NCBI GenBank assembly: GCA_020723105.1
Contig: DYJL01000012.1
Span: 1 to 64,000 of the forward strand
Length of the DNA stretch: 64,000 bases
Source of the DNA: Nitrospira japonica
Lineage (GTDB): Bacteria; Nitrospirota; Thermodesulfovibrionia; UBA6902
Direction: 5' to 3'
In this document: in pieces, positions 1-64,000 of the stretch
Numbering within the stretch: position 1 is the stretch's first letter
How the letters are laid out: the number at the start of each line of letters is the position of its first letter
Notes under the pieces: model-generated
The model's database searches: none
The model's input: only the letters and a program-made list of their open reading frames with translations
What the model was told of the DNA's origin: nothing
Position numbers and translations under genes: made by a program

Positions 1-167
1 TCAACGATTTGTTTTTACTTCTACCTACGGTAACATTTTTTATGAGTCAATTCGCAGGCCAAATATGATTTGATTTTATTTTATTTTTTCGATAAAATAA
101 TTATCCTTTTTTCAGCTAAAAAGACAGCTGTAATAAATTCGCAAAATCATAAACAGGCTGGGATGTT
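1..167. other. AT-rich leader before the formate dehydrogenase operon
   Basis: There is no open reading frame with coding character here. The stretch is AT-rich and ends at the NuoE-like start codon, so it presumably holds the operon promoter, but I cannot single out one convincing -35/-10 pair. Confidence 0.4.
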
Positions 168-632
168 ATGATAGAGAAAAAATGTGAACAGATTCTCGAT
201 AAGTATTACTCCGAAAAAGGCAGTGTAATATCCATCCTTCAGGATGTCCAGGAAGCCTTTGGATATATCCCGGAAGACACAGTTTTCTGGTTTTCTGAAA
301 AGCTTAATATTCCCGCAAGTAATTTCTTTGGTGTGGCAACTTTCTATGCTCAGTTTTATTTAAAGCCACGCGGTAAAAATATTATAACGGCCTGCTGCGG
401 TACAGCGTGTCATGTAAAAGGAGCTGAGCCGATGATTAACCGTATCAGGGCTGATTTGGCAATTGCCGAAGGCGAAGACACTACTCATGACGGTCAGTTT
501 ACAATTGAAAAGCTGGCCTGTGTAGGCGCCTGCAGTATTGCGCCGGTTCTCATAGTAAACAAAAAAGTTTATGGCAACATGTCTCCTGACAAGGCATCGA
601 AGACTTTGAAGGAATTTGAGAAGAATAAATAA
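168..632 (+). CDS. NuoE-like [2Fe-2S] subunit of NAD-dependent formate dehydrogenase
   Basis: This is a 154-residue thioredoxin-like ferredoxin of the NuoE/HydC/FdsG family. Four Cys ligands are visible, as CGTAC near residue 77 and CVGAC near residue 118, and the family helical N-terminus with FYAQF precedes them. It passes electrons between a [2Fe-2S] centre and the flavin subunit. The next gene is a NuoF-like protein, and a selenocysteine formate dehydrogenase lies 2.4 kb downstream on the same strand with no other Nuo genes. The complex is therefore best read as a soluble NAD-linked formate dehydrogenase (FdsABG/HydABC-like) and not complex I. Length is normal for the family. Confidence 0.9.
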   Translation: MIEKKCEQILDKYYSEKGSVISILQDVQEAFGYIPEDTVFWFSEKLNIPASNFFGVATFYAQFYLKPRGKNIITACCGTACHVKGAEPMINRIRADLAIAEGEDTTHDGQFTIEKLACVGACSIAPVLIVNKKVYGNMSPDKASKTLKEFEKNK

Positions 633-643
633 GGCTACGCACA

Positions 644-2467
644 ATGGCAGAAAAGAAAAAGACTACTAAAACCGATAAAAAACCGAAGGCCGAGATGATG
701 GATCCAAAAGACCTCACTATCCGTGTATGCGTAGGCACCGGTGGACTTGCAGCAGGCAGCAGCGAGGTGATAAACACCTTTTATAAAGAACTCGATACTC
801 AGGGACTTAAGGCGCATATTGAGAAAAAATGCGTGAACAAAACAGGCTGCCGGGGTTTTTGCGCAAAAGATGTTCTTGTAGATGTAATCATTGACGGCAA
901 TCTGTCAACCTACCAGTTTATAAAGCCGGAGATGGTCAGCCGCATTGTAACCGAGCATATCACAAACGGCACCCCTGTAAAGGAATGGCTGGTTGGTCCT
1001 GACTATCATGTTTTCCATGACAAGCAGACCAAGATTCTTCTGAAGCAGTGTGGACAGATTGACCCTGAGGATATCGAAGCATATATTGGTATCGGAGGGT
1101 ATGAAGGAGCCAGAAAGGCCCTCTCCCTGAAGCCTTTTGAGGTGATCGAAGAGGTAAAGGCCTCAGGCCTTCGCGGAAGGGGCGGAGCCGGATTTCTGAC
1201 AGGGCTAAAATGGGAGTTCTGTAGATTGTCAAAAGGCGATCCTAAATACATTATTTGTAATGCTGATGAGGGAGATCCCGGAGCTTTTATGGATCGGGCC
1301 ATTATTGAGGGCAATCCGCACTCAGTTATTGAGGGAATGATCATAGGCGCATTAGCCATAGGTTGTGAGACCGGATATGTATATATTCGGGCGGAATATC
1401 CCCTTGCGGTTGAAAGACTGCGCATGGCGCTTGAGCAGGCGCGTGAGAAAAATTTCCTTGGAAAAAATATTTTTGGCAGTTCGATTAATTTTGATATTGG
1501 GATCAAGCTTGGAGCAGGCGCATTTGTTTGCGGTGAGAGTACAGCGCTTATGCGATCTATTGAAGGTAAGCGAGGCATGCCGCGGCCGACCCCGCCGCGC
1601 TCGGTTAATAAAGGATTGTGGAACAAACCCACAGCGCTGAACAATGTTGAGACGTTTGCAAATATCCCCATGATCATTACCAATGGCGCAGCCTGGTATG
1701 CTTCATACGGAAATGAAAACAACAAGGGCACAAAGGTGTTTGCACTTACCGGCAAAGTAAAAAATACGGGACTCATCGAGGTCCCGCTCGGTATATCACT
1801 GAAAGAGATCATCTATGACATCGGCGGAGGAGTTGAAAAGAACCGTAAACTGAAAGCGGTCCAGACCGGTGGCCCTTCAGGTGGATGTATCCCGGCATCC
1901 CATATAGACATGCCAGTTGATTTCGATTCATTGACAAAAATAGGATCAATGATGGGTTCAGGCGGCATGGTTGTTCTTGATGATTCAACCTGCGTAGTAG
2001 ATATGGCAAAGTTCTTTCTTACTTTTACGGAAGATGAATCATGCGGTAAATGCCCGCCTTGCAGGATCGGCACAAAAAGGATGCTTGAAATACTGACCCG
2101 AATAACAGAAGGCAAAGGGAAAGAGGGAGATATGGAGCTGCTTGTTGAGCTTGGTATTGATATCGCGCAGTCATCCCTCTGCGGACTTGGACAAGCAGCT
2201 CCGAATCCGGTGCTTTCCACAATAAAATATTTTTATGAAGAATACGATGCACATATCAGGGATGGCATATGTCCTGCCAATGTTTGTAAAGCACTGCGCC
2301 AATATGTGGTAAGTGTAGAGCTATGCAAGATGTGCGGCAAGTGTTTCAGGGTATGCCCTGCCGGCGCTATTAGCTGGCAGCCCAAGAAGAAAGCTGCAAT
2401 TGATAAAGTAAAATGCATAAAATGCGGTGCATGCTTTGAGGCATGTCCGTTTAACTCAATCATGTAA
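644..2467 (+). CDS. NuoF-like NADH/FMN subunit with extra ferredoxin domains
   Basis: This 607-residue flavoprotein accepts or donates hydride at NAD(H). The N-terminus (about residues 25-125) is a thioredoxin-like [2Fe-2S] domain. It is followed by the FMN/NADH-binding core with GRGGAGFLTG near 177 and GAGAFVCGE near 290, then the SCGKCPPCRIGT [4Fe-4S] motif. The C-terminus carries two more [4Fe-4S] motifs (CKMCGKCFRVCP and CIKCGACFEACP). This long architecture matches HydB/FdsB-type subunits of NAD-linked hydrogenases and formate dehydrogenases, not the short NuoF of complex I. It starts 11 bp after the NuoE-like gene, so the pair is cotranscribed. Whether the complex bifurcates electrons cannot be told from this sequence. 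Confidence 0.9.
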   Translation: MAEKKKTTKTDKKPKAEMMDPKDLTIRVCVGTGGLAAGSSEVINTFYKELDTQGLKAHIEKKCVNKTGCRGFCAKDVLVDVIIDGNLSTYQFIKPEMVSRIVTEHITNGTPVKEWLVGPDYHVFHDKQTKILLKQCGQIDPEDIEAYIGIGGYEGARKALSLKPFEVIEEVKASGLRGRGGAGFLTGLKWEFCRLSKGDPKYIICNADEGDPGAFMDRAIIEGNPHSVIEGMIIGALAIGCETGYVYIRAEYPLAVERLRMALEQAREKNFLGKNIFGSSINFDIGIKLGAGAFVCGESTALMRSIEGKRGMPRPTPPRSVNKGLWNKPTALNNVETFANIPMIITNGAAWYASYGNENNKGTKVFALTGKVKNTGLIEVPLGISLKEIIYDIGGGVEKNRKLKAVQTGGPSGGCIPASHIDMPVDFDSLTKIGSMMGSGGMVVLDDSTCVVDMAKFFLTFTEDESCGKCPPCRIGTKRMLEILTRITEGKGKEGDMELLVELGIDIAQSSLCGLGQAAPNPVLSTIKYFYEEYDAHIRDGICPANVCKALRQYVVSVELCKMCGKCFRVCPAGAISWQPKKKAAIDKVKCIKCGACFEACPFNSIM

Positions 2468-2482
2468 CTGTTGTCTGTTTTG

Positions 2483-2571
2483 TCATTCCCGCGAAGGCGG
2501 GAATCCATTTATATGGAATTGGATTCCGGCTTATCGATTCGCCGAAGCGAAAAGACTGCCGGAATGACGGA
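2483..2571. repeat. Palindromic GTCATTCCCGCG-type repeat
   Basis: The sequence opens with GTCATTCCCGCGAAGGCGGG and closes with an inverted GGAATGAC, with an internal imperfect GATTCGCCGAAGCG hairpin. It is the same family as the copy inside hisH (22935-23001) and the diverged one near 52383-52442. It lies between the NuoF-like gene and the cyclic-nucleotide-domain gene and probably forms a hairpin in the operon mRNA. Confidence 0.75.
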
Positions 2572-2587
2572 GAAGATGGAGGGTAGT

Positions 2588-3049
2588 ATGGTCAGCACAA
2601 GGCGTTTAAAAGAAATAATATTATTTAAGGATCTTACACAGGAAGAGCTTGAAAAGATTTCAACCATACTGAAGGAGGCGTTCTATTCAAAAGGAGCTGT
2701 AATCTGGGAAGAAAACAGCCAGGAACAGGGGCTGCAGATTATTGATTACGGCAGGGTAAGAGTTACCAGAAGGACCAAAGAGAATGCAAAGCAGACGTTT
2801 GCTGTATTGAAACAGAACGGCTTTTTCGGTGAACTTTCCCTTCTTGACGGGCGGTCCCACTCTGCTGCTGTAGAAGCTGTAGAAGATACAAAGGTCCTGA
2901 TTCTCCAGAGAGCTGATATGGAAAAACTCCTGCAAGAGTCTCCGCACACAGCATATAAGATTGTCCGTGAGATGACCATTGCTATCTGCGAGATACTGCG
3001 GGATATGAACAATAAATATATGAATCTTGCTGATTATATTTGGGAGTGA
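2588..3049 (+). CDS. Cyclic-nucleotide-binding-domain protein without DNA-binding domain
   Basis: This 153-residue protein has the cNMP-binding (CAP_ED) beta-roll, including GFFGELSLLDGRSHSAAVEA at the phosphate-binding cassette position. It ends in an alpha-helical tail (EMTIAICEILRDMNNKY) with no helix-turn-helix. I chose the ATG at 2588 because GGAGGG lies just upstream; the longer in-frame extension to 2471 is translated repeat DNA. It sits between the NuoF-like and FdhA genes, ending 3 bp before the latter. It is therefore likely to be a regulatory or assembly factor for the formate dehydrogenase complex acting by protein contact, though this is inference. Ligand unknown. Confidence 0.75.
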   Translation: MVSTRRLKEIILFKDLTQEELEKISTILKEAFYSKGAVIWEENSQEQGLQIIDYGRVRVTRRTKENAKQTFAVLKQNGFFGELSLLDGRSHSAAVEAVEDTKVLILQRADMEKLLQESPHTAYKIVREMTIAICEILRDMNNKYMNLADYIWE

Positions 3050-3052
3050 ACA

Positions 3053-5743
3053 TTGTCAGAAGATAAATTAAAAATAACAATTAACGGGATTGAGACCCGG
3101 TGTGAAAGAGGAACGACTATTCTTACTGCTGCAAGGCTGGCAGGAGTGAAGATTCCAACTCTCTGCCATGATGACAGGCTGGAACCCTATGGCGGCTGCC
3201 GCCTGTGCATCGTTCAGATTAAAGGTGTGAACAGGCCCCTGCCTGCGTGTACCACCCCTGTTTCGAACAACATGATAATTACTACAGAAAACGAAACACT
3301 GACCAGAATGCGAAAAAATGTTCTGGAACTCCTGCTGTCCAACCATCCTAATGACTGCATGAGATGCGAAAAGACCGGCGAATGCGAGCTGCAGGATCTG
3401 GCATATAAATACGATGTGGACGGGAAACGTTTTGAGGGTGAGATGTGGAACCTGCCAATCCGTGAGGACAACCCGTTTATCACATATGAGCCTAACAAAT
3501 GCATATTGTGCGGAAGGTGCGTGAGAATATGCAATGAAGTCGTAATGGCAGGCACTATTGACCTTGTTGGAAGGGGTTTCAATTCAATGCCTGACACGGC
3601 TTTCAGAAAACCGCGTACTCTGGAGAATTGCGAATTCTGCGGGCAGTGTGTGTCCACCTGTCCGACCGGAGCGCTGACCGACAGGAAGGGCAGAGGCAAA
3701 GGACGTTCATATGAAATGAAGAAGGTGAAGACTACCTGTTCGTACTGCGGCACAGGATGCAACTTCTATTTAAATGTCAGAAACAATAAAGTTATAAAAG
3801 TGACCTCAGCTTATGATGCGCCTGTTAATGAGGGAAACCTCTGCATAAAGGGGCGCTATGGTTATGACTTTATTCACAGCCCTGAAAGGATAACAACTCC
3901 TCTGATAAGAAAAGACGGCAGCTTCCACGAAGCCACCTGGGATGAGGCCCTTGGACTCATTGCAAATAAATTTAAAGAGCTGATTGACAAGTACGGACCT
4001 GAAAAGGTCGGAGCATTTTCCTCAGCGCGCTGCACAAATGAGGAAAACTATCTGCTTGCAAAGTGGGTCAGATGCGCAATCGGATCTAATAACGTGGACA
4101 ACTGCGCGCGTGTCTGACACGCCCCGACTGTTGCCGGTCTGGCAACAAGCCTGGGGGCGGGAGCCGCCACGAATTCATTGTCCCAGATGCCGGATATTGA
4201 CACGCTCTTTCTGTTCGGGTCCAACCCGACAGAAGCGCACCCCATAGTTTCCTTCTGGCTCAAAAAGGCATTGCGCAACGGCGCAAAGCTTATCGTAGGC
4301 GACCCCCGTAAGACCTGGATGGCAAGACGCGCCGACATCTGGCTCAACCTTAAGCCCGGCAGCAACATAGCCATGATGAACGGCCTTGTGAACGTGATAC
4401 TCCAGAACGGCTGGGAGAACAAGGAGTTTATCGCAAAAAGGACGGAGGGGTTCGAAGAGCTCAAGGCAAAAGTTAAGGAATACGACCTGGAGCGGGTTGA
4501 AAGGCTTACAGGTGTTTCAAAAGAAGATATAATCGAGGCCGCGCGCCTGTATTCTCACGCCAGCAAGGCGATGATAGTCTACGGGCTCGGAGTTACAGAG
4601 CATCAGACCGGCACTGAAAACGCTATGGCTATCGCCAACCTCGCGCTTGTCTGCGGACATCTAGGCAGGCCTTCAACGGGTATTATGGCGCTCAGGGGGC
4701 AGAATAACGTCCAGGGCGCTTCTGACCTCGGCCCATTGCCGGCAACGCTCCCCGGTTACCAGCCGGTTTCTGATGCGAAGCTGCGTGAAAAGTTTGAAAA
4801 GGCCTGGGGCATAAAGATAAGTCCCAAACCTGGACTTAAGTCCGTTGAGATGCTTGATGAATGCAGGAGGGGAAATTTCAAGGGACTGTTCATATTAGGA
4901 GAAGACCCGGCCCAGACAGACCCTGATCTCCACCATGTGTGGAAGGCGCTTGAGTCTGTTGAATTCCTTGTGGTACAGGACATCTTCCACACTGAGACAA
5001 CGCGTTTTGCCCACGTGATACTCCCCGGCGCGAGCTTCGCTGAAAAAGACGGCACGTTTACAAACGGCGAGCGCAGGGTACAGCGCGTGAGAAAGGCGAT
5101 AGAGCCTCTTTCCGGAATGGCGGAATGGGAGGTCATCTGCAAGATATCAACCTTGATGGGTTATCCTATGCATTATAATCATCCATCTGAAATAATGGAT
5201 GAGATCGCGAGCCTTGTGCCCATATACGGCGGCATCAGCTATGACCGTATTGAGGAAAAAGGGATTCAATGGCCCTGCCCGACAAAAGATCATCCTGGAA
5301 CGACAACCCTTTATACAGACTTGTTTTCAAGGCCGGGAGGACTGGCGAAGTTCATGGCATTGGATCACAAGGGACCTGGCGAGGTTACTGACAAGCAGTA
5401 TCCGTTTGTCCTTGTAACAGGAAGGATACGGGAACATTATAATAATGGTTCGATGTCGAGAAGGGTGTCAGGGATCATGGAGCTGATCGGGGAAGAATTG
5501 CTTGAGATCAGCTCGGAAGATGCCAAAAAACTCAAGATCAACAACGGCGATATGGTAAAAGTATCCTCGAGGCGGGGAGAAATAAAAGTGAAGGCAAAGG
5601 TCACAGACCGCTCCCAGCCCGGCAATGTGTTCCTCACATTCCACTATCAGGACGCTCTGACGAACCTGCTTACATCAGAACACAGAGACCCGATCACCGG
5701 CACGCCGGAATATAAATCCTGCGCCGTGAAGATAGAGAAGTAG
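3053..5743 (+). CDS. fdhA: Selenocysteine formate dehydrogenase, catalytic subunit (TGA read as Sec)
   Basis: This 896-residue molybdenum/tungsten bis-PGD enzyme oxidises formate to CO2 or runs the reverse. Residues 1-70 hold a plant-type [2Fe-2S] site (C38, C49, C52, C66). H98/C102/C105/C111 form a NuoG-like His-Cys cluster. Two [4Fe-4S] motifs follow (C150-C160 and C193-C203), then the catalytic-domain cluster C229/C232/C236/C264. The in-frame TGA at 4115-4117 is codon 355 in the context NCARV-Sec-HAPTVAG, the standard active-site Sec context of Sec formate dehydrogenases. Reading continues uninterrupted to 5743 through the molydopterin-binding C-terminal domain. A SECIS hairpin follows the TGA. 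The start is TTG with GGGAG upstream. It is the last gene of the formate dehydrogenase operon. Confidence 0.95.
4129..4147 (+). promoter_or_regulatory. Bacterial SECIS element of fdhA
   Basis: A perfect 7-bp stem TGTTGCC/GGCAACA encloses a GGTCT loop whose first base is 18 nt after the TGA. The apical GGTCT matches my recollection of the E. coli fdhF SECIS loop, and the spacing fits a SelB-binding hairpin inside the reading frame. Confidence 0.85.
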
Positions 5744-5785
5744 GACTTTCGCGTCATCCCTTTTATTTGAGATTTAAATAATAGT

Positions 5786-5810
5786 TGGACGAGGTGTAAT
5801 GCCTCGTCCA
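5786..5810. terminator. Hairpin after fdhA, possible terminator
   Basis: A perfect 9-bp stem TGGACGAGG/CCTCGTCCA with a 7-nt loop lies 43 bp after the fdhA stop. There is no clean T-run after it, so it is a candidate terminator or mRNA 3-prime stabiliser only. Confidence 0.45.
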
Positions 5811-5819
5811 TAACGCATC

Positions 5820-5849
5820 TTAACATTTTAAAGAAATTTGTCTTATAAT
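5820..5849 (+). promoter_or_regulatory. Promoter of the first ArsR-type gene
   Basis: TTAACA (5820-5825) and TATAAT (5844-5849) are separated by 18 bp. The predicted transcription start falls at about 5856, a base or two before the ATG at 5858. The mRNA would be essentially leaderless, which fits the absence of a ribosome-binding site. Confidence 0.55.
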
Positions 5850-5857
5850 AATGCAAG

Positions 5858-6190
5858 ATGAGCAAAAGGCTATACGAAATTCATGCAGACATATGTAAAA
5901 CATTGGGCAATGCCAGACGGATTGAAATTCTGAACATTCTTAATGACAGGGAATTAACCGTAAGCGAACTTATAGAAAGTATTGGAGCACCTGCTGCAAA
6001 TGTGTCGCAGCATCTGTCCGTGATGAGACAGAAAGGGATACTCACCGCCAGAAGAGAGGGGAACAATATTTATTATAAGGTTTCCAACGATAAGGTGATC
6101 AGGGCTTGCAATCTTATGAGGGAAGTACTGTTTGACCAGATCGAAGAAGGCAAAAAGATAGCCAGGAAGTTTTCGGCCAAAAGCAGGTAG
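5858..6190 (+). CDS. ArsR-family winged-helix regulator, first copy
   Basis: This 110-residue repressor-type protein has an ArsR winged helix: LGNARRIEILNILND, the recognition helix region SIGAPAANVSQHLSVMRQKGIL, and the wing ARREGNNIYYKV. It lacks the paired metal-binding Cys of ArsR/SmtB sensors (only two isolated Cys). It may therefore sense a sulfur or selenium species or another ligand. It lies between the Sec formate dehydrogenase and a second ArsR gene that heads the selenoprotein cassette. Which of these it controls is unknown. Confidence 0.85.
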   Translation: MSKRLYEIHADICKTLGNARRIEILNILNDRELTVSELIESIGAPAANVSQHLSVMRQKGILTARREGNNIYYKVSNDKVIRACNLMREVLFDQIEEGKKIARKFSAKSR

Positions 6191-6259
6191 TCGTTATAAC
6201 TGCAGACATTTGTTATGCCCCCTTATTTTCTCACGCGTAAAAATTATAATTAAAAAAGC

Positions 6260-6288
6260 TTGACAAGAATATTCGAATATTCTAAAAT
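6260..6288 (+). promoter_or_regulatory. Promoter with embedded palindromic operator
   Basis: TTGACA (6260-6265) and TAAAAT (6283-6288) are spaced by exactly 17 bp. All but the first base of that spacer is the perfect 16-bp palindrome GAATATTCGAATATTC (6267-6282). A protein bound there would block RNA polymerase. Further GAATA half-sites continue to 6304. The predicted start at about 6295 is next to the ATG at 6297, again near-leaderless. The most likely binder is the ArsR-type protein encoded immediately downstream. Confidence 0.75.
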
Positions 6289-6296
6289 GCGAATAT

Positions 6297-6638
6297 ATGA
6301 ATACTCTAATGAATCACGTCGAAACCTTAAAGCCCGTTTTTCATCCTGTGAGGATAGCCATACTTGAGGAGCTGGCTAAGGGAGTAAAGTGTGTCAGCGA
6401 GCTTGAGGAATTTCTTGCAATAAGCCAATCAAACGTCTCACAGCATCTTTCAGCCTTAAGGCTTGCCGGCATTATTGACTACTTCATAGACGGAAGGCTC
6501 AGATGTTATTTCTTGAAAAATCCCATGATCCCTGATCTGCTTGAGATACTCAAAAAAGAATACCCGGAAGAGCTGCCGGGTCCGGAATGCTGTCCGGTCA
6601 CAAAAAAAGGCACATATCACGGGGACAGGAAAAAATAA
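6297..6638 (+). CDS. ArsR-family regulator heading the selenoprotein/sulfur cassette
   Basis: This 113-residue ArsR-type winged-helix protein has FHPVRIAILEELAKG and SQSNVSQHLSALRLAGII. It carries C32 in the helix position (VKCVSEL) used by ArsR and by persulfide sensors of the SqrR/BigR type, and a C-terminal PECCPV motif. These Cys could sense arsenite, persulfide or selenide; the choice is inference. The gene follows a promoter whose spacer is a perfect palindrome, so autorepression is likely. It ends 20 bp before the YedE-type gene, which places it as the probable regulator of the whole 6.3-10.9 kb operon. No Shine-Dalgarno sequence precedes the ATG; a second ATG lies at 6309. Confidence 0.85.
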   Translation: MNTLMNHVETLKPVFHPVRIAILEELAKGVKCVSELEEFLAISQSNVSQHLSALRLAGIIDYFIDGRLRCYFLKNPMIPDLLEILKKEYPEELPGPECCPVTKKGTYHGDRKK

Positions 6639-6658
6639 ACAGGGAAGGAGACTATAGA

Positions 6659-7846
6659 ATGACGCTCCCCAAGTATTTTCATGAAAAACTGTACAAAAAC
6701 CTATTTGAAAAGACCTGGCCGCTCTGGCTTGGCGGCATTCTGATAGCATTTTTGAACATACTAATGTTTTTATTTCTAATGCCGCTTGGCGGAATATATC
6801 CGGCTATTGCAGATTGGGGTATATGGATATACAGGCTGGCAGGGTTGAAGATAACCCCGCCATGGGGAACTCTAACGCCGCCCCATCTTAGTATTATTAG
6901 TATTCTAAATTTCGGACTGATATTCGGCACATTAATCTCAGCCCTTCTTTCGCGACAATTTAAACTCAGAAAAGATTCAACAGCCGGTTACATCCAGGGT
7001 TTTGCCGGCGGCGCCATGATGGGTATCGGCAGTTTCCTTGTAGGCGCCTGCATCTTTGGAGGATTTTATTCATCAATCATGTCCTTATCCCTGAGCGGGT
7101 TATATATGATGATTGGGTTGCTCACAGGCGCTTTTTTAGGCGGAAAACTTATGATATGGCAGGCATTCAGAGAGGCAGAAAAGATGGAGTTCACGGAGCT
7201 CGTTGATCTGAAAACAGCTCCTGAAAAAAAGGTCAAACGAGTGATTAATTATCCGTTAACAGGTCTTTTTGTTACAATCATTTTGGTTATCACAGCCTCA
7301 GTTTATTTTCTCACCGGGAAAAATGTTTTTGGGGGGATATTGCTCTTTGGCGCAGCCTTCGGGATAGTCTTCCAGAGATCCTCTTTTTGTATATCTGCCG
7401 GTTTCAGGGAAGTCTTTACATCAAAGCATAATGAGCCGATGCGGATCCTCCTGCTTAGTCTTGCGATAGGGACTCTGGGATTTACCATTATAAAGGCAAA
7501 TGGTTTCAGACCTGCAGATATGTTCATCCTTCCGGCAGGCTTGCACAGTATTATTGGCGGGGCAATTTTTGGATTCGGCATGGTTATAACAGGCGGTTGA
7601 GCGGCAGGGATACTCTGGCGGTCCGCCGAGGGATATATAAGACACTGGTTTGCTATGCTTGGGGCCATGCTTGTAGCAGGCTTGTGGGTTCCTCTTTATG
7701 GAGAACAGGCAGGAAAAGGCTGGCTCTATGGGAAAACGGTATTTCTGCCTGAAAAACTCGGTTGGGGAGGTTCTTTAATTGGTGTGCTGGTAATACTTAT
7801 CGCTTTTTACATCTTTGTAACCTGGCTTGAATTAAAAAAGAAATAA
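6659..7846 (+). CDS. yedE: YedE/YeeE-type membrane transporter with selenocysteine (TGA read as Sec)
   Basis: This is a 395-residue polytopic inner-membrane protein of the YeeE/YedE (DUF395) family, which imports thiosulfate in YeeE and is linked to selenium metabolism in YedE. Two Gly-rich half-repeats are visible: GSFLVGACIFGG in the first half, and GMVITGG-Sec-AAGILWRSAEG in the second. The TGA at 7598-7600 is codon 314 and falls exactly where the family has the pore Cys of its GGC motif. Downstream reading continues in frame with two more hydrophobic segments to the stop at 7846. A SECIS hairpin lies 19 nt after the TGA. The start at 6659 follows GGGAAGGAG; the longer ORF from 6587 overlaps arsR. 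Read without recoding, the gene would look like two fragments. Confidence 0.9.
7613..7630 (+). promoter_or_regulatory. SECIS element of the YedE-type gene
   Basis: The hairpin is CTC, a bulged T, GGC, loop GGTCC, then GCC and GAG. It has the canonical bacterial layout: two short stems around one bulged U and a GGUC loop. The loop starts 19 nt after the TGA. Confidence 0.8.
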
Positions 7847-7858
7847 GGAGTTCTAAAC

Positions 7859-8092
7859 ATGGATAAACTTTATATGGTGGATATGAGGAATGGGACCTGA
7901 ATTCCTCCGGGAATTTTAATCTCCATGGTCATGGAGAAACTTGAGAAGTCAGAAAAAGGTACAACACTGAATATGCTTGTAGATTGTTCCTCTACCGGAG
8001 AGAAAATCTATGGTGTCTTGCAAGATGAAGGTTATGATGTAAAAATGGTGCGCATTAAAGAAAGTGAATGGGCTATAAAAGCGAAAAAATAA
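7859..8092 (+). CDS. TusA/SirA-like sulfur carrier with selenocysteine (TGA read as Sec)
   Basis: This 77-residue protein with the TusA/SirA/YedF beta-alpha-beta-alpha-beta pattern starts MDKLYMVDMRNGT-Sec-IPPG. The family active site is Cys-Pro-x-Pro, whose Cys carries persulfide. Here an in-frame TGA at 7898-7900 (codon 14) takes the Cys position and the motif reads Sec-I-P-P. A second Cys follows at VDCSSTG (residue 43). The gene begins 12 bp after yedE with AAGGAG upstream, as is usual for YedE-YedF pairs. Without Sec only a 13-residue peptide would be made, yet the rest is intact and well conserved in pattern. The Sec would carry selenide or a selenosulfide; this is inference. Confidence 0.88.
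7920..7937 (+). promoter_or_regulatory. SECIS element of the TusA-like gene
   Basis: A perfect 7-bp stem TCTCCAT/ATGGAGA holds a GGTC tetraloop that begins 26 nt after the TGA. A second, nearer hairpin (AATTCC/GGAATT, 7901-7916) lacks the GGTC loop. I take the GGTC one as the SECIS. Confidence 0.75.
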
Positions 8093-8109
8093 ATTTAAAG
8101 GAGGATAAA

Positions 8110-8466
8110 ATGAGCAAGACTTTTACACTATTGCTTGGCACATCACCGTATTCTTATGAGAACACACTTACCACGGTAAAGATCGCAGAATCTGCCCTGA
8201 ACAAAGGATACACGGTCAACGTCATCGCATCCGGTGACGGGGTGTATTGTTTTTTGAAAGGGCAGAAGGCAAAGGGGATAACCAATGCTGAGGAGAAGTT
8301 TACAGAGCTTATCGAGAAAGGCCTGAGAGTATATCTCTGAGGCGGGTGTCTCAACTTTCGCCGTGCAGCGAAGAATGATTATCTTGATAACGCAGAAGTC
8401 GGCACCCTCAAGGGTCTTTTTAAAACGATGGGGGAAACCGATATCTGGCTGAATCTGGGAGCATAA
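8110..8466 (+). CDS. DsrE-family protein with selenocysteine (TGA read as Sec)
   Basis: This 118-residue DsrE/YchN-fold protein has FTLLLGTSPYSYENTLTTVKIAESALNKGY and the second half YDYLDNAEVGTLKGLF-type region typical of sulfur-relay DsrE proteins. The in-frame TGA at 8338-8340 is codon 77 in VYL-Sec-GGC-LNFR, the spot where DsrE relatives place the catalytic Cys (Cys-Gly-x-Cys-x-x-x-Arg). The result is a Sec-Gly-Gly-Cys redox pair. Reading continues for 41 residues to TAA at 8464-8466. A SECIS hairpin follows. I chose the ATG at 8110 because AGGAGG precedes it; an upstream in-frame ATG overlaps the TusA-like gene. It would exchange persulfide or selenide with the TusA-like partner. Confidence 0.88.
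8355..8373 (+). promoter_or_regulatory. SECIS element of the DsrE gene
   Basis: The hairpin is CTT, a bulged T, CGC, loop CGTGCA, then GCG and AAG. The bulged U and two 3-bp stems match the layout of the YedE element, and the loop carries GU. It starts 21 nt after the TGA. The loop differs from the GGTC seen in the other three. Confidence 0.65.
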
Positions 8467-8477
8467 AAACAGTGTAA

Positions 8478-8542
8478 GTGTCAGTGATTAGTGTCAGATA
8501 TAAATAGGTTGTTGAACTGACACAGATACTGTCCACTGACAC
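8478..8542. repeat. Hairpin of GTGTCAGTG words inside the selenoprotein operon
   Basis: GTGTCAGTG (8478) pairs with CACTGACAC (8534), and GTGTCAG (8491) with CTGACAC (8517). This two-level palindrome lies between the Sec-DsrE and DsrF-like genes. It belongs to the same style of short-word hairpins seen throughout the window and could lower transcription or protect the upstream mRNA. Confidence 0.7.
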
Positions 8543-8558
8543 CTTAAAGGAGGATGTT

Positions 8559-8912
8559 ATGGGAAAGATAGCAATAGTTTTGAGAAGGTCGCCATATGGT
8601 GATATTAATGCGGCAGAGGCTGTAAGGCATGCGCTTGGCGGTGTTGCGGATGAATTAAGTGTAGACCTCATTTTGGTTGACGCCGGAGTTTTGCTCGCAA
8701 AGCAGGGGCAGGACGATACGGAAACAGGCTTTACAAATCTGGGAGATACACTGATGGACTGCTTAGAGATGGGAGTAGATGTATATGCAGATAAGCATTC
8801 ACTCAGAGAAGAGAATATGGATACGGCGGATATCCCTGAAGGTATTAAGGTAGTAACCGGCTCAGAAATAGCCGATATTATTAAAAATGCAAAGACAACA
8901 ATGATTTATTAA
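8559..8912 (+). CDS. DsrF/TusC-like sulfur relay protein
   Basis: This 117-residue protein of the DsrE/DsrF-like superfamily has KIAIVLRRSPYGDINAAEAVRHALG at the N-terminus and a DVYADKHSLREEN region. Only one Cys is present (MDCLEMG). DsrF/TusC proteins are structural partners of DsrE/TusD and DsrH/TusB in heterohexamers. Here the order Sec-DsrE, this gene, DsrH-like matches dsrEFH/tusDCB. AAAGGAGG precedes the ATG. This is a good family match; the assignment to the F position rests on order and lack of a catalytic Cys pair. Confidence 0.8.
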   Translation: MGKIAIVLRRSPYGDINAAEAVRHALGGVADELSVDLILVDAGVLLAKQGQDDTETGFTNLGDTLMDCLEMGVDVYADKHSLREENMDTADIPEGIKVVTGSEIADIIKNAKTTMIY

Positions 8913-8922
8913 GGAGGTTGTT

Positions 8923-9204
8923 ATGTTTGTTATTGTCAAAAGCGGACCTGATACACAGGATGGGAAGAGAGGGATAAAGCTGGCAAGAGACATGTCTGCC
9001 GATATCTGCCTGATTCAGAATGCAGTATATTTTGCCCGGAAAGAGAGCCTTGAAGGCTTTTGCGGAAAGGTGTATATTCTTGATAAAGATGCCGGTCTCA
9101 GAGGCTTGAAAGATGACGAACTTGAGAAGAGGATAAAGAAGATCGATTATGACGGTCTTGTTGAAATGATGGCTGGAGAAGACAAGGTAGTTGGGATGTA
9201 TTAA
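8923..9204 (+). CDS. DsrH/TusB-like sulfur relay protein
   Basis: This 93-residue protein fits DsrH/TusB in length and pattern: MFVIVKSGPDTQ at the start, DICLIQNAVYFARK, GKVYILDKDAGLRGL, and a C-terminal KIDYDGLVEMM segment. DsrH normally has one Cys near residue 20 that takes part in persulfide relay. Here the Cys residues are at DICLIQ and GFCGKV. It lies 10 bp after the DsrF-like gene with AAGGAGG upstream and completes an EFH-type trio in which the E subunit is a selenoprotein. This organism shows no dsrAB in the window. Confidence 0.75.
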   Translation: MFVIVKSGPDTQDGKRGIKLARDMSADICLIQNAVYFARKESLEGFCGKVYILDKDAGLRGLKDDELEKRIKKIDYDGLVEMMAGEDKVVGMY

Positions 9205-9225
9205 AAAATTATTAAGGAGGTTATC

Positions 9226-10413
9226 ATGGCAAAAATAGCTGTTATAGGCGGTTCCTTCGGAGGCTTGACAGCAGCCTTTGAACTTAAGAGGCTTCTTGGT
9301 AACAAAGCAGATGTAACATTGCTCTGTGATGTGAACAAGTTTGTCTTTGTCCCATCACTTCCATGGATTTCAATGGGATGGCGAAAACCTGAAGACATAA
9401 CACTTCCTCTTGAAAAGATATTAACCCCCAAAGGAATAAAATTTATACATGAAGAGGCAACAGGAGTTGATGCTGATAATTCAAAAGTTATTACAAAGAC
9501 GCAGGAGGTCCCATATGATTATCTTGTCATTGCATCAGGCCCTGCCCTTGGCTTCTCATCGGTACCGGGATTGGGCCCGGAAGGAGGTTATACGGAATGT
9601 ATCTTTACTCTTGAACAGGCAATGAAGGCTAACAATGCATGGAATAAATTTCTTGAAAACCCGGGGCCGATCGTAGTCGGAGCCGTTCAGGGCGTAAGCT
9701 GTTTCGGTCCTGCATATGAATATGCGTTCGAGGTAGATACCGAATTAAGGAAGAGAAACATGCGGCACAAGGTTCCAATGACATTTGTTACTTCCGAACC
9801 ATATATAGGCCATTTCGGAATCGGCGGGCTCAGAACATCCAGGAGAATGATGGAAGATGAATTTGCAGACAGGGAAATAAAAATTATAACCAATCAATCG
9901 GTGGATGAATTCACGCCGGAAGAGGTCAGGCTCAAGGATGGTACAAAGCTGCCGTTTACACTTGCCATGTTTGCTCCTCCAATGGCAGGCGTCAAGGCCG
10001 TATTCCATCTCGGCAATCCCAAAGGGTTTATTCCTGTTGATGCCAATTACCGTCACAAGAGCTATAAAAATATCTTTTCAGTAGGGGTTGCTATAGTAAT
10101 AGCGCCGCCGGAACAGACGCCTGTTCCCACGGGGGTGCCGAAGACAGGATTCATGACCGAACATATGGCAAAGGATGCCGCTAAGAGTATTGCAGCAGAC
10201 ATACTCGGTAAGCCTTCACCCGAAACCGAGCCTGTTGGAGCCCTTTGTATTATGGATATGGGAAATAAGGCAGCATTGATGAAGGCATACCCTGTTCTTC
10301 CACCACGGCGGGTAGCAGAGCTTAAAGTAGGGATCAATTATAAATGGGCAAAGCAGGCCTTTGAAAAATATTATCTCTGGAAGATTAAAAGAGGACTGAC
10401 TCAACTGCCATAA
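9226..10413 (+). CDS. Sulfide:quinone oxidoreductase-like flavoprotein
   Basis: This 395-residue FAD protein of the SQR/FCC family has the Rossmann motif AVIGGSFGGLTAAFELK at residues 4-20, VIASGPALG for the second FAD contact, and GPIVVGAVQGVSCFGPAYEY. Three Cys (C125, C159, C341) fall close to the three redox-active Cys of classical SQR. Known SQRs oxidise sulfide to polysulfide and reduce quinone at the membrane. Its place after DsrE-F-H homologues suggests it makes the sulfane sulfur (or handles selenide) that enters the relay. That substrate is inference. AAGGAGG precedes the start. Confidence 0.82.
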   Translation: MAKIAVIGGSFGGLTAAFELKRLLGNKADVTLLCDVNKFVFVPSLPWISMGWRKPEDITLPLEKILTPKGIKFIHEEATGVDADNSKVITKTQEVPYDYLVIASGPALGFSSVPGLGPEGGYTECIFTLEQAMKANNAWNKFLENPGPIVVGAVQGVSCFGPAYEYAFEVDTELRKRNMRHKVPMTFVTSEPYIGHFGIGGLRTSRRMMEDEFADREIKIITNQSVDEFTPEEVRLKDGTKLPFTLAMFAPPMAGVKAVFHLGNPKGFIPVDANYRHKSYKNIFSVGVAIVIAPPEQTPVPTGVPKTGFMTEHMAKDAAKSIAADILGKPSPETEPVGALCIMDMGNKAALMKAYPVLPPRRVAELKVGINYKWAKQAFEKYYLWKIKRGLTQLP

Positions 10414-10429
10414 AATCAAGAGGTGTAAG

Positions 10430-10852
10430 ATGGAAAAAATAGTAAAAAATGTCTCTATAATGTGTTTCCATGATGAACTCTGTCAGGTCTATAATGCCCT
10501 TATGACTGCATTAAGCCTTTTAAGGGAAGGCTCAAAGGTAACAATATTTTTTGGTTCCCGGGGTGTTAACGCACTTCATAAAGATAAGGTGAAAACTCTT
10601 CAATGCTTGCCTGATCAACCCAAAGAATTCGGCGAAGCTGTAATGAAAAGGATGGAAGAGATGGAACTTCCCAATGTTGAAGATTTATTTGTAATGCTGC
10701 ATATGGAGGGGGCAAAACTTCTGGCTTGTCCATTGAATGTTCCGCTGTTTGGCATGAGTGAGACAAATTTTATTGAAGGTGTTGAGATAGCCAATCCGGC
10801 TACATACTATAAAGAAGTTGTCATTAAAGCAGATATGAATCTGACTTTCTAA
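10430..10852 (+). CDS. DsrE-like (DsrE2-type) protein
   Basis: This 140-residue DsrE/DsrF/DrsH-fold protein has MCFHDELCQVYNALMTALSLLREGSKVTIFF, then GAKLLACPLNVPLFGMSE. Related DsrE2-type membrane-linked or peroxiredoxin-like proteins carry a Cys at the LACP position used in sulfur transfer. It closes the sulfur cassette 16 bp after the SQR-like gene, with GAGGTG upstream. It is probably a further acceptor of persulfide. I cannot name a precise subfamily. Confidence 0.7.
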   Translation: MEKIVKNVSIMCFHDELCQVYNALMTALSLLREGSKVTIFFGSRGVNALHKDKVKTLQCLPDQPKEFGEAVMKRMEEMELPNVEDLFVMLHMEGAKLLACPLNVPLFGMSETNFIEGVEIANPATYYKEVVIKADMNLTF

Positions 10853-10903
10853 ATAATTAACTTGCAAATATTATAATTCTTGCGTACATAGCTGGAGGTC
10901 TTC

Positions 10904-13210
10904 ATGCGTAAATTTTCCCTTGTCGAGTTTTCAGTAAATCATCCAAAACTGATCGTACTGCTTACGATTATCATTACCCTCGCATTTGCGACTCAGTTTA
11001 CGAAAATCAGGACAGACACCAATCCCAAGAACATGCTTCCTGAGACATCCGATGTCAGGGTCTGGAATGACGAGGTTGAAAAGACCTTCAGTCTCTATGA
11101 AGACATGATTGTCGTTGGAATAGAGAATGATAAGGGGATTCTAAATAAAGATACCCTCGGAAAGGTTCACAGGATTACAGATGAGGTACTGAAGATCAAA
11201 GGCGTTGCTGCAAGGGATGTAAACAGTTTTCCTACTATTACCAATGTCACGGCAGAGGCCGGGACTTTGAAAGTGGCTCCCCTCATGGCACAAGTGCCTG
11301 AAAATGATGCTGAGATAGCAGCACTACAGAAGATGCTTTTTGAGAATCCTCTCTTTATCAACCGCATTATCTCAAAAGATGGAAAGACCACCGCTATCTA
11401 TGTCCCTCTTGAAAAAGGGGCAAACGGAAAAGAGATTGCCGACGAGATAAGAAAGATACTGAAGAAAGAAACAGGCGATGAAAAATATTATGTAGCAGGC
11501 GATCCTGTGGCGCGTGACACCTTCGGGGCTGAGATGTTCAAGCTCATGGCTGTATTCGCCCCGATTGCAGGCATGGTAATGCTCATTGTCAGATATCTTA
11601 TGTTCAGGGACCTTTTCCTCTCTATCACGCTTATGATGGACGCAATGGTCAGTATCGTCTGGAGCATGGGGCTCCTTATAGGTCTTGGCTATCCTATTCA
11701 TATCATGAGTTCAATGGCCCCTGTTTTTCTGATGGCGATAGCGACAGACAGCATGCATATATTCAATGAATTCTACTTCCGCTACAGGGAGAAGAGAGAT
11801 AAAAAGAGCGCGATAATCGAAACCATGCGAGCGGTGAGCCGGCCTGTCCGCAACACCGCGCTGGCAACAGCGGTTGGTTTCGGCGTGCTCCTCTTTATGA
11901 ATATCATTCCTGTTAAGGTCTTTGGCGGTCTCGTAGCATTCGGCACGATAGTCCTAAGGATATTGAGTTTCAGCTTTATACCGGCGATGTTCACTTTTGT
12001 GAAGGAGAAGCAGATTGAAAAAATTGCCCATGCGGAAGACATTAAGGTGAGCGGGACATCAAAGCTCCTCCAAAAACTTGCAGGTATAGGCACGTACAGC
12101 CCAAAGACAACAGTCATTGCCGGTCTTGTGCTGTTTGCGATAGCAATCGTCGGGCTGACTCAATTGAAAGTAAACAACAACCTGGTGGAGTGGTTCAAGA
12201 AAGGCAGTGAAGTGCGCAGCGCCGATACGGTCATAAACAGGTCTCTCGGCGGCACATCGCTTGGTTATGTCGTCGCAACCGCTCAGGAAGATGATTTTAT
12301 TAAAACCCCTGAAGCGATGCGCTATATCGAGGGACTTCAGCAGCACCTTGAAAAACTTTCTGTTGTCGGCAAGACCACTTCGGTTGTTGATTACGTGAAA
12401 CGTATAAACCGTGTCCTCCATGACGATGATCCCGCATACGACGCCGTGCCTGATACAAAGGAGTCCATAGGACAGTATCTCTTTTTATTCAGCATGTCTG
12501 CAAAGCCGTCCGACCTCGACAATGTTGTTGATTACCCGTTCAGGAGGGCGAATATCTGGTTGCAGTTGAAGACCTGGGACGCACAGGCGATGAGGGATGT
12601 TATTAAAGCAATGGATGAGTATAAAATGGATCATCCTGTTGCCATGGAACTCAAGCCCTCGGGCATCGCCTATTTCAATCTCGTCTGGAACGATGAGGTG
12701 CTATGGGACATGTTAATGGGCTTTATCCTTGCCCTTATCGCGGTCTTTGCCATACTTGCCTTTGACTTCCGCTCTCTCAAATGGGCTGTTGTCGGATATA
12801 CTCCGCTTCTGTTCACAATACTGCTCATCTACGGCGTTGTCGGCTTTATCGGCAAGGATTTTGATATGCCGATCTCCGTGCTTTCCTGTCTTTCACTCGG
12901 CATGGCAGTAGATTTTGCGATCCATTTTGTAAGCAGGCTTAGACAACGTATGACGGAAACGAAAGGCAGTGAATCCCTTTCCGATGCGTTGCTCTGGACA
13001 GCCGCGCGGCCAGGAAAAGGGATAATCCGCAATGCAGTGCTCTTTGCTGCATCCTTTGCCGTGATGATCTTTGCGCCGTTAACACCGTATATAACGGTGG
13101 GCTCTTTCATTGTCAGCATGATGATGCTCAGCGCAGTGATGACAATAATCTATCTGCCGGCTCTTATTGTTTTGCTGAAAGGCTGGCTCTTTAAAGGAGG
13201 TTTAAGATGA
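10904..13210 (+). CDS. MMPL/RND-superfamily exporter
   Basis: This 768-residue protein has two RND half-repeats: an N-terminal membrane helix (about 14-30), a large periplasmic loop, a helix bundle at about 215-365, a second helix at about 400, a second loop, and a last bundle from about 625 to 760. Such MMPL proteins in Gram-negative bacteria move hydrophobic molecules (hopanoids, lipids, carotenoids) between membranes. The next two genes, a LolA-like protein and a beta-barrel, overlap or adjoin it and form the usual three-gene envelope export set. GCTGGAGG precedes the start. The substrate is not evident. Confidence 0.85.
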   Translation: MRKFSLVEFSVNHPKLIVLLTIIITLAFATQFTKIRTDTNPKNMLPETSDVRVWNDEVEKTFSLYEDMIVVGIENDKGILNKDTLGKVHRITDEVLKIKGVAARDVNSFPTITNVTAEAGTLKVAPLMAQVPENDAEIAALQKMLFENPLFINRIISKDGKTTAIYVPLEKGANGKEIADEIRKILKKETGDEKYYVAGDPVARDTFGAEMFKLMAVFAPIAGMVMLIVRYLMFRDLFLSITLMMDAMVSIVWSMGLLIGLGYPIHIMSSMAPVFLMAIATDSMHIFNEFYFRYREKRDKKSAIIETMRAVSRPVRNTALATAVGFGVLLFMNIIPVKVFGGLVAFGTIVLRILSFSFIPAMFTFVKEKQIEKIAHAEDIKVSGTSKLLQKLAGIGTYSPKTTVIAGLVLFAIAIVGLTQLKVNNNLVEWFKKGSEVRSADTVINRSLGGTSLGYVVATAQEDDFIKTPEAMRYIEGLQQHLEKLSVVGKTTSVVDYVKRINRVLHDDDPAYDAVPDTKESIGQYLFLFSMSAKPSDLDNVVDYPFRRANIWLQLKTWDAQAMRDVIKAMDEYKMDHPVAMELKPSGIAYFNLVWNDEVLWDMLMGFILALIAVFAILAFDFRSLKWAVVGYTPLLFTILLIYGVVGFIGKDFDMPISVLSCLSLGMAVDFAIHFVSRLRQRMTETKGSESLSDALLWTAARPGKGIIRNAVLFAASFAVMIFAPLTPYITVGSFIVSMMMLSAVMTIIYLPALIVLLKGWLFKGGLR

Positions 13211-14034
13211 ATAATTCCAAATTTCAAATTTCAAATTTCAAATTTCTCATTGTCTGCGCTCTGTGCTCTACACTCTGTGTTCTGCCATTTAAAGCATTTT
13301 CTCTTACCGCAGAAGAGGTTGTCAAAAAATCTCAGGAGGCGTTCTTCTATCAGGCTAAAGACTTTAAGGCAAGGGTTATGATGAAGCTGATAAGCAAAAG
13401 CGGGCAGGAAAGAGTCCGGGAGCTCACAATGCTGAGAAAAAATTACGGCGCATCAGGCGGTGAGCAAAAGTATTTCATGTACTTTTATCAGCCTGCCGAC
13501 GTAAAAGACATGACGTTTATGGTCTATAAATTTCCGGCAAAAGACGACGACAGATGGCTCTTTGTGCCGGCAATCAACATGGTCAGAAGAATCGCTGCGC
13601 AGGATAAAAGTTCAAGTTTTGTCGGTTCAGACTTCACATATGAGGATGTTTCGGGAAGGGATGTAGAAGATGATACTCATACTATTACCAAGGAAGAAAA
13701 ACTTGATACAAGAGAATGCTATGTAATAAAGAGCACTCCAAAGGCTCAGGATGTTGATTATACCTACAAACTCTCGTGGATTGACAAGGATAATTTCCTG
13801 CCTTTGAAAGATGAATACTATGACAAGAAAGGCGAACTCTACAGGGTCTTCAGCGCGGATGAAATAAAGGATGTGAAAGGCTTTCCCACAATCACAAAGA
13901 GGAGCATGAAGAACCTGGCGAGCGGCCACAGGACAGAGGTCACGTACACAAAAGCGGATTACAACATCGGCATAGAGGACAGCCTCTTCAGCGAACGCTT
14001 TCTCAAACAGCCGCCGAAGAAGTGGATAGAATGA
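13207..14034 (+). CDS. LolA-like outer-membrane lipoprotein-sorting protein
   Basis: This 275-residue exported protein is of the lipoprotein-sorting (LolA-fold, PF17131-like) family that accompanies MMPL exporters. VVKKSQEAFFYQAKDFKARVMMKLISKSGQERVRELTM and DRWLFVPAINMVRRI are typical of the family. The signal peptide (residues 1-33) is odd. Its DNA is four tandem CAAATTT words followed by a CTCTGTGCTCTACACTCTG tract, the same words as the repeat that opens the next gene. The start overlaps the MMPL stop (ATGA). It is likely to bind the MMPL cargo in the periplasm, by family analogy. Confidence 0.8.
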   Translation: MNNSKFQISNFKFLIVCALCSTLCVLPFKAFSLTAEEVVKKSQEAFFYQAKDFKARVMMKLISKSGQERVRELTMLRKNYGASGGEQKYFMYFYQPADVKDMTFMVYKFPAKDDDRWLFVPAINMVRRIAAQDKSSSFVGSDFTYEDVSGRDVEDDTHTITKEEKLDTRECYVIKSTPKAQDVDYTYKLSWIDKDNFLPLKDEYYDKKGELYRVFSADEIKDVKGFPTITKRSMKNLASGHRTEVTYTKADYNIGIEDSLFSERFLKQPPKKWIE

Positions 14035-15323
14035 AAAGAGCACAGAGCATAGAACACAGAACACAGACTAAAACAGGCTCTATTCTTTTGTCTGTGATCT
14101 GGGCTCTGTGTTCTTTGTTCTGGAATCTGTCTTTCGCCTTTGCATCAGACATTTCCATCCACGGCTTCCTTCAGGGCAATTACTCAGTCAATACCGAAAC
14201 ATCAAATCCTGACGGAGGTGACTTCAAATGGGCAGAGGAGAGGCTGCAGTTAAAACTTGATGCAAGCAAAGATCCGTTTCATCTGTTTCTAAAGACAGAT
14301 GCCTTTTATGACCATATTGATGATGCATCTAAACTGGAATTAAGAGAAGGATACATTGATTATTCCTCTTCAGCCTGGGATTTAAGACTGGGCAGACAGA
14401 TTATCACATGGGGGCTTGGGGATTTGATCTTTATCAATGATGTGTTCCCGAAAGATTATGAGGCATTTTTTTCGGGTAGGCCGATGGAGTATTTGAAGAT
14501 CGGCAGTGATGCCGTAAAGCTCGGCATGTATCCTTCGTTCGCCTCTGCAGAGCTGATTGTCATTCCGTTTTTTGAACCGAATAATTTCCCTGACCCCAAA
14601 AGATTTCACATATTCGATCCGATGGCTTCTATTACAAACCGTGAGGAGGAAGAACCCGCCACGACTCTTGAAAATATGGAAATTGCTCTGAGGATTTATC
14701 GCACTTTTGCAGACTTTGACGTTTCGTTATATTTTTACAAAGGTTTTCTCAGACAGCCCTACATGTTTCCCAACAATATGACAATGCCGACGAAGATTGA
14801 CCTCTTTTATCCCGAGCTATCCGTTTATGGCACGAGTCTTCAAGGAAGGGCTTTTGACGGGGTTTTAAGTCTTGAGGCCGGTTACTACGACTCAAGAGAG
14901 GATAGAGACGGCACAGACCCGATGACGCCGAATTCACAAACAAGATTTCTGCTCGGCTATCTAAGACAGATGTGGGAAGACTTTACTATCGGACTTCAAT
15001 ATTACAGTGAATACATGCACGATTATTCCGGGTATGAAGAGAATCTGCCGGCAGGATTTCCGCAGGAAAAAAAGCTGCATGACCTTGCCTCTGTAAGGCT
15101 TACACAGTTTCTGATACATCAAACTTTGAAGCTTTCCTTCTTTGCCTTTTACAGCCCGTCCGAAGAAGACTATCTGTTGAATCCCGAGATTAAATATAAC
15201 TTCTCTGATTCAATATGGGCGGCAGCCGGGGCAAATATTTTCGGAGGCGGGAGGGAATGGACCCAGTTCGGAGGCCTGGATAGGAATGACAACTTATATG
15301 TGCAGGTCAGGTATGAATTCTAA
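14031..15323 (+). CDS. Outer-membrane beta-barrel protein of an MMPL export set
   Basis: This protein of about 430 residues is predicted to be an outer-membrane beta-barrel (DUF1302/alginate-export-like). It has alternating aromatic strands and ends in VQVRYEF, a C-terminal aromatic residue as needed for BAM insertion. The ATG at 14031 overlaps the previous stop; a GTG at 14022 is the alternative. The signal peptide is encoded by a palindromic repeat: AGAACACAGAACACAGA words are followed 30 bp later by their reverse complement TCTGTGATCTGGGCTCTGTG. With the upstream MMPL and LolA-like genes it forms an envelope transport operon. Confidence 0.8.
   Translation: MKRAQSIEHRTQTKTGSILLSVIWALCSLFWNLSFAFASDISIHGFLQGNYSVNTETSNPDGGDFKWAEERLQLKLDASKDPFHLFLKTDAFYDHIDDASKLELREGYIDYSSSAWDLRLGRQIITWGLGDLIFINDVFPKDYEAFFSGRPMEYLKIGSDAVKLGMYPSFASAELIVIPFFEPNNFPDPKRFHIFDPMASITNREEEEPATTLENMEIALRIYRTFADFDVSLYFYKGFLRQPYMFPNNMTMPTKIDLFYPELSVYGTSLQGRAFDGVLSLEAGYYDSREDRDGTDPMTPNSQTRFLLGYLRQMWEDFTIGLQYYSEYMHDYSGYEENLPAGFPQEKKLHDLASVRLTQFLIHQTLKLSFFAFYSPSEEDYLLNPEIKYNFSDSIWAAAGANIFGGGREWTQFGGLDRNDNLYVQVRYEF
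14036..14122. repeat. Hairpin repeat that encodes a signal peptide
   Basis: The left arm has GAGCACAGAGCATAGAACAC and ACAGA words; the right arm holds TCTGTG, GCTCTGTGTTCT and TTGTTCTGG. The reverse complement of the left arm recurs at about 13258-13285 in the previous gene. Both arms are read as the signal peptide of the beta-barrel protein. Confidence 0.7.
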
Positions 15324-15332
15324 ACAGATGGC

Positions 15333-16694
15333 TTACCGAAGACTTTTTATGTAACCGTCTATCGCGCGCGCTGCGCGTTTGCCTGCGCCCATGGCACTGA
15401 TGACAGTCGCGGCTCCGGTTGAAATATCGCCGCCTGCGAAGATACCGGGGATATTTGTTTTTCCGTCATAATCAGTCTTTATGTAGCCTGCGCCCCAGAG
15501 ATCCAGCCCGCTAATGGTCTTTACAAGGATCGGGTTTGAGGTCTGCCCTATTGCCATGATTACCTGATCAACGTCGAGAATAAACTCTTCTCCTGAACAT
15601 GACGGCTTTCTCCTGCCGGATTCATCTGTTTCACAGAGGATCATCTTGTCACATTTGATGGCTTTGACATATCCCCGCTCATCGCCGATTATCTCTTTCG
15701 GATTTGCAAGCAGTACAAGTTCAATCCCCTCTTCTTTGGCATGCTCAACTTCCTCAAGTCGGCAGGGCATTTCCTCTTCGGTCCTGCGGTAAACGATGTA
15801 TACTTTTTCTGCTCCAAGCCGCATGGCCGTGCGTGCGGCATCCATAGCAACATTGCCTCCGCCGACCACAGCAACTCTTTTAGCCCGCTTAACAGGAGTG
15901 TCATACGCAGGGAACTGATGCGCCTTCATGAGATTTACCCGTGTGAGAAATTCAGACGCAAAATAGACATTATTCAGATTCTCGCCGGGGATCTTCATGT
16001 ATTTGGGAGAACCGGCGCCGACGCCTACAAACACTGCCCTGAATTCTTCGGCAATTAATTCTTCAATAGTCTCTGTCCTTCCTACAACCCAGTTGACGAC
16101 TATTTTTACGCCCAGTTTTTTGATGCGCTCTATTTCACGGTGAATTATCGCTTTTGGAAGCCTGAACTCCGGTATGCCGTATGTCAGCACACCTCCTGGC
16201 TCGTGAAGGGCTTCAAAAATTGTAACTTCATAGCCGAGCTTTGCAAGGTCTGCTGCAGCAGTCAGTCCTGCAGGGCCTGAACCGATGACCGCTATCTTTA
16301 TCCCGTTGGGTTTGATCGTGACCGGTTCATCTTTTGCCTTTGACTTTATCTCATAGTCAGCCACAAACCTTTCAAGTGCTCCTATTGCAACTGGCTTTGA
16401 TTTCTTGCTGAGAATACAGTTTCCCTGACACTGGTTTTCTTGGGGGCATACCCTTCCGCATATGGCCGGAAGCATGTTGTAGTTTCGTATGACCCCAAGG
16501 CCGCCTTTGAAATCCCCGGCCTTGATGGCCGCTATAAATTTTGGAATATCTATTTCAACAGGACACCCGGCTACGCATTTGGGTTTCTTGCACTGAAGAC
16601 AGCGCTTTGCTTCCTTCATTGCCTGAGCCTGCGTCAACCCCAACGCGACTTCCTTAAAATCTCTTCTGCGTTTTTGAGGATCTCTTGCTCTCAA
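15333..16694 (-). CDS. nfnB: NfnB-type/GltD-like NADPH oxidoreductase subunit
   Basis: This 453-residue flavoprotein belongs to the glutamate synthase small-subunit family. The N-terminus has CLQCKKPKCVAGCPVEIDIP and a second Cys set (CGRCVCPQENQCQGNC-type) for two [4Fe-4S] clusters. GSGPAGLTAAADLAKLGYEV is the FAD site and VGGGNVAMDAARTAMRLGA the NADPH site. Its stop-proximal partner NfnA overlaps its start by 4 bp. No large glutamate synthase subunit is nearby. The pair is therefore best read as NfnAB, the electron-bifurcating NADH-dependent ferredoxin:NADP oxidoreductase, not as GltBD. Annotations of such genes as sulfide dehydrogenase also exist. Confidence 0.88.
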   Translation of the reverse strand: MRARDPQKRRRDFKEVALGLTQAQAMKEAKRCLQCKKPKCVAGCPVEIDIPKFIAAIKAGDFKGGLGVIRNYNMLPAICGRVCPQENQCQGNCILSKKSKPVAIGALERFVADYEIKSKAKDEPVTIKPNGIKIAVIGSGPAGLTAAADLAKLGYEVTIFEALHEPGGVLTYGIPEFRLPKAIIHREIERIKKLGVKIVVNWVVGRTETIEELIAEEFRAVFVGVGAGSPKYMKIPGENLNNVYFASEFLTRVNLMKAHQFPAYDTPVKRAKRVAVVGGGNVAMDAARTAMRLGAEKVYIVYRRTEEEMPCRLEEVEHAKEEGIELVLLANPKEIIGDERGYVKAIKCDKMILCETDESGRRKPSCSGEEFILDVDQVIMAIGQTSNPILVKTISGLDLWGAGYIKTDYDGKTNIPGIFAGGDISTGAATVISAMGAGKRAARAIDGYIKSLR

Positions 16695-17539
16695 TTTGTT
16701 TTCTTACATTTTCCTTTACATGTAGTTTTATATTTCTGAAGAGACTCCATTTCTTCGTCCCTGTAAAACCCCAGGCGGTTTGCAAGCTCCTGAAAGTCCA
16801 CCTCATGAGCGTCAAATTCCGGACCCTCCACGCAGGCAAACCTTGTTACGCCTCCTACAGTAACCCTGCAGGCGCCGCACATGCCCGTGCCTTCTACCAT
16901 CAAGGGATTAAGGCTTACAAGAGTCTTAATGCTATAATTTTTTGTCAGTGCTGATACCGCCTGCATCATTCTTACAGGGCCTACTGCTATTACCACATGG
17001 ACCGTTTCGGTCTCAATTACTTCTTTAAGCACATCAGTAACAAGGCCCTTTCTGCCGCTGCTTCCGTCGTCGGTTGTCAGGAGGGTTTCATCAGCATGTT
17101 TGCTGAACTTATCAGGCCAGACCAGGAAGTCCCTAGTCCTCGCACCAAGTATGGTAGTTGCCTTGTTTTTCTTTTCTTTCAATGCGGTCAAAATCGGAAA
17201 GAGAGTTGCCGAGCCTATGCCTCCGCCCACAAGCACACAATGTCCATATTCCTGAATGGGGGTTTCATGCCCGAGGGGGCCAACCACATCTCTGATTGAG
17301 CTGCCGGTTTTCATTTTGCCAAGAACCTCGGTTGTCTTGCCGATCTTCTGGAAAAGAAGAGTGATAGTTCCCTGCTCCTTGTCAGAATCCGCTATTGTAA
17401 GTGGAAATCTCTCACCCTTTTCATTAATACGTATCACGACAAAATTGCCCGCCTTTGCATGCCGGGCGATATAAGGCGCCTCAATGGTCATCGAAATAAC
17501 CTGAGGAGCTACTGTTTCCCTGTGTAATATTTTAAACAT
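16691..17539 (-). CDS. nfnA: NfnA-type ferredoxin-NADP reductase subunit
   Basis: This 282-residue protein has a PyrK/FNR-like fold: an FAD-binding barrel with FVVIRINEKGERFPLTIAD near residue 33, and the NAD-binding GHCVLVGGGIGSATLFPI near 100. A C-terminal [2Fe-2S] Cys set (GTGMCGACRV and FACVEGP) follows. It starts the two-gene operon and its stop overlaps the NfnB start (ATGA). NfnA carries the bifurcating-enzyme NADH site. The tail is rich in Lys and Cys (KTTCKGKCKKTN), which is somewhat unusual. Confidence 0.88.
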   Translation of the reverse strand: MFKILHRETVAPQVISMTIEAPYIARHAKAGNFVVIRINEKGERFPLTIADSDKEQGTITLLFQKIGKTTEVLGKMKTGSSIRDVVGPLGHETPIQEYGHCVLVGGGIGSATLFPILTALKEKKNKATTILGARTRDFLVWPDKFSKHADETLLTTDDGSSGRKGLVTDVLKEVIETETVHVVIAVGPVRMMQAVSALTKNYSIKTLVSLNPLMVEGTGMCGACRVTVGGVTRFACVEGPEFDAHEVDFQELANRLGFYRDEEMESLQKYKTTCKGKCKKTN

Positions 17540-17719
17540 AATTTCCGTTCGGGTCCTTTTAATGAGCTGTTTAACCTTATTGCTTATAAGGCAAGATCAG
17601 GCTGCTGCACTTTAAATGGCAGGCAGTGAACAACTGCATCAACCGGAGGTTTTCAGGATGTGCTATTATAGCAAAGATAATTTTAATTGTTAAAGGTCTT
17701 CTATATAGCTTCTTTTATT

Positions 17720-18099
17720 AACCCTGTCTGTCTGCACAATTGTTTCATAGATAATGCGGGCTATGTAATAACCTCTAAGGGCGTTTCGGAGTCTGCCGGA
17801 AAGATCAGAGACCTGTGCTCACGCTTTGGCATCTCGGCAATAGCCATAGGCAACGGCACAGCCGGAAGGGAGACAGAGTCTTTCATCAGGGGACTTGGTC
17901 TGTCAAACGAGATTTCAATTGTGATGGTAAATGAGAGCGGCGCTTCCATTTCGTGAGGACCACTGCAGATGTAGTGAATGTGCATCAAAAAGTTACTGTC
18001 ACTGTTCTGGAAGTGGACCTGCCGAGAAAGCGCATCTCCCTTTCAATGAAGAGCAAGAGCGCTGAAACCCGGAAGGCCGAGCGTACGACTAACCTTTAA
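17720..18099 (+). pseudogene. Remnant of transcription accessory protein Tex
   Basis: The first part reads NAGYVITSKGVSESAGKI then IAIGNGTAGRETESFI and VMVNESGASIS, which is the YqgF-like region of Tex (IAIGNGTASRETD and SEAGASVYSAS in relatives). After a TGA at 17954 another frame reads VHQKVTVTVLEVDLPRKRIS and ends LSMKSKSAET, the C-terminal S1 domain of Tex. Roughly the helix-hairpin-helix middle is missing and the N-terminal 300 or more residues are absent, so this is a decayed fragment. The 3-prime end overlaps the rho stop by 11 bp. Confidence 0.8.
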
Positions 18100-19048
18100 C
18101 ATCTTTAAATGATTCTAAAAGTTCGCTATTGCCCGGATATTTCTGAAGCATCTCTATCAGCTTTTCCATAGCAGCAACACTATCCATCGATGCCATGCCC
18201 CGGCGCAATAATTCAAGGCGTCTGTACTCTTCCGGCTCAAACAAAAGCTCAGCACGCCGGGTACCGCTCTTTGACACATCGATTGCCGGGAATACCCTTT
18301 TTTCTGCCAGTTTCTTTGAGAGCACCAGTTCCATATTACCCGTACCTTTAAACTCCTCAAATATAACATTGTCCATAGCGCTGCCTGTATCGACCAGGAT
18401 CGTCGCAAGGATTGTTATAGAGCCCATACCCTCTACATTGCGGGCAATACCAAAAATACGGCGGGGCACTTCAAGTGCCCCGGCGCCCACCCCTCCGGAC
18501 ATCGTACGCCCTCTGCCCCGGTGCTGTGCGTTATGCACCCGCGCCAGACGCGTAAGTGAATCAAGCAATATCATCACATTATGCCCTGCTGCAGCTTCCT
18601 TAAAAGCCTCTGCAATGACCGTATCGACAATCTTGATATGATTTTCATGACTGTGGTCCATAGACGAGGAATATACCCTGGCCTTCACACTGCGCGTAAA
18701 ATCAGTCACCTCTTCGGGACGCTCATCAACAAGCAGGCAATATACCTTCATGTCAGTATATCCATTTGTTACTGCATTACTGATATTCTTTAAAAATGTT
18801 GTCTTACCCAACCCGGGCGATGCTACTATAAGAGCACGCTGCCCCATCCCGATAGGACAAATAAGATCAAGCGCACGCATGGACAAATCGTCACTGCCCC
18901 TCTCAAGAATGATACGCGTATGCGGGTTTACTGCCGTACCGGCAAGAAATTTTTGCTCATCGGCCGAAGCAACCCTGCGCGCCGGCACACTCGAACGCTG
19001 CGATGGTTGTGATTTCCCGCGCCGCGAATTTAACCTGAACGAACTCAT
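18089..19048 (-). CDS. rho: Rho-type helicase lacking the N-terminal RNA-binding domain
   Basis: This 319-residue protein is collinear with the ATPase core of transcription terminator Rho. It has HTRIILERGSDDLSMRALDL, then GQRALIVASPGLGKTTF (P-loop near residue 90), LLVDERPEEVTDFTRSV, ILLDSLTRLARVHN, RGRTMSGGVGAGAL (Q-loop region) and FPAIDVSKSGTRRAELL (R-loop and Arg finger region). Standard Rho is about 420 residues with a helical N-terminus and a cold-shock RNA-binding domain. Both are replaced here by about 35 basic residues (SRRGKSQPSQRSSVPARR). The gene is intact from its ATG, and RNase D ends 56 bp upstream, so the domain has not been split off into a neighbouring gene. It may be a second Rho. 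Confidence 0.85.
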   Translation of the reverse strand: MSSFRLNSRRGKSQPSQRSSVPARRVASADEQKFLAGTAVNPHTRIILERGSDDLSMRALDLICPIGMGQRALIVASPGLGKTTFLKNISNAVTNGYTDMKVYCLLVDERPEEVTDFTRSVKARVYSSSMDHSHENHIKIVDTVIAEAFKEAAAGHNVMILLDSLTRLARVHNAQHRGRGRTMSGGVGAGALEVPRRIFGIARNVEGMGSITILATILVDTGSAMDNVIFEEFKGTGNMELVLSKKLAEKRVFPAIDVSKSGTRRAELLFEPEEYRRLELLRRGMASMDSVAAMEKLIEMLQKYPGNSELLESFKDVKG

Positions 19049-19103
19049 ATATACTCCTTACTTTATTAAATTTTCAATACTCCATGACAAGCCATTCAGT
19101 AAT

Positions 19104-19958
19104 TCAAACCACTTCGACTGCTTTTCTTAGCTCCTGCAGTAGGTCCTGAATTAAATCAGCGCCAACCCTTTTTGCAAACCGGAGTTTATCAACAAACTTC
19201 GGGTCCTGTACTATATTGATTAAATCGGCCTTATGTATAACGTAATGAGGCGGCATATTGCACAGTATCGCATACTTTTCCCTGATATCAAATACTCTGC
19301 GAAACATGGTTTTTTTATCGTCCCGAAGCCTGCTGTATCCGTTTATCTTTCTGTATTTGTCTTCCGGATTTCTGGTGTAGTCTTTGTTCTGAATCTGCAA
19401 GTTCTTCAGAAAGAAGGGCTCCAGCAATTTCTTTGTGTACAGTTTTGCCAGGATGATGTCTTTCAATGCAAGCAGGTGCACGACATCGTTGAGGGCATAT
19501 TCAAGGGCCTGTTCAGATAACGGCCTGGTGGTCCAGTTATGCTTCTGGTATTTCTTTTTCTTTTCCAGAAAAATTCCGAGTTCAAATGCAATTACTGAAT
19601 GAAGGTCTTTCTTTTCATAATTAAGAAGCTCAGCAGCCGGCCTTAAATCCAGTATGGATTTGATTTCTATATCAGCAGTGTTTTTAAGCAACGACAGGTC
19701 GCTTCCCGCATCGTACATTACTTTTAGAATATTTATATTCTCGAAGAACGGGTTAAGGGCATCGTTATCTATTTTGAATGGATCAATGATTACATTGTTT
19801 ACCCCGTCAAAGATTTGAGTTAGGCATAGTTTTTCTCCGTAGGCGTGCAGATTGGATTCAGCCTCTATATCCAGGGCGATAATATGAGGGCCTTTATCTT
19901 CAAATTTTTTCAGATAGGTCCAAAGCTCAGCCCGGCTTTTTATATTGATGTAATTCAT
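19104..19958 (-). CDS. rnd: Ribonuclease D-like 3-prime to 5-prime exonuclease
   Basis: This 284-residue DEDD-family exonuclease has IIALDIEAESN (Exo I Asp/Glu), YDAGSDLSLL (Exo II Asp) and EYALNDVVHLLALKD (Exo III Tyr/Asp). It acts on tRNA and other structured RNA 3-prime ends. The C-terminal region from residue 205 is helical and fits an HRDC domain in part. I chose the ATG at 19958, which has AGAGG upstream. A TTG at 19979 that overlaps the regulator stop would add seven residues. It lies directly after the hcpR-like gene and could be cotranscribed with it. Confidence 0.85.
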   Translation of the reverse strand: MNYINIKSRAELWTYLKKFEDKGPHIIALDIEAESNLHAYGEKLCLTQIFDGVNNVIIDPFKIDNDALNPFFENINILKVMYDAGSDLSLLKNTADIEIKSILDLRPAAELLNYEKKDLHSVIAFELGIFLEKKKKYQKHNWTTRPLSEQALEYALNDVVHLLALKDIILAKLYTKKLLEPFFLKNLQIQNKDYTRNPEDKYRKINGYSRLRDDKKTMFRRVFDIREKYAILCNMPPHYVIHKADLINIVQDPKFVDKLRFAKRVGADLIQDLLQELRKAVEVV

Positions 19959-19975
19959 AAATGCCTCTTTAAATA

Positions 19976-20677
19976 TCAAAGTCCCGTTTTCTCGCCGTTA
20001 ACTATATACTGAAGGGCTTTTCTGTTAAGTAATCTGATGCGTCGTCCGCTGACTTTCAGCAGGCCTTTTTCGCTCATTTTGCGAAGGATCCTTGAAAGGG
20101 TTTCCGGTATGGTTCCGAGCAGGCTCGCGAGTTGTCCCTTGGAGATATCAATCTCAACGATATCACCGCGGCCTGTACGCTCATGGAGATAAAGGAGATA
20201 TGCGGCAAGCCTTCCCGGCACTTCCTTCAGGGAAAGGTCTTCTATCATCCTTGTAAAATGCTGGAGGCGCATCGAGAGGTTTGCCATCATGTTCATGACT
20301 ACAGTGGGTTCTTTTTGAATAAGTGCAAGAAAGTCTTTTCGGGGCAGAAAGAAGGCCGTGGTCTTTTCCATTGCATCAGCATGCGCGGGATACGGAGAGC
20401 CCGCAAAGGCAGAGACTGCGCCGAGCAGCTCTCTGGAGCCGACTATATGGAGTATCTGCTCTTTTCCCTCTGCCGACAGTTTAAATACCTTTACGCGGCC
20501 TTTGATAACAATGTAAAACCCGGCTGATGCGCTGCCCTCAGTAAAAATGTTTTCTCCCTTGTGGAACGAACGCACAACAAGGATCCCCTCAAGCATTCCG
20601 AGCGCTGCATCAGGCAGTTTCAGAAAAAGAGGCATATTCCTCAATTGAGAGAGATGGTCTGATTTTTTCTCACTCAT
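19976..20677 (-). CDS. Crp/Fnr-family regulator, probable HcpR
   Basis: This 233-residue Crp/Fnr protein has a cNMP-like sensory barrel (GENIFTEGSASAGFYIVIKGRVKVF) and a C-terminal helix-turn-helix (GQLASLLGTIPETLSRILRKMSEKGLLKV). It has no Cys cluster as in Fnr, so any redox or NO sensing would need haem or another ligand. It is divergent from hcp across a gap that contains the dyad TTGAC-ATAG-GTCAA. That arrangement is the classical HcpR-hcp pair for nitrosative stress control; family knowledge supports the call, ligand unknown. Confidence 0.82.
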   Translation of the reverse strand: MSEKKSDHLSQLRNMPLFLKLPDAALGMLEGILVVRSFHKGENIFTEGSASAGFYIVIKGRVKVFKLSAEGKEQILHIVGSRELLGAVSAFAGSPYPAHADAMEKTTAFFLPRKDFLALIQKEPTVVMNMMANLSMRLQHFTRMIEDLSLKEVPGRLAAYLLYLHERTGRGDIVEIDISKGQLASLLGTIPETLSRILRKMSEKGLLKVSGRRIRLLNRKALQYIVNGEKTGL

Positions 20678-20734
20678 AACGGATATTGTAATACCATTAT
20701 TTAACTGATCCTGTCAAAGATATATTTTAATTTT

Positions 20735-20748
20735 TTGACATAGGTCAA
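20735..20748. promoter_or_regulatory. Crp/Fnr-type operator between hcpR-like gene and hcp
   Basis: TTGAC-N4-GTCAA is a perfect dyad of the Fnr/HcpR type at the middle of the divergent 171-bp gap. It lies about 100 bp before hcp and 58 bp before the regulator, so it could activate hcp and autoregulate. Confidence 0.75.
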
Positions 20749-20794
20749 GGATATCCTTTCATCCCCCTGCTAATCTAATACCAGAAGATTAATA

Positions 20795-20820
20795 TTCCCC
20801 TCCCTTGACGGGAGGGGGAA
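20795..20820. repeat. GC-rich hairpin in the hcp leader
   Basis: CCCCTCCC and GGGAGGGG form a perfect 8-bp stem with a TTGAC loop, 28 bp before the hcp ATG. It looks like one of the mobile short palindromes of this genome. It lies in the 5-prime untranslated region, where it may affect mRNA stability. Confidence 0.6.
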
Positions 20821-20848
20821 CTATAAACCAGTTTTAAGGAGGGACAAT

Positions 20849-22489
20849 ATGTTTTGTAATCAATGTGAACAGGTAGCACACGGAGGATGTATCAAGATCG
20901 GCACCTGCGGAAAGAAATCCGATGTGGCCGCACTGCAGGATCTTTTGCTTTATGCACTGAAAGGGCTCGCGCTTTATGCGGTCGAGGGAAGGACAATAGG
21001 TGTCATAGACCGGAGGGCCGATGAGTTTTCAGTCAAGGCGCTCTTTTCAACGCTGACAAACGTAAACTTCGACCCCGAAAGGTTTGTCAACCTTATCAAT
21101 GAATGCGTTGAGATAAGAGAGGCACTGAAGAATAGGATTCAATCGGCATTGGGCAATACCGATTTCAGCGAAGAGGCTGCGGTCTTTATTCCGGCAAAGA
21201 CGAAGGAGGAAATGGTCAAACAGGGAGAATCTGTGACGATTACTCCCAATGAAGTCAATGCGGACATTGCATCGCTTGAGCAGACCACGCTGTACGGTCT
21301 CAAGGGTATAGCAGCTTACGCTTATCATGCCCAGACCCTGGGGCAGAGTGATGATGCAGTATATGCATACGTCCATGAGGCCTTAAGCTCCATGCTTAAT
21401 AAAGAGCTCTCTCTTGAAGACTGGGTGGCCCTTGCATTGAAATGCGGGGAGGTAAACCTGAAGGCCATGGAGCTTCTCGATGCAGCCAATACCGGGACGT
21501 ATGGTCATCCTGTGCCTACATCGGTGCCTCTGGGCGCCAAAAAAGGCAAGGCTCTGCTGGTGTCCGGTCATGATCTTCAGGACCTTGAAGCTATTCTCCG
21601 GCAGACTGAAGGAAAAGGAATTAATATCTACACTCACGGTGAAATGCTTCCGACGCATGGTTATCCGGAGTTGAAAAAGTACCCGCACTTCTACGGCCAC
21701 TACGGCACGGCATGGCAGAACCAGCATATTGAATTCGCAAAATTCCCCGGCGCAATTGTCATGACGACAAACTGTCTGCAGAAGCCGCATGATTCATATA
21801 AGGCGAATGTTTTCACCTGCGGGCTTGTCGGCTGGCCCGGTGTTAACCATATTTCCGGCAAAGACTTTTCATCAGCCATAGCAAGGGCGCTTGAGCTGCC
21901 CGGTTTCCCTGAGGACATCCAGTGCAAGACCGTAATGACAGGCTTTGCGAGGAATGCCGTAATGGGTGTTGCCGACAAAGTAATTGCCGGTGTAAAGACT
22001 GGAGCGATCCGTCACTTCTTCCTCGTGGCTGGTTGTGACGGGGCCAAGGCAGGAAGAAATTATTACACAGAGTTTGTGGAGAAGGTTCCAAAAGATTGTG
22101 TGGTTCTGACCCTCGCATGCGGAAAGTTCAGGTTTTTCGATAAAGAGCTGGGCGACATTGGCGGTATCCCGCGCCTGCTTGATATAGGCCAGTGCAATGA
22201 TGCGTATTCAGCAATACAGATTGCCCTGGCGCTCTCCAAGTCTTTTGGTGTGGGAGTAAATGAACTGCCGCTTTCTTTGGTGCTCTCATGGTATGAGCAA
22301 AAGGCTGTGGCAATATTACTCACACTTCTATATCTCGGCATCAAAGATATTCGTCTCGGGCCGACGCTGCCTTCATTTCTGACACCGAACGTGCTTGATT
22401 TCCTTGTGAAGAACTACAATATCAAGCCGATTGCAACGCCGGATGAAGATCTCGCCGAGATTCTCAGCGAAGATAAAATAGAGGCATAA
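20849..22489 (+). CDS. hcp: Hydroxylamine reductase / hybrid cluster protein
   Basis: This 546-residue Hcp reduces hydroxylamine and nitric oxide at its hybrid Fe-S-O cluster. The N-terminal cluster ligands are C3, C6, C14 and C20 (CNQCEQ then GGC and TCGK). Hybrid-cluster ligands are in GHDLQDLEAIL, TNCLQKP, FLVAGCDGAK and VLTLACGKFRF. The length is full. AAGGAGG precedes the ATG. The divergent HcpR-like regulator and its operator suggest induction by nitrosative stress. No hcr reductase is adjacent. Confidence 0.95.
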   Translation: MFCNQCEQVAHGGCIKIGTCGKKSDVAALQDLLLYALKGLALYAVEGRTIGVIDRRADEFSVKALFSTLTNVNFDPERFVNLINECVEIREALKNRIQSALGNTDFSEEAAVFIPAKTKEEMVKQGESVTITPNEVNADIASLEQTTLYGLKGIAAYAYHAQTLGQSDDAVYAYVHEALSSMLNKELSLEDWVALALKCGEVNLKAMELLDAANTGTYGHPVPTSVPLGAKKGKALLVSGHDLQDLEAILRQTEGKGINIYTHGEMLPTHGYPELKKYPHFYGHYGTAWQNQHIEFAKFPGAIVMTTNCLQKPHDSYKANVFTCGLVGWPGVNHISGKDFSSAIARALELPGFPEDIQCKTVMTGFARNAVMGVADKVIAGVKTGAIRHFFLVAGCDGAKAGRNYYTEFVEKVPKDCVVLTLACGKFRFFDKELGDIGGIPRLLDIGQCNDAYSAIQIALALSKSFGVGVNELPLSLVLSWYEQKAVAILLTLLYLGIKDIRLGPTLPSFLTPNVLDFLVKNYNIKPIATPDEDLAEILSEDKIEA

Positions 22490-22581
22490 CACACATTCAG
22501 AACATTTACATTAGAGGAGATATATGAAAAAAATTTAATGAGTTGAATTGAAATTATTTAGTTAAACTCATAAGATACAGT

Positions 22582-23301
22582 ATGATTGTAATAATTGATT
22601 ATGGAATGGGGAATCTGAGAAGCGTTGAAAAGGGCTTCCAGAAGGTCGGTGTTGATGTTACAGTGACGAACAGTCCCGGGATGGTCCAAAAGGCTGATGC
22701 AATAGTACTTCCCGGAGTCGGCGCATTCAAAGACTGCATGAGAGAGCTTGCCAGTCTGGAATTAATAGATGCTGTTGTTGATTCCATTAAACAAGGAAAA
22801 CCCTATCTGGGCATTTGCCTGGGCCTTCAGGTGCTGTTTAGTGAATCAGAGGAATTTGGCAAATGCCGGGGGCTTGATGTGCTGAGAGGCGAAGTAAAAA
22901 AGTTTGAGTTTGGAAGGCAAGATAGTAAAGATTTGTCATTCCCGCGAAGGCGGGAATCCAGAGAATCGGAACTGGATTCTCCGGTTAAGCCGGAGAATGA
23001 CGACTTAGGTTATCAAACACTTAAAGTCCCCCACATGGGCTGGAATGAGATACAAATACAGAAAAACAATCCCCTGTTTGACGGTATTCCTGACAGGAGC
23101 TATTTCTATTTTGTACACTCCTTCTACGTGGTGCCGGAAGATAAATCTATAATTGCAGCAACAACGGATTATGGCATTGAATTTACATCTTCGGTTTGGA
23201 AAGATAATGTTTTCTCCGTTCAATTTCACCCTGAAAAAAGCCAGGCTGTAGGGCTGCAGCTGCTTAAGAACTTTGGGGATATTGTGAAGAAAGGGCTTTA
23301 A
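22582..23301 (+). CDS. hisH: Imidazole glycerol phosphate synthase, glutaminase subunit, with repeat insertion
   Basis: This class-I glutamine amidotransferase makes ammonia for HisF in histidine synthesis. The nucleophile motif PYLGICLGLQ is near residue 80, and the His/Glu pair lies in VQFHPEKSQ. It is 239 residues, about 35-40 more than usual. The excess is an in-frame insert at about residues 117-142 (LSFPRRRESRESELDSPVKP), translated from a palindromic GTCATTCCCGCG repeat (22935-23001). The insert sits in a surface loop before VPHMGWNE, so the enzyme is probably active. No Shine-Dalgarno sequence precedes the ATG; a four-codon MKKI peptide with a good one ends at 22538. Confidence 0.88.
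   Translation: MIVIIDYGMGNLRSVEKGFQKVGVDVTVTNSPGMVQKADAIVLPGVGAFKDCMRELASLELIDAVVDSIKQGKPYLGICLGLQVLFSESEEFGKCRGLDVLRGEVKKFEFGRQDSKDLSFPRRRESRESELDSPVKPENDDLGYQTLKVPHMGWNEIQIQKNNPLFDGIPDRSYFYFVHSFYVVPEDKSIIAATTDYGIEFTSSVWKDNVFSVQFHPEKSQAVGLQLLKNFGDIVKKGL
22935..23001. repeat. Palindromic repeat inserted inside hisH
   Basis: It opens with GTCATTCCCGCGAAGGCGGG and closes with GAGAATGAC as inverted ends. Inside are two hairpins (CGCGAAGGCG and CTCCGG/CCGGAG). It preserves the hisH frame. Same family as 2483-2571. Confidence 0.85.
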
Positions 23302-23414
23302 TGTTAAAAAGTTGTCTGATGTCGTAAGCTTTGCTCTCAGCATAGGAACCGGCTTTCTCCATTTTCCCTGTTTAAGTCTGTCCACCTGAAGCAAGAGGTT
23401 CATCTCAAGAATGC

Positions 23415-23490
23415 CGACCGACTGAAAATGATGCGGTTGACGATCTTGTAGCGATATCGGATTACATTGCAATAGATAACTCGCCCGCTA
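23415..23490 (+). pseudogene. Fragment resembling a ParE/RelE-type toxin N-terminus
   Basis: One frame reads NDAVDDLVAISDYIAIDNSPA, which matches the ParE-toxin start pattern (xxAxxDLxxIxxYIAxDNPxAA). There is no start codon with a ribosome site and no toxin body: the frame runs into the folK 3-prime end. It is best read as a short decayed remnant between hisH and folK. The upstream 110 bp show nothing I recognise. Confidence 0.4.
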
Positions 23491-23493
23491 CTT

Positions 23494-23949
23494 TCAACTT
23501 AATCCCTGCAACAAGTCTCGTATACTCTTCTTCAAAACCGGATGCATCTTATCCGACGCTATCTCTGCAAGCGGTTTCAGCACAAATTCCCGCTCACTGA
23601 TTCCCGGGTGAGGTATCTCTAATTCAGAAGTTTTTAAGATGATATCATCATAAAGAAGGATGTCGAGGTCTATTACTCGCGGTCCCCAGTGTGCAGTCGG
23701 CAATCTTCCAACTTCGATTTCGATATTTTTGAGAAAGTGCAATAGTTCATCAGGCTTCAGAGAGGTTTTAATTTCAAGCGCCATATTGATAAAGTTCGGC
23801 TGCTCTTTGACTCCCCACGGCTCGGTCTCGAGCATGGAAGAACGTTTTGTAACCGTTATGCCATTTTTAATAAGAAACTTGATTGCGAGCTCGCAATTCT
23901 CTTCCCGGTTGCCGAGATTGGCGCCGATGCCGATGTAAGCTGTATGCAT
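23494..23949 (-). CDS. folK: HPPK, folate biosynthesis pyrophosphokinase
   Basis: This 151-residue 2-amino-4-hydroxy-6-hydroxymethyldihydropteridine pyrophosphokinase has AYIGIGANLGNREENCE at the start and the signature WGPRVIDLDILLYDD with the two Mg-binding Asp. HPGISEREFVLKPLAEI closes the fold. Length is normal. It seems to be a single-gene unit on the minus strand. Confidence 0.93.
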   Translation of the reverse strand: MHTAYIGIGANLGNREENCELAIKFLIKNGITVTKRSSMLETEPWGVKEQPNFINMALEIKTSLKPDELLHFLKNIEIEVGRLPTAHWGPRVIDLDILLYDDIILKTSELEIPHPGISEREFVLKPLAEIASDKMHPVLKKSIRDLLQGLS

Positions 23950-24090
23950 TTAATAAGTTTCCGGCCTTATTGCTTAGCCTACTTTATTAGTAAATCTGGA
24001 GGAAGCATGGTAAAAGTCATTTAAAATCTTTTATCAGACATTGGAACAGAGTTCACCATGAATTATCTGGCTTAGTACCGTACAGTTCAG

Positions 24091-25266
24091 CTACAGGGCC
24101 TTCTCAATCCGCTCCACAGCCTCTTTCATCCTCTTGGCTGAAACAGTGAGCGCAAATCTTATATAGCCTTCTCCTGGTGCCCCGAAACCATTGCCCGGGG
24201 TTCCCAGCACGCCGGTTTTTTCGAGCAGATGTGAAACAAAGCTGGATGAATTAAAACCCTTTGGCACCTTGGCCCAGAGATAAAAAGTTGCCTGCGGTTT
24301 TCGGACATCAAAGCCCATCTCCTTCAACCCGCTGAATAAAACATCTCTTCTGGCCTGATATGTATTCCTGATCTTCTCCAATACAGAATCGTCTGTATTG
24401 AGCGCTTCAATGCCAGCCTCCTGTACCGCCTGAAAAATGCCGGAATCAAGATTTGTCTTTATTTTTCCAAGTCCAAATATTGCTTTCGCGTTGCCGACAG
24501 CAAACCCAATCCTCCAGCCGGTCATGTTGTATGTTTTTGAGAGGGAGTGAAATTCTATCCCCACATCTTTAGCCCCTGGTATCTGAAGGAAGCTTAAGGG
24601 TTTTTTATTGTCATAATAAATTTCTGAATATGCGGCATCATGGCAAACGATGATATTGTTCTTTGCTGCAAAAGCAATTACCTCTTTATAAAAGGCTCTG
24701 CTTGCAACAGCAGACGTGGGGTTGTTGGGATAATTAACAAACATGAGCTTTGCTTTCTTGAGAACGCTCTTTGGAATAGCCGTTAAGTCAGGCAGATAAT
24801 TGTTTTTATCGAGCAGCGGCATAATGTGACTTTCCCCGCCTGCAAAGAGAGTGGCAACAGGATAAACAGGGTATCCCGGAGAAGGTACGAGCACGACATC
24901 ACCGGGATCTATAAATGCAAGCGGCATATGTCCGATGCCTTCTTTTGAACCAATTAGCGAAAGGACTTCTGTTTTCGGATCTAAAGATACATTGAATCTT
25001 TTTTTGTACCAGTCTGCAACAGCCTGTCTGAATGAAGGCATTCCTTCGTATGACGGATAACGGTGATGCGCGGGATTGTCAACAGCCTTTTTCATTTTAT
25101 GAACAATATGTTTTGGGGTAGGCATATCAGGGTCGCCGATACTCAAATCTATAAGATCAACACCTTTCTTAACAGCGTCCTGCTTCATTTTGTCAATGGT
25201 CGCAAAAAGATAAGGCGGGAGATCTTTCACCCTTGTGGCCAGGTCTATGGAAAAATTTTTATGCAA
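24091..25266 (-). CDS. dapL: LL-diaminopimelate aminotransferase-type enzyme
   Basis: This 391-residue fold-type I PLP aminotransferase has DLSIGDPDMPTPKHIV at the N-terminus, YPNNPTSAVAS, and HSLSKTYNMTGWRIGFAVGN with the PLP-binding Lys near residue 235. C-terminal RFALTVSAKRM supplies the substrate Arg. It is close to DapL, which converts tetrahydrodipicolinate to LL-DAP in one step. The alanine/aspartate aminotransferase branch (AlaC-like) is the alternative. AGGAGG lies upstream on the minus strand. Confidence 0.82.
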   Translation of the reverse strand: MHKNFSIDLATRVKDLPPYLFATIDKMKQDAVKKGVDLIDLSIGDPDMPTPKHIVHKMKKAVDNPAHHRYPSYEGMPSFRQAVADWYKKRFNVSLDPKTEVLSLIGSKEGIGHMPLAFIDPGDVVLVPSPGYPVYPVATLFAGGESHIMPLLDKNNYLPDLTAIPKSVLKKAKLMFVNYPNNPTSAVASRAFYKEVIAFAAKNNIIVCHDAAYSEIYYDNKKPLSFLQIPGAKDVGIEFHSLSKTYNMTGWRIGFAVGNAKAIFGLGKIKTNLDSGIFQAVQEAGIEALNTDDSVLEKIRNTYQARRDVLFSGLKEMGFDVRKPQATFYLWAKVPKGFNSSSFVSHLLEKTGVLGTPGNGFGAPGEGYIRFALTVSAKRMKEAVERIEKAL

Positions 25267-25358
25267 CTTAACCTCCTGTAAAAGTATCTTGAATTAAAAA
25301 GTTCTCTATTATACGGAGTTTAATTAATTTATTTCAAAATGCCGATATATAAAGTGAT

Positions 25359-26588
25359 ATGTCGGAAAACCGTCAGAGCATACTCTTTGTAGATGATGAG
25401 GAAAATGTCCTTAATTCCCTGCGCAGGCTGCTCTATGACGAACCATGGAACCTGTTTTTTGCAGACAGCGGCAGCAAGGGGCTGGAACTTCTCAAACAGG
25501 AAAACATTGATCTTGTTGTCTCAGATGTGCGCATGCCCCACATGGATGGGATAGCATTTCTGAAGCAGGTAAAGACGCTTTATCCTCATATAGTCCGGGT
25601 CTTTCTTAGCGGGTACGCAGACCGGTCTGCAATCGTGACAGCGTTGTCTGAAGGGTGCGCACAGCAGCTTCTCCCAAAACCCTGGAATGTTGATGAACTA
25701 AAGGCGGTTATTCGCAATGCGCTTTTACAGGCCGGAGAACTTAAAAAGAAAAATATCGGGCTGCAGAAAATTATCAATTCCATAGATTTCCTGACTGCGG
25801 CGCCACAGACATATCTTGAAATAAGAAAATGTTTTTTGCATATAGATACTGTGTCCATAGAAAGCCTTGCTGAAATCATAGAGCCGGATCCTTCGATTTC
25901 TGCAGAACTTCTGCGCTGGGCCAATTCCGCCCTGTTCGGACAGATGCAAAAGGTTGATACAGTTGAGCGGGCCCTGATGATCCTTGGAATAGATATTATC
26001 GAGGGCCTGGTTATTTCGCATTCTGTTTTTACATCCGTAACATCAGTCTCCCGGCCTGAAACCGGTTTCAGCCTGAAAGACTTTCAGGCTCATTCACTGG
26101 CATGCGGTATTCTGGCCAAACTGCTTATCAGCAGGGTAGCGCATGAAGAGCCAAAAAATATTGACAGGGCCTTCACCGCAGGGTTGCTGCATGATGTTGG
26201 GAAACTGGTTGAAGAGGGGTGCCTCACGGATAATTTCAGGAAAGTTGTTGATACGGCCCGCCAGAAAAAATCGTTGTTATTGGAAGCGGAGAATGAAATA
26301 TTAGAGACCACTCATGAAGAGATTGGCAGATGCCTGGCAGAGTGGTGGAGCATGCCCTCATTTTTTGTAAATGCAATACGCTGGCATCATAACCCGCATC
26401 TGTGCAAGATGAACCGCGATATTGTCCAGGCTGTGCATGTGGCTAATGTGCTGGTGCAAAGATTTGGACTGGGAGCCAGCGGCAATTTTTGCATCCCTGA
26501 GGCCTGTCAGGACAGTCTCGAATTCTTTGAACTCACAGAGGATGAGTTGCCCTCTATTAAAGAATCCGTTATTTACTACCTGTCATAA
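25359..26588 (+). CDS. Response regulator with HDOD output domain
   Basis: This 409-residue signalling protein has an N-terminal receiver domain (ILFVDDEENVLNSL; phospho-acceptor Asp in LVVSDVRMPHMDGIAF near residue 56; Lys in LPKPWN). An HDOD domain from about residue 150 follows (IDTVSIESLAEIIEPDPSIS, then AGLLHDVGKLVEEG and HHNPHL). HDOD proteins act in signalling and motility, often without phosphodiesterase activity. No histidine kinase adjoins, so it is an orphan. The gene faces away from dapL. Confidence 0.9.
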   Translation: MSENRQSILFVDDEENVLNSLRRLLYDEPWNLFFADSGSKGLELLKQENIDLVVSDVRMPHMDGIAFLKQVKTLYPHIVRVFLSGYADRSAIVTALSEGCAQQLLPKPWNVDELKAVIRNALLQAGELKKKNIGLQKIINSIDFLTAAPQTYLEIRKCFLHIDTVSIESLAEIIEPDPSISAELLRWANSALFGQMQKVDTVERALMILGIDIIEGLVISHSVFTSVTSVSRPETGFSLKDFQAHSLACGILAKLLISRVAHEEPKNIDRAFTAGLLHDVGKLVEEGCLTDNFRKVVDTARQKKSLLLEAENEILETTHEEIGRCLAEWWSMPSFFVNAIRWHHNPHLCKMNRDIVQAVHVANVLVQRFGLGASGNFCIPEACQDSLEFFELTEDELPSIKESVIYYLS

Positions 26589-26592
26589 TAAC

Positions 26593-26680
26593 AGTAGTTA
26601 GTAGCAAGTAGTTTGTAGTTAAGGATATCGAAAAAGTCCTTTCCCCTTAGCTGCTTACTACTAACTACTTGCTACTTGTT
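26593..26680. repeat. TAGTTAGTAG-word hairpin between convergent genes
   Basis: The left arm GTAGTTAGTAGCAAGTAG... and the right arm ...CTACTAACTACTTGCTAC are reverse complements in blocks. They separate the HDOD gene and ychF, which converge here, so a bidirectional terminator role is plausible. The same words recur at 58217-58300. Confidence 0.75.
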
Positions 26681-26685
26681 ACCGC

Positions 26686-27795
26686 TCACACATTGAACTT
26701 GAAATTAATGATATCACCGTCGCGTACAGGATATGTCTTGCCTTCAAGCCTTGCGAGCCCTTTTTCCTTTACCCTGTTCATGTCCTCTTCGGACGAAATG
26801 AAGTCATTATAGCCCACGACTTCTGCACGGATGAAACCCCGTTCAATGTCTGAATGTATCTTGCCGGCAGCCTGTTGCGCATGGGTTTCTTTATTAATAG
26901 TCCAGGCCTTTACCTCATCCTTGCCGACAGTGAAGAACGAAATAAGCCCGAGGGACTCGTATGAAATTCTGCAGAGTTTATGCATTGCCGGTTCGTCAAT
27001 TCCGAGATCGTCAAGAAAAGCCTTTGCTTCGTCGGGTGGCAACTGGGTAATTTCCATCTCGATCTTTCCGCAGAGAGCTATAACCGGAGGTATTGCACTC
27101 TGCCTGGTCTCTTTGAAATATGCCTCTATTTTATTCTGAAGATCTTTTACCTTATCTGAATTGATATCCTTCTCTCCGATATTAAGCACGATTATCTCCG
27201 GCATGGTTGAAAGGAATTGGTAGGGAAGCATAAGTCTTTTTTCTTCTTCGTTAAATGCAAGGTTTCCGAGGGATATTTCATCTTCAAGCGCTTTTTTGCA
27301 TTTTTGTAAAAACCCCCGGTCAGCCTCATCCTGCTTCTTCCCTTTTTTGGCCTGCTCTTCTATTTTCTGAAGACGTTTCTCGACAAGCTCAAGGTCCCCC
27401 AGAATTAATTCTGCCTCAAATGATTTCACATCCCTGACAGGGTCCATACTCTGCATGGGATGAACAATTGCTTCATCCTCAAAGGCCCTTACAACGTGCA
27501 CGATAGCGTCAGCGTCTTTCATTAAATTGAAGACCTTTGTATTTTGCGAAACATCGCCGGAGGTAATACCGGCATAGTCAACGTATTCTACAGTCGCATA
27601 TGTCGTTTTCTTCGGATTGTAAACAGCAGTCAGCTTCTCAATGCGCGCATCAGGGACCTTGGCCATTCCGATCTGCGGCTCCAGCTCTGGAGAAATTACG
27701 GTTGGGTATGTAGTTGTGGCAAGGTTTAATCCTGTGAGGGCATTAAATACAGTTGTCTTACCGGAATTTGAAAATCCTGTGATTGTTAATTTCAT
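26686..27795 (-). CDS. ychF: YchF/Obg-family nucleotide-binding protein
   Basis: This 369-residue P-loop protein has TITGFSNSGKTTVFNALTG, G3-like VEYVDYAGI, and NIGE in place of NKxD (the NxxE form that gives YchF its ATP preference). The C-terminal TGS-like domain reads HAQQAAGKIHSDIERGFIRA. The P-loop GFSNSGKT differs from the usual GLPNVGKS of YchF. It may therefore be a sister family, but its layout is the same. YchF associates with ribosomes and stress responses. It lies 31 bp upstream of the large hairpin that separates it from hemL. Confidence 0.8.
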   Translation of the reverse strand: MKLTITGFSNSGKTTVFNALTGLNLATTTYPTVISPELEPQIGMAKVPDARIEKLTAVYNPKKTTYATVEYVDYAGITSGDVSQNTKVFNLMKDADAIVHVVRAFEDEAIVHPMQSMDPVRDVKSFEAELILGDLELVEKRLQKIEEQAKKGKKQDEADRGFLQKCKKALEDEISLGNLAFNEEEKRLMLPYQFLSTMPEIIVLNIGEKDINSDKVKDLQNKIEAYFKETRQSAIPPVIALCGKIEMEITQLPPDEAKAFLDDLGIDEPAMHKLCRISYESLGLISFFTVGKDEVKAWTINKETHAQQAAGKIHSDIERGFIRAEVVGYNDFISSEEDMNRVKEKGLARLEGKTYPVRDGDIINFKFNV

Positions 27796-27825
27796 GGTAA
27801 TTTTTAATTAATAAACATATTAACA

Positions 27826-27970
27826 ATCAGCAGATGTTGTGAAAAAATTGTTTTTCGATACCAAAACGTAATATTGAAAAAGTAAGCGTTCAGATTTAAA
27901 TTCAAAGTGATATGCGTAATGCAAACAAAATTTATCGAGTTAAACAATTTTTTGAACAATGTCTGCTGAT
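27826..27970. repeat. Long inverted-repeat element between ychF and hemL
   Basis: ATCAGCAGATGTTGTGAAAA on the left and its near reverse complement, ending GAACAATGTCTGCTGAT, on the right form arms of about 28 bp with a loop region of about 88 bp. The inner part is AT-rich and has no ORF. It resembles the 33908-34081 element in form. It could be a non-autonomous mobile element or a strong RNA hairpin. Confidence 0.7.
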
Positions 27971-27978
27971 GAAGTTAG

Positions 27979-29277
27979 TTATTTTATCTCCTTGAATGTT
28001 TCATATGCCGCTCGTACGGTGTTGTCTATGTCAGCGTTTGAATGTGCAAGGGACATAAAGCCGGCCTCAAACTGTGAAGGTGCCAGATTGACGCCCCGGT
28101 CCAGCATTTTCAGGAAGAACCTGGCGAATTTTACCTTGTCTGCTTTTTTTGCAGTGGACCAGTCAACCACATCTTCGTCAGTGAAATATGTGCAGAACAT
28201 TGTTCCGGCTCTGTAAAATTTCGTTTTTATGCCCGCACGCCGCGCAGCATCTTTTAAGGCCTCTTCAAGGGCCTCTGCTTTACTTAGCAGTTTCTTGTAA
28301 TTTTCCGGTTTGGATAAAATCTTTAATGTCTCTATTCCAGCAGTCATTGCAAGCGGATTTCCTGAAAGCGTGCCGGCCTGATATACCGGCCCTTCCGGAG
28401 CAACCATCTTCATGATATCTTTTCTGCCGCCGTATGCTCCCACAGGCAGTCCGCCTCCTATCACTTTCCCAAGGCATGTCATGTCAGGTTTTATTTTATA
28501 TGCCTTTTGTGCCCCGCCGTAGGACACCCTGAAGCCTGTCATTACTTCATCAAATATCAGAATCACGCCGTACTTTGTCGTCAGCTTTCTCAGGCCTTCA
28601 AGAAAGCCTGGCTGGGGCAGGACACAGCCGATGTTTCCAACTACTGGTTCGATGATGACGCATGCGATATTTTTTGCATTCTTCTCCAAGATATTTTTCA
28701 CGGCCTTTAAATCATTAAAAGGCAGTGTTATCGTATTCCTTGCATAATCCTTCGGGACTCCCGGGCTGTCAGGCACGCCAAAGGTCGCTGCTCCGGAACC
28801 AGCTTTGACAAGAAGCCCATCCGCATGACCGTGGTAGCAGCCCTCAAATTTTATTATCTTATCCCTGCCTGTAAATCCGCGTGCAACCCTTATTGCGCTC
28901 ATCGTCGCCTCTGTACCGGAGTTGACCATCCTTACTATTTCTATAGATGGATATGCCTTGCGTATCATCTCAGCAAGCTCTATCTCAAGCGGAGTTGGCG
29001 CACCGTAGCTTGTGCCTCTTTCACAGGCTTTCCGAAGTGCTTTAATGACAGTTGGATGTGAATGACCAATTATCATCGGCCCCCATGAAAGCACATAGTC
29101 TATGTATTCGTTTCCGTCAACATCATAAATCTTTGAGCCCTTTGCCGACTGGATGAAAACCGGATGTCCCCCAACAGCCTTGAAAGCCCGTACCGGGCTG
29201 TTTACTCCGCCGGGGATGATGTGTTTTGCTTTGTTAAAGAGTGCTTTTGATTTTGTGTGGCTTAATTGCATAACCAA
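27979..29277 (-). CDS. hemL: Glutamate-1-semialdehyde 2,1-aminomutase
   Basis: This 432-residue PLP enzyme converts glutamate-1-semialdehyde to 5-aminolevulinate in haem synthesis. [14 protein letters not shown] is near residue 20, [16 protein letters not shown] near 117, DEVMTGFR binds PLP, and the Schiff-base Lys lies in [16 protein letters not shown] near 268. The length is typical. Spacing shows no operon with ychF because the 145-bp hairpin element lies between them. Confidence 0.95.
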
Positions 29278-29308
29278 CTCCTGTATTAAGTTAATTTAAG
29301 ATGTTTAA

Positions 29309-29914
29309 TCAGTGGCCTCCCATGCCTGGCATACCACCCGGCATGCTCATCTTTTTATAACCCGCGGGTATTTCAAACATGGAATCAGGAACATCTCCCA
29401 GTTTAATATTTTTCCAGGTAACAGTGGCTTTTTTATCTTCCTCCTGCCATTTAACCGGAAAATTGTTCAGGTCTTTTGCTTCCCAAATGAACCCGGAGCT
29501 TTCCTTCTTGCCGTTTCTGGTCATGATTACATGATATTTTTTTGAGGGATGACCGTCTACATTCTCATCGGCAAGGAACTTCTTCTCCATCTTTACATCG
29601 GGGTCTGTCAGTCTGGAAGTTATGTCCTCTTTCTGTATCATAAGAGGCATCTCCATATATATCTTCTCATCGGGCATAAGCATCCACATCACCTTCTTGT
29701 CACTCCTTATAATGTTAATGACTTTTTGCCCTTGCTCACTGACTTCCATCCTCTGTTTTTGGCCCTTTGCATACATGTGTGATTTATGAATTCCCTCATT
29801 AGTTTCTGTCACAAGGTCCGCGGAATATACGCTTATGTCCGCCGCCAGGACCCCGGCGGTCATGAAAATATAAAGCAATACGACACAGAAAAAACCCGAA
29901 ATCAACTTTAACAT
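29309..29914 (-). CDS. Exported DUF4412-type protein
   Basis: This 201-residue secreted protein has a clear signal peptide (residues 1-24, FCVVLLYIFMTAGVLA). The mature part is a LolA-like fold: YSADLVTETNEGIHKSHMYAKG, MLMPDEKIYMEMPLM, FIWEAKDLNNFPVKW. DUF4412 proteins have this layout and no known activity. It ends in a Met/Gly-rich tail (MSMPGGMPGMGGH) that may bind metal such as copper. It lies just upstream of hemL on the same strand. Confidence 0.75.
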   Translation of the reverse strand: MLKLISGFFCVVLLYIFMTAGVLAADISVYSADLVTETNEGIHKSHMYAKGQKQRMEVSEQGQKVINIIRSDKKVMWMLMPDEKIYMEMPLMIQKEDITSRLTDPDVKMEKKFLADENVDGHPSKKYHVIMTRNGKKESSGFIWEAKDLNNFPVKWQEEDKKATVTWKNIKLGDVPDSMFEIPAGYKKMSMPGGMPGMGGH

Positions 29915-30014
29915 GCTGCCTCCTTGCAGTTTTTTATGATAAAAATTAAAGCTATGATAACATCAGGGAATTCAAAAAACAAAGCAGAAGTATCTTCATC
30001 GGACAGTCGCTCCT

Positions 30015-30203
30015 TCAATCTTCCTCAAGCGTAATTGCTTCCACCGGACAATTCTCCTCAGCGGCTTCGCAGCAGTCTGCAAACTCACAGCCTTCCGGAT
30101 CCACAACCTTTGATTTATCGTCAATAAGCTGAAATACGGCCGGACATATTTCAGCACAGTTGCCGCACCCTGTGCACAAGTCTTCGTCAACAACAGGTCT
30201 CAT
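30015..30203 (-). CDS. Single-cluster ferredoxin
   Basis: This 62-residue acidic ferredoxin has CTGCGNCAEICP near residue 10 and NCPVEAI near 51 giving one [4Fe-4S] cluster. Extra Cys at EGCEFADCC could form a disulfide, as in Thermotoga or Desulfovibrio single-cluster ferredoxins. Its start overlaps the end of the deoxyhypusine synthase-like gene by 4 bp, so the two are cotranslated. Confidence 0.9.
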   Translation of the reverse strand: MRPVVDEDLCTGCGNCAEICPAVFQLIDDKSKVVDPEGCEFADCCEAAEENCPVEAITLEED

Positions 30204-31150
30204 GCTTTGTTTATTTCCTCCATCACTGCCGCAGCCAATAGCGGGAACATTATTTCATGATGTCCGGTTAATGCATATGATTTGCCGCCTGAAAGGACGG
30301 GTCGTCTCAGGACATTTTCACGGGTCCTGTAATGCTGGATAAAATCCATATTTACAGTAGTGAAATTTTTCACATCATATTTAAGATTCCTTGTAACGGC
30401 GATCGCCTTTAAAAACACCTCTGGCATTATTACTGCCGAACCGAGGTTAATGTAAACGCCTCCCTTGAGGTCCGAAACAACGGATGAAAAAAGTCTGAAA
30501 TCTCTCATGCTGCCTTCGCCAATGGCTCTGCCGTCAGTTGCCGGATGCATATGGATAATATCCGTTCCCAGTGCAACATGCACTGTTGCCGGCATATTCA
30601 GCCGTGCTGCTGCTGCAAGGATGCTTAATTCTTTATACACAGCCCTGCTTTTCAATATATGTTCGCCTACGGCCTTGCCGATTCCATAACCTTTTTTAAC
30701 GCCGCTGTTAATGGCCCGGTTTAATTGCACTCCGGTTTCCTCTGCCATACCGAAAACCCCCCTGCATAATTCAATGTCAACATCTTCCGAGGTATGTCCC
30801 ATCAGGCTCATTTCAAAATCATGGACAATACAGGCGCCGTTTAAGGCAATGGCAGTGATTGCTTTGTTCTCCATCAGGTTGATAATAATCGGCGTTAACC
30901 CGACTTTAATTGGATGAGCGCCCATGCCGAGGATTACAGGCCGGTCCTTTTTTCTTGCATTGATTATGGCATTTACTACCGCTTTAAAATCTTTTGCCGC
31001 GAGTATATCAGGTAGGCTGGAAAGAAAGTCATGGAAGCTTTTCTTTTTAAAAGGTGATCCGACTTTATCGAGATAAACCTTGCTCTTTCTCGATTTCAAC
31101 TTGCAGGTTGTTATCTTTTTCAGTGAGATGGGTCTGTATTTTTCAGGCAC
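30200..31150 (-). CDS. Deoxyhypusine synthase-like protein of unknown function
   Basis: This 316-residue protein has VILGMGAHPIKVGLTPIIIN, NGACIVHDFEMSLMGHTSED and HVALGTDIIHMHPATDGRAI. The Gly/His/Asp pattern in the NGACIVHDFE block recalls the NAD-binding deoxyhypusine synthase family seen in scattered bacteria, where its role is not lysine modification of eIF5A. I can offer no certain reaction. The C-terminus has VMEEINKA. It overlaps the ferredoxin gene, hinting at a redox partner, which is inference. Confidence 0.6.
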   Translation of the reverse strand: MPEKYRPISLKKITTCKLKSRKSKVYLDKVGSPFKKKSFHDFLSSLPDILAAKDFKAVVNAIINARKKDRPVILGMGAHPIKVGLTPIIINLMENKAITAIALNGACIVHDFEMSLMGHTSEDVDIELCRGVFGMAEETGVQLNRAINSGVKKGYGIGKAVGEHILKSRAVYKELSILAAAARLNMPATVHVALGTDIIHMHPATDGRAIGEGSMRDFRLFSSVVSDLKGGVYINLGSAVIMPEVFLKAIAVTRNLKYDVKNFTTVNMDFIQHYRTRENVLRRPVLSGGKSYALTGHHEIMFPLLAAAVMEEINKA

Positions 31151-31212
31151 ACAAAAATATAACGTGCCAGAAATGAATAGTCAAGAGAGAGAGGCCGTGC
31201 TTTAAATATTTG

Positions 31213-32361
31213 TCAGTTATTAAACCAGCCCGCCTGTCTTTTTAAATCCTCAACTATATCAGGCAAGCCGGCTGTGGTTTGCTTTAATCTGTTCATCTCG
31301 TTCAGCGTTTCCTGCAGGGAACTATTTATATTTCCGACAATATCCTCTTTAATTTCTGTCCTGTCATTAACCAGGTTATTTATCCCTTTAGCTGCGTCTA
31401 TGGCCCTGTTAGTGGTAGATGAGATGGAATCAAAACATTGAGTAATGGCGGTCATGAGTTTGATGGTCTTGTCAACTTCTTCTTTGCTTTTTCCGACTTT
31501 CTCTACAGAGGTCTGTGACTCGGACTGTATTAATTTGATCTTCTGGGTAATCTCTTCAGAGGAACTTGCAGTTTTGTCAGCAAGCTTTTTTACTTCACCT
31601 GCTACAACGGCAAATCCCCTGCCATGTTCTCCTGCTCTTGCAGCCTCTATTGCGGCATTCAGCGCAAGAAGGTTTGTCTGACTGGCAATATCAGTGATTA
31701 CTGAGATAATTTCTTCGATTTCTTCTGATCTGCTGCCAAGAGTATTAATGGTCTGGGAGGCGTCGTTAATTACAGTAGAAATGCGTTCCAGAGAATTTAA
31801 TGTATACTTGTTTGTGTCTTTTCCATATGATGCAAGTTCTGATATTTCGTCTACTATCTCCGAAATATTTGCCACGTTATTTTCTATCTCGTTTACGGTT
31901 CTGGACATTTCTGATATGGAGTTTAGCACTACCCTGTTTTCCTGAATCGTTACATCGGTGTTTGTCATAAGCTCATTGGAAACCGAAGAGAGTTCTTCAG
32001 TCATTGATGATAGATTGGTCAGGCCCTGTTTGATGTTGGCAGCCTTTGATGTCAGCCCGTCTCTGAATTCATGAAAAGCCTGGTCCACTTCTTTCAAAGT
32101 CCCGCTATGAGTATCAATGGCAATACCTGTAAAATCGCCTCGGGCCATGAGATTAAATGCCTGTGTGATTGTATCAACAGGCTGTGTTATGCCGGATAAG
32201 AGGCGGGAAGAAAGGAATATAAGAATTGCTGCGGTTATTATACCTCCGGCGATGTAGCCAAATCTTAAGACATAAGAGTCGTTTAAAATCCCCTGTCCAA
32301 CTATAATTCCAGCTACCAGCGCACCTATGATAAGGCAAAAGAATAGCAGATTTTTTTTCAT
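31213..32361 (-). CDS. Methyl-accepting chemotaxis protein with almost no periplasmic domain
   Basis: This 382-residue chemoreceptor has two membrane helices close together (residues about 5-23 and 32-50), so there is no room for a periplasmic ligand domain. A HAMP-like stretch ([22 protein letters not shown]) follows, then the conserved signalling hairpin [20 protein letters not shown] with [15 protein letters not shown]. It lacks the usual C-terminal CheR pentapeptide. It probably reports membrane or cytosolic state. There are no che genes alongside, and the promoter-side flank holds a palindromic element. Confidence 0.88.
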
Positions 32362-32508
32362 ATATGTCTTCCTGTTCCCTTAGTAACAAAATGAAACATA
32401 ATACATGTGTCTGAAATCTATATAACTTTCTTTATAGTTATCGGTTTTTTTCATATAAACTTTAATCTTATTTCAGCTAATTCATGGTGAACTCTGTTGC
32501 AATGGTTG

Positions 32509-32673
32509 CAGACATGGAAGGCTGGGAAAGAATTTCTATACGACACATTTAAAAAGAGATTAGGGGATAGGGAGTAGGGGGTAGAAGAAAAGAAATAAGG
32601 AAAACAGCTTGAGGCAAAAATGTAATATGCTGTTTGTCGTTTATAGAAATTCTGGAACAGGCTGCCATGTCTG
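32509..32673. repeat. Copy A of a palindrome-inserted element, about 160 bp
   Basis: The outer arms CAGACATGG/CCATGTCTG are unique to this copy. Next inward come the shared ends GGCTGG...GAATTTCTATACGAC and ...TATAGAAATTCTGGAACAGGC, and a variable filler of TAGGGGATAGGGAGTAGGG words. Copies B (43600-43760) and C (48200-48360) have the same design. Together with AT-rich flanks it fills the 448-bp gap before the peptidase; I see no gene in it. Confidence 0.8.
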
Positions 32674-32808
32674 ATAAAAGATCTTAAACAAATTTTACAA
32701 AGAAGGAAGCATGGCTTCCTCCTATCAATCTGCGATTCCATGATTGATTAAAGGCTGAAAACAGCGGCCTTTGATTATTCCTGCGGGAATATGATATTTT
32801 CGTAAGCC

Positions 32809-33918
32809 ATGAGAGACCTACTTAGTAAGCCTGTTGACAACATATTCAAAATCAATCTTGGAGTAAAAAAAACAGAAAGGGTTATTGTTTTTACAGATGG
32901 ATATAGTAAAAAATTGCAAAAAATCACCAGGCGTATAGCCGAAGCCGGAAAAGGTTTTACTGATGATATCAGATACATTGAATACCCGCCAACAGGCTGT
33001 CACGGTGTTGAACCACCGGAAGCAATATGGGCCGGGGCCTTTGGCAATAATGTTTACAGCAAATTAAAACAGCAGAAACTTATGGTCCCTCTCCTTTCCA
33101 AAAAGACCACGGAGGAACAAAACAGAAAAATAGAAAAAATAATCCTGGTGCATAAAAAAGAAGCGGTGCATGCCATAGCAGCGCTTTCATATTTTTCTAC
33201 AAGCCATACACGCTTCAGGCATTACCTGAACAGACTCTGCGGGACCAGATATGCAAGCATGCCCCTTTTTGATGAACAAATGCTTAAAGGCGCTATGAGG
33301 GTGGACTATACAATAATGCGGGAAAGAACGGAAGGTATTGCAAGGCTTGTGAATAAGGCAGAGTGGATCGAAATTGAAACCCCAAATGGAACGTATATGG
33401 CTTTTTCAAAAAAAGGCCGGGAGGCAAAAGCAGATACTGGCATCATCACAGAGCCGGGAACCTTCAGCAACCTGCCGGCAGGCGAGGTCTTTCTCGCTCC
33501 TCTTGAAGGCACTGCAAACGGCAAGCTTATGCTTGAATGGGCGCCAACCAGAAAATTAAAAAGCCCTGTAACCCTTCACATTGAAAACGGACAGGTTGCA
33601 AAGATAGACGGGAAAGAGAAATATGCAGCATATTTGCAAGAGAAACTTCTTGAGAAAAAAGAAAATGCAAACATTGCCGAACTCGGAATAGGGACCAATG
33701 ACAGGGCTTCAAGGCCTGACAATATTCTCGAGTCGGAAAAAATATTCGGCACTATCCATATTGCGCTTGGAGACAACAGTTCTTTTGGCGGAAGGATAAG
33801 CACTCCTTTTCATCAGGACTTTGTTTTTTTTAAGCCTACAGTAACATTGCTTCATAAAAAGGGCAGCAAAAGTATCCTGCTGAAAAACGGAAAGCCGCTT
33901 AACCCACATTATTCATAA
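32809..33918 (+). CDS. M29-family aminopeptidase-like protein
   Basis: This 369-residue protein has the tail of the M29 (AmpS/AmpT) metallopeptidases: GEVFLAPLEGTANGKLMLEW, AELGIGTNDRASRPDN and TIHIALGDNSSFGG supply the Glu/His metal ligands of the family. The N-terminal half (RVIVFTDGYSKKLQKITRRI) also fits that fold. Family members cut N-terminal residues from peptides. It stands alone on the plus strand. Its stop codon lies within the left arm of a large inverted repeat. Confidence 0.72.
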   Translation: MRDLLSKPVDNIFKINLGVKKTERVIVFTDGYSKKLQKITRRIAEAGKGFTDDIRYIEYPPTGCHGVEPPEAIWAGAFGNNVYSKLKQQKLMVPLLSKKTTEEQNRKIEKIILVHKKEAVHAIAALSYFSTSHTRFRHYLNRLCGTRYASMPLFDEQMLKGAMRVDYTIMRERTEGIARLVNKAEWIEIETPNGTYMAFSKKGREAKADTGIITEPGTFSNLPAGEVFLAPLEGTANGKLMLEWAPTRKLKSPVTLHIENGQVAKIDGKEKYAAYLQEKLLEKKENANIAELGIGTNDRASRPDNILESEKIFGTIHIALGDNSSFGGRISTPFHQDFVFFKPTVTLLHKKGSKSILLKNGKPLNPHYS

Positions 33919-34081
33919 ACTTAGAGCAAGTATGGTGAAAAAACATATTGAGCGATACCTTAACGAAAACAGAATAAATACATTCTGTAAATTCAAGATT
34001 CAATATTTAAGATTCAAAAAATCCATCGCATTCAAGATGTTTTTGAACCGTAGCTTGCTCCAAATAAAATTTATGAATAAT
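33908..34081. repeat. Large inverted repeat overlapping the peptidase stop
   Basis: The outer arms ATTATTCATAAA/TTTATGAATAAT and inner arms AGAGCAAGTATGGTGAAAAA / TTTTTGAACCGTAGCTTGCTC enclose an AT-rich filler with ATTCAAGATTCAA words. The left arm begins within the last codons of the aminopeptidase. The right arm ends 6 bp before the pgi stop, so it lies between convergent genes and may terminate both. Confidence 0.75.
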
Positions 34082-34086
34082 CAGGG

Positions 34087-35814
<1,728 letters not shown>

Positions 35815-35844
35815 TTAATTGAATCACCTTAAACTTTCTTTTTG

Positions 35845-35855
35845 TATGCTATAAT
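35845..35855 (+). promoter_or_regulatory. Extended -10 promoter ahead of the pilM leader
   Basis: TATGCTATAAT has a perfect TATAAT at 35850-35855 preceded by TGC, an extended -10. No good -35 exists 17 bp upstream. The predicted start is about 35862. Confidence 0.5.
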
Positions 35856-35861
35856 TTGCCT

Positions 35862-36124
35862 ACAGCAGTTAAGGAGTTGAATAGAGGATGACATTCTGGT
35901 ATTATTTATGCGAATAGAAAAAGCAATGCATTGGAGGGATAAAAATAAACAGGCGACAGGGTTAAAGAGTTTTCTGATTAAAACCGATAAAATTCATTAT
36001 AAAAAAACAACTGTTAATAAAAATGATCTAACTAATGCGAAAACATAATTTAAAGAAAATGCAGTCTGTAACAGGAGAAGCCATTTTGAAGTTTTTATTG
36101 CACTGTCAAAATGGCCTTTTTTTA
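35862..36124 (+). ncRNA. Candidate small RNA or attenuated leader upstream of pilM
   Basis: The 366-bp gap between pgi and pilM holds no ORF. It has an extended -10 promoter at its start and a clear intrinsic terminator at its end, so a transcript of about 260 nt is predicted. I could not match it to a cyclic-di-GMP (GEMM) riboswitch. Whether it is an sRNA or a regulated leader is open. Confidence 0.4.
36080..36124 (+). terminator. Intrinsic terminator upstream of pilM
   Basis: GCCATTTTGA and TCAAAATGGC form a perfect 10-bp stem around a 16-nt loop, followed by CTTTTTTTAT. It ends 32 bp before the pilM ATG, so it can act as an attenuator on the pilus operon. Confidence 0.85.
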
Positions 36125-36156
36125 TGACCTGCTGACAGCGGAGAAAAATTATTTCG

Positions 36157-37209
36157 ATGATATTCGGCAAAAAAAATATAGTTGGAATTGATATTGGTTC
36201 TAAGCATATCAAAGCTGTTCAGCTGAAAGATGTCAGAGGCAGTTATCATCTTGAACGGTTGGGCCTTACCACCCTGGAGCCGGAATTAATAGTAGACGGC
36301 TCCATTCTTGATTCATCCCGTGTTGTTGAAGCCATAAAGGGATTGATTGCAAATGCTGATATCAGGACCAAGGATGCCGCAATATCACTTTCGGGCCATT
36401 CCTCTGTAATTATAAAAAGGGTATCCATTCCTCAGATGTCCGAAGATGAATTAAGCGAGTCAATAAAGTTTGAAGCTGAACAGTACATACCGTTTGATAT
36501 TGAAGACGTTAATCTGGATTTTCAGATATTGGGGCCTGCGGATAAGGAACATCTGATGGATGTTATGATTGTTGCTGCCAAGAAAGATAAGATAAACGAA
36601 TATGTGACTGTGGCCAGAGAAGCCGGGCTTAATCCCGTGATTGTTGATGTTGATGCCTTTGCTCTCGAAAACATGTATGAACTTAACTATGAGGTAAAGC
36701 CGCAGGAAAATGTTGCTATCGTTAATATCGGCGCCAGCATGATCAATATTAATATATTAAAGGGCGGACTCTCTGTTTTCACAAGAGACAGCGCAGTAGG
36801 CGGCAACATGCATACGGAAGCCTTACAGAAAGAATTTACCATATCATATGCCAATGCCGAAAAACTGAAACAGGAAAAGACCATGGAGGGCTTTTCACAG
36901 GAAGATGTGAAGGCAGTGCTGGCTTCGGCTTCCGAAGATATAATTGCAGAAATCTCCCGGTCTTTTGATTACTTCAGGGATACATCAAGTTATGAAAATA
37001 TTAATGAGATAGTGCTATGTGGCGGCGGCGCCCTTACCCCTGGTTTTATTCCCTTGCTGTCTGAAATGTCAGGAATAAATGTTAAGGTGGCTGAGCCGCT
37101 GAAGAATATTCATATACCGGATTCTTTTGATAAGGAATATTTAAAGAAAGTGGAACCCATTGTATCAGTTGCCATAGGCCTGGCCTTGCGCAGGATAGGG
37201 GATAAATGA
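36157..37209 (+). CDS. pilM: Type IV pilus assembly ATPase-like protein PilM
   Basis: This 350-residue actin-like cytoplasmic protein of the pilus alignment complex starts FGKKNIVGIDIGSKHIKAVQL (phosphate-1 loop) and has VAIVNIGASMININIL and EIVLCGGGALTPGF for nucleotide contacts. It binds the PilN N-terminus. The gene overlaps pilN by 4 bp and heads pilMNOPQ in the standard order. Confidence 0.95.
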   Translation: MIFGKKNIVGIDIGSKHIKAVQLKDVRGSYHLERLGLTTLEPELIVDGSILDSSRVVEAIKGLIANADIRTKDAAISLSGHSSVIIKRVSIPQMSEDELSESIKFEAEQYIPFDIEDVNLDFQILGPADKEHLMDVMIVAAKKDKINEYVTVAREAGLNPVIVDVDAFALENMYELNYEVKPQENVAIVNIGASMININILKGGLSVFTRDSAVGGNMHTEALQKEFTISYANAEKLKQEKTMEGFSQEDVKAVLASASEDIIAEISRSFDYFRDTSSYENINEIVLCGGGALTPGFIPLLSEMSGINVKVAEPLKNIHIPDSFDKEYLKKVEPIVSVAIGLALRRIGDK

Positions 37210-37736
37210 TAAGGATAAATCTATTACCAACAAAAAAGCCTGTGAAGCTTCCGCCTGTTCTTGTGTATGGGGTTATAGGGCTGGTGATATTGTTTGCAGG
37301 GCTTCTTGGTTTCACTCTTTATTTGAACAATAAGGTTTCTAACATGCAGGACGAAATATCCGTAAAGGAAAAAAGACTGGAAGAGCTGAAGGCCATGATA
37401 AAAGAAGTTCAGAATTATGAAAGAGATAATGAGGAGTTCAGAAGGAAAACAGTAATTATTGAACAATTGAAAAAGAATCAGGTGGTGCCTCTCAGGCTTC
37501 TGGATGAAGTAAGCGAGATGCTTCCCAAGGGGGTATGGCTTACTGCGTTGACTGACAAAGACGGTGTTGTAAATATTGAAGGGTATGCACATACAAACTA
37601 TGACCTTGTAGGATATGTACAGAACCTGAAGGGGTCCAAATATTTTACCGATGTTATGCTGATAGAGTCCCGGCAAACCACGATAGATTCGTTTACAGTT
37701 TATAAATTCACACTGACTTTCAGGATTAAGGTGTAG
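37206..37736 (+). CDS. pilN: Type IV pilus inner-membrane protein PilN
   Basis: This 176-residue protein starts IRINLLPTKKP, the conserved INLLP motif that docks into PilM. It has one membrane helix (residues 17-38), a coiled coil (about 45-85) and a ferredoxin-like periplasmic domain (GVWLTALTDKDGVVNIEGYA). It pairs with PilO. Confidence 0.95.
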   Translation: MIRINLLPTKKPVKLPPVLVYGVIGLVILFAGLLGFTLYLNNKVSNMQDEISVKEKRLEELKAMIKEVQNYERDNEEFRRKTVIIEQLKKNQVVPLRLLDEVSEMLPKGVWLTALTDKDGVVNIEGYAHTNYDLVGYVQNLKGSKYFTDVMLIESRQTTIDSFTVYKFTLTFRIKV

Positions 37737-37741
37737 GCGTT

Positions 37742-38368
37742 ATGGCAATCAATATAAATGTTAATAAAATTAAAAAGCTTTCTACTAACCTGCAGGTGCT
37801 TATAATAGTACTGCCGGCGCTCGTACTGACCTTGTTGTTTGTCTTTATGATTTATCTGCCCAGAGACAAGGAAATCAAGGCCCTCGATTCGAAGATTATA
37901 AAGCTAAACCAGGAAATTGCAAGCAGCGAGCAAAAGACCAGAAGACTGAAAGAACTTATAGCAGAAAACACCATGCTAAAGGAAAAACTTGCAAAATTAA
38001 AAGAACAACTGCCTGAGGAAAAAGAAGTTTCCCTGCTCCTTAAGCAGATATCTGAATTAGGACTTCAGTCCGGGCTTGAAATCCTTTTATGGAGGCCGGA
38101 AGCTAAAAAGACAAGTCCGGATAATCTTTATGTGGAAATACCCGTGAAGGTGGAAGTCCTGACGGAATACCATAATCTCGGAATCTTTTTTAGTCATATC
38201 AGCCGGCTGCCTCGTCTTGTGAATATTTCAGACCTGGACCTTCATGTCAAGGAACAAAAGGAGAAGGGAAAACAGGGGCGTATTACTGCGGCCTTTACGG
38301 CGCGAACATTTGCCTCAATGAGTCCCGAAGAAATAGCGCCTGGCGATGGGGGAAAAGAGAAACAGTAA
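37742..38368 (+). CDS. pilO: Type IV pilus inner-membrane protein PilO
   Basis: This 208-residue bitopic protein has a membrane helix at about 20-40 (VLIIVLPALVLTLLFVFMIYL), a coiled coil (about 45-100) and a C-terminal domain that dimerises with PilN (SGLEILLWRPEAKK, EIPVKVEVLTEYHNLGIFF). It starts 5 bp after pilN. Confidence 0.93.
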   Translation: MAININVNKIKKLSTNLQVLIIVLPALVLTLLFVFMIYLPRDKEIKALDSKIIKLNQEIASSEQKTRRLKELIAENTMLKEKLAKLKEQLPEEKEVSLLLKQISELGLQSGLEILLWRPEAKKTSPDNLYVEIPVKVEVLTEYHNLGIFFSHISRLPRLVNISDLDLHVKEQKEKGKQGRITAAFTARTFASMSPEEIAPGDGGKEKQ

Positions 38369-38391
38369 AAGATGAAAAGGAAAGCGGGATC

Positions 38392-38922
38392 ATGAATTTT
38401 TTGATAACTTTGATAATTGCAATGCTGATCATCAGCTCTGCTTTTTCAGGCTGTAAAAACCAGCAGCCTTCACCAACTGCTAAAACAACAGCAGCTCAGC
38501 AACAGGCAAGTCAGACGGTCCAGCCTGCTGTAGAACAGGCTGCAGCTCCGCCACAGGAAACTATGGTGGAAGAAGGGTATGTATATCAACCGCGTGACAG
38601 GAGAGACCCCTTTATCCCGCTTATAGTGTCTACACAAAAATGGCATAAAAAAGAGGCCGGCAAAGTCGGGACTCTGGAAAGTTATGATATTAGCGAATTT
38701 GTATTGTCAGCTATTGCTGAAAAAGGTGGAAAGTATTTTGCACTTCTTGTTACGCCTGATAACAGGTCTTTTACAGTAAGTAAAGGAACCATTATTGGTT
38801 TCAACAAGGGAAGGGTAGAGGAAATAACAAGAAACAAGGTGGTATTAGTTGAATATTCTAAAGATTATAGGGGAGATACCAAGCCCAAACAAATAACTTT
38901 AGAATTTTTAAAGGAGAGGTAA
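38392..38922 (+). CDS. pilP: Type IV pilus lipoprotein PilP
   Basis: This 176-residue lipoprotein has the lipobox SSAFSGC at residues 16-22 after a membrane helix. A Gln/Pro/Ala-rich linker follows, then the PilP HR domain (RRDPFIPLIV, FVLSAIAEKGGKYFALLVTPDNRSF). It links PilN/O to the PilQ secretin. Confidence 0.93.
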   Translation: MNFLITLIIAMLIISSAFSGCKNQQPSPTAKTTAAQQQASQTVQPAVEQAAAPPQETMVEEGYVYQPRDRRDPFIPLIVSTQKWHKKEAGKVGTLESYDISEFVLSAIAEKGGKYFALLVTPDNRSFTVSKGTIIGFNKGRVEEITRNKVVLVEYSKDYRGDTKPKQITLEFLKER

Positions 38923-38926
38923 AATA

Positions 38927-40669
38927 ATGCGAACCAGAAAATCTTTTATACTTTTTACGTTCTTATTCCTTTGCAGTCTCCTGGCGGCCCATGTATTATC
39001 AGAAAAATCTTTTGCTGCGAATTCAGAGATTACCGCAATAGAAGTAAGAGATAATAGCGGAAAGACCGAAATTAAAATAATGTCTGATGCCGCTTTCAGT
39101 TATACCGTTTATAAGGCATCGGATCCTTATCAGATTGTGGTTGAATTGCAAAATACAGGACTTGGTGAGTTCAAAAATAAAATAGTATTTGACAGGGCCG
39201 GAGTCTCAGAAATAACACCTCTGCTGAATGAGAGTTCTCCGGAGCTTTCAAAACTCAGGATTGCATTTACTGCGCCAGTGGATGTGGAGCCTTCATACAA
39301 AGACAAAATGCTTATTCTGGCATTTGAGAATCCTGAGGGAGAAACAGTTCCCGCCGGTGCGGGGACAGGAGAGGCACTGCCTGAGGAACCGCTTGAGAAA
39401 AAGAAACCTTTTGAAAGCAATGGATATGTCGGGGAAAAGATAAATATTGATTTTCAGGATGCGGAACTCGTTCACATTTTCAGGCTAATTGCCGATATAA
39501 GCGGTTATAACATTGTCATGAGCCCTGATGTCAAAGGCAAGTTTTCCATGAAGCTTATTGATGTGCCGTGGGATCAGGCCCTTGAGGTCATACTGAGAAA
39601 CTATGGCCTTTCAAAGGCAGTGGAAGGCAATATCATCAGGATAGCCCCTACTTCTGTAATTGCCAAAGAAGAAGAGGAAATTGCACTGGCAAAAGAATCA
39701 CAGGAAAAATCCGGCGATCTGGTAACAAAAGTGTATGCAATAAACTATGCCAATGTTGATGAAATAAAGAAATCAATAGACACAGCCAAGATTCTTACCA
39801 AGAGGGGTTTTATCAGCGTTGATGCCAGGACCAGTTCCGTCATTATAAAAGATGTTGAAAAAATGCATGTAGAATATGAGACCCTCATCAAAGCGCTCGA
39901 TGTTCCGACTCCGCAAGTCAGCATTGATGCAAAAATTGTTGAGGTAAATACCAATTACGCAAAAGAGCTTGGAATACAATGGGGCATGTTCTGGAAAGAA
40001 ACAGGCAGTACCAGAACACAAATAAGCGGTTTCCCGATTAATACCAAGGGCACAGGTTTTAAATCGAGCAATCCGCTTATTGTAGACCTTCCCGCAACAG
40101 TATCAAGAGGCAAGGGCGCGGGAATAGGCATTGGATATGTAAGTCCCCGGCAGCTCTTTAGTATAGACTTGCAGCTTTCGGCTCTCGAGAGTACCGGGAA
40201 AGGCAAGGTAATATCCAATCCCAGGGTAACTACAAACGATAACCAGGAAGCAAAGATAATGCAGGGGAAAAAGATCCCTTATCAAACAGTTTCTTCGGAA
40301 GGGACGCAGACACAGTTCATGGATGCGTTGCTTGAACTTACTGTAATTCCCCACATAACTCCTGAGGGAACGATTGTAATGAATTTGCAGGCCAAGAAGA
40401 ATGAAGCTGATTTTGCAGGGCCTCAGGTCGGCGGGGTGCCTACTATTGATATAAAAGAGGTAAAAACACAGATACTGATAAAGGATAATGACACGCTGGT
40501 TATAGGCGGCATTTTCAAGACAAACAATGCAAAAAATGTCGAAGGGGTTCCGGGTCTTTCAGAAATCCCTTATTTAGGCAAACTGTTTCAGTTTAAGAAA
40601 GATATAAGCGAAACAACCGAACTTTTAATATTTATAACACCAAGGATTGTGACACCAGAGAAAATCTGA
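38927..40669 (+). CDS. pilQ: Type IV pilus secretin PilQ
   Basis: This 580-residue outer-membrane secretin has a signal peptide (1-30), one AMIN domain (about 35-130), an STN-like N0 domain (INIDFQDAELVHIFRLIADI), N1 (VYAINYANVDEIKKSI), and the secretin core from about 320 (QVSIDAKIVEVNTNYAKELG, GKVISNPRVTTNDNQEAKI, VPGLSEIPYLGKLFQFK). The AMIN domain suits peptidoglycan anchoring. It is the last gene of the operon. Confidence 0.95.
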   Translation: MRTRKSFILFTFLFLCSLLAAHVLSEKSFAANSEITAIEVRDNSGKTEIKIMSDAAFSYTVYKASDPYQIVVELQNTGLGEFKNKIVFDRAGVSEITPLLNESSPELSKLRIAFTAPVDVEPSYKDKMLILAFENPEGETVPAGAGTGEALPEEPLEKKKPFESNGYVGEKINIDFQDAELVHIFRLIADISGYNIVMSPDVKGKFSMKLIDVPWDQALEVILRNYGLSKAVEGNIIRIAPTSVIAKEEEEIALAKESQEKSGDLVTKVYAINYANVDEIKKSIDTAKILTKRGFISVDARTSSVIIKDVEKMHVEYETLIKALDVPTPQVSIDAKIVEVNTNYAKELGIQWGMFWKETGSTRTQISGFPINTKGTGFKSSNPLIVDLPATVSRGKGAGIGIGYVSPRQLFSIDLQLSALESTGKGKVISNPRVTTNDNQEAKIMQGKKIPYQTVSSEGTQTQFMDALLELTVIPHITPEGTIVMNLQAKKNEADFAGPQVGGVPTIDIKEVKTQILIKDNDTLVIGGIFKTNNAKNVEGVPGLSEIPYLGKLFQFKKDISETTELLIFITPRIVTPEKI

Positions 40670-40700
40670 AACTATCCTTCACATCTCTCAAATTTAACCC

Positions 40701-41948
40701 ATGTTAGAAAAGTTCAGATATCTAACCTCCGGAGAATCACACGGCCAGGCACTGACATGTATCATTGACGGCGTTCCTGCAAATCTTTTGTTGTCTGCAG
40801 GCTATATTGATCAGGATCTTGTAAGACGGCAGAAAGGCTTTGGCAGGGGTGGCAGGATGAAGATAGAATCAGATCGTGCAAAGATCCTGGCAGGCGTAAG
40901 ACAGGGTAAAACACTTGGCTCGCCAATAACGCTTCTTATTGAAAATAAGGATTGGGCGAATTGGCAGGATGTAATGAGTCCGGATCCTGGAGTCAAGAGT
41001 CAAGAGTCAAGAGTTAAGATGCTTCGATCAAAGAATTTTAAACTCTTAACTCATAACTCTAAACTCTATCCTGTCACCCATCCCCGGCCGGGACATGCAG
41101 ACCTTTCAGGCGCATTGAAATACAACACGCACGATATACGGAATATTCTGGAGCGTTCGAGCGCAAGGGAGACAGCGGTGAGGGTAGCCGCAGGAGCCGT
41201 TGCAAAGAAGTTCCTCGCAGAGTTTAATGTTAAGGTGCTTAGTTATGTGACTGCAATAGGAGGAATCAAGGTTGCAAGTTCCAGGTCGCAAGATCAAGGT
41301 TCAGAAAAAAGAATTTTAGAAATTTTTAAAAAAGCAGAGGCCTCTCCAGTCAGATGTCATGATAAAGAGATTGAAAAGAAGATAGTTAACAAAATTAATG
41401 CTGCCATGAAGAAGGGCGATACGCTTGGCGGTGTATTTGAAGTTGTTGCATTGGGGGTCCCTGCAGGATTAGGCAGTTATACTCAGTGGGACCGGAAGCT
41501 TGATGCAAAACTTGCGTTTTCCTTCATGAGTATTCAGGCCATTAAAGGAGTCGAAATAGGACTTGGCTTTGAGATGGCGCAGAGATTCGGCTCTGAAGTG
41601 ATGGATGAGATTTTTTATCAAGGGGCCAGATTTTACAGAAGGACAAATAATGCCGGAGGAATTGAAGGTGGAATGAGTAATGGTATGCCTCTTATCGTCA
41701 GGGCTGCCATGAAACCCATACCTACATTAAGAAGGCCGCTTTCGTCTGTTGACATAATCAGCAAGAAACCATTTAAAGCTGCATATGAAAGATCAGATGT
41801 GTGTGCAGTGCCCACAGCTTCCGTTATTGGTGAAGCAGTCATGGCTGTCGCAATTGCCGACAGCTTCCTGTCAAAATTTGGAGGCGACAGCATAGAAGAG
41901 ATCAAGAGAAATTACAAGGGATATTTGAAGCAGATAAATAAGTTTTGA
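40701..41948 (+). CDS. aroC: Chorismate synthase with repeat-derived inserts
   Basis: AroC makes chorismate from EPSP using FMNH2. Signatures: [20 protein letters not shown] at the start, [30 protein letters not shown], and [20 protein letters not shown]. It is 415 residues, some 30-50 longer than usual. An insert after DPG at about residue 97 ([19 protein letters not shown]...) comes from a palindromic GAGTCAAGAGTTAAGA repeat. A smaller [12 protein letters not shown] insert at about 193 also looks repeat-derived. Both keep the frame. It follows pilQ by 31 bp and precedes aroKB. Confidence 0.93.
40990..41067. repeat. GAGTCAAGAG-word hairpin inserted in aroC
   Basis: The left arm GAGTCAAGAGTCAAGAGTTA and the right arm AACTCTTAACTCATAACTCT pair with each other. 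The whole is in frame with aroC. The same words occur at 49947-50003, 56476-56544 and 59447-59467. Confidence 0.8.
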
Positions 41949-41993
41949 AATAACGACTAATCAACAACCTGCTATAATTTAACCAGGGCTACT

Positions 41994-43580
41994 ATGAAAA
42001 TCGTATTAACAGGCTTTATGGGCACCGGCAAGACCTCTGTCGGCAGAGAGCTTAGCAGAAAGCTCAGCTATCAATTTATTGATACAGATGTGCTGATTGA
42101 GGAGCGGGAAGGAACACCGATTTCCATCATATTCAAGAAAAAGGGTGAGGATTATTTCCGGAAACTCGAACAAGCGGTGGTTGAAGAAGTGTCCCTGATG
42201 AGTGACGTCATTATTGCAACCGGCGGCGGAGTTATCAAGAACAGGAAGAATGTAGAGAATCTTGGCAGGAGAGGAATTCTTGTCTGGCTTAAAGCAGATC
42301 CTGAGATTATTCTCAAACGGGTTATGACCGAGGGTGGGAAAAGACCTTTACTTGAAGTCGAAGAGCCCCTGGAAGAGATCAATAAACTGCTTGCTGCAAG
42401 AAAACCACTTTATGAACAGGCAGACGCTGCTGTTGATACAAACTATATTACTGCCGAAGAAGCTGCGCAGGAGATTGTGGAGATGTTAGCGCTCGATTCA
42501 CAGACCGTAACAGTTGCGTTGGGCGAGAGGAGCTATGACATTATTATTGGCAGCAAGATACTTCAGAAACTCAGTCTCAGGCTGAAGGAATTCAGGTCGT
42601 CAAAGGTTGCGATTGTAAGCAACAAAACAGTTTTTCCTCTCTATGGAGATGCTCTTCTTAAATCCCTTGATGAATACGGTATAAAGTTCGAGGTTATTCT
42701 CATCCCTGACGGAGAAGAGTACAAGGACTTTACCTGGGCCTATAACATACACGGAGAACTCCTGAAGGCGAAGTTTGACAGGAATGGATTGCTGGTTGCT
42801 CTTGGAGGCGGCGTTGTCGGAGACATCACCGGTTTTGTGGCATCAACATATATGAGAGGCATCAGATATGTGCAGGTGCCGACTACCCTTCTTGCTCAGG
42901 TTGACAGTTCTGTCGGCGGCAAGACAGGGGTGAACCATCCCCTCGGAAAAAATATGATAGGCACTTTTTATCAACCGTCACTGGTCCTGATTGACGTTGA
43001 TACAATAAGAACACTCCCAAAAGGCGAATTGTCCGCTGGCATGGCTGAGATAATTAAATACGGAGTGATTGCCGACAAATCGCTTTTTAATTATCTTGAA
43101 AATAACAGAGAAAACATTCTTTCTCTTGGTGACGGTATTGTTCATGTAATCAAGCGTTCATGTGAAATTAAAGCGGAGATTGTATCAAAAGACGAAAAAG
43201 AAGCCGGGCTACGCGCTATTTTAAACTTCGGGCATACATTTGGTCATGCTATTGAAACAGCAACGGACTATAAGAGGTTTCTGCATGGCGAGGCTGTTGC
43301 AATCGGTATGTGCGTCGCAGCGGACCTTGCGGTACAGATAAATATTTTCAAGAAAAAAGAGGCGCAACGGATCAGGAATCTTGTAGAACAGTATAGACTC
43401 CCAGTCATAATACCTGACAATATCAACTCCTCAGTGATTATCAATGCTATGGAGCTTGATAAGAAGGTCCAGGCAGGTAAGATAAGATTTGTCCTTCCAG
43501 AGGCTATCGGTAAAGTTCGGATAGAGGAAAACGTTGACAGGGAAGAGATAAAAAAGCTGCTTACGGCAGCCACTGACTAA
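41994..43580 (+). CDS. aroKB: Shikimate kinase-3-dehydroquinate synthase fusion
   Basis: This 528-residue two-domain enzyme covers two shikimate-pathway steps. Residues 1-165 are shikimate kinase (ILTGFMGTGKTSVGRELSRK, FIDTDVLIEEREG, ATGGGVIKNRKN, KRPLLEVEE). Residues 172-528 are dehydroquinate synthase (VALGERSYDIIIG, LIPDGEEYKDFTW, ALGGGVVGDITGF, LLAQVDSSVGGKTGVNHP, and the metal-binding Glu/His in FGHTFGHAIE). The steps are not consecutive (DHQ synthase is step 2, kinase step 5) but the fusion is known. It follows aroC by 45 bp. Confidence 0.95.
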   Translation: MKIVLTGFMGTGKTSVGRELSRKLSYQFIDTDVLIEEREGTPISIIFKKKGEDYFRKLEQAVVEEVSLMSDVIIATGGGVIKNRKNVENLGRRGILVWLKADPEIILKRVMTEGGKRPLLEVEEPLEEINKLLAARKPLYEQADAAVDTNYITAEEAAQEIVEMLALDSQTVTVALGERSYDIIIGSKILQKLSLRLKEFRSSKVAIVSNKTVFPLYGDALLKSLDEYGIKFEVILIPDGEEYKDFTWAYNIHGELLKAKFDRNGLLVALGGGVVGDITGFVASTYMRGIRYVQVPTTLLAQVDSSVGGKTGVNHPLGKNMIGTFYQPSLVLIDVDTIRTLPKGELSAGMAEIIKYGVIADKSLFNYLENNRENILSLGDGIVHVIKRSCEIKAEIVSKDEKEAGLRAILNFGHTFGHAIETATDYKRFLHGEAVAIGMCVAADLAVQINIFKKKEAQRIRNLVEQYRLPVIIPDNINSSVIINAMELDKKVQAGKIRFVLPEAIGKVRIEENVDREEIKKLLTAATD

Positions 43581-43599
43581 GATCATAAAATGTTAAAGC

Positions 43600-43760
43600 A
43601 TTATGAGAAGCCTGGCTCAGGTTTCTATAATCGACAAAAAGCATATTACATTTTTACTTCGAGCCGTTTTTCTTATTTCTTTTTTCTACCCCCTGCTCCC
43701 TATTCCCTAATCCCTTTTCAAAGGTGTCGGATAGAAATCCTTCGCCAGCCTTCTCATAAT
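43600..43760. repeat. Copy B of the palindrome-inserted element
   Basis: It lies in the opposite orientation to copy A. The unique outer arms are ATTATGAGAAG/CTTCTCATAAT. The shared inner ends read ...CAGGTTTCTATAATCGAC and GTCGGATAGAAATCC..., and the filler has CCCCTGCTCCCTATTCCC words. The core from TATAATCGAC to the filler is nearly collinear with copy A. Confidence 0.8.
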
Positions 43761-43806
43761 ACTTTATGGTGGGTAGTTCCTGTCTCATGACACTTTAAAA
43801 AACAAC

Positions 43807-43847
43807 TTGACATAATTTAGCGGGATTGATTATGATAGTGATTATCA
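43807..43847 (+). promoter_or_regulatory. fur promoter with overlapping Fur box
   Basis: TTGACA (43807) and TATGAT (43831) are 18 bp apart. The sequence TGATTATGATAGTGATTATCA (43827-43847), close to the 19-bp Fur box, covers the -10. Autoregulation of fur is expected. Confidence 0.8.
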
Positions 43848-43868
43848 AATTCAAACATGGTGTAACGA

Positions 43869-44303
43869 ATGGCATTTGAAGAAGAACAGAAAATATTTGA
43901 CAGCTTTGTCAGGGAAAAAGGATTAAAGCATAGCGCCCAGAGGATAGACATCCTGTTGACTTTCCTGAAAACCGAAAAGCACCTCACAGCGGATGAGCTG
44001 CACACATTAGTAAAAAAGAAAAATCCGGCAATCGGCATAGCAACTGTTTACAGGACCTTGAAGCTGCTTTGTGAAAGCGGATTGAGCAGTGAGCTGAGAC
44101 TGGGAGATGGCTCTGTCAGATATGAGCACTTTTACGGACATGAACATCATGACCACCTTGTATGCATAAAGTGCGGGAATTTTACCGAGGTGCTGGATAC
44201 GGAGATTGAGAAACTGCAGGAACGGTTGGCCAGGAAAGAGGGTTTCACTCTGCAAGGGCACAAACTTTTGATGTACGGCGTATGCAAGAAATGTAAAGGG
44301 TAA
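43869..44303 (+). CDS. fur: Ferric uptake regulator
   Basis: This 144-residue Fur-family repressor has a winged helix (RIDILLTFLKTEKHLTADEL, IGIATVYRTLKLLCESGL), the metal site HEHHDHLVCIKCG and a second Cys pair (CKKC) near the C-terminus for structural zinc. Three Fur-like sites lie at 43827, 44321 and about 45686, before fur, the porin-like gene and feoA2. It is therefore the likely controller of the feo cluster. PerR or Zur identity is less likely given the neighbours. Confidence 0.9.
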   Translation: MAFEEEQKIFDSFVREKGLKHSAQRIDILLTFLKTEKHLTADELHTLVKKKNPAIGIATVYRTLKLLCESGLSSELRLGDGSVRYEHFYGHEHHDHLVCIKCGNFTEVLDTEIEKLQERLARKEGFTLQGHKLLMYGVCKKCKG

Positions 44304-44320
44304 TTTTTTTACAACTACAC

Positions 44321-44335
44321 TGATAATGATTATCA
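44321..44335. promoter_or_regulatory. Fur box before the porin-like gene
   Basis: TGATAATGATTATCA is a 15-bp palindrome with one central mismatch, matching the core of the Fur box. It lies 31 bp before the porin-like ATG. Confidence 0.8.
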
Positions 44336-44365
44336 GCATCAATATCATAATTAAAAGGAGGACAT

Positions 44366-45184
44366 ATGCAGTTTGATATCAGGAGGTTCAGCGTTAAAGT
44401 GGGTCTGTTTTTTTTACTAATTACTGTTCACTATTCACAGTCTACTGTTGTCTATGCAGCGCATCCGCTTATAACTGATGACACTGGTACCCAGGGAAAA
44501 GGAAAATTCCAGATTGAGATAAACAGCGAGATCAGCCGGGACAAGGAAACAGTGGACGGACTAATGACAAAGGAGACAGGAGGGGAAGTCGCTTCAATAG
44601 TGTCATATGGAATTACCGATAATGCTGACTTGGTTCTCGGTGTCCCGTATCAGTGGCTTAAGGCAGAAGAAGATGGAGAAACAATCTCCGATGAAGACGG
44701 AGTCGGAGATATATCACTTGAAATAAAATGGAGATTTCTTGAAAAAGAGACTCTGAGTTTTGCCTTAAAACCCGCAATCATATTACCCACTGGAGATGAA
44801 GAAAAAGGGCTCGGTAATGGCAAGGCGTCTTACGGTCTTATGTTTATCACAACAAAGGAAATGGAGCCATGGACTTTTCATTTAAATATTGGCTATATGC
44901 ACAATGAATACAAACTTGCCGAAGACGAAGATGCAAACAGAAAAGATATATGGCATGCATCATTGGCTTCAACAGTGGAGGTTATCAAAGATCTCCAGGC
45001 TGTTGTGAATATAGGTGTGGAAAAAAATCCGGACAGGGAATCAAACACCCATCCTGCTTTTATCCTCGGTGGTGTAATTTATTCGATTACTGAAAATTTA
45101 GATATAGATCTCGGCGTAAAGGCCGGGCTGAATAAGCCTGAGACGGATTTAACGGTTCTTGCAGGTATGGCAGTCAGGTTCTAA
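44366..45184 (+). CDS. Iron-regulated outer-membrane beta-barrel protein
   Basis: This 272-residue exported protein is probably an outer-membrane beta-barrel of the transporter/porin type (MetA-pathway-like): alternating strands such as GDISLEIKWRFLEKETLSFALKPAI and a C-terminal LAGMAVRF. A Fur box is close upstream, so it is likely induced in iron limitation. The signal peptide (FFLLITVHYSQSTVVYAAHP) is built from ACTAATTACTGTTCACTATT words like the window's intergenic repeats. The substrate is unknown. Confidence 0.75.
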   Translation: MQFDIRRFSVKVGLFFLLITVHYSQSTVVYAAHPLITDDTGTQGKGKFQIEINSEISRDKETVDGLMTKETGGEVASIVSYGITDNADLVLGVPYQWLKAEEDGETISDEDGVGDISLEIKWRFLEKETLSFALKPAIILPTGDEEKGLGNGKASYGLMFITTKEMEPWTFHLNIGYMHNEYKLAEDEDANRKDIWHASLASTVEVIKDLQAVVNIGVEKNPDRESNTHPAFILGGVIYSITENLDIDLGVKAGLNKPETDLTVLAGMAVRF

Positions 45185-45190
45185 GATGGA

Positions 45191-45322
45191 GCATGGCATG
45201 GGATATAATTTTCACTCATTCTCACCCCGCATCCTGCGGGGCTCCGAGGCGTTTATTCGGCAAAACATCCTGTTTTGCCTGTTGAATAAACGAAACCGCT
45301 CAAATTCTATCCCAAACCATGC
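45191..45322. repeat. Branched palindromic structure between porin-like gene and feoA
   Basis: A 21-bp imperfect outer stem (GCATGGCATGGGATATAATT / ...ATCCCAAACCATGC) holds two arms: CCCCGC-ATCCT-GCGGGG and, within a GTTTATTC/GAATAAAC stem, GGCAAAAC-ATCCT-GTTTTGCC. Both hairpin loops are ATCCT. It forms a multi-branched RNA or a cruciform. No ORF. Confidence 0.75.
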
Positions 45323-45360
45323 ACTTTATCAGTCTTGAAATGAAAGGAGGAAATAAAAAT

Positions 45361-45621
45361 ATGTCACCGCTTGGACTTTTATCAAAAGGTGAAAAAGCTG
45401 AGGTAGTAGAGATAAGGATACAAAAAGGTTACTGCCAGGGAACGGGTAAAAATCAGGCTTGTCATGCGGAGGATATGGGCTTACGCACTGGAAAGGTTAT
45501 AGAAATGCTCAATAACGGAGGAGGAGGCCCCATCTTACTGAAGGTTGACGAGTCAAGAATCGCTATCAGCAGGGGGATGGCGATGAAGATAATGGTGAAA
45601 AAAACAGGGTGTAGGGATTAG
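45361..45621 (+). CDS. feoA: FeoA-domain protein, first copy
   Basis: This 86-residue SH3-like FeoA protein (SPLGLLSKGEKAEVVEIR, DMGLRTGKVIEMLNN, ISRGMAMKIMV) regulates or supports FeoB. It has an extra YCQGTGKNQACHAEDMGL Cys pair that most FeoA proteins lack. I took the ATG at 45361 because AAAGGAGG is just upstream. A second FeoA follows. Confidence 0.9.
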   Translation: MSPLGLLSKGEKAEVVEIRIQKGYCQGTGKNQACHAEDMGLRTGKVIEMLNNGGGGPILLKVDESRIAISRGMAMKIMVKKTGCRD

Positions 45622-45724
45622 GGGATAGGGGGTAAGGAATAGGGTGTAGGGGAACGAATTAAGGGGGATGAAAGGGGATTTTTTTGATAGATGATGATAA
45701 TCAACAACTAAGGAGGACTTTAAA

Positions 45725-45952
45725 ATGAATCTTGCAATGCTTAAACCTGGAGAGATCGGGCAAATAACACAAATCGGGGCTATCGGCCCCATTAAAAGAA
45801 GGCTCATGGATATGGGCGTTCTGGTGGGTGAAAAGGTGAAGGTGGAGAAGATTGCTCCGCTTGGCGACCCCATTGAAGTGACAATAAAAAATTATAACCT
45901 CTCTCTAAGGAAGAAAGAGGCCGAGGGGATTTTGGTGGAGGCGGTGAAATGA
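45725..45952 (+). CDS. feoA: FeoA-domain protein, second copy
   Basis: This 75-residue minimal FeoA (MLKPGEIGQITQIGAIGPIKRRLMDMGVLVGEKV) overlaps feoB by 4 bp, so it is translationally coupled to it. A partial Fur-like site (GATGATAATCA, about 45690) lies upstream. Two different FeoA proteins before one FeoB may give separate regulatory contacts. Confidence 0.92.
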   Translation: MNLAMLKPGEIGQITQIGAIGPIKRRLMDMGVLVGEKVKVEKIAPLGDPIEVTIKNYNLSLRKKEAEGILVEAVK

Positions 45953-48198
45953 GTTCAGAGTTAAGTAGGGGCGAGGAGACCTCGCCCGTACAAAGTTCCG
46001 ATTCAAATGATGTAGCCGCAGGCTTTAGCCTGCGTAATGAAAGGGAAACAATTACCGTTGCGGTAGCGGGCAATCCGAATTCTGGCAAATCAACTTTGAT
46101 TAATGCCATTGCAGGCACGAGGCTGTATGTCGGCAACTGGCCCGGAGTGACGGTCGAAAAGAAATCAGCAGTGTTTGAGCACGAGGGCAGAAAGATAAAG
46201 CTTGTGGATCTTCCCGGCACTTACAGCCTTAGCCCGTACACACAGGAAGAGATTATTGCGCGGGACTATCTCGTCAGAGAAAAACCGGATGTGATTATAA
46301 ATGTGGTTGATGCCACTAACATCGAGAGAAACCTGTATCTCACTGTCCAGTTGCTGGAGCTTGGCATACCCCTTGTGATTGCCTTGAACATTTATGATGA
46401 AGCGGAGCAGAAGGGTTATAAAATTAACACAATGGCAATGGAGGAGATGCTTGGCGTTAAGGTTGTCCCTACAGTAGCGACTAAGAAATCCGGCTTGAAT
46501 GAGTTACTAAAGGTGGTAACAAAGGTAGTTGATAACCCATCCCGATATACACCGAAGCATTTGAATTACGGTGAAGATATTGAATCTGCTGCAGTTTCTG
46601 TTCAGGGACATATCATGAAACAGAATCCGTCACTTAATAATAAATATCCACTGAGATGGCTTGCGTTTAAACTTATGGAAGGCGACAGCCATGTTATGGA
46701 AGAAGCCTCCCTGAAAATTGACGACGCCTTTGTTGAGAAGGCAACAATACATCTGAAAAAAGCTCATGGCGACGACATAGAATCCATCATGGCTGATGAG
46801 AGATATGCATTGGCATCAGGTCTTACCCGGGAGGTTGTAAAGAGACCCGAAGTCAGGAAGATGGAAATAACAGAGAAGATCGACAGAGTGGTTTTAAACA
46901 GATTTCTGGGAATACCAGTATTTCTTGCTGCCATGTGGATTGTGTTCAAATTCACCTTCGATTTGTCACAGCCCTTTGGTGACTGGATAGACGGAGCCAC
47001 GGCAGGGCCTATCAGCAGGCTGGCAGCAAAGGCAATTACAGCAGTTAACGGCCCGTTATGGGTAGCATCGCTTACCACAGAGGGGGTTATTGCCGGCGTC
47101 GGCTTTGTGCTTGCATTTGTGCCTGTGATATTTGCGATGATGTTTTTTATCACATTCCTTGAGGGCAGTGGATACATGGCAAGGGCGGCCTTTGTTATGG
47201 ACAGGGCCATGCACAGCATGGGATTGCACGGGAAATCATTTATACCCATGCTCCTTGGATTTGGCTGCAATGTGCCCGGCATATATGCCACAAGGACCCT
47301 TGAAAACCCCAGAGACAAGGCGCTTACTGCCTTGCTATTGCCCCTGATGTCCTGCGGTGCAAGGCTTCCGGTATATGTGGTGTTCATCGGAGCGTTCTTT
47401 TCTGCACATGCAGGTACAGTGCTTTGGTCCATGTATGTAATGGGTATAGCGCTTGCTGTATTAATGGGCGTAATATTCAAGCGGACCCTTTTCAGAGGAG
47501 AATCGCCAATGTTTATTATGGAGCTTCCGCCTTACAGGATGCCATCCCTTAAAAGTCTGATGATACATACATGGGAAAAGGGGAAGCACTTTCTGATTAA
47601 AGCAGGTACATATATATTTGCAGTGTCAATCCTCGTCTGGTTTTTACTTAATCTTCCATGGGGTGTTGAGAACAAAAAGGATTCCTATCTTGGCAAAGCC
47701 GGTCAGGTCATAGCGCCTGCGTTGGCCCCCATCGGGTTCGGGAACTGGGAGGCCGCCTCATCACTGGTAACAGGATTGATCGCCAAGGAGATAGTAGTCG
47801 GGTCAATGGCCGAAATATACGCAGTGCAGCAGGAAGATGAGGAGACAACTACAGTATCAGATGATTTAAAAGAGATAGGGAGCTCTTTTCTGACCGCTGT
47901 AAGAGATTCTTTCAGGAATGTTTTTGCCACATTAGGAATTGCAAGTATCTCCGCTGAGGAGGATGAAGGCGCCTCAGGACTGAAAACAGTCATACAAAAG
48001 ACTTTCACGCCCCTGACTGCATATGCCTTCATGGCATTTGTTCTTCTCTATATGCCGTGCGTTGTTGTGGCTATAGCTATGAAGCATGAGTTCGGTTCGT
48101 GGAAATGGTTTGGAGTGGCGTTCGCGTATCAAATGGGTTTAGCGTGGGTCGTGGCGATGATAATTTATCAGGGAGGACGGATATTAGGAATAGGATAA
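45949..48198 (+). CDS. feoB: Ferrous iron transporter FeoB
   Basis: This 749-residue inner-membrane Fe(II) transporter has an N-terminal G domain (VAGNPNSGKSTLINAIAG, LVDLPGTYSLSPYTQEE, and NIYDEAEQKG for G4), a helical linker and two Gate regions in the membrane part (LLGFGCNVPGIYATRTL, LPLMSCGARLPVYVVF). The first about 38 residues (SELSRGEETSPVQ...) are unusual. Their DNA holds two perfect palindromes (45969-45987 and 46017-46034), so they are repeat-derived. Otherwise complete. Confidence 0.95.
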   Translation: MSSELSRGEETSPVQSSDSNDVAAGFSLRNERETITVAVAGNPNSGKSTLINAIAGTRLYVGNWPGVTVEKKSAVFEHEGRKIKLVDLPGTYSLSPYTQEEIIARDYLVREKPDVIINVVDATNIERNLYLTVQLLELGIPLVIALNIYDEAEQKGYKINTMAMEEMLGVKVVPTVATKKSGLNELLKVVTKVVDNPSRYTPKHLNYGEDIESAAVSVQGHIMKQNPSLNNKYPLRWLAFKLMEGDSHVMEEASLKIDDAFVEKATIHLKKAHGDDIESIMADERYALASGLTREVVKRPEVRKMEITEKIDRVVLNRFLGIPVFLAAMWIVFKFTFDLSQPFGDWIDGATAGPISRLAAKAITAVNGPLWVASLTTEGVIAGVGFVLAFVPVIFAMMFFITFLEGSGYMARAAFVMDRAMHSMGLHGKSFIPMLLGFGCNVPGIYATRTLENPRDKALTALLLPLMSCGARLPVYVVFIGAFFSAHAGTVLWSMYVMGIALAVLMGVIFKRTLFRGESPMFIMELPPYRMPSLKSLMIHTWEKGKHFLIKAGTYIFAVSILVWFLLNLPWGVENKKDSYLGKAGQVIAPALAPIGFGNWEAASSLVTGLIAKEIVVGSMAEIYAVQQEDEETTTVSDDLKEIGSSFLTAVRDSFRNVFATLGIASISAEEDEGASGLKTVIQKTFTPLTAYAFMAFVLLYMPCVVVAIAMKHEFGSWKWFGVAFAYQMGLAWVVAMIIYQGGRILGIG

Positions 48199-48199
48199 A

Positions 48200-48360
48200 C
48201 ATAAGGGGAAGGCTGGTGAAGAATTTCTATACGACTCCTTTAAAAAAGAGTTAAGAGTTAGGAGTCATGAGTTAAGAAGTAAAAAAGATAGGAACTGCAT
48301 TTAAGTAAAAATTTAATAAACTGTCGATTATAGAAATTCTGAGACAGGCTATCCCTTATG
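48200..48360. repeat. Copy C of the palindrome-inserted element
   Basis: The unique outer arms are CATAAGGG/CCCTTATG. The shared inner ends are GGCTGGTGAAGAATTTCTATACGAC and CGATTATAGAAATTC...ACAGGCT, and the filler has GAGTTAAGAGTTAGGAGTC words. The filler words differ from those of copies A and B. Confidence 0.8.
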
Positions 48361-48389
48361 GGATAAAGTTTGTGATAAGGAGGTTTAGC

Positions 48390-48524
48390 ATGGGGTTTAC
48401 AGACATTTCATTAATGGTTTTAATTATCGTGGGAGCGTTTTATCTTTTGTACCGATCGGTGTGGAAAAAGAAAGGTCATTGTCAGGGATGCGATTCTGAG
48501 ACATGCGATGTTAAGAAACGCTAA
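48390..48524 (+). CDS. FeoB-associated Cys-rich membrane protein
   Basis: This 44-residue protein begins MGFTDISLMVLIIVGAFYLL (one membrane helix) followed by WKKKGHCQGCDSETCDVKKR. It matches the short FeoB-associated Cys-rich proteins, whose CxxC pairs probably handle iron. TAAGGAGG precedes the ATG. It sits 191 bp after feoB. Confidence 0.88.
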   Translation: MGFTDISLMVLIIVGAFYLLYRSVWKKKGHCQGCDSETCDVKKR

Positions 48525-48635
48525 CAGGCTAAGGTTTCTGCGTTACCCGGCCTTGAATATAGTATAATATCCGGCAGGGAAAGGAGATATAAAAACAATT
48601 TTAACTAACTAAACCAAAAGGAGAAGGGAGAAAAT

Positions 48636-49091
48636 ATGAAGAGACTTTTACTGACAATCATTGCTTTGCTGTTTGCTGCTGCTTTTTCATCAGGTGTCTA
48701 TGCTGAAGAGGTCAAATACACAACGCATATAAAACCAATCGTTGAAAAGATGTGCGCTCACTGCCATGGCGCTGACGCACCGGAGATTAAAGAATTCAAG
48801 AAAGACAAGGACAAGTACAAGGCTGTGCATAAAGGTCCCCGCATGGACAGCTACGCATACCTTATCCAGTTCATCGGCTGGCCCGATGCAGGCGCCGTTA
48901 TGAGACGGCTCGATGACGGGAAGAGCACAAAAGACGGTAAGCCCGGCAATATGTATGAATACTTTGGTGCTACCGATGAAGAAAGACAAAAGAACCTCAA
49001 TACCTTTAAAGAATGGGTCGGCAACTGGAACCTCAAAAAATGGCCGGATGTGACCAAAGAGGATATGGATAAGCTGAAGCTGGCTTATTAA
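48636..49091 (+). CDS. Periplasmic c-type cytochrome
   Basis: This 151-residue exported protein has a signal peptide (1-23) and one haem-binding site, MCAHCHG (Cys-x-x-Cys-His) near residue 42. The rest is Lys-rich (KEFKKDKDKYKAVHKG) and has an Asp/Trp-rich C-terminus. It could carry electrons for the iron or efflux genes nearby, but its partner is unknown. AAGGAGAAGG precedes the start. A stem-loop follows the stop. Confidence 0.85.
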   Translation: MKRLLLTIIALLFAAAFSSGVYAEEVKYTTHIKPIVEKMCAHCHGADAPEIKEFKKDKDKYKAVHKGPRMDSYAYLIQFIGWPDAGAVMRRLDDGKSTKDGKPGNMYEYFGATDEERQKNLNTFKEWVGNWNLKKWPDVTKEDMDKLKLAY

Positions 49092-49102
49092 CTCATATCA
49101 TA

Positions 49103-49169
49103 GAAACGCATTGACGGGCCGGATGCCCGTCGAGAATGAAACGAAAAGCCAGACCCGTCAATGCGTTTC
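49103..49169 (+). terminator. Strong hairpin after the cytochrome gene
   Basis: GAAACGCATTGACGGG (49103-49118) pairs perfectly over 16 bp with CCCGTCAATGCGTTTC (49154-49169). An alternative inner hairpin (GACGGGC-CGGAT-GCCCGTC, 49113-49131) competes with it. The genes on both sides converge, so it could act in both directions. There is no T-run. Confidence 0.6.
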
Positions 49170-49187
49170 ATGGATAATGCAGATTAA

Positions 49188-52100
49188 TCAAACCTTACTC
49201 CTAAACTCCCTTCCCTTCCACAGCATATAGATTGCAGGATAAATAATTAGCTCGAGGATTGTTGAGGTGATGACGCCTCCGACCATTGGAGCGGCGATGC
49301 GCTTCATGACATCTGAGCCTGCACCAGTGCTGAACATTATAGGAACCAGTCCGGCAAGAATAACGCTGACAGTCATTATCTTGGGACGGATCCTTTTTAC
49401 AGCACCATGCATGATTGCTTCTTTTAAATCAGCAAGGCTTTTCAATCTGCCTTCTTTCTTCCACTGGTCATAGGCGAGATCAAGATACAGAAGCATGACC
49501 ACACCTGTCTCTGCGTCCAGGCCTGCAAGGGCGATAATGCCTACCCACACAGCAATGCTCATGTTGTAATTGAGGAAATACAGAAACCAGAACGAGCCGA
49601 CGAGTGAGAATGGAACTGCAAGAAGGACAATTGCAGTCTTGGTTAGCGACTTGGTATTCATGAAAATAAGAACAAATATAATAAGCGCTGTCAGCGGCAG
49701 CACGACCTTCAGCCTTTCATGTGTCTTTACAAGATATTCATATTCCCCGCTCCATTCAAGCCTGTAGCCGTCAGGCAATTTGACCGACTGTGCTACGTGA
49801 TGCTTGGCCTCCTCAACATAACCGCCCACATCGCGTCCTGAAAAATCAACAAAGACATACGCGGCAAGGAGCCCCTCCTCGCTCTTGATGCCAGTGGGGC
49901 CTTTAATAATGCTGACGTCGGCAATCTCTCCAAGCGGTATTTGAATGGAGTTAGGAGTTGAAGAACTCATGCCACTTAACTCTTGACTTATAACTCTTGA
50001 CTCCGGCATGACCGGAATCAATATCCTTTTTATCTTCTCCACGTCATTCCTCAACTCCCGCAGATATCTCACATTAACCGGATAACGCTCCCTGCCTTCT
50101 ACCGTAATGGTCAGATTCATTCCACCGATGGCGCTTGCGACTAAATCATTTACATCATCCATTGATAGACCGTATCTCGCGATCTCTTCGCGTTTCGGTT
50201 TGATGTCGAGAAAATAACCTGTAGTCAATCTTTCGGCATACGCACTCCTCGTGCCGGGAACGGTTTTTACTGAATTCTCGACGTCAATGGCGATTTTTTC
50301 TATCATATCAATCTTGGGGCCGAGCACTTTTACTCCAACAGGCGTCCTTATCCCAGTTGCAAGCATATCTATCCTCGCCTTTATGGGCATGGTGAATGAA
50401 TTTGCGACCCCGGGAATGGAGAGTGCATCATTCATTTCATTTTTCAATTTATCAACGGTCATGCCTTCACGCCACTCTGATTCAGGCTTAAGATTGACGA
50501 CGGTCTCAAACATCTCAAGTGGGGCCGGGTCTGTAGCAGTCTCAGCGCGTCCTGCTTTGCCGTATACCTGCTCCACTTCAGGAATTGATTTCAGAATCTT
50601 GTCCTGCATAACAAGAAGCTTCGTGACTTCTGATACGGAAGCCCCTGGAACTGTAACAGGCATATAGAAAAGAGTGCCTTCGAAGAGCGGAGGCATGAAT
50701 TCAGTGCCGAGCTTGATGAATGGATAAGCTGTTATTGCCATAACGATTATGGCAATTATGATGACCGTCTTTTTGAATCTCAATGCGCCCCTCGCAAACG
50801 GCTCATAAATTTTATGAAGGATAATGCTGACGGGATTTCTCTCTTCCGGCCGGATTTTTCCTCTTATAAAAAGTGTCATAAGGACAGGCGTCAATGTAAC
50901 TGCAAGGAATGATGAAAAGAGCATCGCAAAGGTTTTGGTATACGCGAGCGGTTTAAAGAGCCGCCCGGCCTGTGCTTGCAGGGTAAATATAGGAAGAAAG
51001 CCAACAGTGATGACAAGCAGTGAAAAAAACAGCGACGGGCCGACTTCTTTCGCCGCCTCAATGATGACGTCGCTTCTGCTGACTCCTGACCCTGACTCCC
51101 ATTCTTCCAGTTTCTTATGAGCATTTTCCACCATAATTATTGACGCATCAACCATTGCGCCGATGGCAATGGCAATGCCGCCAAGGCTCATGATATTTGA
51201 TGTGACGCCAAGGTAATACATGCAGATGAATGAGATGATGATAGCCACAGGAAGCGTTAATATTACGACAAGGGCGCTTGGAAGATGGAAAAGAAATACG
51301 ATGCAAACGGCGCTGACCGCAACCGAGAGCTTTATGATTTCGTCCTTTAAGGTATCAATTGAACGGTGTATTAAATCAGTCCTGTCATATGTGGTGACGA
51401 TTTTGACGCCTTTGGGAAGGCTTGACTGAAGTTCCTTTTCGATCTTTTCTTTGACGCGCTCAATGACGCTAAGGACATTTTCACCGAAGCGGACCACAAC
51501 GATCCCTCCTGCCACTTCGCCTTTGCCGTCAATATCAGCAAGACCCCTCCTGATTTCAGGGCCGATCTGAACTGTTGCCACATCACGCAGGTAAACAGGT
51601 GTGCCGAACCCGTTGGTCCCGACAGATATGTTTTCAAGATCGGAAAGGTTTTTAATATAACCACGCCCCCGGACCATATATTCTATTCCGGAAAGTTCAA
51701 GCACACGCCCTTCCACGTCCTTGTTGCTCCTGCGGATGGCGTCCATGATCTTCATAAGGGGGATGTCGTATGCAAGGAGCCTGTTTGGATCAATGTTTAC
51801 CTGGTACTGCTTTACAAAGCCGCCAATGCTCGCAACCTGAGAAACTCCGGGAACGCTTTCGAGCGCAAGCTTTAAGTTATAGTCCTGTATTGAGCGAAGC
51901 TGTGAAAGGTCATGACTGTTGGACTCATCCACAAGTGCATAGGAAAAGCCCCACCCAAGGCTTGTCGCATCAGGACCCAGAACAGGGTTAACATCCTGTG
52001 GAAGTTTTCCCTTGACAGTCTGCAGATATTCAAGTATCCGGCTTCGCGCCCAGTATATGTCGGTGCCCTCTTCAAAAATTACATAGATGAAGGAGCTTCC

Positions 52101-52364
52101 AAGAAACGAAAACCCGCGCACTACCTGAACCTTTGGCGCGGCAAGAAGGGTTGATGTTATTGGATACGTTATCTGGTCTTCAATAAGGTCCGGGCTTCTT
52201 CCGGCCCATTCCGTGAATATAATTACCTGCGTGTCGCTCAGATCCGGGATGGCGTCAAGCGGTGTTTTTTTCAGGGCCCAATAACCCCATGCGCAGAGAG
52301 AAAAGACCATCAGGAATATGATGAACTTGTTTCGCGCGCTGTATTCGATAATCTTAGCTATCAT
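49188..52364 (-). CDS. cusA: Heavy-metal efflux RND pump, CusA/CzcA family
   Basis: This 1058-residue inner-membrane RND protein has IIEYSARNKFIIFLMVFSL as the first helix, the family block PLDAIPDLSDTQVIIFTEW, AIAIGAMVDASIIMVENAHK in the proton-relay region, and the DAETGVVMLLYLDLAYDQW transmembrane motif. Three-gene order with the fusion and TolC genes is standard. ATG at 52364 is chosen; a TTG 18 bp upstream is the other option. At about residues 788-806 it has an insert (MPESRVISQELSGMSSSTPN) made of GAGTTA-word repeat DNA (49947-50003). Confidence 0.92.
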   Translation of the reverse strand: MIAKIIEYSARNKFIIFLMVFSLCAWGYWALKKTPLDAIPDLSDTQVIIFTEWAGRSPDLIEDQITYPITSTLLAAPKVQVVRGFSFLGSSFIYVIFEEGTDIYWARSRILEYLQTVKGKLPQDVNPVLGPDATSLGWGFSYALVDESNSHDLSQLRSIQDYNLKLALESVPGVSQVASIGGFVKQYQVNIDPNRLLAYDIPLMKIMDAIRRSNKDVEGRVLELSGIEYMVRGRGYIKNLSDLENISVGTNGFGTPVYLRDVATVQIGPEIRRGLADIDGKGEVAGGIVVVRFGENVLSVIERVKEKIEKELQSSLPKGVKIVTTYDRTDLIHRSIDTLKDEIIKLSVAVSAVCIVFLFHLPSALVVILTLPVAIIISFICMYYLGVTSNIMSLGGIAIAIGAMVDASIIMVENAHKKLEEWESGSGVSRSDVIIEAAKEVGPSLFFSLLVITVGFLPIFTLQAQAGRLFKPLAYTKTFAMLFSSFLAVTLTPVLMTLFIRGKIRPEERNPVSIILHKIYEPFARGALRFKKTVIIIAIIVMAITAYPFIKLGTEFMPPLFEGTLFYMPVTVPGASVSEVTKLLVMQDKILKSIPEVEQVYGKAGRAETATDPAPLEMFETVVNLKPESEWREGMTVDKLKNEMNDALSIPGVANSFTMPIKARIDMLATGIRTPVGVKVLGPKIDMIEKIAIDVENSVKTVPGTRSAYAERLTTGYFLDIKPKREEIARYGLSMDDVNDLVASAIGGMNLTITVEGRERYPVNVRYLRELRNDVEKIKRILIPVMPESRVISQELSGMSSSTPNSIQIPLGEIADVSIIKGPTGIKSEEGLLAAYVFVDFSGRDVGGYVEEAKHHVAQSVKLPDGYRLEWSGEYEYLVKTHERLKVVLPLTALIIFVLIFMNTKSLTKTAIVLLAVPFSLVGSFWFLYFLNYNMSIAVWVGIIALAGLDAETGVVMLLYLDLAYDQWKKEGRLKSLADLKEAIMHGAVKRIRPKIMTVSVILAGLVPIMFSTGAGSDVMKRIAAPMVGGVITSTILELIIYPAIYMLWKGREFRSKV
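49947..50003. repeat. GAGTTA-word hairpin inside cusA
   Basis: GAGTTAGGAGTTGAAGAACTC and AACTCTTGACTTATAACTCT words of this stretch match the aroC insert. It keeps the reading frame and adds about 18 residues to a periplasmic loop. Confidence 0.75.
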
Positions 52365-52382
52365 GATAATTTTTGAAAGCAA

Positions 52383-52442
52383 CTGGATTCCTGCTTTCGC
52401 AGGAATGACCAGTTTATGTCATTCCCGTGAAAACGGGAATCC
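52383..52442. repeat. Diverged GTCATTCCCGTG palindrome between cusA and cusB
   Basis: GATTCCTGCTTTCGCAGGAATGACC is followed by GTCATTCCCGTGAAAACGGG, two hairpins of the same family as in hisH. It fills most of the 84-bp gap. Confidence 0.7.
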
Positions 52443-52448
52443 GGAAAT

Positions 52449-53630
52449 TTAATGCTTATGTCCTCCGAGCGGCGTTACGCCTTTCAACTGCGCTTCTGAG
52501 TCAATGAGGAACGCAGCTGAAGAAGCAACTTTCTCTCCCTTCTTCAAGCCCATCAGCACCTCTGTAAACCCTGAGGCCTTCATTCCAGCCATAATTTCTC
52601 TTGGCTCAAAATAACCCTCGCCCTTATCTACGTAAACAATCTGCCGCACTCCTGTGTCAATAATGGCGTCATCAGGCACTACGAGTTTACTGCCGAGGTC
52701 TATTTTTATTTCAACATTTGTGAACATCTGCGGCTTGAGCTGCCCTTTAGAATTTGGAATTTCAAACCTTACAGTGGCAGTTCGTGTTGTGCCGGAGATT
52801 GAGGGATAGACGTAATCAATCGTTGATGTAAATTCCTTATCGGGGAAATAGCTAAGCGATATCTTTGCCTTCTGTCCTGCTGTAACAGAAGATAGTTCAT
52901 ATTCATAAATATCAGCAAGGACCCAGAGGGTTGAAAGGTCGGCAATATCAAAAAGTTTTTCACCGGGCATCACTCGCATCCCCTGAACAGCCATTTTCTC
53001 TGTCACATATCCATTAGCGGGACTATAAATAGTAAGAGTCCTTACCGGTTTCCCTGTCTCTTTGATTCTCTCAATCTGCTCCTCTGAAATATCCCATAAT
53101 TTCAGCCTCTGCCTTGCCGCATCAACTATTCTTTCTGCATCAGTTGAAAGCATCGAGCTCACCGCTGATTGCTGACCGCTGACTGCTGTTTGGCTCCATT
53201 TCACCACATTCAGATATTCCTGCTGCGTTGCGTAAAGCTCCGGACTGTAAAGTTCAGCAAGCGGCTCGCCCTTTTTCACGAACTTGCCTGTGTAATCAAC
53301 ATAAAGCTTTTCTATCCATCCTTCAAACTTTGTATTTACCGTAGCGAATTTTCTCTCGTCATAACTGATACGGCCGACAGTCCGGATGGTCTTCTTCATC
53401 GGTTTTACAGCGACCTCAAAAATCCTGACGCCTATCAACTGCTGCTTTTCCGGCTCAATCTCAACCGTCGGGGTTTCCACAACCTCAGCCTCTGCCGCAT
53501 CCTGTTTTTCCGACTGGGGGGCTTCTTTTACCGGTGCAGCATGCTGATGGACCTGAGCGAATGACGGCGGGCTGAAAAAAGATAACAGAATAATTATTAA
53601 TCCGGGAATAATGACTGCCTTTGTTTTCAT
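52449..53630 (-). CDS. cusB: Membrane fusion protein of heavy-metal efflux pump
   Basis: This 393-residue periplasmic adaptor has a signal peptide (1-25), a His-rich start (HQHAAPVKEAP), barrel-sandwich segments (DYTGKFVKKGEPLAELYSPE, ERIKETGKPVRTLTIYSPANG) and the C-terminal domain (LVVPDDAIIDTGVRQIVYV, SSAAFLIDSEAQLKG). At about residue 145-158 the hairpin has an insert TAVSGQQSAVSSM coded by GACTGCTGACCGC-type repeat words. His-rich ends fit a copper/silver pump. Confidence 0.9.
   Translation of the reverse strand: MKTKAVIIPGLIIILLSFFSPPSFAQVHQHAAPVKEAPQSEKQDAAEAEVVETPTVEIEPEKQQLIGVRIFEVAVKPMKKTIRTVGRISYDERKFATVNTKFEGWIEKLYVDYTGKFVKKGEPLAELYSPELYATQQEYLNVVKWSQTAVSGQQSAVSSMLSTDAERIVDAARQRLKLWDISEEQIERIKETGKPVRTLTIYSPANGYVTEKMAVQGMRVMPGEKLFDIADLSTLWVLADIYEYELSSVTAGQKAKISLSYFPDKEFTSTIDYVYPSISGTTRTATVRFEIPNSKGQLKPQMFTNVEIKIDLGSKLVVPDDAIIDTGVRQIVYVDKGEGYFEPREIMAGMKASGFTEVLMGLKKGEKVASSAAFLIDSEAQLKGVTPLGGHKH
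53150..53200. repeat. CTGACTGCTG-word repeat inside cusB
   Basis: ACCGCTGATTGCTGACCGCTGACTGCTG words are in frame with cusB on the minus strand. They read QQSAVSGQ-like peptides and fall in the alpha-helical hairpin of the fusion protein. Only one arm of a palindrome is present. Confidence 0.55.
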
Positions 53631-53632
53631 CT

Positions 53633-54997
53633 TTAGTTTTCTCCTTGATTGACGACTGACGACTGATAACTGATAACTGTAGTTATCGCCTCCAGCCTTG
53701 CTATGGCTTTTTCCCTTTCCACAAGTTGTTTCCAGTACAGGATTTCGTAATCAATTACTGATTTCAATCTTGTTATGACAGTAAGGGCCTCAACCTTTCC
53801 TGCTGTATATCCGGCAATGGCTGATTCAAAGTCCTGATAGGTTTTTGGGATTAAACCATTCTTATATAAGGCCATTAATTTCTCCGAGGACTTGAGCATA
53901 GAGTAATTATCTTTTATGCCTGAAGACAGCATGATTTGAATATCGGCAAGAGCATGTTTTGTCTCTTCCATTGAGGCCTTTGCTTCCAGTACGGCCTGCC
54001 GCTGTTTTGTTTTGTAAAAGATGGGAATATTGATACTTGTTGTCAGGCTCCACATGTCATCAAAATATTTACTCTTTGCAAAGTATGATGCATTAACAGT
54101 GAAATCCGGATAATATTCTTTTTTTGCCATTTCAATCTTTATCTCTGCGCCTGTGATCATCTGCTCTTTGGCTATTATTTCCGGCGAATTTTCATATGCG
54201 GCCTGAATGAGGTCTTCAACGATGTAATTGTATTCGCTGCGTAACATTTCACCCGGCCTTTCAATGGGAGAATTAACATCTCTGCCGATAGCTGAATTAA
54301 GCATAGCCTCAAGGGACTGGATTTTCTGTTTAAGCATTTCCTCTCTTTCGAGGAGCATATACTTTTCTGTCTGCGCCATTAGTACTTCCTGCTGGGGCGC
54401 CATTCCGGTTGAGTAACGGGCGAGGGCCGCATCTTCTATTCGCGAAAAAAGTAGAGACATGTCTTTAATGAGGTCTATATTTTTGTATGCAAGAAAAAGT
54501 TCATAGTAAAGTTCTTTCACTCTTGCTGTCACTCTCAAACGTGTTGCATCTGTCATGGCCTTGAGACTTTCAGCATCTCTTGACGCCATCAGGCTTTTCA
54601 GGGGCAGTTTGCCAGGATAAGGGAACATCTGTGATGCGGAAAACATCCACTGTGAATCAGCAGCCATTTCATTGCCAAAGGAATATATGTCTCTTGTTCC
54701 TTCATTCAGATACCCAAACATGACCATGGGGTCGGAAAGGCTTTCTGCCTGCGGGATTCTGAATCTTGAGGCTGTGGTCTTTGCCTCAAGCATGAGGATT
54801 TCATGATTGTTTTTCAGGGCCTCGTTAATAAGTTCCTGAAGTTTCAGGTTCTCAGCAAAGGAGGAAGCGGAAAAAAGCAGAAAGTAGACAGTAGACAGTA
54901 AACAGCAAACAGTAAGCAGTAGGCAGTAAGCAGTAGGTAAGTGTTTTTTTCTGCTTCCTCCATACTGCTTACTGTCTACTAACTTTCTACTGTGCAT
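53633..54997 (-). CDS. TolC-family outer-membrane channel
   Basis: This 454-residue outer-membrane efflux protein has coiled-coil repeats (LKLQELINEALKNNHEILMLEAKT, DFESAIAGYTAGKVEALTVI). It completes the efflux pump with cusA and cusB. The N-terminus (HSRKLVDSKQYGGSRKKHLPTAY... then hydrophobic LLLTVCCLLSTVYFLLF) is unusual: the whole signal region is coded by both arms of a palindromic repeat (54869-54994). The ATG at 54997 overlaps the end of the preceding gene by 11 bp. Confidence 0.88.
   Translation of the reverse strand: MHSRKLVDSKQYGGSRKKHLPTAYCLLLTVCCLLSTVYFLLFSASSFAENLKLQELINEALKNNHEILMLEAKTTASRFRIPQAESLSDPMVMFGYLNEGTRDIYSFGNEMAADSQWMFSASQMFPYPGKLPLKSLMASRDAESLKAMTDATRLRVTARVKELYYELFLAYKNIDLIKDMSLLFSRIEDAALARYSTGMAPQQEVLMAQTEKYMLLEREEMLKQKIQSLEAMLNSAIGRDVNSPIERPGEMLRSEYNYIVEDLIQAAYENSPEIIAKEQMITGAEIKIEMAKKEYYPDFTVNASYFAKSKYFDDMWSLTTSINIPIFYKTKQRQAVLEAKASMEETKHALADIQIMLSSGIKDNYSMLKSSEKLMALYKNGLIPKTYQDFESAIAGYTAGKVEALTVITRLKSVIDYEILYWKQLVEREKAIARLEAITTVISYQSSVVNQGEN
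54869..54994. repeat. Hairpin repeat encoding the TolC-like signal peptide
   Basis: CAGAAAGTAGACAGTAGACA words on the left and TACTGCTTACTGTCTACTAA words on the right pair over much of their length. The start codon lies just outside the right arm, so the 5-prime end of the coding region would be a long hairpin in mRNA. Confidence 0.75.
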
Positions 54998-55376
54998 CTA
55001 TGCTGAATTTCAGTTTTGATGTTTTATCACCCTTTGTTATTTTCACAAGAATATTCCATGACCCGGCCATAGAGAGTTTCATTGTCGCCTTATATTCATA
55101 ACCGCTAAGTTTTGCATCTGTCTTATAATCCATAGCCGGCATTCCGGGCATTGCAGGCATGGAGTATTCTACTTTTACATTTACATCAGTCACATATTTG
55201 CCTGCAGCGTCTTTAATCTCGATCTCGATATTGTTGTCACCAACGACTGGCGGATTTCTATCAATCTTTACTTCAACATCATAATCGCCTGCTTTTTTCT
55301 TCACCTCATAGTCTTTTGCATAGGCGATTCCGCAAAGAAATATCACTGCCATCAACATCATGAAAAGCTTTTTCAT
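54987..55376 (-). CDS. FixH/YtkA-like exported protein
   Basis: This 129-residue periplasmic protein has a signal peptide (1-20). The mature immunoglobulin-like domain (DYDVEVKIDRNPPVVGDNNI, MPAMPGMPAMDYKTDAKLSG) has the YtkA/FixH pattern. The Met-rich loop (MPAMPGMPAM) suggests copper binding and fits its place as first gene of the efflux operon. It overlaps the TolC-like start by 11 bp. AGGAGG precedes the ATG. Confidence 0.82.
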   Translation of the reverse strand: MKKLFMMLMAVIFLCGIAYAKDYEVKKKAGDYDVEVKIDRNPPVVGDNNIEIEIKDAAGKYVTDVNVKVEYSMPAMPGMPAMDYKTDAKLSGYEYKATMKLSMAGSWNILVKITKGDKTSKLKFSIDAQ

Positions 55377-55534
55377 ATCAACCTCCTGTTAAATTTATTT
55401 TTCTGAATAAGCTTACCCAATAAAAATGAATAAATTATGAACATACTGCATATAAAAAATAACATAAACTATGTCTTTAATCAAAAATATTTTTGGAGTA
55501 AACGGTGTGTAAGAATAAAAAAGTTTTTTCAGGA

Positions 55535-56128
55535 TTACAGTTCCCTGCGTCCTTCGATCGATTTGGAGAGCGTTACTTCATCAGCAAACTCAATATCTCC
55601 GCCGATAGGCAGTCCGTATGCAATGCGCGTGATTTTAATTCCCAGCGGTTTAAGCACCTGCGACAGATACTGGGCTGTGGTTTCCCCTTTAGTATTAGGA
55701 TTTGTGGCAATGATCACTTCTGAGATGTCGCCCTGTTTCACCCGGTTAATGAGTTCACCGATCTTTAACCTTTCAGGAGTAACGCCGTCAATCGGAGAAA
55801 GCGCTCCGAGGAGGACATGATAAAGCCCGTTATAGACTCTGGTGTTTTCAATAACTATAAGATTGCTCGGTTCTTCAACAACACAAATTGTATTTTTATT
55901 TCTCTGAGAACTCCTGCAAATGGAGCAAAGTTCTTCTTCAGTAATATTGAAACACTGCTTACAGAAGCGCGCCTTTTTCTTTATTTCAATTATTGCATTT
56001 GCTACGGCAATTGCTTCATCCTCAGGCATTCCCATAATAAAAAAGGAAAGACGCTGGGCGGTCTTCCTGCCGATGCCGGGAAGTTTTGTAAGTTCGTTAA
56101 TTAAATTTTCTACAACACCGTTATTCAT
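55535..56128 (-). CDS. recR: Recombination protein RecR
   Basis: This 197-residue protein has a helix-hairpin-helix N-terminus (LTKLPGIGRKTAQRLSFFI), a Cys4 zinc finger (FCKQCFNITEEELCSIC) and a Toprim domain (TICVVEEPSNLIVIENT, EVIIATNPNTKGETTA). It works with RecF/O in gap repair. It overlaps ebfC by one base in a dnaX-ebfC-recR operon. Confidence 0.96.
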   Translation of the reverse strand: MNNGVVENLINELTKLPGIGRKTAQRLSFFIMGMPEDEAIAVANAIIEIKKKARFCKQCFNITEEELCSICRSSQRNKNTICVVEEPSNLIVIENTRVYNGLYHVLLGALSPIDGVTPERLKIGELINRVKQGDISEVIIATNPNTKGETTAQYLSQVLKPLGIKITRIAYGLPIGGDIEFADEVTLSKSIEGRREL

Positions 56129-56457
56129 TACCCAAAGATATTCCCTAATCCCGGCAAGTTCATGCCGCCAGTAAGCCGGCTCATGTCTTCTGTAACCATT
56201 TGCTGCGCCCTGCGGATGGCTTCATTCACTGCGGCAAGTATCAGGTCCTGAAGCATTTCTATATCATCGGGATTTACAACATCACGTTCAATCTTTAAGG
56301 AAACAATCTCCAGGGCTCCGTTGACCGTGGCAACAACCATGCCTCCGCCAGAAGAGGTCTCAACGGTCTTTCTCTTTGATTCTTCCTGAATCTTTCCCAT
56401 TTCCTGCTGCATTTTCTGAGCCTGTTTCATCAGGTCTCCAAGCATTTTTTTTGACAT
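56128..56457 (-). CDS. ebfC: YbaB/EbfC nucleoid-associated protein
   Basis: This 109-residue DNA-binding dimer has MKQAQKMQQEMGKIQEESKRK, then VETSSGGGMVVATVNGALEIVSLKI. It is in the conserved place between dnaX and recR. A repeat of GAGTTAAGAG words lies just upstream. Confidence 0.95.
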   Translation of the reverse strand: MSKKMLGDLMKQAQKMQQEMGKIQEESKRKTVETSSGGGMVVATVNGALEIVSLKIERDVVNPDDIEMLQDLILAAVNEAIRRAQQMVTEDMSRLTGGMNLPGLGNIFG

Positions 56458-56475
56458 ATATCCTCCATAAAATTA

Positions 56476-56544
56476 GAGTTAAGGGTAAAGAGTTAAGAGT
56501 CAAGAACATCCACAACAAACTTTGTACATAACTCTTTACTCTTC
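56476..56544. repeat. GAGTTAAGAG-word hairpin between dnaX and ebfC
   Basis: GAGTTAAGGGTAAAGAGTTA on the left and AACTCTTTACTCTTC on the right pair around a TCCACAACAAAC core. It interrupts an operon that is otherwise tightly packed. Confidence 0.7.
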
Positions 56545-58214
56545 TATTCATTTTCCTCTGTGAGTGGTTTTACATTAATCAGGGAACCGCTGAAGATCCT
56601 CATGGCATCCTGCACGAGGGGTTCTGCAAAAACTTCTTTTTTTATTTTACTGACATCTTTTTTTGTTTCCTTGCGGGACAGTGAGGTGGTTTTTAATTTA
56701 ATTTTATGCCCGCTCAGTTTTTTCAGTATTGATTCAATAACAGTTGTATTTTTCTTTATGGAATCAGCCAGGACAAACATCCCGCCGTTAAAACCAATTG
56801 TAAGGTCTGTTGTCGTTAGATTAATAAGCTGGGCCTCTGCAAGCTTGCAGGACAGGAGATGGTCTTCTGCATCAAGATGTTCAAGCAGTTTTTGCCAGAG
56901 CTCTTCTTTATTGTCAATAATGAATTTATTGCCAGCATCAGGCTGAGTTACCGGTTCTGTTTTTTTTTCCGGGGTATTATCTGAAATTTCGAATTTGGAG
57001 GGGTGGAGATTATTTTCGTTATCTTTTGTGGCGCCGGGAACTACGGAAGTTTTTGGTGAAGATTCCCGGACATACCCTTCCGCCTGTTCGTCTCCGAGCA
57101 TTTTCATAACTTGCTCAATAGACGTCATCCCTTTTACAAAAGAGGTCCTGAGCAATCCGAGCTCGAGAGAGTATCTTGGGTTTACAGCACTTTTAATCTC
57201 ATATTCAAGTCTGAGAAGTTCAGAGAGAAGCACAGTCAATTCTTCAATGCTGATACTGGATGAAAGACCCCGCAGTCTTTGCATTTCATCGTCTGAAAAC
57301 TCCAGGAGTTCTTTATCGCCCTGAGTAACTTTGACAACAGCCAGGTTTCTGAAATGTTCAACCAGTTCTTTTATTATCTGCCTCAGATCACTTCCCCTTT
57401 CGGTCAGTTCCTTTATTATGGAAAGGGTGCCGGTTATATTCCCGCTTAGAATGGTCCCTGAGAGATTTGAGATAATTTCAGCTTCTGGAAGACCTAAAAG
57501 AACCTGAAGCTCTTTTTCGGTGATTTTGTCGCTGAAAGAATAAGCCTGGTCCAAAAGCGTAAGGGCATCTCTCATGCTGCCATCAGCCGCCTTTGCAACC
57601 ATTTCCAGCGCTGCTTCCTGGATACTTATTTTTTCTGCGGCAGTGATTTTCCGAAGCTGCTCTTTTATTACGCCTTTATTAACTCTGCGAAATGAATGGT
57701 GCTGGCATCTGGAAAGGATTGTAGCCGGCACTTTTTTGGGCTCTGTAGTTGCAAATATAAAGATGACATGAGGCGGCGGTTCTTCCAGAGTCTTCAGAAG
57801 TGCATTGAATGCAGAGGTGCTCAGCATATGCACTTCATCAATTATATAAATTTTGTATTTCCCGCCCGAAGGTGCATATTTTACTGTTTCCCTTAATTCT
57901 CTAACGGCATCAACACTATTATTGGAAGCGCCGTCAATTTCAAACACATCTACCGAGGATCCGGCTGTTATGGCTTTGCAACTCTCACATTGGCCGCAGG
58001 GTTCGCTGTCTTTTCTTTGCTGACAGTTCAGCGCCTTTGCAAGGATACGAGCAGAAGATGTTTTACCAACACCTCGCGGTCCTGAAAGAAGATAAGCATG
58101 CGCTATCTTTCCGCTTGACAAAGCGTTCTTAAAGGTTGTAACCACGGTCTCCTGACCGATAAGGTCTTCAAACCCCTGAGGTCTCCATTTTCTTGCAAGT
58201 ACTATGTAACTCAT
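56544..58214 (-). CDS. dnaX: DNA polymerase III subunit gamma/tau
   Basis: This 556-residue clamp-loader AAA+ ATPase has LARKWRPQGFEDLIGQETVV, GPRGVGKTSSARILAKALN (Walker A), four zinc-binding Cys around CQQRKDSEPCGQCESCKAI, DEVHMLSTSAFNALLKTLEE (Walker B) and TTEPKKVPATILSRCQ (sensor 1). The C-terminal tau-like part is short. Whether a frameshift makes gamma is not visible. Confidence 0.96.
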   Translation of the reverse strand: MSYIVLARKWRPQGFEDLIGQETVVTTFKNALSSGKIAHAYLLSGPRGVGKTSSARILAKALNCQQRKDSEPCGQCESCKAITAGSSVDVFEIDGASNNSVDAVRELRETVKYAPSGGKYKIYIIDEVHMLSTSAFNALLKTLEEPPPHVIFIFATTEPKKVPATILSRCQHHSFRRVNKGVIKEQLRKITAAEKISIQEAALEMVAKAADGSMRDALTLLDQAYSFSDKITEKELQVLLGLPEAEIISNLSGTILSGNITGTLSIIKELTERGSDLRQIIKELVEHFRNLAVVKVTQGDKELLEFSDDEMQRLRGLSSSISIEELTVLLSELLRLEYEIKSAVNPRYSLELGLLRTSFVKGMTSIEQVMKMLGDEQAEGYVRESSPKTSVVPGATKDNENNLHPSKFEISDNTPEKKTEPVTQPDAGNKFIIDNKEELWQKLLEHLDAEDHLLSCKLAEAQLINLTTTDLTIGFNGGMFVLADSIKKNTTVIESILKKLSGHKIKLKTTSLSRKETKKDVSKIKKEVFAEPLVQDAMRIFSGSLINVKPLTEENE

Positions 58215-58216
58215 AA

Positions 58217-58300
58217 TTTAGTAGTAAGTAGTTAGTAGTTAAGGTGTTAAGGATCAGTAGTTTTTTCCCCTTAACTACTAATCGCTTACTACTAACTACT
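58217..58300. repeat. TAGTAAGTAG-word hairpin upstream of dnaX
   Basis: AGTAGTAAGTAGTTAGTAGT and CTTACTACTAACTACT arms pair around a CCCCTTAACTACTAATCG centre. These are the words of the 26593-26680 element. Confidence 0.7.
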
Positions 58301-58310
58301 GTCTTTTTAA

Positions 58311-58422
58311 GGCCGGGCCTTCAGGTGATCCTGCGGCACCCAGGATAACTGCTTACCGTTGCTTCCTTCCGGACCTGGCGGGATTTGCAGCATACTGTTG
58401 CACAGGGCCCAAAGACCCGACC
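58311..58422 (-). ncRNA. ffs: SRP RNA (4.5S-type)
   Basis: On the minus strand the conserved apical domain reads CAGGTCCGGAAGGAAGCAAC, then GGTAAGCAG...CTGGGTGCCG, as in bacterial small SRP RNA. The ends GGTCGGGTCTTT and GAAGGCCCGGCC pair with G-U wobbles. Length is about 112 nt. It binds Ffh in co-translational targeting. Confidence 0.96.
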
Positions 58423-58438
58423 GAAATTAGTTGCTTCA

Positions 58439-58529
58439 TGGCGGAGAGGGAGGGAGTCGAACCCTCGAGACGGTATTAGCGTCTACACGATTTCCAGTCG
58501 TGCTCCTTCGGCCTCTCGGACACCTCTCC
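58439..58529 (-). tRNA. tRNA-Ser(GGA)
   Basis: A class-II tRNA cloverleaf on the minus strand: acceptor GGAGAGG/CCTCTCC, anticodon stem CACGA/TCGTG with loop CTGGAAA (anticodon GGA), a long variable arm and T loop TTCGACT. Discriminator G, and CCA is encoded. It reads UCC/UCU codons. Confidence 0.96.
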
Positions 58530-58547
58530 AAATACTACAGTTGTTAG

Positions 58548-58800
58548 GGATCAGGGGTTAGGGATTAGTAAAAAAACCTGCTAACAACTGCTATTATTAA
58601 AAAACCGTATGCAGACGCAAATAATTTTGCAGTTAGTTTAACATTTTTTCATTCGGTTGTGTAAGGAAGCCCCTTGCTTTCCGAAGGTATTTATCAAGCT
58701 ACAGTAATTAGTAGTTAGGGATTAGTCATTAGTAAAAGGAAAAATTAAGTTTTTCCGATTTTATACTAACAACTAATCACTGCAAAATGTGCTTTGCACA
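58548..58800. repeat. Short-word palindromes between the two tRNA-Ser genes
   Basis: This stretch has GTTAGGGATTAGTAA and TTAGTAGTTAGGGATTAG words with ACTAACAACTAATCACTG complements. It also has a CAAAATGTG/GCACATTTTG stem. No ORF is present. Confidence 0.6.
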
Positions 58801-58809
58801 TTTTGCAGG

Positions 58810-58896
58810 CGGAGAGGGAGGGATTTGAACCCCCGGTGAAGTTGCCCCCACAACGGTTTTCGAGACCGCCCCATTCAGCCACTCTGGCACCTCTCC
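58810..58896 (-). tRNA. tRNA-Ser(CGA)
   Basis: Class-II cloverleaf: acceptor GGAGAGG/CCTCTCC, anticodon stem GCGGT/ACCGT with loop CTCGAAA (anticodon CGA), a long variable arm and T loop TTCAAAT. Discriminator G; CCA is not encoded (followed by CCT). It reads UCG. Confidence 0.93.
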
Positions 58897-58981
58897 GGAA
58901 AAAAACAGTGAGTAGGGTTTAGGGAGTAGTAGAAAACCATTATCTGCCTTCTTCATTTAACTAAGCCCTATACCCTATCCC

Positions 58982-59434
58982 CTAATCCTGCCTTCTCAAT
59001 TGTACAAAAAACCTCTTAAGCATTTCTGCACATTCTTTTTCCATAACACCGGATACAACCTTTATCTGGTGGTTAAGTGAAGGGTCATAAGCCAACTGAA
59101 ACCGGCTTGCTATCGCTCCATATCTCTCGTCTTTACAACCGTACACAAGCCTGCCAAGGCGGGCATTCACCATTGCTCCGGTGCACATGACACAGGGCTC
59201 TTTGGTTACATATAAAGTAGCATTTGTGAGACGCCAGTTGCTGATCTTTATTGCTCCTTCACGAATTACCATTAACTCGGCATGTGCAGTGGGATCGTTG
59301 GCAGACTCCCTTTTATTGTGGGCTGAGGCGATTATCCTGTTTTCAATTACAAGCAGCGCACCAACAGGGACATCATTTTCTTCAGATGCTGCCTTTGCTT
59401 CCTTGAGGGCAAGCTGCATGTAATGTTTATCCAT
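58982..59434 (-). CDS. tadA: tRNA-specific adenosine deaminase
   Basis: This 150-residue zinc deaminase makes inosine at the wobble position of tRNA-Arg. HAELMVIREGA has the proton-shuttling Glu and the first zinc ligand; PCVMCTGAMVNARLGRLVYG has the two Cys ligands. Length is normal. It is next to the tRNA-Ser genes. Confidence 0.93.
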   Translation of the reverse strand: MDKHYMQLALKEAKAASEENDVPVGALLVIENRIIASAHNKRESANDPTAHAELMVIREGAIKISNWRLTNATLYVTKEPCVMCTGAMVNARLGRLVYGCKDERYGAIASRFQLAYDPSLNHQIKVVSGVMEKECAEMLKRFFVQLRRQD

Positions 59435-59464
59435 CTCTATTCTCTTAACTCTTGACTCTTAACT

Positions 59465-59635
59465 CTAACTTTGACGGTTATCACGACCGTCTTTGCCAGC
59501 CTTTATTTCAGGAAAACATACGGGACAGTAATATTCCCCATTATCAAGGTTGCAAATATGGCTTCATTCGGGGCAGCAGATGCATTCCTCAACAGGCTTT
59601 TTGCAAACTTCACATGACTCAACATTGCTTTCCAT
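59465..59635 (-). pseudogene. Small Cys-rich protein with an in-frame TGA
   Basis: From an ATG at 59635 the frame reads MESNVESCEVCKKPVEECIC then CPE, a TGA at 59564-59566, SHICNLDNGEYYCPVCFPEI and a short Lys/Arg tail to TAG. The paired CxxC motifs look like a zinc-ribbon protein with the TGA at a Cys position (CPE-x). No GGTC SECIS loop follows and no ribosome site precedes, so a mutated TGC or TGT is more likely than Sec. I list it as a probable pseudogene. Confidence 0.4.
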
Positions 59636-59759
59636 AATTGCGTTTCAGCATAACTCAGATATTCTGTTCAAATCAAGGTCACAACGACACAGTTTGTTGT
59701 AGAACTTGCATAACGATTGTGTTAAAATGTTACATCATTGATAACCAAGGAGAGGGCAT

Positions 59760-61103
59760 TTGGGAAAGGCCGTAGCGGTCAGTTTTGAAGGAGACGTTGT
59801 AAAGGTCGTCCAGGCCTCTTTAAAAGGTAAAAGCGTTTCTGTTGATAAAGTAGAAACAGTTGCCCTGGGTGAATTTGAAGAATACCTGAGAAAACAAAAG
59901 GCAGGCGAATTCATTGTTGCCTGTGACTTTAAAGAATCCTACCAGGATGTTATATCCATCCCACTTGTAAAAGAGCAGTATCTCAAAAGAATTATAGAAA
60001 CAGAAATAAAGAAAGCCACGTCCCTGGATAATTTCTTGTTCATCTACACGGTTATTGGTGAAAAGGCTCTGGAAAGCAGAAAAACGATGGAAGTCTTCTA
60101 CTATGCGGTCAGGAAAGAAGCCGTCCGTGAGATTGTAGAAAGATTCTATGAAAACGGCAAATCAGTCAAGGCCCTCTACCCTGCAGTGTTTCCGGCCGCG
60201 TCATTGTTTGATTCCCAGATTCCCGGGGAAGTACATATGGGGGTGTACAGCTCAGGGAAGTCCCGGACCGCTTTCTTTACGAAAAAAGGCGCCATTTATT
60301 TCATCAGAAGCTATGAATCATATGAACCGGGCTATTCTGACTTCGACGCTCAAAATATCAATATGACCATCAGTTTCTGTTTTCAGAATATCAGGATAAA
60401 TCCTGCAGCAGTTTTTCTTATGGGGACTCTTTCCGAAGCATCACAGTCCAGCGCCCTGTCAACAGTTCCTCTTGCATGTCTTGGAAACACTGGACATATC
60501 AGGTGCAGCATGGAGACATTCAATGAATTCATTCTGCCTATCGCTTCTTTTTCTGCGCTGAAATCCTCAAATATCATCGGCCCGGAATTTAACAGGTTAT
60601 ATGTGCTAAAAAATTATATTAAGTATGCGGCTGTTGTTTTTATGGCGCTTGCCATTTTGTGCGGAGGATTTGCATCTTATGAAGCAAAACTTGCCGCAGA
60701 CAGGAAAGATCAGATAAGCTCCACAGCAACAGCAAGAGCGGCTACAGAAAAAGTCTTTGCAGAATATAGCGCAAGGACCGAGAAGATTAATCAGTACAGG
60801 CCCATTGTTGAATTTCTGAATAAGCCTGCGCCTGATATCCACAAACTGCTGGTGTTGTTTGCAGAGATTGAAATGGGAGATTTAAAACTGGATACAATTA
60901 ATGCCTTGTTGAAAGAAGACCAGTCCCTCACAGTCTTTCTGGCGGGAAATGTCCTGTCCGGCACATATACAGCAATGCAGGATGCGCTGGATCATATGAT
61001 TGCTCAACTAAGTGAGAAAGGGAAAATAGAACTTAAGAGTAAAGAAATAGATCTCAAAGAAAAAAAATTTACAATAGAAATATCTTACAAGACAACAGAA
61101 TGA
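59760..61103 (+). CDS. PilM/GspL-like assembly protein
   Basis: This 447-residue cytoplasmic and single-pass membrane protein has an actin-like N-terminal part (AVAVSFEGDVVKVVQASLK, ETEIKKATSLDNFLFIYTV) and a membrane helix at about 283-303 (YIKYAAVVFMALAILCGGF). A periplasmic tail follows, as in GspL-like fusions of PilM and PilN. Start is TTG with AAGGAG upstream. It heads a second pilus/secretion operon and shares little with pilM at 36157. Its own name cannot be fixed. Confidence 0.75.
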   Translation: MGKAVAVSFEGDVVKVVQASLKGKSVSVDKVETVALGEFEEYLRKQKAGEFIVACDFKESYQDVISIPLVKEQYLKRIIETEIKKATSLDNFLFIYTVIGEKALESRKTMEVFYYAVRKEAVREIVERFYENGKSVKALYPAVFPAASLFDSQIPGEVHMGVYSSGKSRTAFFTKKGAIYFIRSYESYEPGYSDFDAQNINMTISFCFQNIRINPAAVFLMGTLSEASQSSALSTVPLACLGNTGHIRCSMETFNEFILPIASFSALKSSNIIGPEFNRLYVLKNYIKYAAVVFMALAILCGGFASYEAKLAADRKDQISSTATARAATEKVFAEYSARTEKINQYRPIVEFLNKPAPDIHKLLVLFAEIEMGDLKLDTINALLKEDQSLTVFLAGNVLSGTYTAMQDALDHMIAQLSEKGKIELKSKEIDLKEKKFTIEISYKTTE

Positions 61104-61651
61104 ATTATTTCCGCTATCTGAAAAAAGGCTTATATTTTTATGTTGCAGGCGGGATGTTGTTCGGGCTTGCGCTTCTGGCGCTTGTAGTGCTTTACAGGTA
61201 CAACAACTCCCTGAACAAAGTCCTTGACACTGCGAATGCAGTCAGCGGCAAACAGGGGGAACTCAGCAAAGAAATAGGAGAGATAGATGCTCTGGTCAAG
61301 TATTTGATGGATAATTTCAGCCTGGACTCTCCGAATGCAAATTCAGAAAAGATTATCCTGAGGGCGTTTGATGACATGAAGACAAGGCTTGACAGCGCAT
61401 CACTTACAGCAGCCAGGTTTGAAGATGCAAACGGTGAAAAGAAACTCCCGGTTGAAATCAAGATCCTTGTAAAAAACTATAAAATGATAATTGATGATGT
61501 GGGCTATATGGAATCCTTCAGATTTCCTGATTACAGAATAAGAAATCTTTCCATAACAAAAGAGCAGACAGGAGGTGTTGCGCTGACTATACAGGGTGAA
61601 TTTGTAATACCCCTTAAGGAGCAGAAGCCAATCCCGCTAATCGGTACTTAA
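61100..61651 (+). CDS. PilO/GspM-like inner-membrane assembly protein
   Basis: This 183-residue single-pass protein has a membrane helix at about 12-32 (YVAGGMLFGLALLALVVLY), a coiled region (LNKVLDTANAVSGKQGELSKEIGE) and a periplasmic fold. It overlaps the upstream gene by 4 bp, and its place in the operon is that of PilO/GspM. Confidence 0.65.
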   Translation: MNYFRYLKKGLYFYVAGGMLFGLALLALVVLYRYNNSLNKVLDTANAVSGKQGELSKEIGEIDALVKYLMDNFSLDSPNANSEKIILRAFDDMKTRLDSASLTAARFEDANGEKKLPVEIKILVKNYKMIIDDVGYMESFRFPDYRIRNLSITKEQTGGVALTIQGEFVIPLKEQKPIPLIGT

Positions 61652-61653
61652 CT

Positions 61654-62097
61654 ATGGATAACAAGACAAAGATATTTATTGCCTTTCCGTTTGTTTTCAT
61701 TATAATACTTCTTGTGGCAGCGAACTATATTCCCCTTGCAAGTGAACCCTCTGAGACGGAAGGACAGATACTGGCGTTTATTCCTGCAGGTCTTTCAATA
61801 AAGGATAGTCCCATGGTCTCTGTCAGCGGTGAAATAAAAAGCCCGATAGAATTTCTTGCGGCGCCTGCAGAGCTGGACCAGGGGAAAAAGGATGACATAG
61901 TTGCAGAAATATCATATAATGATAGCGATTTATCGCTTATTGTGGTCAGCGGCGCAAGGAAAATGGCAATTATCAAGGGCCTCCTTGTCAGAGAGGGCGA
62001 CAGCATCGACAGTTTGAAAATAGCTGCAATAGAGCCGGACCGGGTTTTAATAAAAAACAAGACTGAAAAATGGCTGCATCTGGAAAAGGTGAAGTGA
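61654..62097 (+). CDS. PilP/GspC-like periplasmic protein
   Basis: This 147-residue protein has an N-terminal membrane helix (IFIAFPFVFIIILLVAANYI) and a C-terminal GspC/PilP-type HR domain (MAIIKGLLVREGDSIDSLKI, DRVLIKNKTEKWLHLEKVK). Like GspC it would contact the secretin encoded next. Confidence 0.75.
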   Translation: MDNKTKIFIAFPFVFIIILLVAANYIPLASEPSETEGQILAFIPAGLSIKDSPMVSVSGEIKSPIEFLAAPAELDQGKKDDIVAEISYNDSDLSLIVVSGARKMAIIKGLLVREGDSIDSLKIAAIEPDRVLIKNKTEKWLHLEKVK

Positions 62098-62108
62098 AAG
62101 CAATATCA

Positions 62109-63644
62109 ATGCATCTGAAGAGAATAATCCCCATCTTTTTTATCGTGCTATTTTTTATCTCCTGTGCCTCTATTAAGCAGGCGGACCGAAAAGAGAAGAA
62201 GATTGATATTAAAGAACAGATGGCAGCAGTGGATAATGGATCTGTAAAAAGTTCTGGGTCCGGGGTTTCAGAGCCGAAAATCCCCGAATTTGTTCCTGCC
62301 AATGAAGATACTTCTCCCCTTCAAACCAAGACCGTGTCCCTTGCAGCAAGAAATACTCCATTACGTGAGGTGCTTTTTACTGTTGCAGAGACAGCGAACC
62401 TGAACCTGGTACTGGAGCGGGGCGTTGATACGGAGATTCAGGTTACCATGACCTTAAAAAATATGCGCATTGAAGATGCGTTAGATGCCATCCTTAATTC
62501 AGTTGATTATTTTTATTCAGTCAAAGAAAACATCCTTGCAGTAAAAGCCCTTGATACAAAGATATTCGAACTGGGACATCCCAATGTAATACAGGAATAC
62601 AAGCTGAATGTTGGCGGCAATATCCTCGGGGGGACTTCTTCTGTCGGTTCAGGGTCCAGTGCAATTACAGGCGATGTGTCAATGAGCTCAGCTTCGGATA
62701 CTACCTCATTTCAGTTTTGGGAGGCTGTTGAGAAGACCCTCGAAAAAATGTTTAGACAGGAAGAAAGCAAAGGGCCCCAGCCGATTTTTGTTGTTAACAG
62801 AATGGCCGGCACGATCATGATTACTGCGACTAAAAAAGATTTGGAAAGGGCCGGCAATTATATTGCAAATCTGAAGAGGGTTCTCAACAGACAGGTAGTT
62901 ATCGAAGCGAGAGTTGTTGAGGTACAGTTGTCAGAAGGCTTAAAGTACGGCATTGACTGGAGCAGTGTTATGAAGGGGATCGGAATGGGCGCCACTTATA
63001 ATTTAAGCACTGTAAAATTTACCGATGTATTTAGCAGCGATAGCCCGGCATTTCAATTCAGTATTACAGACAATGACGGATTAGGACTCCTTTTAAGCGC
63101 TTTGCAAGAGCAGGGCAATGTAAAAACCCTCTCTAACCCGAGGATAAATATTTTAAATGGACAAGCCGCTTTGTTGAGTGTCGGAAGGAGTACAAATTTT
63201 ATTTCTAAGGTTCAGACTACCACTACAACTACTTCAGGCTCTGCGCCTACAACTACATACACTGTGGAAACCAATAGTGTGCTTTCCGGAGTATTGTTCG
63301 GGCTTTTACCCTTCATCAGCAATGAAGGGGAAATTACTCTCACAATTACACCGATTGTAACAACCCTCGTCAGCCTTGAAAGCAAGACAATAGGAGCCGC
63401 CGGCAATCAGGTGGAGATAAAACTGCCTACCGTTGATCTGAGGGAGATGAGCACCACTGTCAAGGTTGCAGATGGCCAGATAATTGTTATCGGCGGACTG
63501 ATAAGCAAGACCGAAAAACAAAAAGAAAACAAGGTTCCAATACTCGGCAACCTGCCTGTTGTAGGAGAACTTTTCAAGAGCGTGGACAACTTGGAAGAAC
63601 AGACTGAGCTTGTAATAATGCTGATACCGCGATTGGCGAGTTAG
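62109..63644 (+). CDS. Secretin, MshL/GspD type
   Basis: This secretin of about 510 residues has a lipoprotein signal (IIPIFFIVLFFISC). Its N-terminal domain (LAARNTPLREVLFTVAETAN) and ring-forming secretin core (QVVIEARVVEVQLSEGLKYGIDWS, VKTLSNPRINILNGQAALLS, VPILGNLPVVGELFKSV, ELVIMLIPRL) are clear. A Ser/Gly-rich loop (NILGGTSSVGSGSSAITGD) is present. Start at 62109 gives the lipoprotein; an upstream in-frame ATG at 62070 overlaps the previous gene. Confidence 0.9.
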   Translation: MHLKRIIPIFFIVLFFISCASIKQADRKEKKIDIKEQMAAVDNGSVKSSGSGVSEPKIPEFVPANEDTSPLQTKTVSLAARNTPLREVLFTVAETANLNLVLERGVDTEIQVTMTLKNMRIEDALDAILNSVDYFYSVKENILAVKALDTKIFELGHPNVIQEYKLNVGGNILGGTSSVGSGSSAITGDVSMSSASDTTSFQFWEAVEKTLEKMFRQEESKGPQPIFVVNRMAGTIMITATKKDLERAGNYIANLKRVLNRQVVIEARVVEVQLSEGLKYGIDWSSVMKGIGMGATYNLSTVKFTDVFSSDSPAFQFSITDNDGLGLLLSALQEQGNVKTLSNPRINILNGQAALLSVGRSTNFISKVQTTTTTTSGSAPTTTYTVETNSVLSGVLFGLLPFISNEGEITLTITPIVTTLVSLESKTIGAAGNQVEIKLPTVDLREMSTTVKVADGQIIVIGGLISKTEKQKENKVPILGNLPVVGELFKSVDNLEEQTELVIMLIPRLAS

Positions 63645-63650
63645 GTTCTT

Positions 63651-64000
63651 ATGAAACTCGGTGAAGTTCTCATATCAAAAGGGCTGATTACCGAAGAAAG
63701 ACTGGAATTAGCGCTGGCCCATCAAAAAATAACCGGCTCTCTTCTGGGCGAGACGCTTATGAAGCTCGGGTTTGTATCCTCAAATGAAATTGCCCAGTCC
63801 CTCGCTGGCCAGGCCGGTATTCCCTTCATTAATTTAGCGGAATATACGGTTTCTGAAGAGGCCATCCGCCTCATACCTAAAGACGTTGCTGAGAAAACAG
63901 GCTTTATCCCTCTCCGTGTGGACGAGGGCATTATTGAAATAGGGATCACTAACCCTTCCAATATACAGGCCATTGACATGGCCTCAAAAATCTCAGGGAA
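63651..64000 (+). CDS. GspE/PilB-type assembly ATPase, N-terminal part (cut by window end)
   Basis: It reads KLGEVLISKGLITEERLELA and LMKLGFVSSNEIAQSLAGQA, the MshEN/GspE-II N-terminal domain that in some ATPases binds cyclic-di-GMP. The P-loop part lies beyond position 64000. It follows the secretin by 6 bp, so the operon continues. Confidence 0.88.
   Translation, partial: MKLGEVLISKGLITEERLELALAHQKITGSLLGETLMKLGFVSSNEIAQSLAGQAGIPFINLAEYTVSEEAIRLIPKDVAEKTGFIPLRVDEGIIEIGITNPSNIQAIDMASKISG

Follow-up and report, generated by a model that had tools for sequence, protein, structure and literature searches.

The yeeE-tusA-dsrEFH gene set, with which the YTD cluster is equated by authors working on cable bacteria (PMC13293266), has been put forward as a possible marker of sulfur disproportionation (PMC12998232) and, in the relevant passages of both papers, is reported from Nitrospirota and Desulfobacterota with reductive dsrAB. 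According to the passages on cable bacteria, TusA hands sulfur to Cys67 of DsrE in the DsrEFH type II complex, which hands it on to DsrC (PMC13293266); selenium goes unmentioned in the passages of either paper (0 occurrences of "selen-" in each). In thiosulfate uptake by YeeE-YeeD, the YeeE residues C293, C91 and C22 and then, in fourth place, the TusA-like Cys17 stand in line for thiosulfate (PMC11073785). Cys91 and Cys293 of YeeE are indispensable, although doubt has been cast on whether sulfur can pass directly from one YeeE cysteine to another across about 7 Å (PMC11582611). On the selenium side, YedE and YedF have been linked genomically to SelD (PMC5322559), and the selenoprotein families YeeE/YedE (GUxSG) and DsrE-like (UxxC) are already listed (PMC13188914, PMC1088965). 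The selenoprotein operons named in reviews are Grd, Prd, Frh-Hdr, Sao and Tso, the last described, as one review relays it, as a three-selenoprotein operon with an ArsR-type regulator, TsoR (Haft and Tolstoy 2025, via PMC13188914).

The locus described here, in a window of 64,000 nucleotides (the whole stretch of DNA analysed) from a deep-subsurface bacterium, differs from all of these operons. It resembles YTD in its gene set, with yedE-type, tusA and dsrE-type genes and two DsrF/DsrH-type genes in the same order, but its YedE, TusA and DsrE are predicted to carry selenocysteine (Sec), and SQR and ArsR genes lie in the neighbourhood. The active position of DsrE would be Sec rather than Cys67, which does not lower the likeness in working. 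Like YeeE/TsuA with YeeD/TsuB, the locus has the Sulf_transp fold, a TusA-type partner and the three positions of the relay cysteines, whereas the window YedE has the opposite, YedE-type order of its halves and a predicted Sec at C91, and scores far below what NCBIfam requires for TsuA/YeeE (101.8 against 400 bits and 75.7 against 645). The half order and the yedE-tusA pairing are those of YedE/FdhT and YedF of selenium metabolism. The NCBIfam models closest to the window YedE and to a second TusA of the genome, on contig C88, are indeed YedE/FdhT and YedF, but both scores lie below cut-off (138.7 vs 350 bits; 40 vs 79), and the window proteins, unlike these, are putative selenoproteins. Sec would occupy the same motif positions as in the listed YeeE/YedE and DsrE-like selenoproteins (GGUAAG; UGGC); those, however, are listed singly, as the sequence-only reading of this DNA had stated, and without the operon seen here. 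Like Tso, as far as it is relayed, the locus combines three selenoprotein genes in one operon with an ArsR-type regulator, but TsoA, TsoB and TsoC belong to different families; as they gave no match to the window proteins at E 0.01, identity with Tso was rejected.

Three consecutive genes with predicted selenocysteine

The sequence-only reading had proposed products of 395, 77 and 118 residues, each with TGA at the functional Cys of its family and a SECIS-like hairpin 19-26 nt 3' of the TGA. Coordinates and lengths proved exact (Table 1), and the three consecutive genes hold exactly one in-frame TGA each. The YedE matches the YeeE structures 8j4c and 6leo (phmmer, E 5e-21 to 5e-20), its halves following the YedE/FdhT order, and the residues corresponding to YeeE Cys22 and Cys293 stay Cys, while the predicted Sec aligns to Cys91. 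This Sec is kept in 13 relatives at 44-100% identity, and more distant relatives have Cys in the column. The corresponding TusA column is Cys in all 28 homologues, and that of DsrE is Cys in the four outgroup genomes in which DsrE was read. These homologues bear out the placement at functional cysteines, and the predicted Sec is located at the YeeE Cys91, TusA CPxP Cys and DsrE active Cys positions.

When the read-through products were aligned to families, as the same reading had proposed, they fell into Sulf_transp, DsrE and, just under the gathering score (24.7 vs 28.6), TusA. The C88 relative, 42% identical to the window TusA and likewise with one TGA, passes the same threshold (43.3 vs 28.6 bits). 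A sequence search of the PDB for homologues of DsrE, TusA and YedE was informative for YeeE and SQR only. Five close sequences yielded an AlphaFold model of DsrE of low quality (pLDDT 59), whose top Foldseek matches were DsrE-family folds, none below E 0.01; the comparison is thus no more than consistent with the DsrE fold.

Table 1. Coordinates of the predicted selenoprotein genes, their recoding signals and neighbouring genes in the window, and of the two-TGA transporter in other loci
Feature	Position	Strand	Match or remark
Second ArsR-type regulator	5858..6190	+	
ArsR-type regulator adjoining operon	6297..6638	+	Cys 32, 70, 98, 99 invariant in 41/41
Sec-YedE (predicted), YeeE/YedE-family membrane protein, 395 aa	6659..7846	+	Pfam PF04143 Sulf_transp E 2.5e-44
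Predicted Sec UGA of YedE, codon 314	7598..7600	+	aligned to Spirochaeta thermophila YeeE Cys91
Putative YedE SECIS	7613..7630	+	CUC-(U)-GGC-GGUC-C-GCC-GAG, E. coli-like, bulged U
Sec-TusA (predicted), 77 aa, UIPP replacing CPxP	7859..8092	+	Pfam PF01206 E 2e-5, below gathering score
Predicted Sec UGA of TusA, codon 14	7898..7900	+	
Putative TusA SECIS	7920..7937	+	UCUCCAU-GGUC-AUGGAGA, seven-pair stem
Sec-DsrE (predicted), 118 aa, motif UGGC	8110..8466	+	Pfam PF02635 E 3.8e-16
Predicted Sec UGA of DsrE, codon 77	8338..8340	+	
Putative DsrE SECIS	8356..8373	+	six-pair stem, loop NGU...
DsrF/TusC-like subunit	8559..8912	+	Pfam DsrE 3e-13; NCBIfam TusC 2e-9, below cut-off
DsrH/TusB-like subunit	8923..9204	+	Pfam DsrH 2e-10; NCBIfam TusB 3e-11, below cut-off
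Sulfide:quinone reductase-type flavoprotein (SQR)	9226..10413	+	3hyv sulfide-quinone reductase E 3e-98
DsrE2-like protein, Cys form	10430..10852	+	Pfam DrsE_2 7e-16
MMPL/RND transporter, conserved neighbour of Sec-DsrE operon	10904..13210	+	
Two-TGA YeeE/TsuA-type transporter (other loci)	L174 6662-7750; L175 6141-7232; also L176, L177, L178, L180, L181		

Reading of the TGA codons

Hairpins were found 3' of all three TGAs, the apical loop starting 19 nt (YedE, GGUC), 26 nt (TusA, GGUC) and 21 nt (DsrE, CGUGCA) after the UGA. In DsrE, for which synonymous codons were resampled in 1000 trials as a null model, stem pairing across 48 sequences was 0.934 against a null mean of 0.627 and maximum of 0.684, with 31 fully paired stems against a null mean of 0.8. 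The stem shows compensatory C-G / U-A changes, the loop has G at position 2 in 48/48 and U at position 3 in 46/48 sequences, and the stem is absent from the four Cys-DsrE sequences. YedE stem pairing likewise exceeded the null maximum (0.897 vs 0.769), and its GGUC loop is present in 13 of 13 sequences. The SECIS of DsrE and YedE is thus conserved beyond what protein coding needs. The TusA hairpin, with seven pairs and a GGUC loop, is confined to the two C6-type copies, two close sequences that carry no independent significance, and the C88-type copies form a weak hairpin only.

Four named metagenome-assembled genomes (MAGs) of other species, all Thermodesulfovibrionia or Nitrospirae from deep mines (SURF, DeMMO) and groundwater, share the TGAs of YedE and DsrE at protein identities of 84-97%, and one of them shares that of TusA as well. 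Since these independent assemblies show TGA and not the TGC or TGT on which the sequence-only reading would have foundered, assembly error was rejected. Between related sequences, dN/dS 3' of the TGA (Nei-Gojobori, few sites) was 0.05-0.13 for YedE, 0.04-0.13 for DsrE, 0.15 for the window TusA against DeMMO2_3 and 0.02 for the C88-type TusA pair, similar to the part 5' of the TGA; purifying selection therefore acts 3' of the TGAs (omega about 0.02-0.15). Conservation, omega and the SECIS tests together reject chance read-through.

The 3.13 Mb genome is also equipped to insert Sec. A search for selA, selB, selC and selD, which the sequence-only reading had linked to its validity, found all of them over cut-off: selA adjoins selB on contig C94, which also carries tRNA-Sec, and selD, itself with a TGA, is on C88. 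A general recoding of TGA was rejected, because genes in the window terminate at it, as at the end of the MMPL/RND transporter gene. Upstream of the operon, a molybdopterin formate dehydrogenase of NuoG/FdhA type at 3053-5743 has an in-frame TGA of its own at 4115 (VDNCARV-Sec-H) and is a putative fourth selenoprotein of the window; a tie between it and the operon was rejected, as it was a conserved neighbour in 0/38 related loci. The remaining long TGA read-throughs of the window lacked family support.

It could be argued that the TGAs are not read as Sec but mark pseudogenes, errors of assembly or a different meaning of the codon, considering that the Sec readings come from sequence rather than peptides and that the C88 TusA copy has a weak hairpin. 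Against this stand the same TGAs in other genomes, the low omega beyond them, the SECIS covariation, the complete Sec machinery and the use of TGA as an ordinary stop, which make such an explanation exceedingly improbable. Every test made supports the proposal of three real selenoproteins, with Sec predicted at the functional Cys.

Operon neighbours and distribution in Nitrospirota

The Dsr-like setting suggested for the three genes, with DsrF, DsrH and SQR homologues, is supported by the Pfam and 3hyv matches, and the gene-order comparison with relatives, also proposed at the outset, revealed a conserved operon ArsR - DsrE(Sec) - DsrF - DsrH - SQR; genes for a DsrE2-like protein, another ArsR protein and an MMPL transporter often come next. 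SQR adjoins DsrEFH in most loci, and TauE-type exporter genes are present in some. Of the 396 Nitrospirota genomes sampled, 92 have a DsrE with an in-frame TGA, a figure counted by hand that includes a few copies with one more stop; direct reading of the Sec column covered 48 distinct sequences. YedE with one TGA gave 11 matches in the family, three of them in the source genome (contigs C6, C88 and C25), while more distant copies have no TGA at the Sec column. Sec-TusA was found only in the source genome (two copies), in genome G268 and in DeMMO2_3. Close relatives add Sec-YedE to the Sec-DsrE operon, and some also Sec-TusA. Since the order in G268, DsrE(Sec) - DsrF - DsrH - YedE(Sec) - TusA(Sec), differs from that of the window, the three predicted selenoproteins travel together in two arrangements. 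Sec-DsrE accompanied by DsrF, DsrH and SQR occurs throughout the class, and Sec-YedE and Sec-TusA are later, lineage-specific additions.

The third Sec-YedE of the source genome is solitary, near groEL/groES (C25:28583-29752, L053), with counterparts in genomes of the same genus (L059, L060, L061). In one genome only, G030, a YeeE-like protein with a putative Sec at a C91-like position (ALAGL-Sec-PGTC; L127 3624-2383) lies near a Cys-type DsrE-DsrF-DsrH, Sec and Cys being swapped between the partners compared with the window.

Outside the window, 15 of 396 genomes encode a second transporter, of YeeE/TsuA type, with predicted Sec at the C22 position as well as at C293; other genomes have forms with Sec at C293 alone. 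A residue-by-residue check of seven double and thirteen single cases agreed throughout. The two-TGA form has a second SECIS with a GGU loop and keeps Cys at C91, complementary to the window YedE. A tree of 25 rows, biased by their selection for TGA, requires at least five changes of state. In L174 and L175, two small genes precede the two-TGA transporter, one of them a weak DsrE match.

The source genome has dsrC and dsrAB, with an 82-aa protein lacking a Pfam match in the DsrD position between dsrB and dsrC (L227 6284-6532, contig C80). Among Sec-DsrE genomes, dsrA was found in 82 of 92, compared with 95 of 304 others, a difference much of which shared ancestry explains. Of 61 Sec-DsrE loci, 4 have a selD gene next to the operon: in L105 (4699-5670), L106 (7668-8639) and L115 it separates the ArsR gene from Sec-DsrE, and in L134 it follows DsrEFH. 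The four genomes belong to two families, and the three selD copies read contain a TGA (CAG-Sec-AAK).

A proposed sulfur relay and its alternatives

We consider the locus best explained, and probably so, by a selenocysteine-based relay that imports sulfane sulfur and hands it over. This relay is favored by the chemistry of YeeE-YeeD and the cable-bacteria system, the presence of dsrC and dsrA, the SQR match and the ArsR cysteines taken together. By analogy with the homologues, zero-valent or thiosulfate sulfur would pass through YedE past Cys, Sec and Cys; the TusA selenol would pick it up as Se-S(n)H; and it would move on to Sec77 of DsrE inside the DsrEFH complex, which would deliver it to DsrC and DsrAB. 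SQR might make polysulfide from sulfide or be coupled to the same pool, the ArsR protein could sense sulfane sulfur via its invariant cysteines, and with Sec instead of Cys each step of the transfer would be quicker and easier to reverse. The sequence-only reading had suggested a dedicated pathway for selenide or persulfide. Its persulfide half is the best-supported reading, given YeeE, TusA and DsrEFH chemistry and the genome's dsrAB and dsrC, but selenide transport was not upheld, no selenium gene lying beside the operon in the source genome.

The few loci with selD and the nearest NCBIfam models, those of selenium metabolism, speak against a sulfane-sulfur relay, as does the doubt over transfer across about 7 Å in YeeE. 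The first two keep alive a selenium-trafficking operon, in which YedE would import or export selenium species, a YedF-like Sec-TusA and Sec-DsrEFH would hold them as Se-Se, and SelD would receive them for selenophosphate; the genomic link of YedE and YedF to SelD points the same way (PMC5322559). We nevertheless regard this as unlikely, though still live: the curated cut-offs are unmet, 57 of 61 loci have no selD beside them and that of the source genome lies on another contig, the neighbours SQR, DsrF, DsrH and TauE-type are sulfur proteins, and selD near selenoprotein genes can simply serve their synthesis. Less likely again is a module for sulfide or persulfide detoxification and redox homeostasis, apart from energy metabolism, with SQR making persulfide, Sec carriers buffering it and ArsR in control. 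The ArsR with its four invariant Cys and SQR are indeed the most constant partners, and ten Sec-DsrE genomes, several of them incomplete, yielded no dsrA, but the great majority have it, and the known role of DsrEFH is to feed DsrC.

Relative to the reviews (with Haft and Tolstoy 2025 as far as relayed there), no description appears to exist of Sec-TusA, of the triple, of the Sec-DsrEFH-SQR operon that spans the class or of the YeeE with two Sec, and TusA (PF01206) is absent from the 2026 selenoprotein list (PMC13188914). The putative Sec-TusA would add TusA to the known selenoprotein families. The locus also implies that gene callers shorten DsrE, YedE and TusA in many genomes, and surveys of sulfur disproportionation and oxidation that use YTD or DsrEFH markers may therefore miscount Nitrospirota.

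The sulfane-sulfur relay also admits a wider reading. Since C22, C91 and C293 are each predicted to be Sec in some transporter, and TusA and DsrE also have Sec forms, sulfane sulfur might travel from selenium to selenium. Tentatively, then, Nitrospirota related to Thermodesulfovibrionia may have rebuilt with selenols the entire route that sulfur takes from the membrane to sulfite reductase, as a selenium-based chalcogen relay and not as isolated selenoenzymes. Discussions of selenocysteine usually treat it as a redox catalyst; in these proteins it would replace the sulfur-holding residue of successive carriers, and the locus may serve as a natural experiment on whether persulfide transfer is faster with a selenol.

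Follow-up and report, generated by a model that had tools for sequence, protein, structure and literature searches.

What could selenium add to a persulfide relay whose cysteine version is well studied? The question is raised by a dsrE-like gene (8110..8466, forward strand) in the window, the 64,000-nucleotide stretch of a Nitrospira japonica contig (DYJL01000012.1, assembly GCA_020723105.1) that was analysed. The gene contains an in-frame TGA shortly before a cysteine codon, and a sequence-only reading had proposed that it encodes a DsrE protein with a Sec-Gly-Gly-Cys motif; the coordinates, frame and motif of that proposal proved correct. Under standard-code annotation the product stops at residue 76, and many Nitrospirota DsrEFH-type complexes would then seem to be without a catalytic subunit.

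Decoding of the in-frame UGA

The gene, referred to here as dsrE(U), starts with ATG at 8110, just behind a good ribosome-binding site (GGAGG), and ends with TAA at 8464-8466. Its only in-frame TGA (8338-8340) is codon 77 of a product of 118 amino acids, and the active-site motif UGA-GGC-GGG-TGT (8338..8349, forward strand) would give U77-G-G-C80, with Sec and Cys three residues apart as had been noticed from the sequence. In a Pfam profile search the DsrE domain (PF02635, E 3.8e-16) covers residues 4-111, extending to either side of the TGA, and the product thereby combines a PF02635 domain with UxxC; among NCBIfam models it falls under every curated cut-off, that of TusD included. The UGA at 8338-8340 is almost certainly read as selenocysteine, judging from the sequence record, because it is conserved and is followed directly by a SECIS hairpin.

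Conservation was seen at several depths. A search of 101 related genomes gave 50 matches that each contain one TGA and no more, the single TGA of close orthologues throughout Nitrospirota lies at codon 77, and in all relative loci examined (169 HSPs, redundant) position 77 is the only site of an in-frame stop in DsrE. The neighbouring YedE and TusA genes likewise have in-frame stops at one site each across loci, except for one stray stop in a distant YedE, and DsrF, DsrH and DsrE2 have none. The region around residue 77 could be extracted from 96 distinct sequences, of which 86 have TGA at this position and ten have Cys; the ten comprise four orthologues, one archaeal protein and paralogues that are more distant. 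The four close orthologues without a stop, all in family f23 of a 395-genome phylum sample, carry TGC or TGT and read CGTC, and dsrE(U) thus shows both a conserved UGA and Cys replacement in some orthologues, as is typical of bacterial selenoproteins. The survey of U-G-G-C in DsrE relatives that the sequence-only reading had suggested found this motif in 69 of the 86 distinct Sec forms and UTGC in 12, with UGAC, UGTC, UGSC, USGC and UGTS once each; Cys80 is near-invariant. Purifying selection is as strong past the TGA as ahead of it (pN/pS 0.181 and 0.156, respectively, in 20 orthologues). In the tree the Sec forms make up one group (support 93/74), whose sister group is the four CGTC proteins (99/95 for the two combined), and a lone "U" row outside the Sec group is a paralogue with its TGA at residue 32 instead of 77.

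The predicted SECIS hairpin (8355..8374, forward strand; TTTCGC-CGTGCA-GCGAAG) has a stem of 6-7 bp and a 6-nt loop that starts 21 nt after the UGA. Across 44 sequences the stem pairs in 94% of cells, compared with 44-62% if it is slid by 1-3 columns, and at one pair 12 sequences have C-G in place of U-A. Sec forms have more stable folds than their synonymous-codon versions (mean z -3.2), which is not the case for most Cys forms; by these comparisons, the candidate hairpin covaries in Sec forms and is absent from Cys forms. Dinucleotide shuffles of the window hairpin alone gave a weak signal (z -1 to -1.8), so the case for the SECIS rests on the orthologues. Its Arg codons, CGC and CGT, are uncommon in the window, where AGG and AGA dominate. 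In a 2026 review, bacterial SECIS elements are described by a loop of 3-9 nt with G in the first two positions, located 16-37 nt after the UGA, a stem of 4-16 bp and a minimum free energy of at most -7.5 kcal/mol (PMC13188914). The dsrE(U) hairpin agrees in loop length, G (second position), spacing and stem; its energy is -5.8 to -7.0 kcal/mol for the local hairpin alone and -12.6 kcal/mol for a 43-nt stretch, and only the longer stretch reaches the published limit.

The sequence-only reading had correctly set the CGTGCA loop apart from the GGTC loops of the other three, here those of FdhA, YedE and TusA, and had called this selenoprotein the least typical of the set, a view that did not hold. 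Of the 86 Sec forms, 85 retain the loop G and 81 the following U, as in GGUC; many orthologues have a C-G pair closing a GUGC loop, distant orthologues have GGUC itself, and the window loop retains both G and U. An atypical SECIS was rejected on this basis and on its fit to the published bacterial model. UxxC is moreover the reported motif of known DsrE-like selenoproteins, and CxxC occurs in YchN and in the DsrE domain of YedF.

The same genome encodes the full decoding machinery: a tRNA-Sec (74.5 bits) together with SelA, SelB and SelD, all above their cut-offs; SelA adjoins SelB, and the SelD gene itself carries a TGA. A genuine stop or a sequencing error at the TGA of dsrE(U), with a 76-residue fragment as the product, agrees with where standard annotation would end the protein, and is hardly credible given the conserved TGA, the reading frame, the selection beyond it, the SECIS and this machinery. 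This explanation was rejected, principally on TGA conservation, the SECIS and pN/pS past the TGA.

Close relatives of dsrE(U) found in a contig scan came from Nitrospirota records and otherwise from records titled Deferribacteres bacterium, uncultured bacterium and Bacterium BMS3Abin06, along with one distant archaeal Cys protein; the scan patterns spelled Cys or the DGVYCFLK stretch, and distant Sec forms elsewhere could therefore escape them. No relative was confirmed on viral contigs and no match was found in PHROGs; on plasmids, only haloarchaeal DsrE proteins (32-34% identity) were among the matches listed. Several variants were observed within the family. The UGTS orthologue (L152 1770-2123; L205, G346:C113) has Ser in place of Cys80, which is therefore not strictly indispensable, and has gained a Cys at the second position ahead of Sec (VCLUGTS). 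Sec-DsrE proteins at L165, L166, L168 and L169 (G025, G030, G010 and G013) have an insertion of approximately 25 residues after the active-site helix that holds two further cysteines (e.g. GGCADGRC). At L164 (4218-4563) and L199, a short frame-shifting deletion lies right behind the TGA, reflecting either decay or an assembly error. One CGTC orthologue (G111:C304, at L198, and G111:C62) occurs in a genome that still has full SelB; the Cys form therefore does not simply follow from losing Sec decoding.

Active site and known relatives

Sec77 very likely occupies the catalytic position of the DsrE/TusD cysteine. In alignments it corresponds to TusD Cys78, which is equivalent to DsrE-Cys78, to the TusC Cys and to the first Cys of the YchN motif CKTC; C80 corresponds to the second Cys of CKTC and to Ala in TusD. 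The best of five AlphaFold models of DsrE(U) (pLDDT 91; the other four reached 70-75) has a strand at 73-77 followed by a helix at 78-83, and its fold matches those of YchN (Z 18.4), DsrE (Z 17.6) and TusD (Z 17.0). The active residue is thus predicted at the strand end before the helix, as is characteristic of the DsrE fold. The sequence-only reading had proposed comparing a predicted structure with the DsrE active Cys and had staked its claim on the TGA not lying away from the active-site loop; Sec77 falls at the active-site cysteine by alignment, model and fold matches alike, and a position of Sec away from the active site was rejected. Allochromatium DsrE-Cys78 bears a persulfide and hands it to DsrC (PMC3397948).

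DsrE(U) belongs to an already known selenoprotein family. Earlier papers report a DsrE-like selenoprotein from Desulfovibrio vulgaris (PMC1794560) and UxxC DsrE-like selenoproteins from the Sargasso Sea (PMC1088965) and GOS data (PMC2398784); the latter type is also tabulated in the 2026 review, which places the DsrE-like protein among those with largely uncharacterized functions (PMC13188914). DsrE(U) shares with them the PF02635 family and the Sec-to-Cys spacing, and differs in its Nitrospirota setting within a conserved dsrEFH-SQR operon, the D. vulgaris protein being compared by description only. No operon or structure is given in the accessible parts of these four papers, and a text search of the open-access literature for DsrEFH and selenocysteine, which is weak evidence of absence, returned a single paper that mentions each term once and found no description of the ArsR-DsrE(U)-DsrF-DsrH-SQR setting. 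What this little-described family gains is an operon, Sec forms from across the phylum, a located active site and four Cys counterparts whose genes stand in the same order.

Among solved proteins, E. coli YchN (PDB 1jx7) is the best match both in sequence (E 4.9e-7) and in structure; it has Cys where DsrE(U) has Sec, and dsrF and dsrH are not adjacent to it in E. coli. Allochromatium DsrE, of DsrEFH, and E. coli TusD have the common fold and, like DsrE(U), adjacent DsrF/TusC- and DsrH/TusB-like genes, and TusD shares the active residue position. Relative to both, DsrE(U) has Sec for Cys, and it has an extra Cys at +3, where TusD has Ala. At a comparable site, the DsrE-like domain of YedF carries CGxC (PMC5322559); however, YedF is a SirA-DsrE fusion with Cys, whereas the window has two separate genes with Sec, and the match to the YedF model is weak (TIGR03527, 15.9 bits against a cut-off of 110).

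Operon setting and possible role

The operon lies on the forward strand. An ArsR-family regulator (6297..6638; PF01022) is the upstream neighbour that adjoins dsrE(U) in most loci. In the window it is followed by a YeeE/YedE-type transporter selenoprotein (6641..7846, start codon approximate; PF04143, E 1.6e-44), with Sec at residue 320, where near relatives also have a TGA, and by a TusA-like selenoprotein (7859..8092; PF01206, 24.7 bits, under the 28.6 cut-off), with Sec at residue 14 and a TGA conserved in G005 (L040/L109) and G003:C46 (L066/L160). In the TusA-like protein, Sec is located at the CPxP cysteine (GTUIPPG); TusA and SirA are not mentioned in the 2026 review of prokaryotic selenoproteins (PMC13188914). 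Downstream of dsrE(U) are a DsrF/TusC-like subunit (8559..8912; PF02635; TIGR03010, 37.5 bits, below cut-off; DsrF 2hy5_B, E 6.5e-6), a DsrH/TusB-like subunit (8923..9204; PF04077, E 2e-10; TIGR03011, 43.2 bits, cut-off 49.2), an SQR-like pyridine nucleotide-disulfide oxidoreductase without Sec (9226..10413; PF07992; NF049943, 100.7 bits, cut-off 525) and a DsrE2-like protein (10430..10852; PF13686, E 6.9e-16). The best NCBIfam match of the SQR-like protein, below cut-off, is named "type III SQR, selenoprotein subtype", and neither the window nor the operons of relatives have a conserved in-frame TGA in this gene. Thermodesulfovibrionia and other Nitrospirota conserve the order ArsR-DsrE(U)-DsrF-DsrH-SQR, which DsrE2 and an RND-type transporter often accompany; DsrE-DsrF-DsrH occurs in nearly all loci, mostly with SQR next, and Sec-YedE and Sec-TusA are found in the operons of the window's genus and a few others only. 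DsrA and DsrC are present in the genome, and the setting as a whole suits a sulfur relay.

DsrE(U) is most likely the catalytic subunit of a DsrEFH-type sulfur relay that uses a Sec/Cys pair, an explanation that we hold as a whole with reasonable confidence; that the protein works in sulfur relay at all is likely. The adjacent subunits have Pfam matches over cut-off in a conserved operon, and scores for the curated TusD, TusC and TusB equivalogs stay below cut-off for DsrE, DsrF and DsrH, which leaves a standard DsrEFH complex unproven; the nearest solved protein by sequence, YchN, has no established role, which also counts against this explanation. In the proposed mechanism, DsrE(U) would assemble with the products of the next two genes into a DsrEFH-type complex. 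Sulfane sulfur would reach Sec77 from a carrier, e.g. the Sec-TusA encoded nearby, or from a persulfide in whose formation the SQR-like enzyme takes part, and would be held there as Se-SH. The sulfur could then be passed on, e.g. to the DsrC of this genome, or attack by Cys80 could release sulfide and close an Se-S bond, which a thioredoxin-like reductant would reopen. Single-Cys DsrE moves sulfur well, so UxxC is unnecessary for transfer; release driven by Cys80 would be the likely reason for UxxC, since Cys80 is nearly invariant. The chances that Cys80 is the resolving residue are about even, and the likeness of the putative Sec/Cys pair to thioredoxin-type redox pairs, proposed in the sequence-only reading, is plausible. 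It is doubtful, though conceivable, that the operon carries a Sec-to-Sec relay in which a Sec-YedE transporter, a Sec-TusA carrier and Sec-DsrE in a DsrEFH-type complex hand Se-SH on and UxxC decides between transfer and release.

The same genes could instead handle selenium, with the YedE-type transporter, Sec-TusA and Sec-DsrE bringing or holding selenide for SelD, a role that has been suggested for YedE and YedF. The transporter scores 138.7 bits with the YedE/FdhT model (cut-off 350), TusA and DsrE have weak YedF matches, YedF shares the CGxC site, and a Sec formate dehydrogenase (FdhA, 3053-5743) lies just upstream in the window. However, FdhA is unlinked to dsrE(U) in every relative locus examined, and it is DsrF and DsrH, nearly always, and SQR, mostly, that accompany dsrE(U), whereas YedE and TusA do so in few operons. 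The f23 Cys orthologues also keep the gene order, and for three of them the genome, 70-79% complete in two cases, yielded no full-length SelB. A role in selenium handling is unlikely. A dedicated thiol/selenol redox protein that carries no sulfur, whether it reduces persulfides or disulfides or senses redox state for the ArsR regulator, would suit UxxC at a strand-helix junction, the near-invariant Cys80, CxxC in all f23 Cys orthologues and the nearly always adjacent ArsR gene; we regard it as quite improbable, as the neighbouring DsrF and DsrH suggest a relay complex and CxxC is also found in YchN and in paralogues without a known redox role.

The window's genome also contains a remnant of a second copy of the operon (L088, G000:C80:136500-148000, at approximately 5490-5820), in which deletions have fused parts of YedE, DsrE and DsrH while leaving the UGA, the UGGC motif and the greater part of the SECIS intact.
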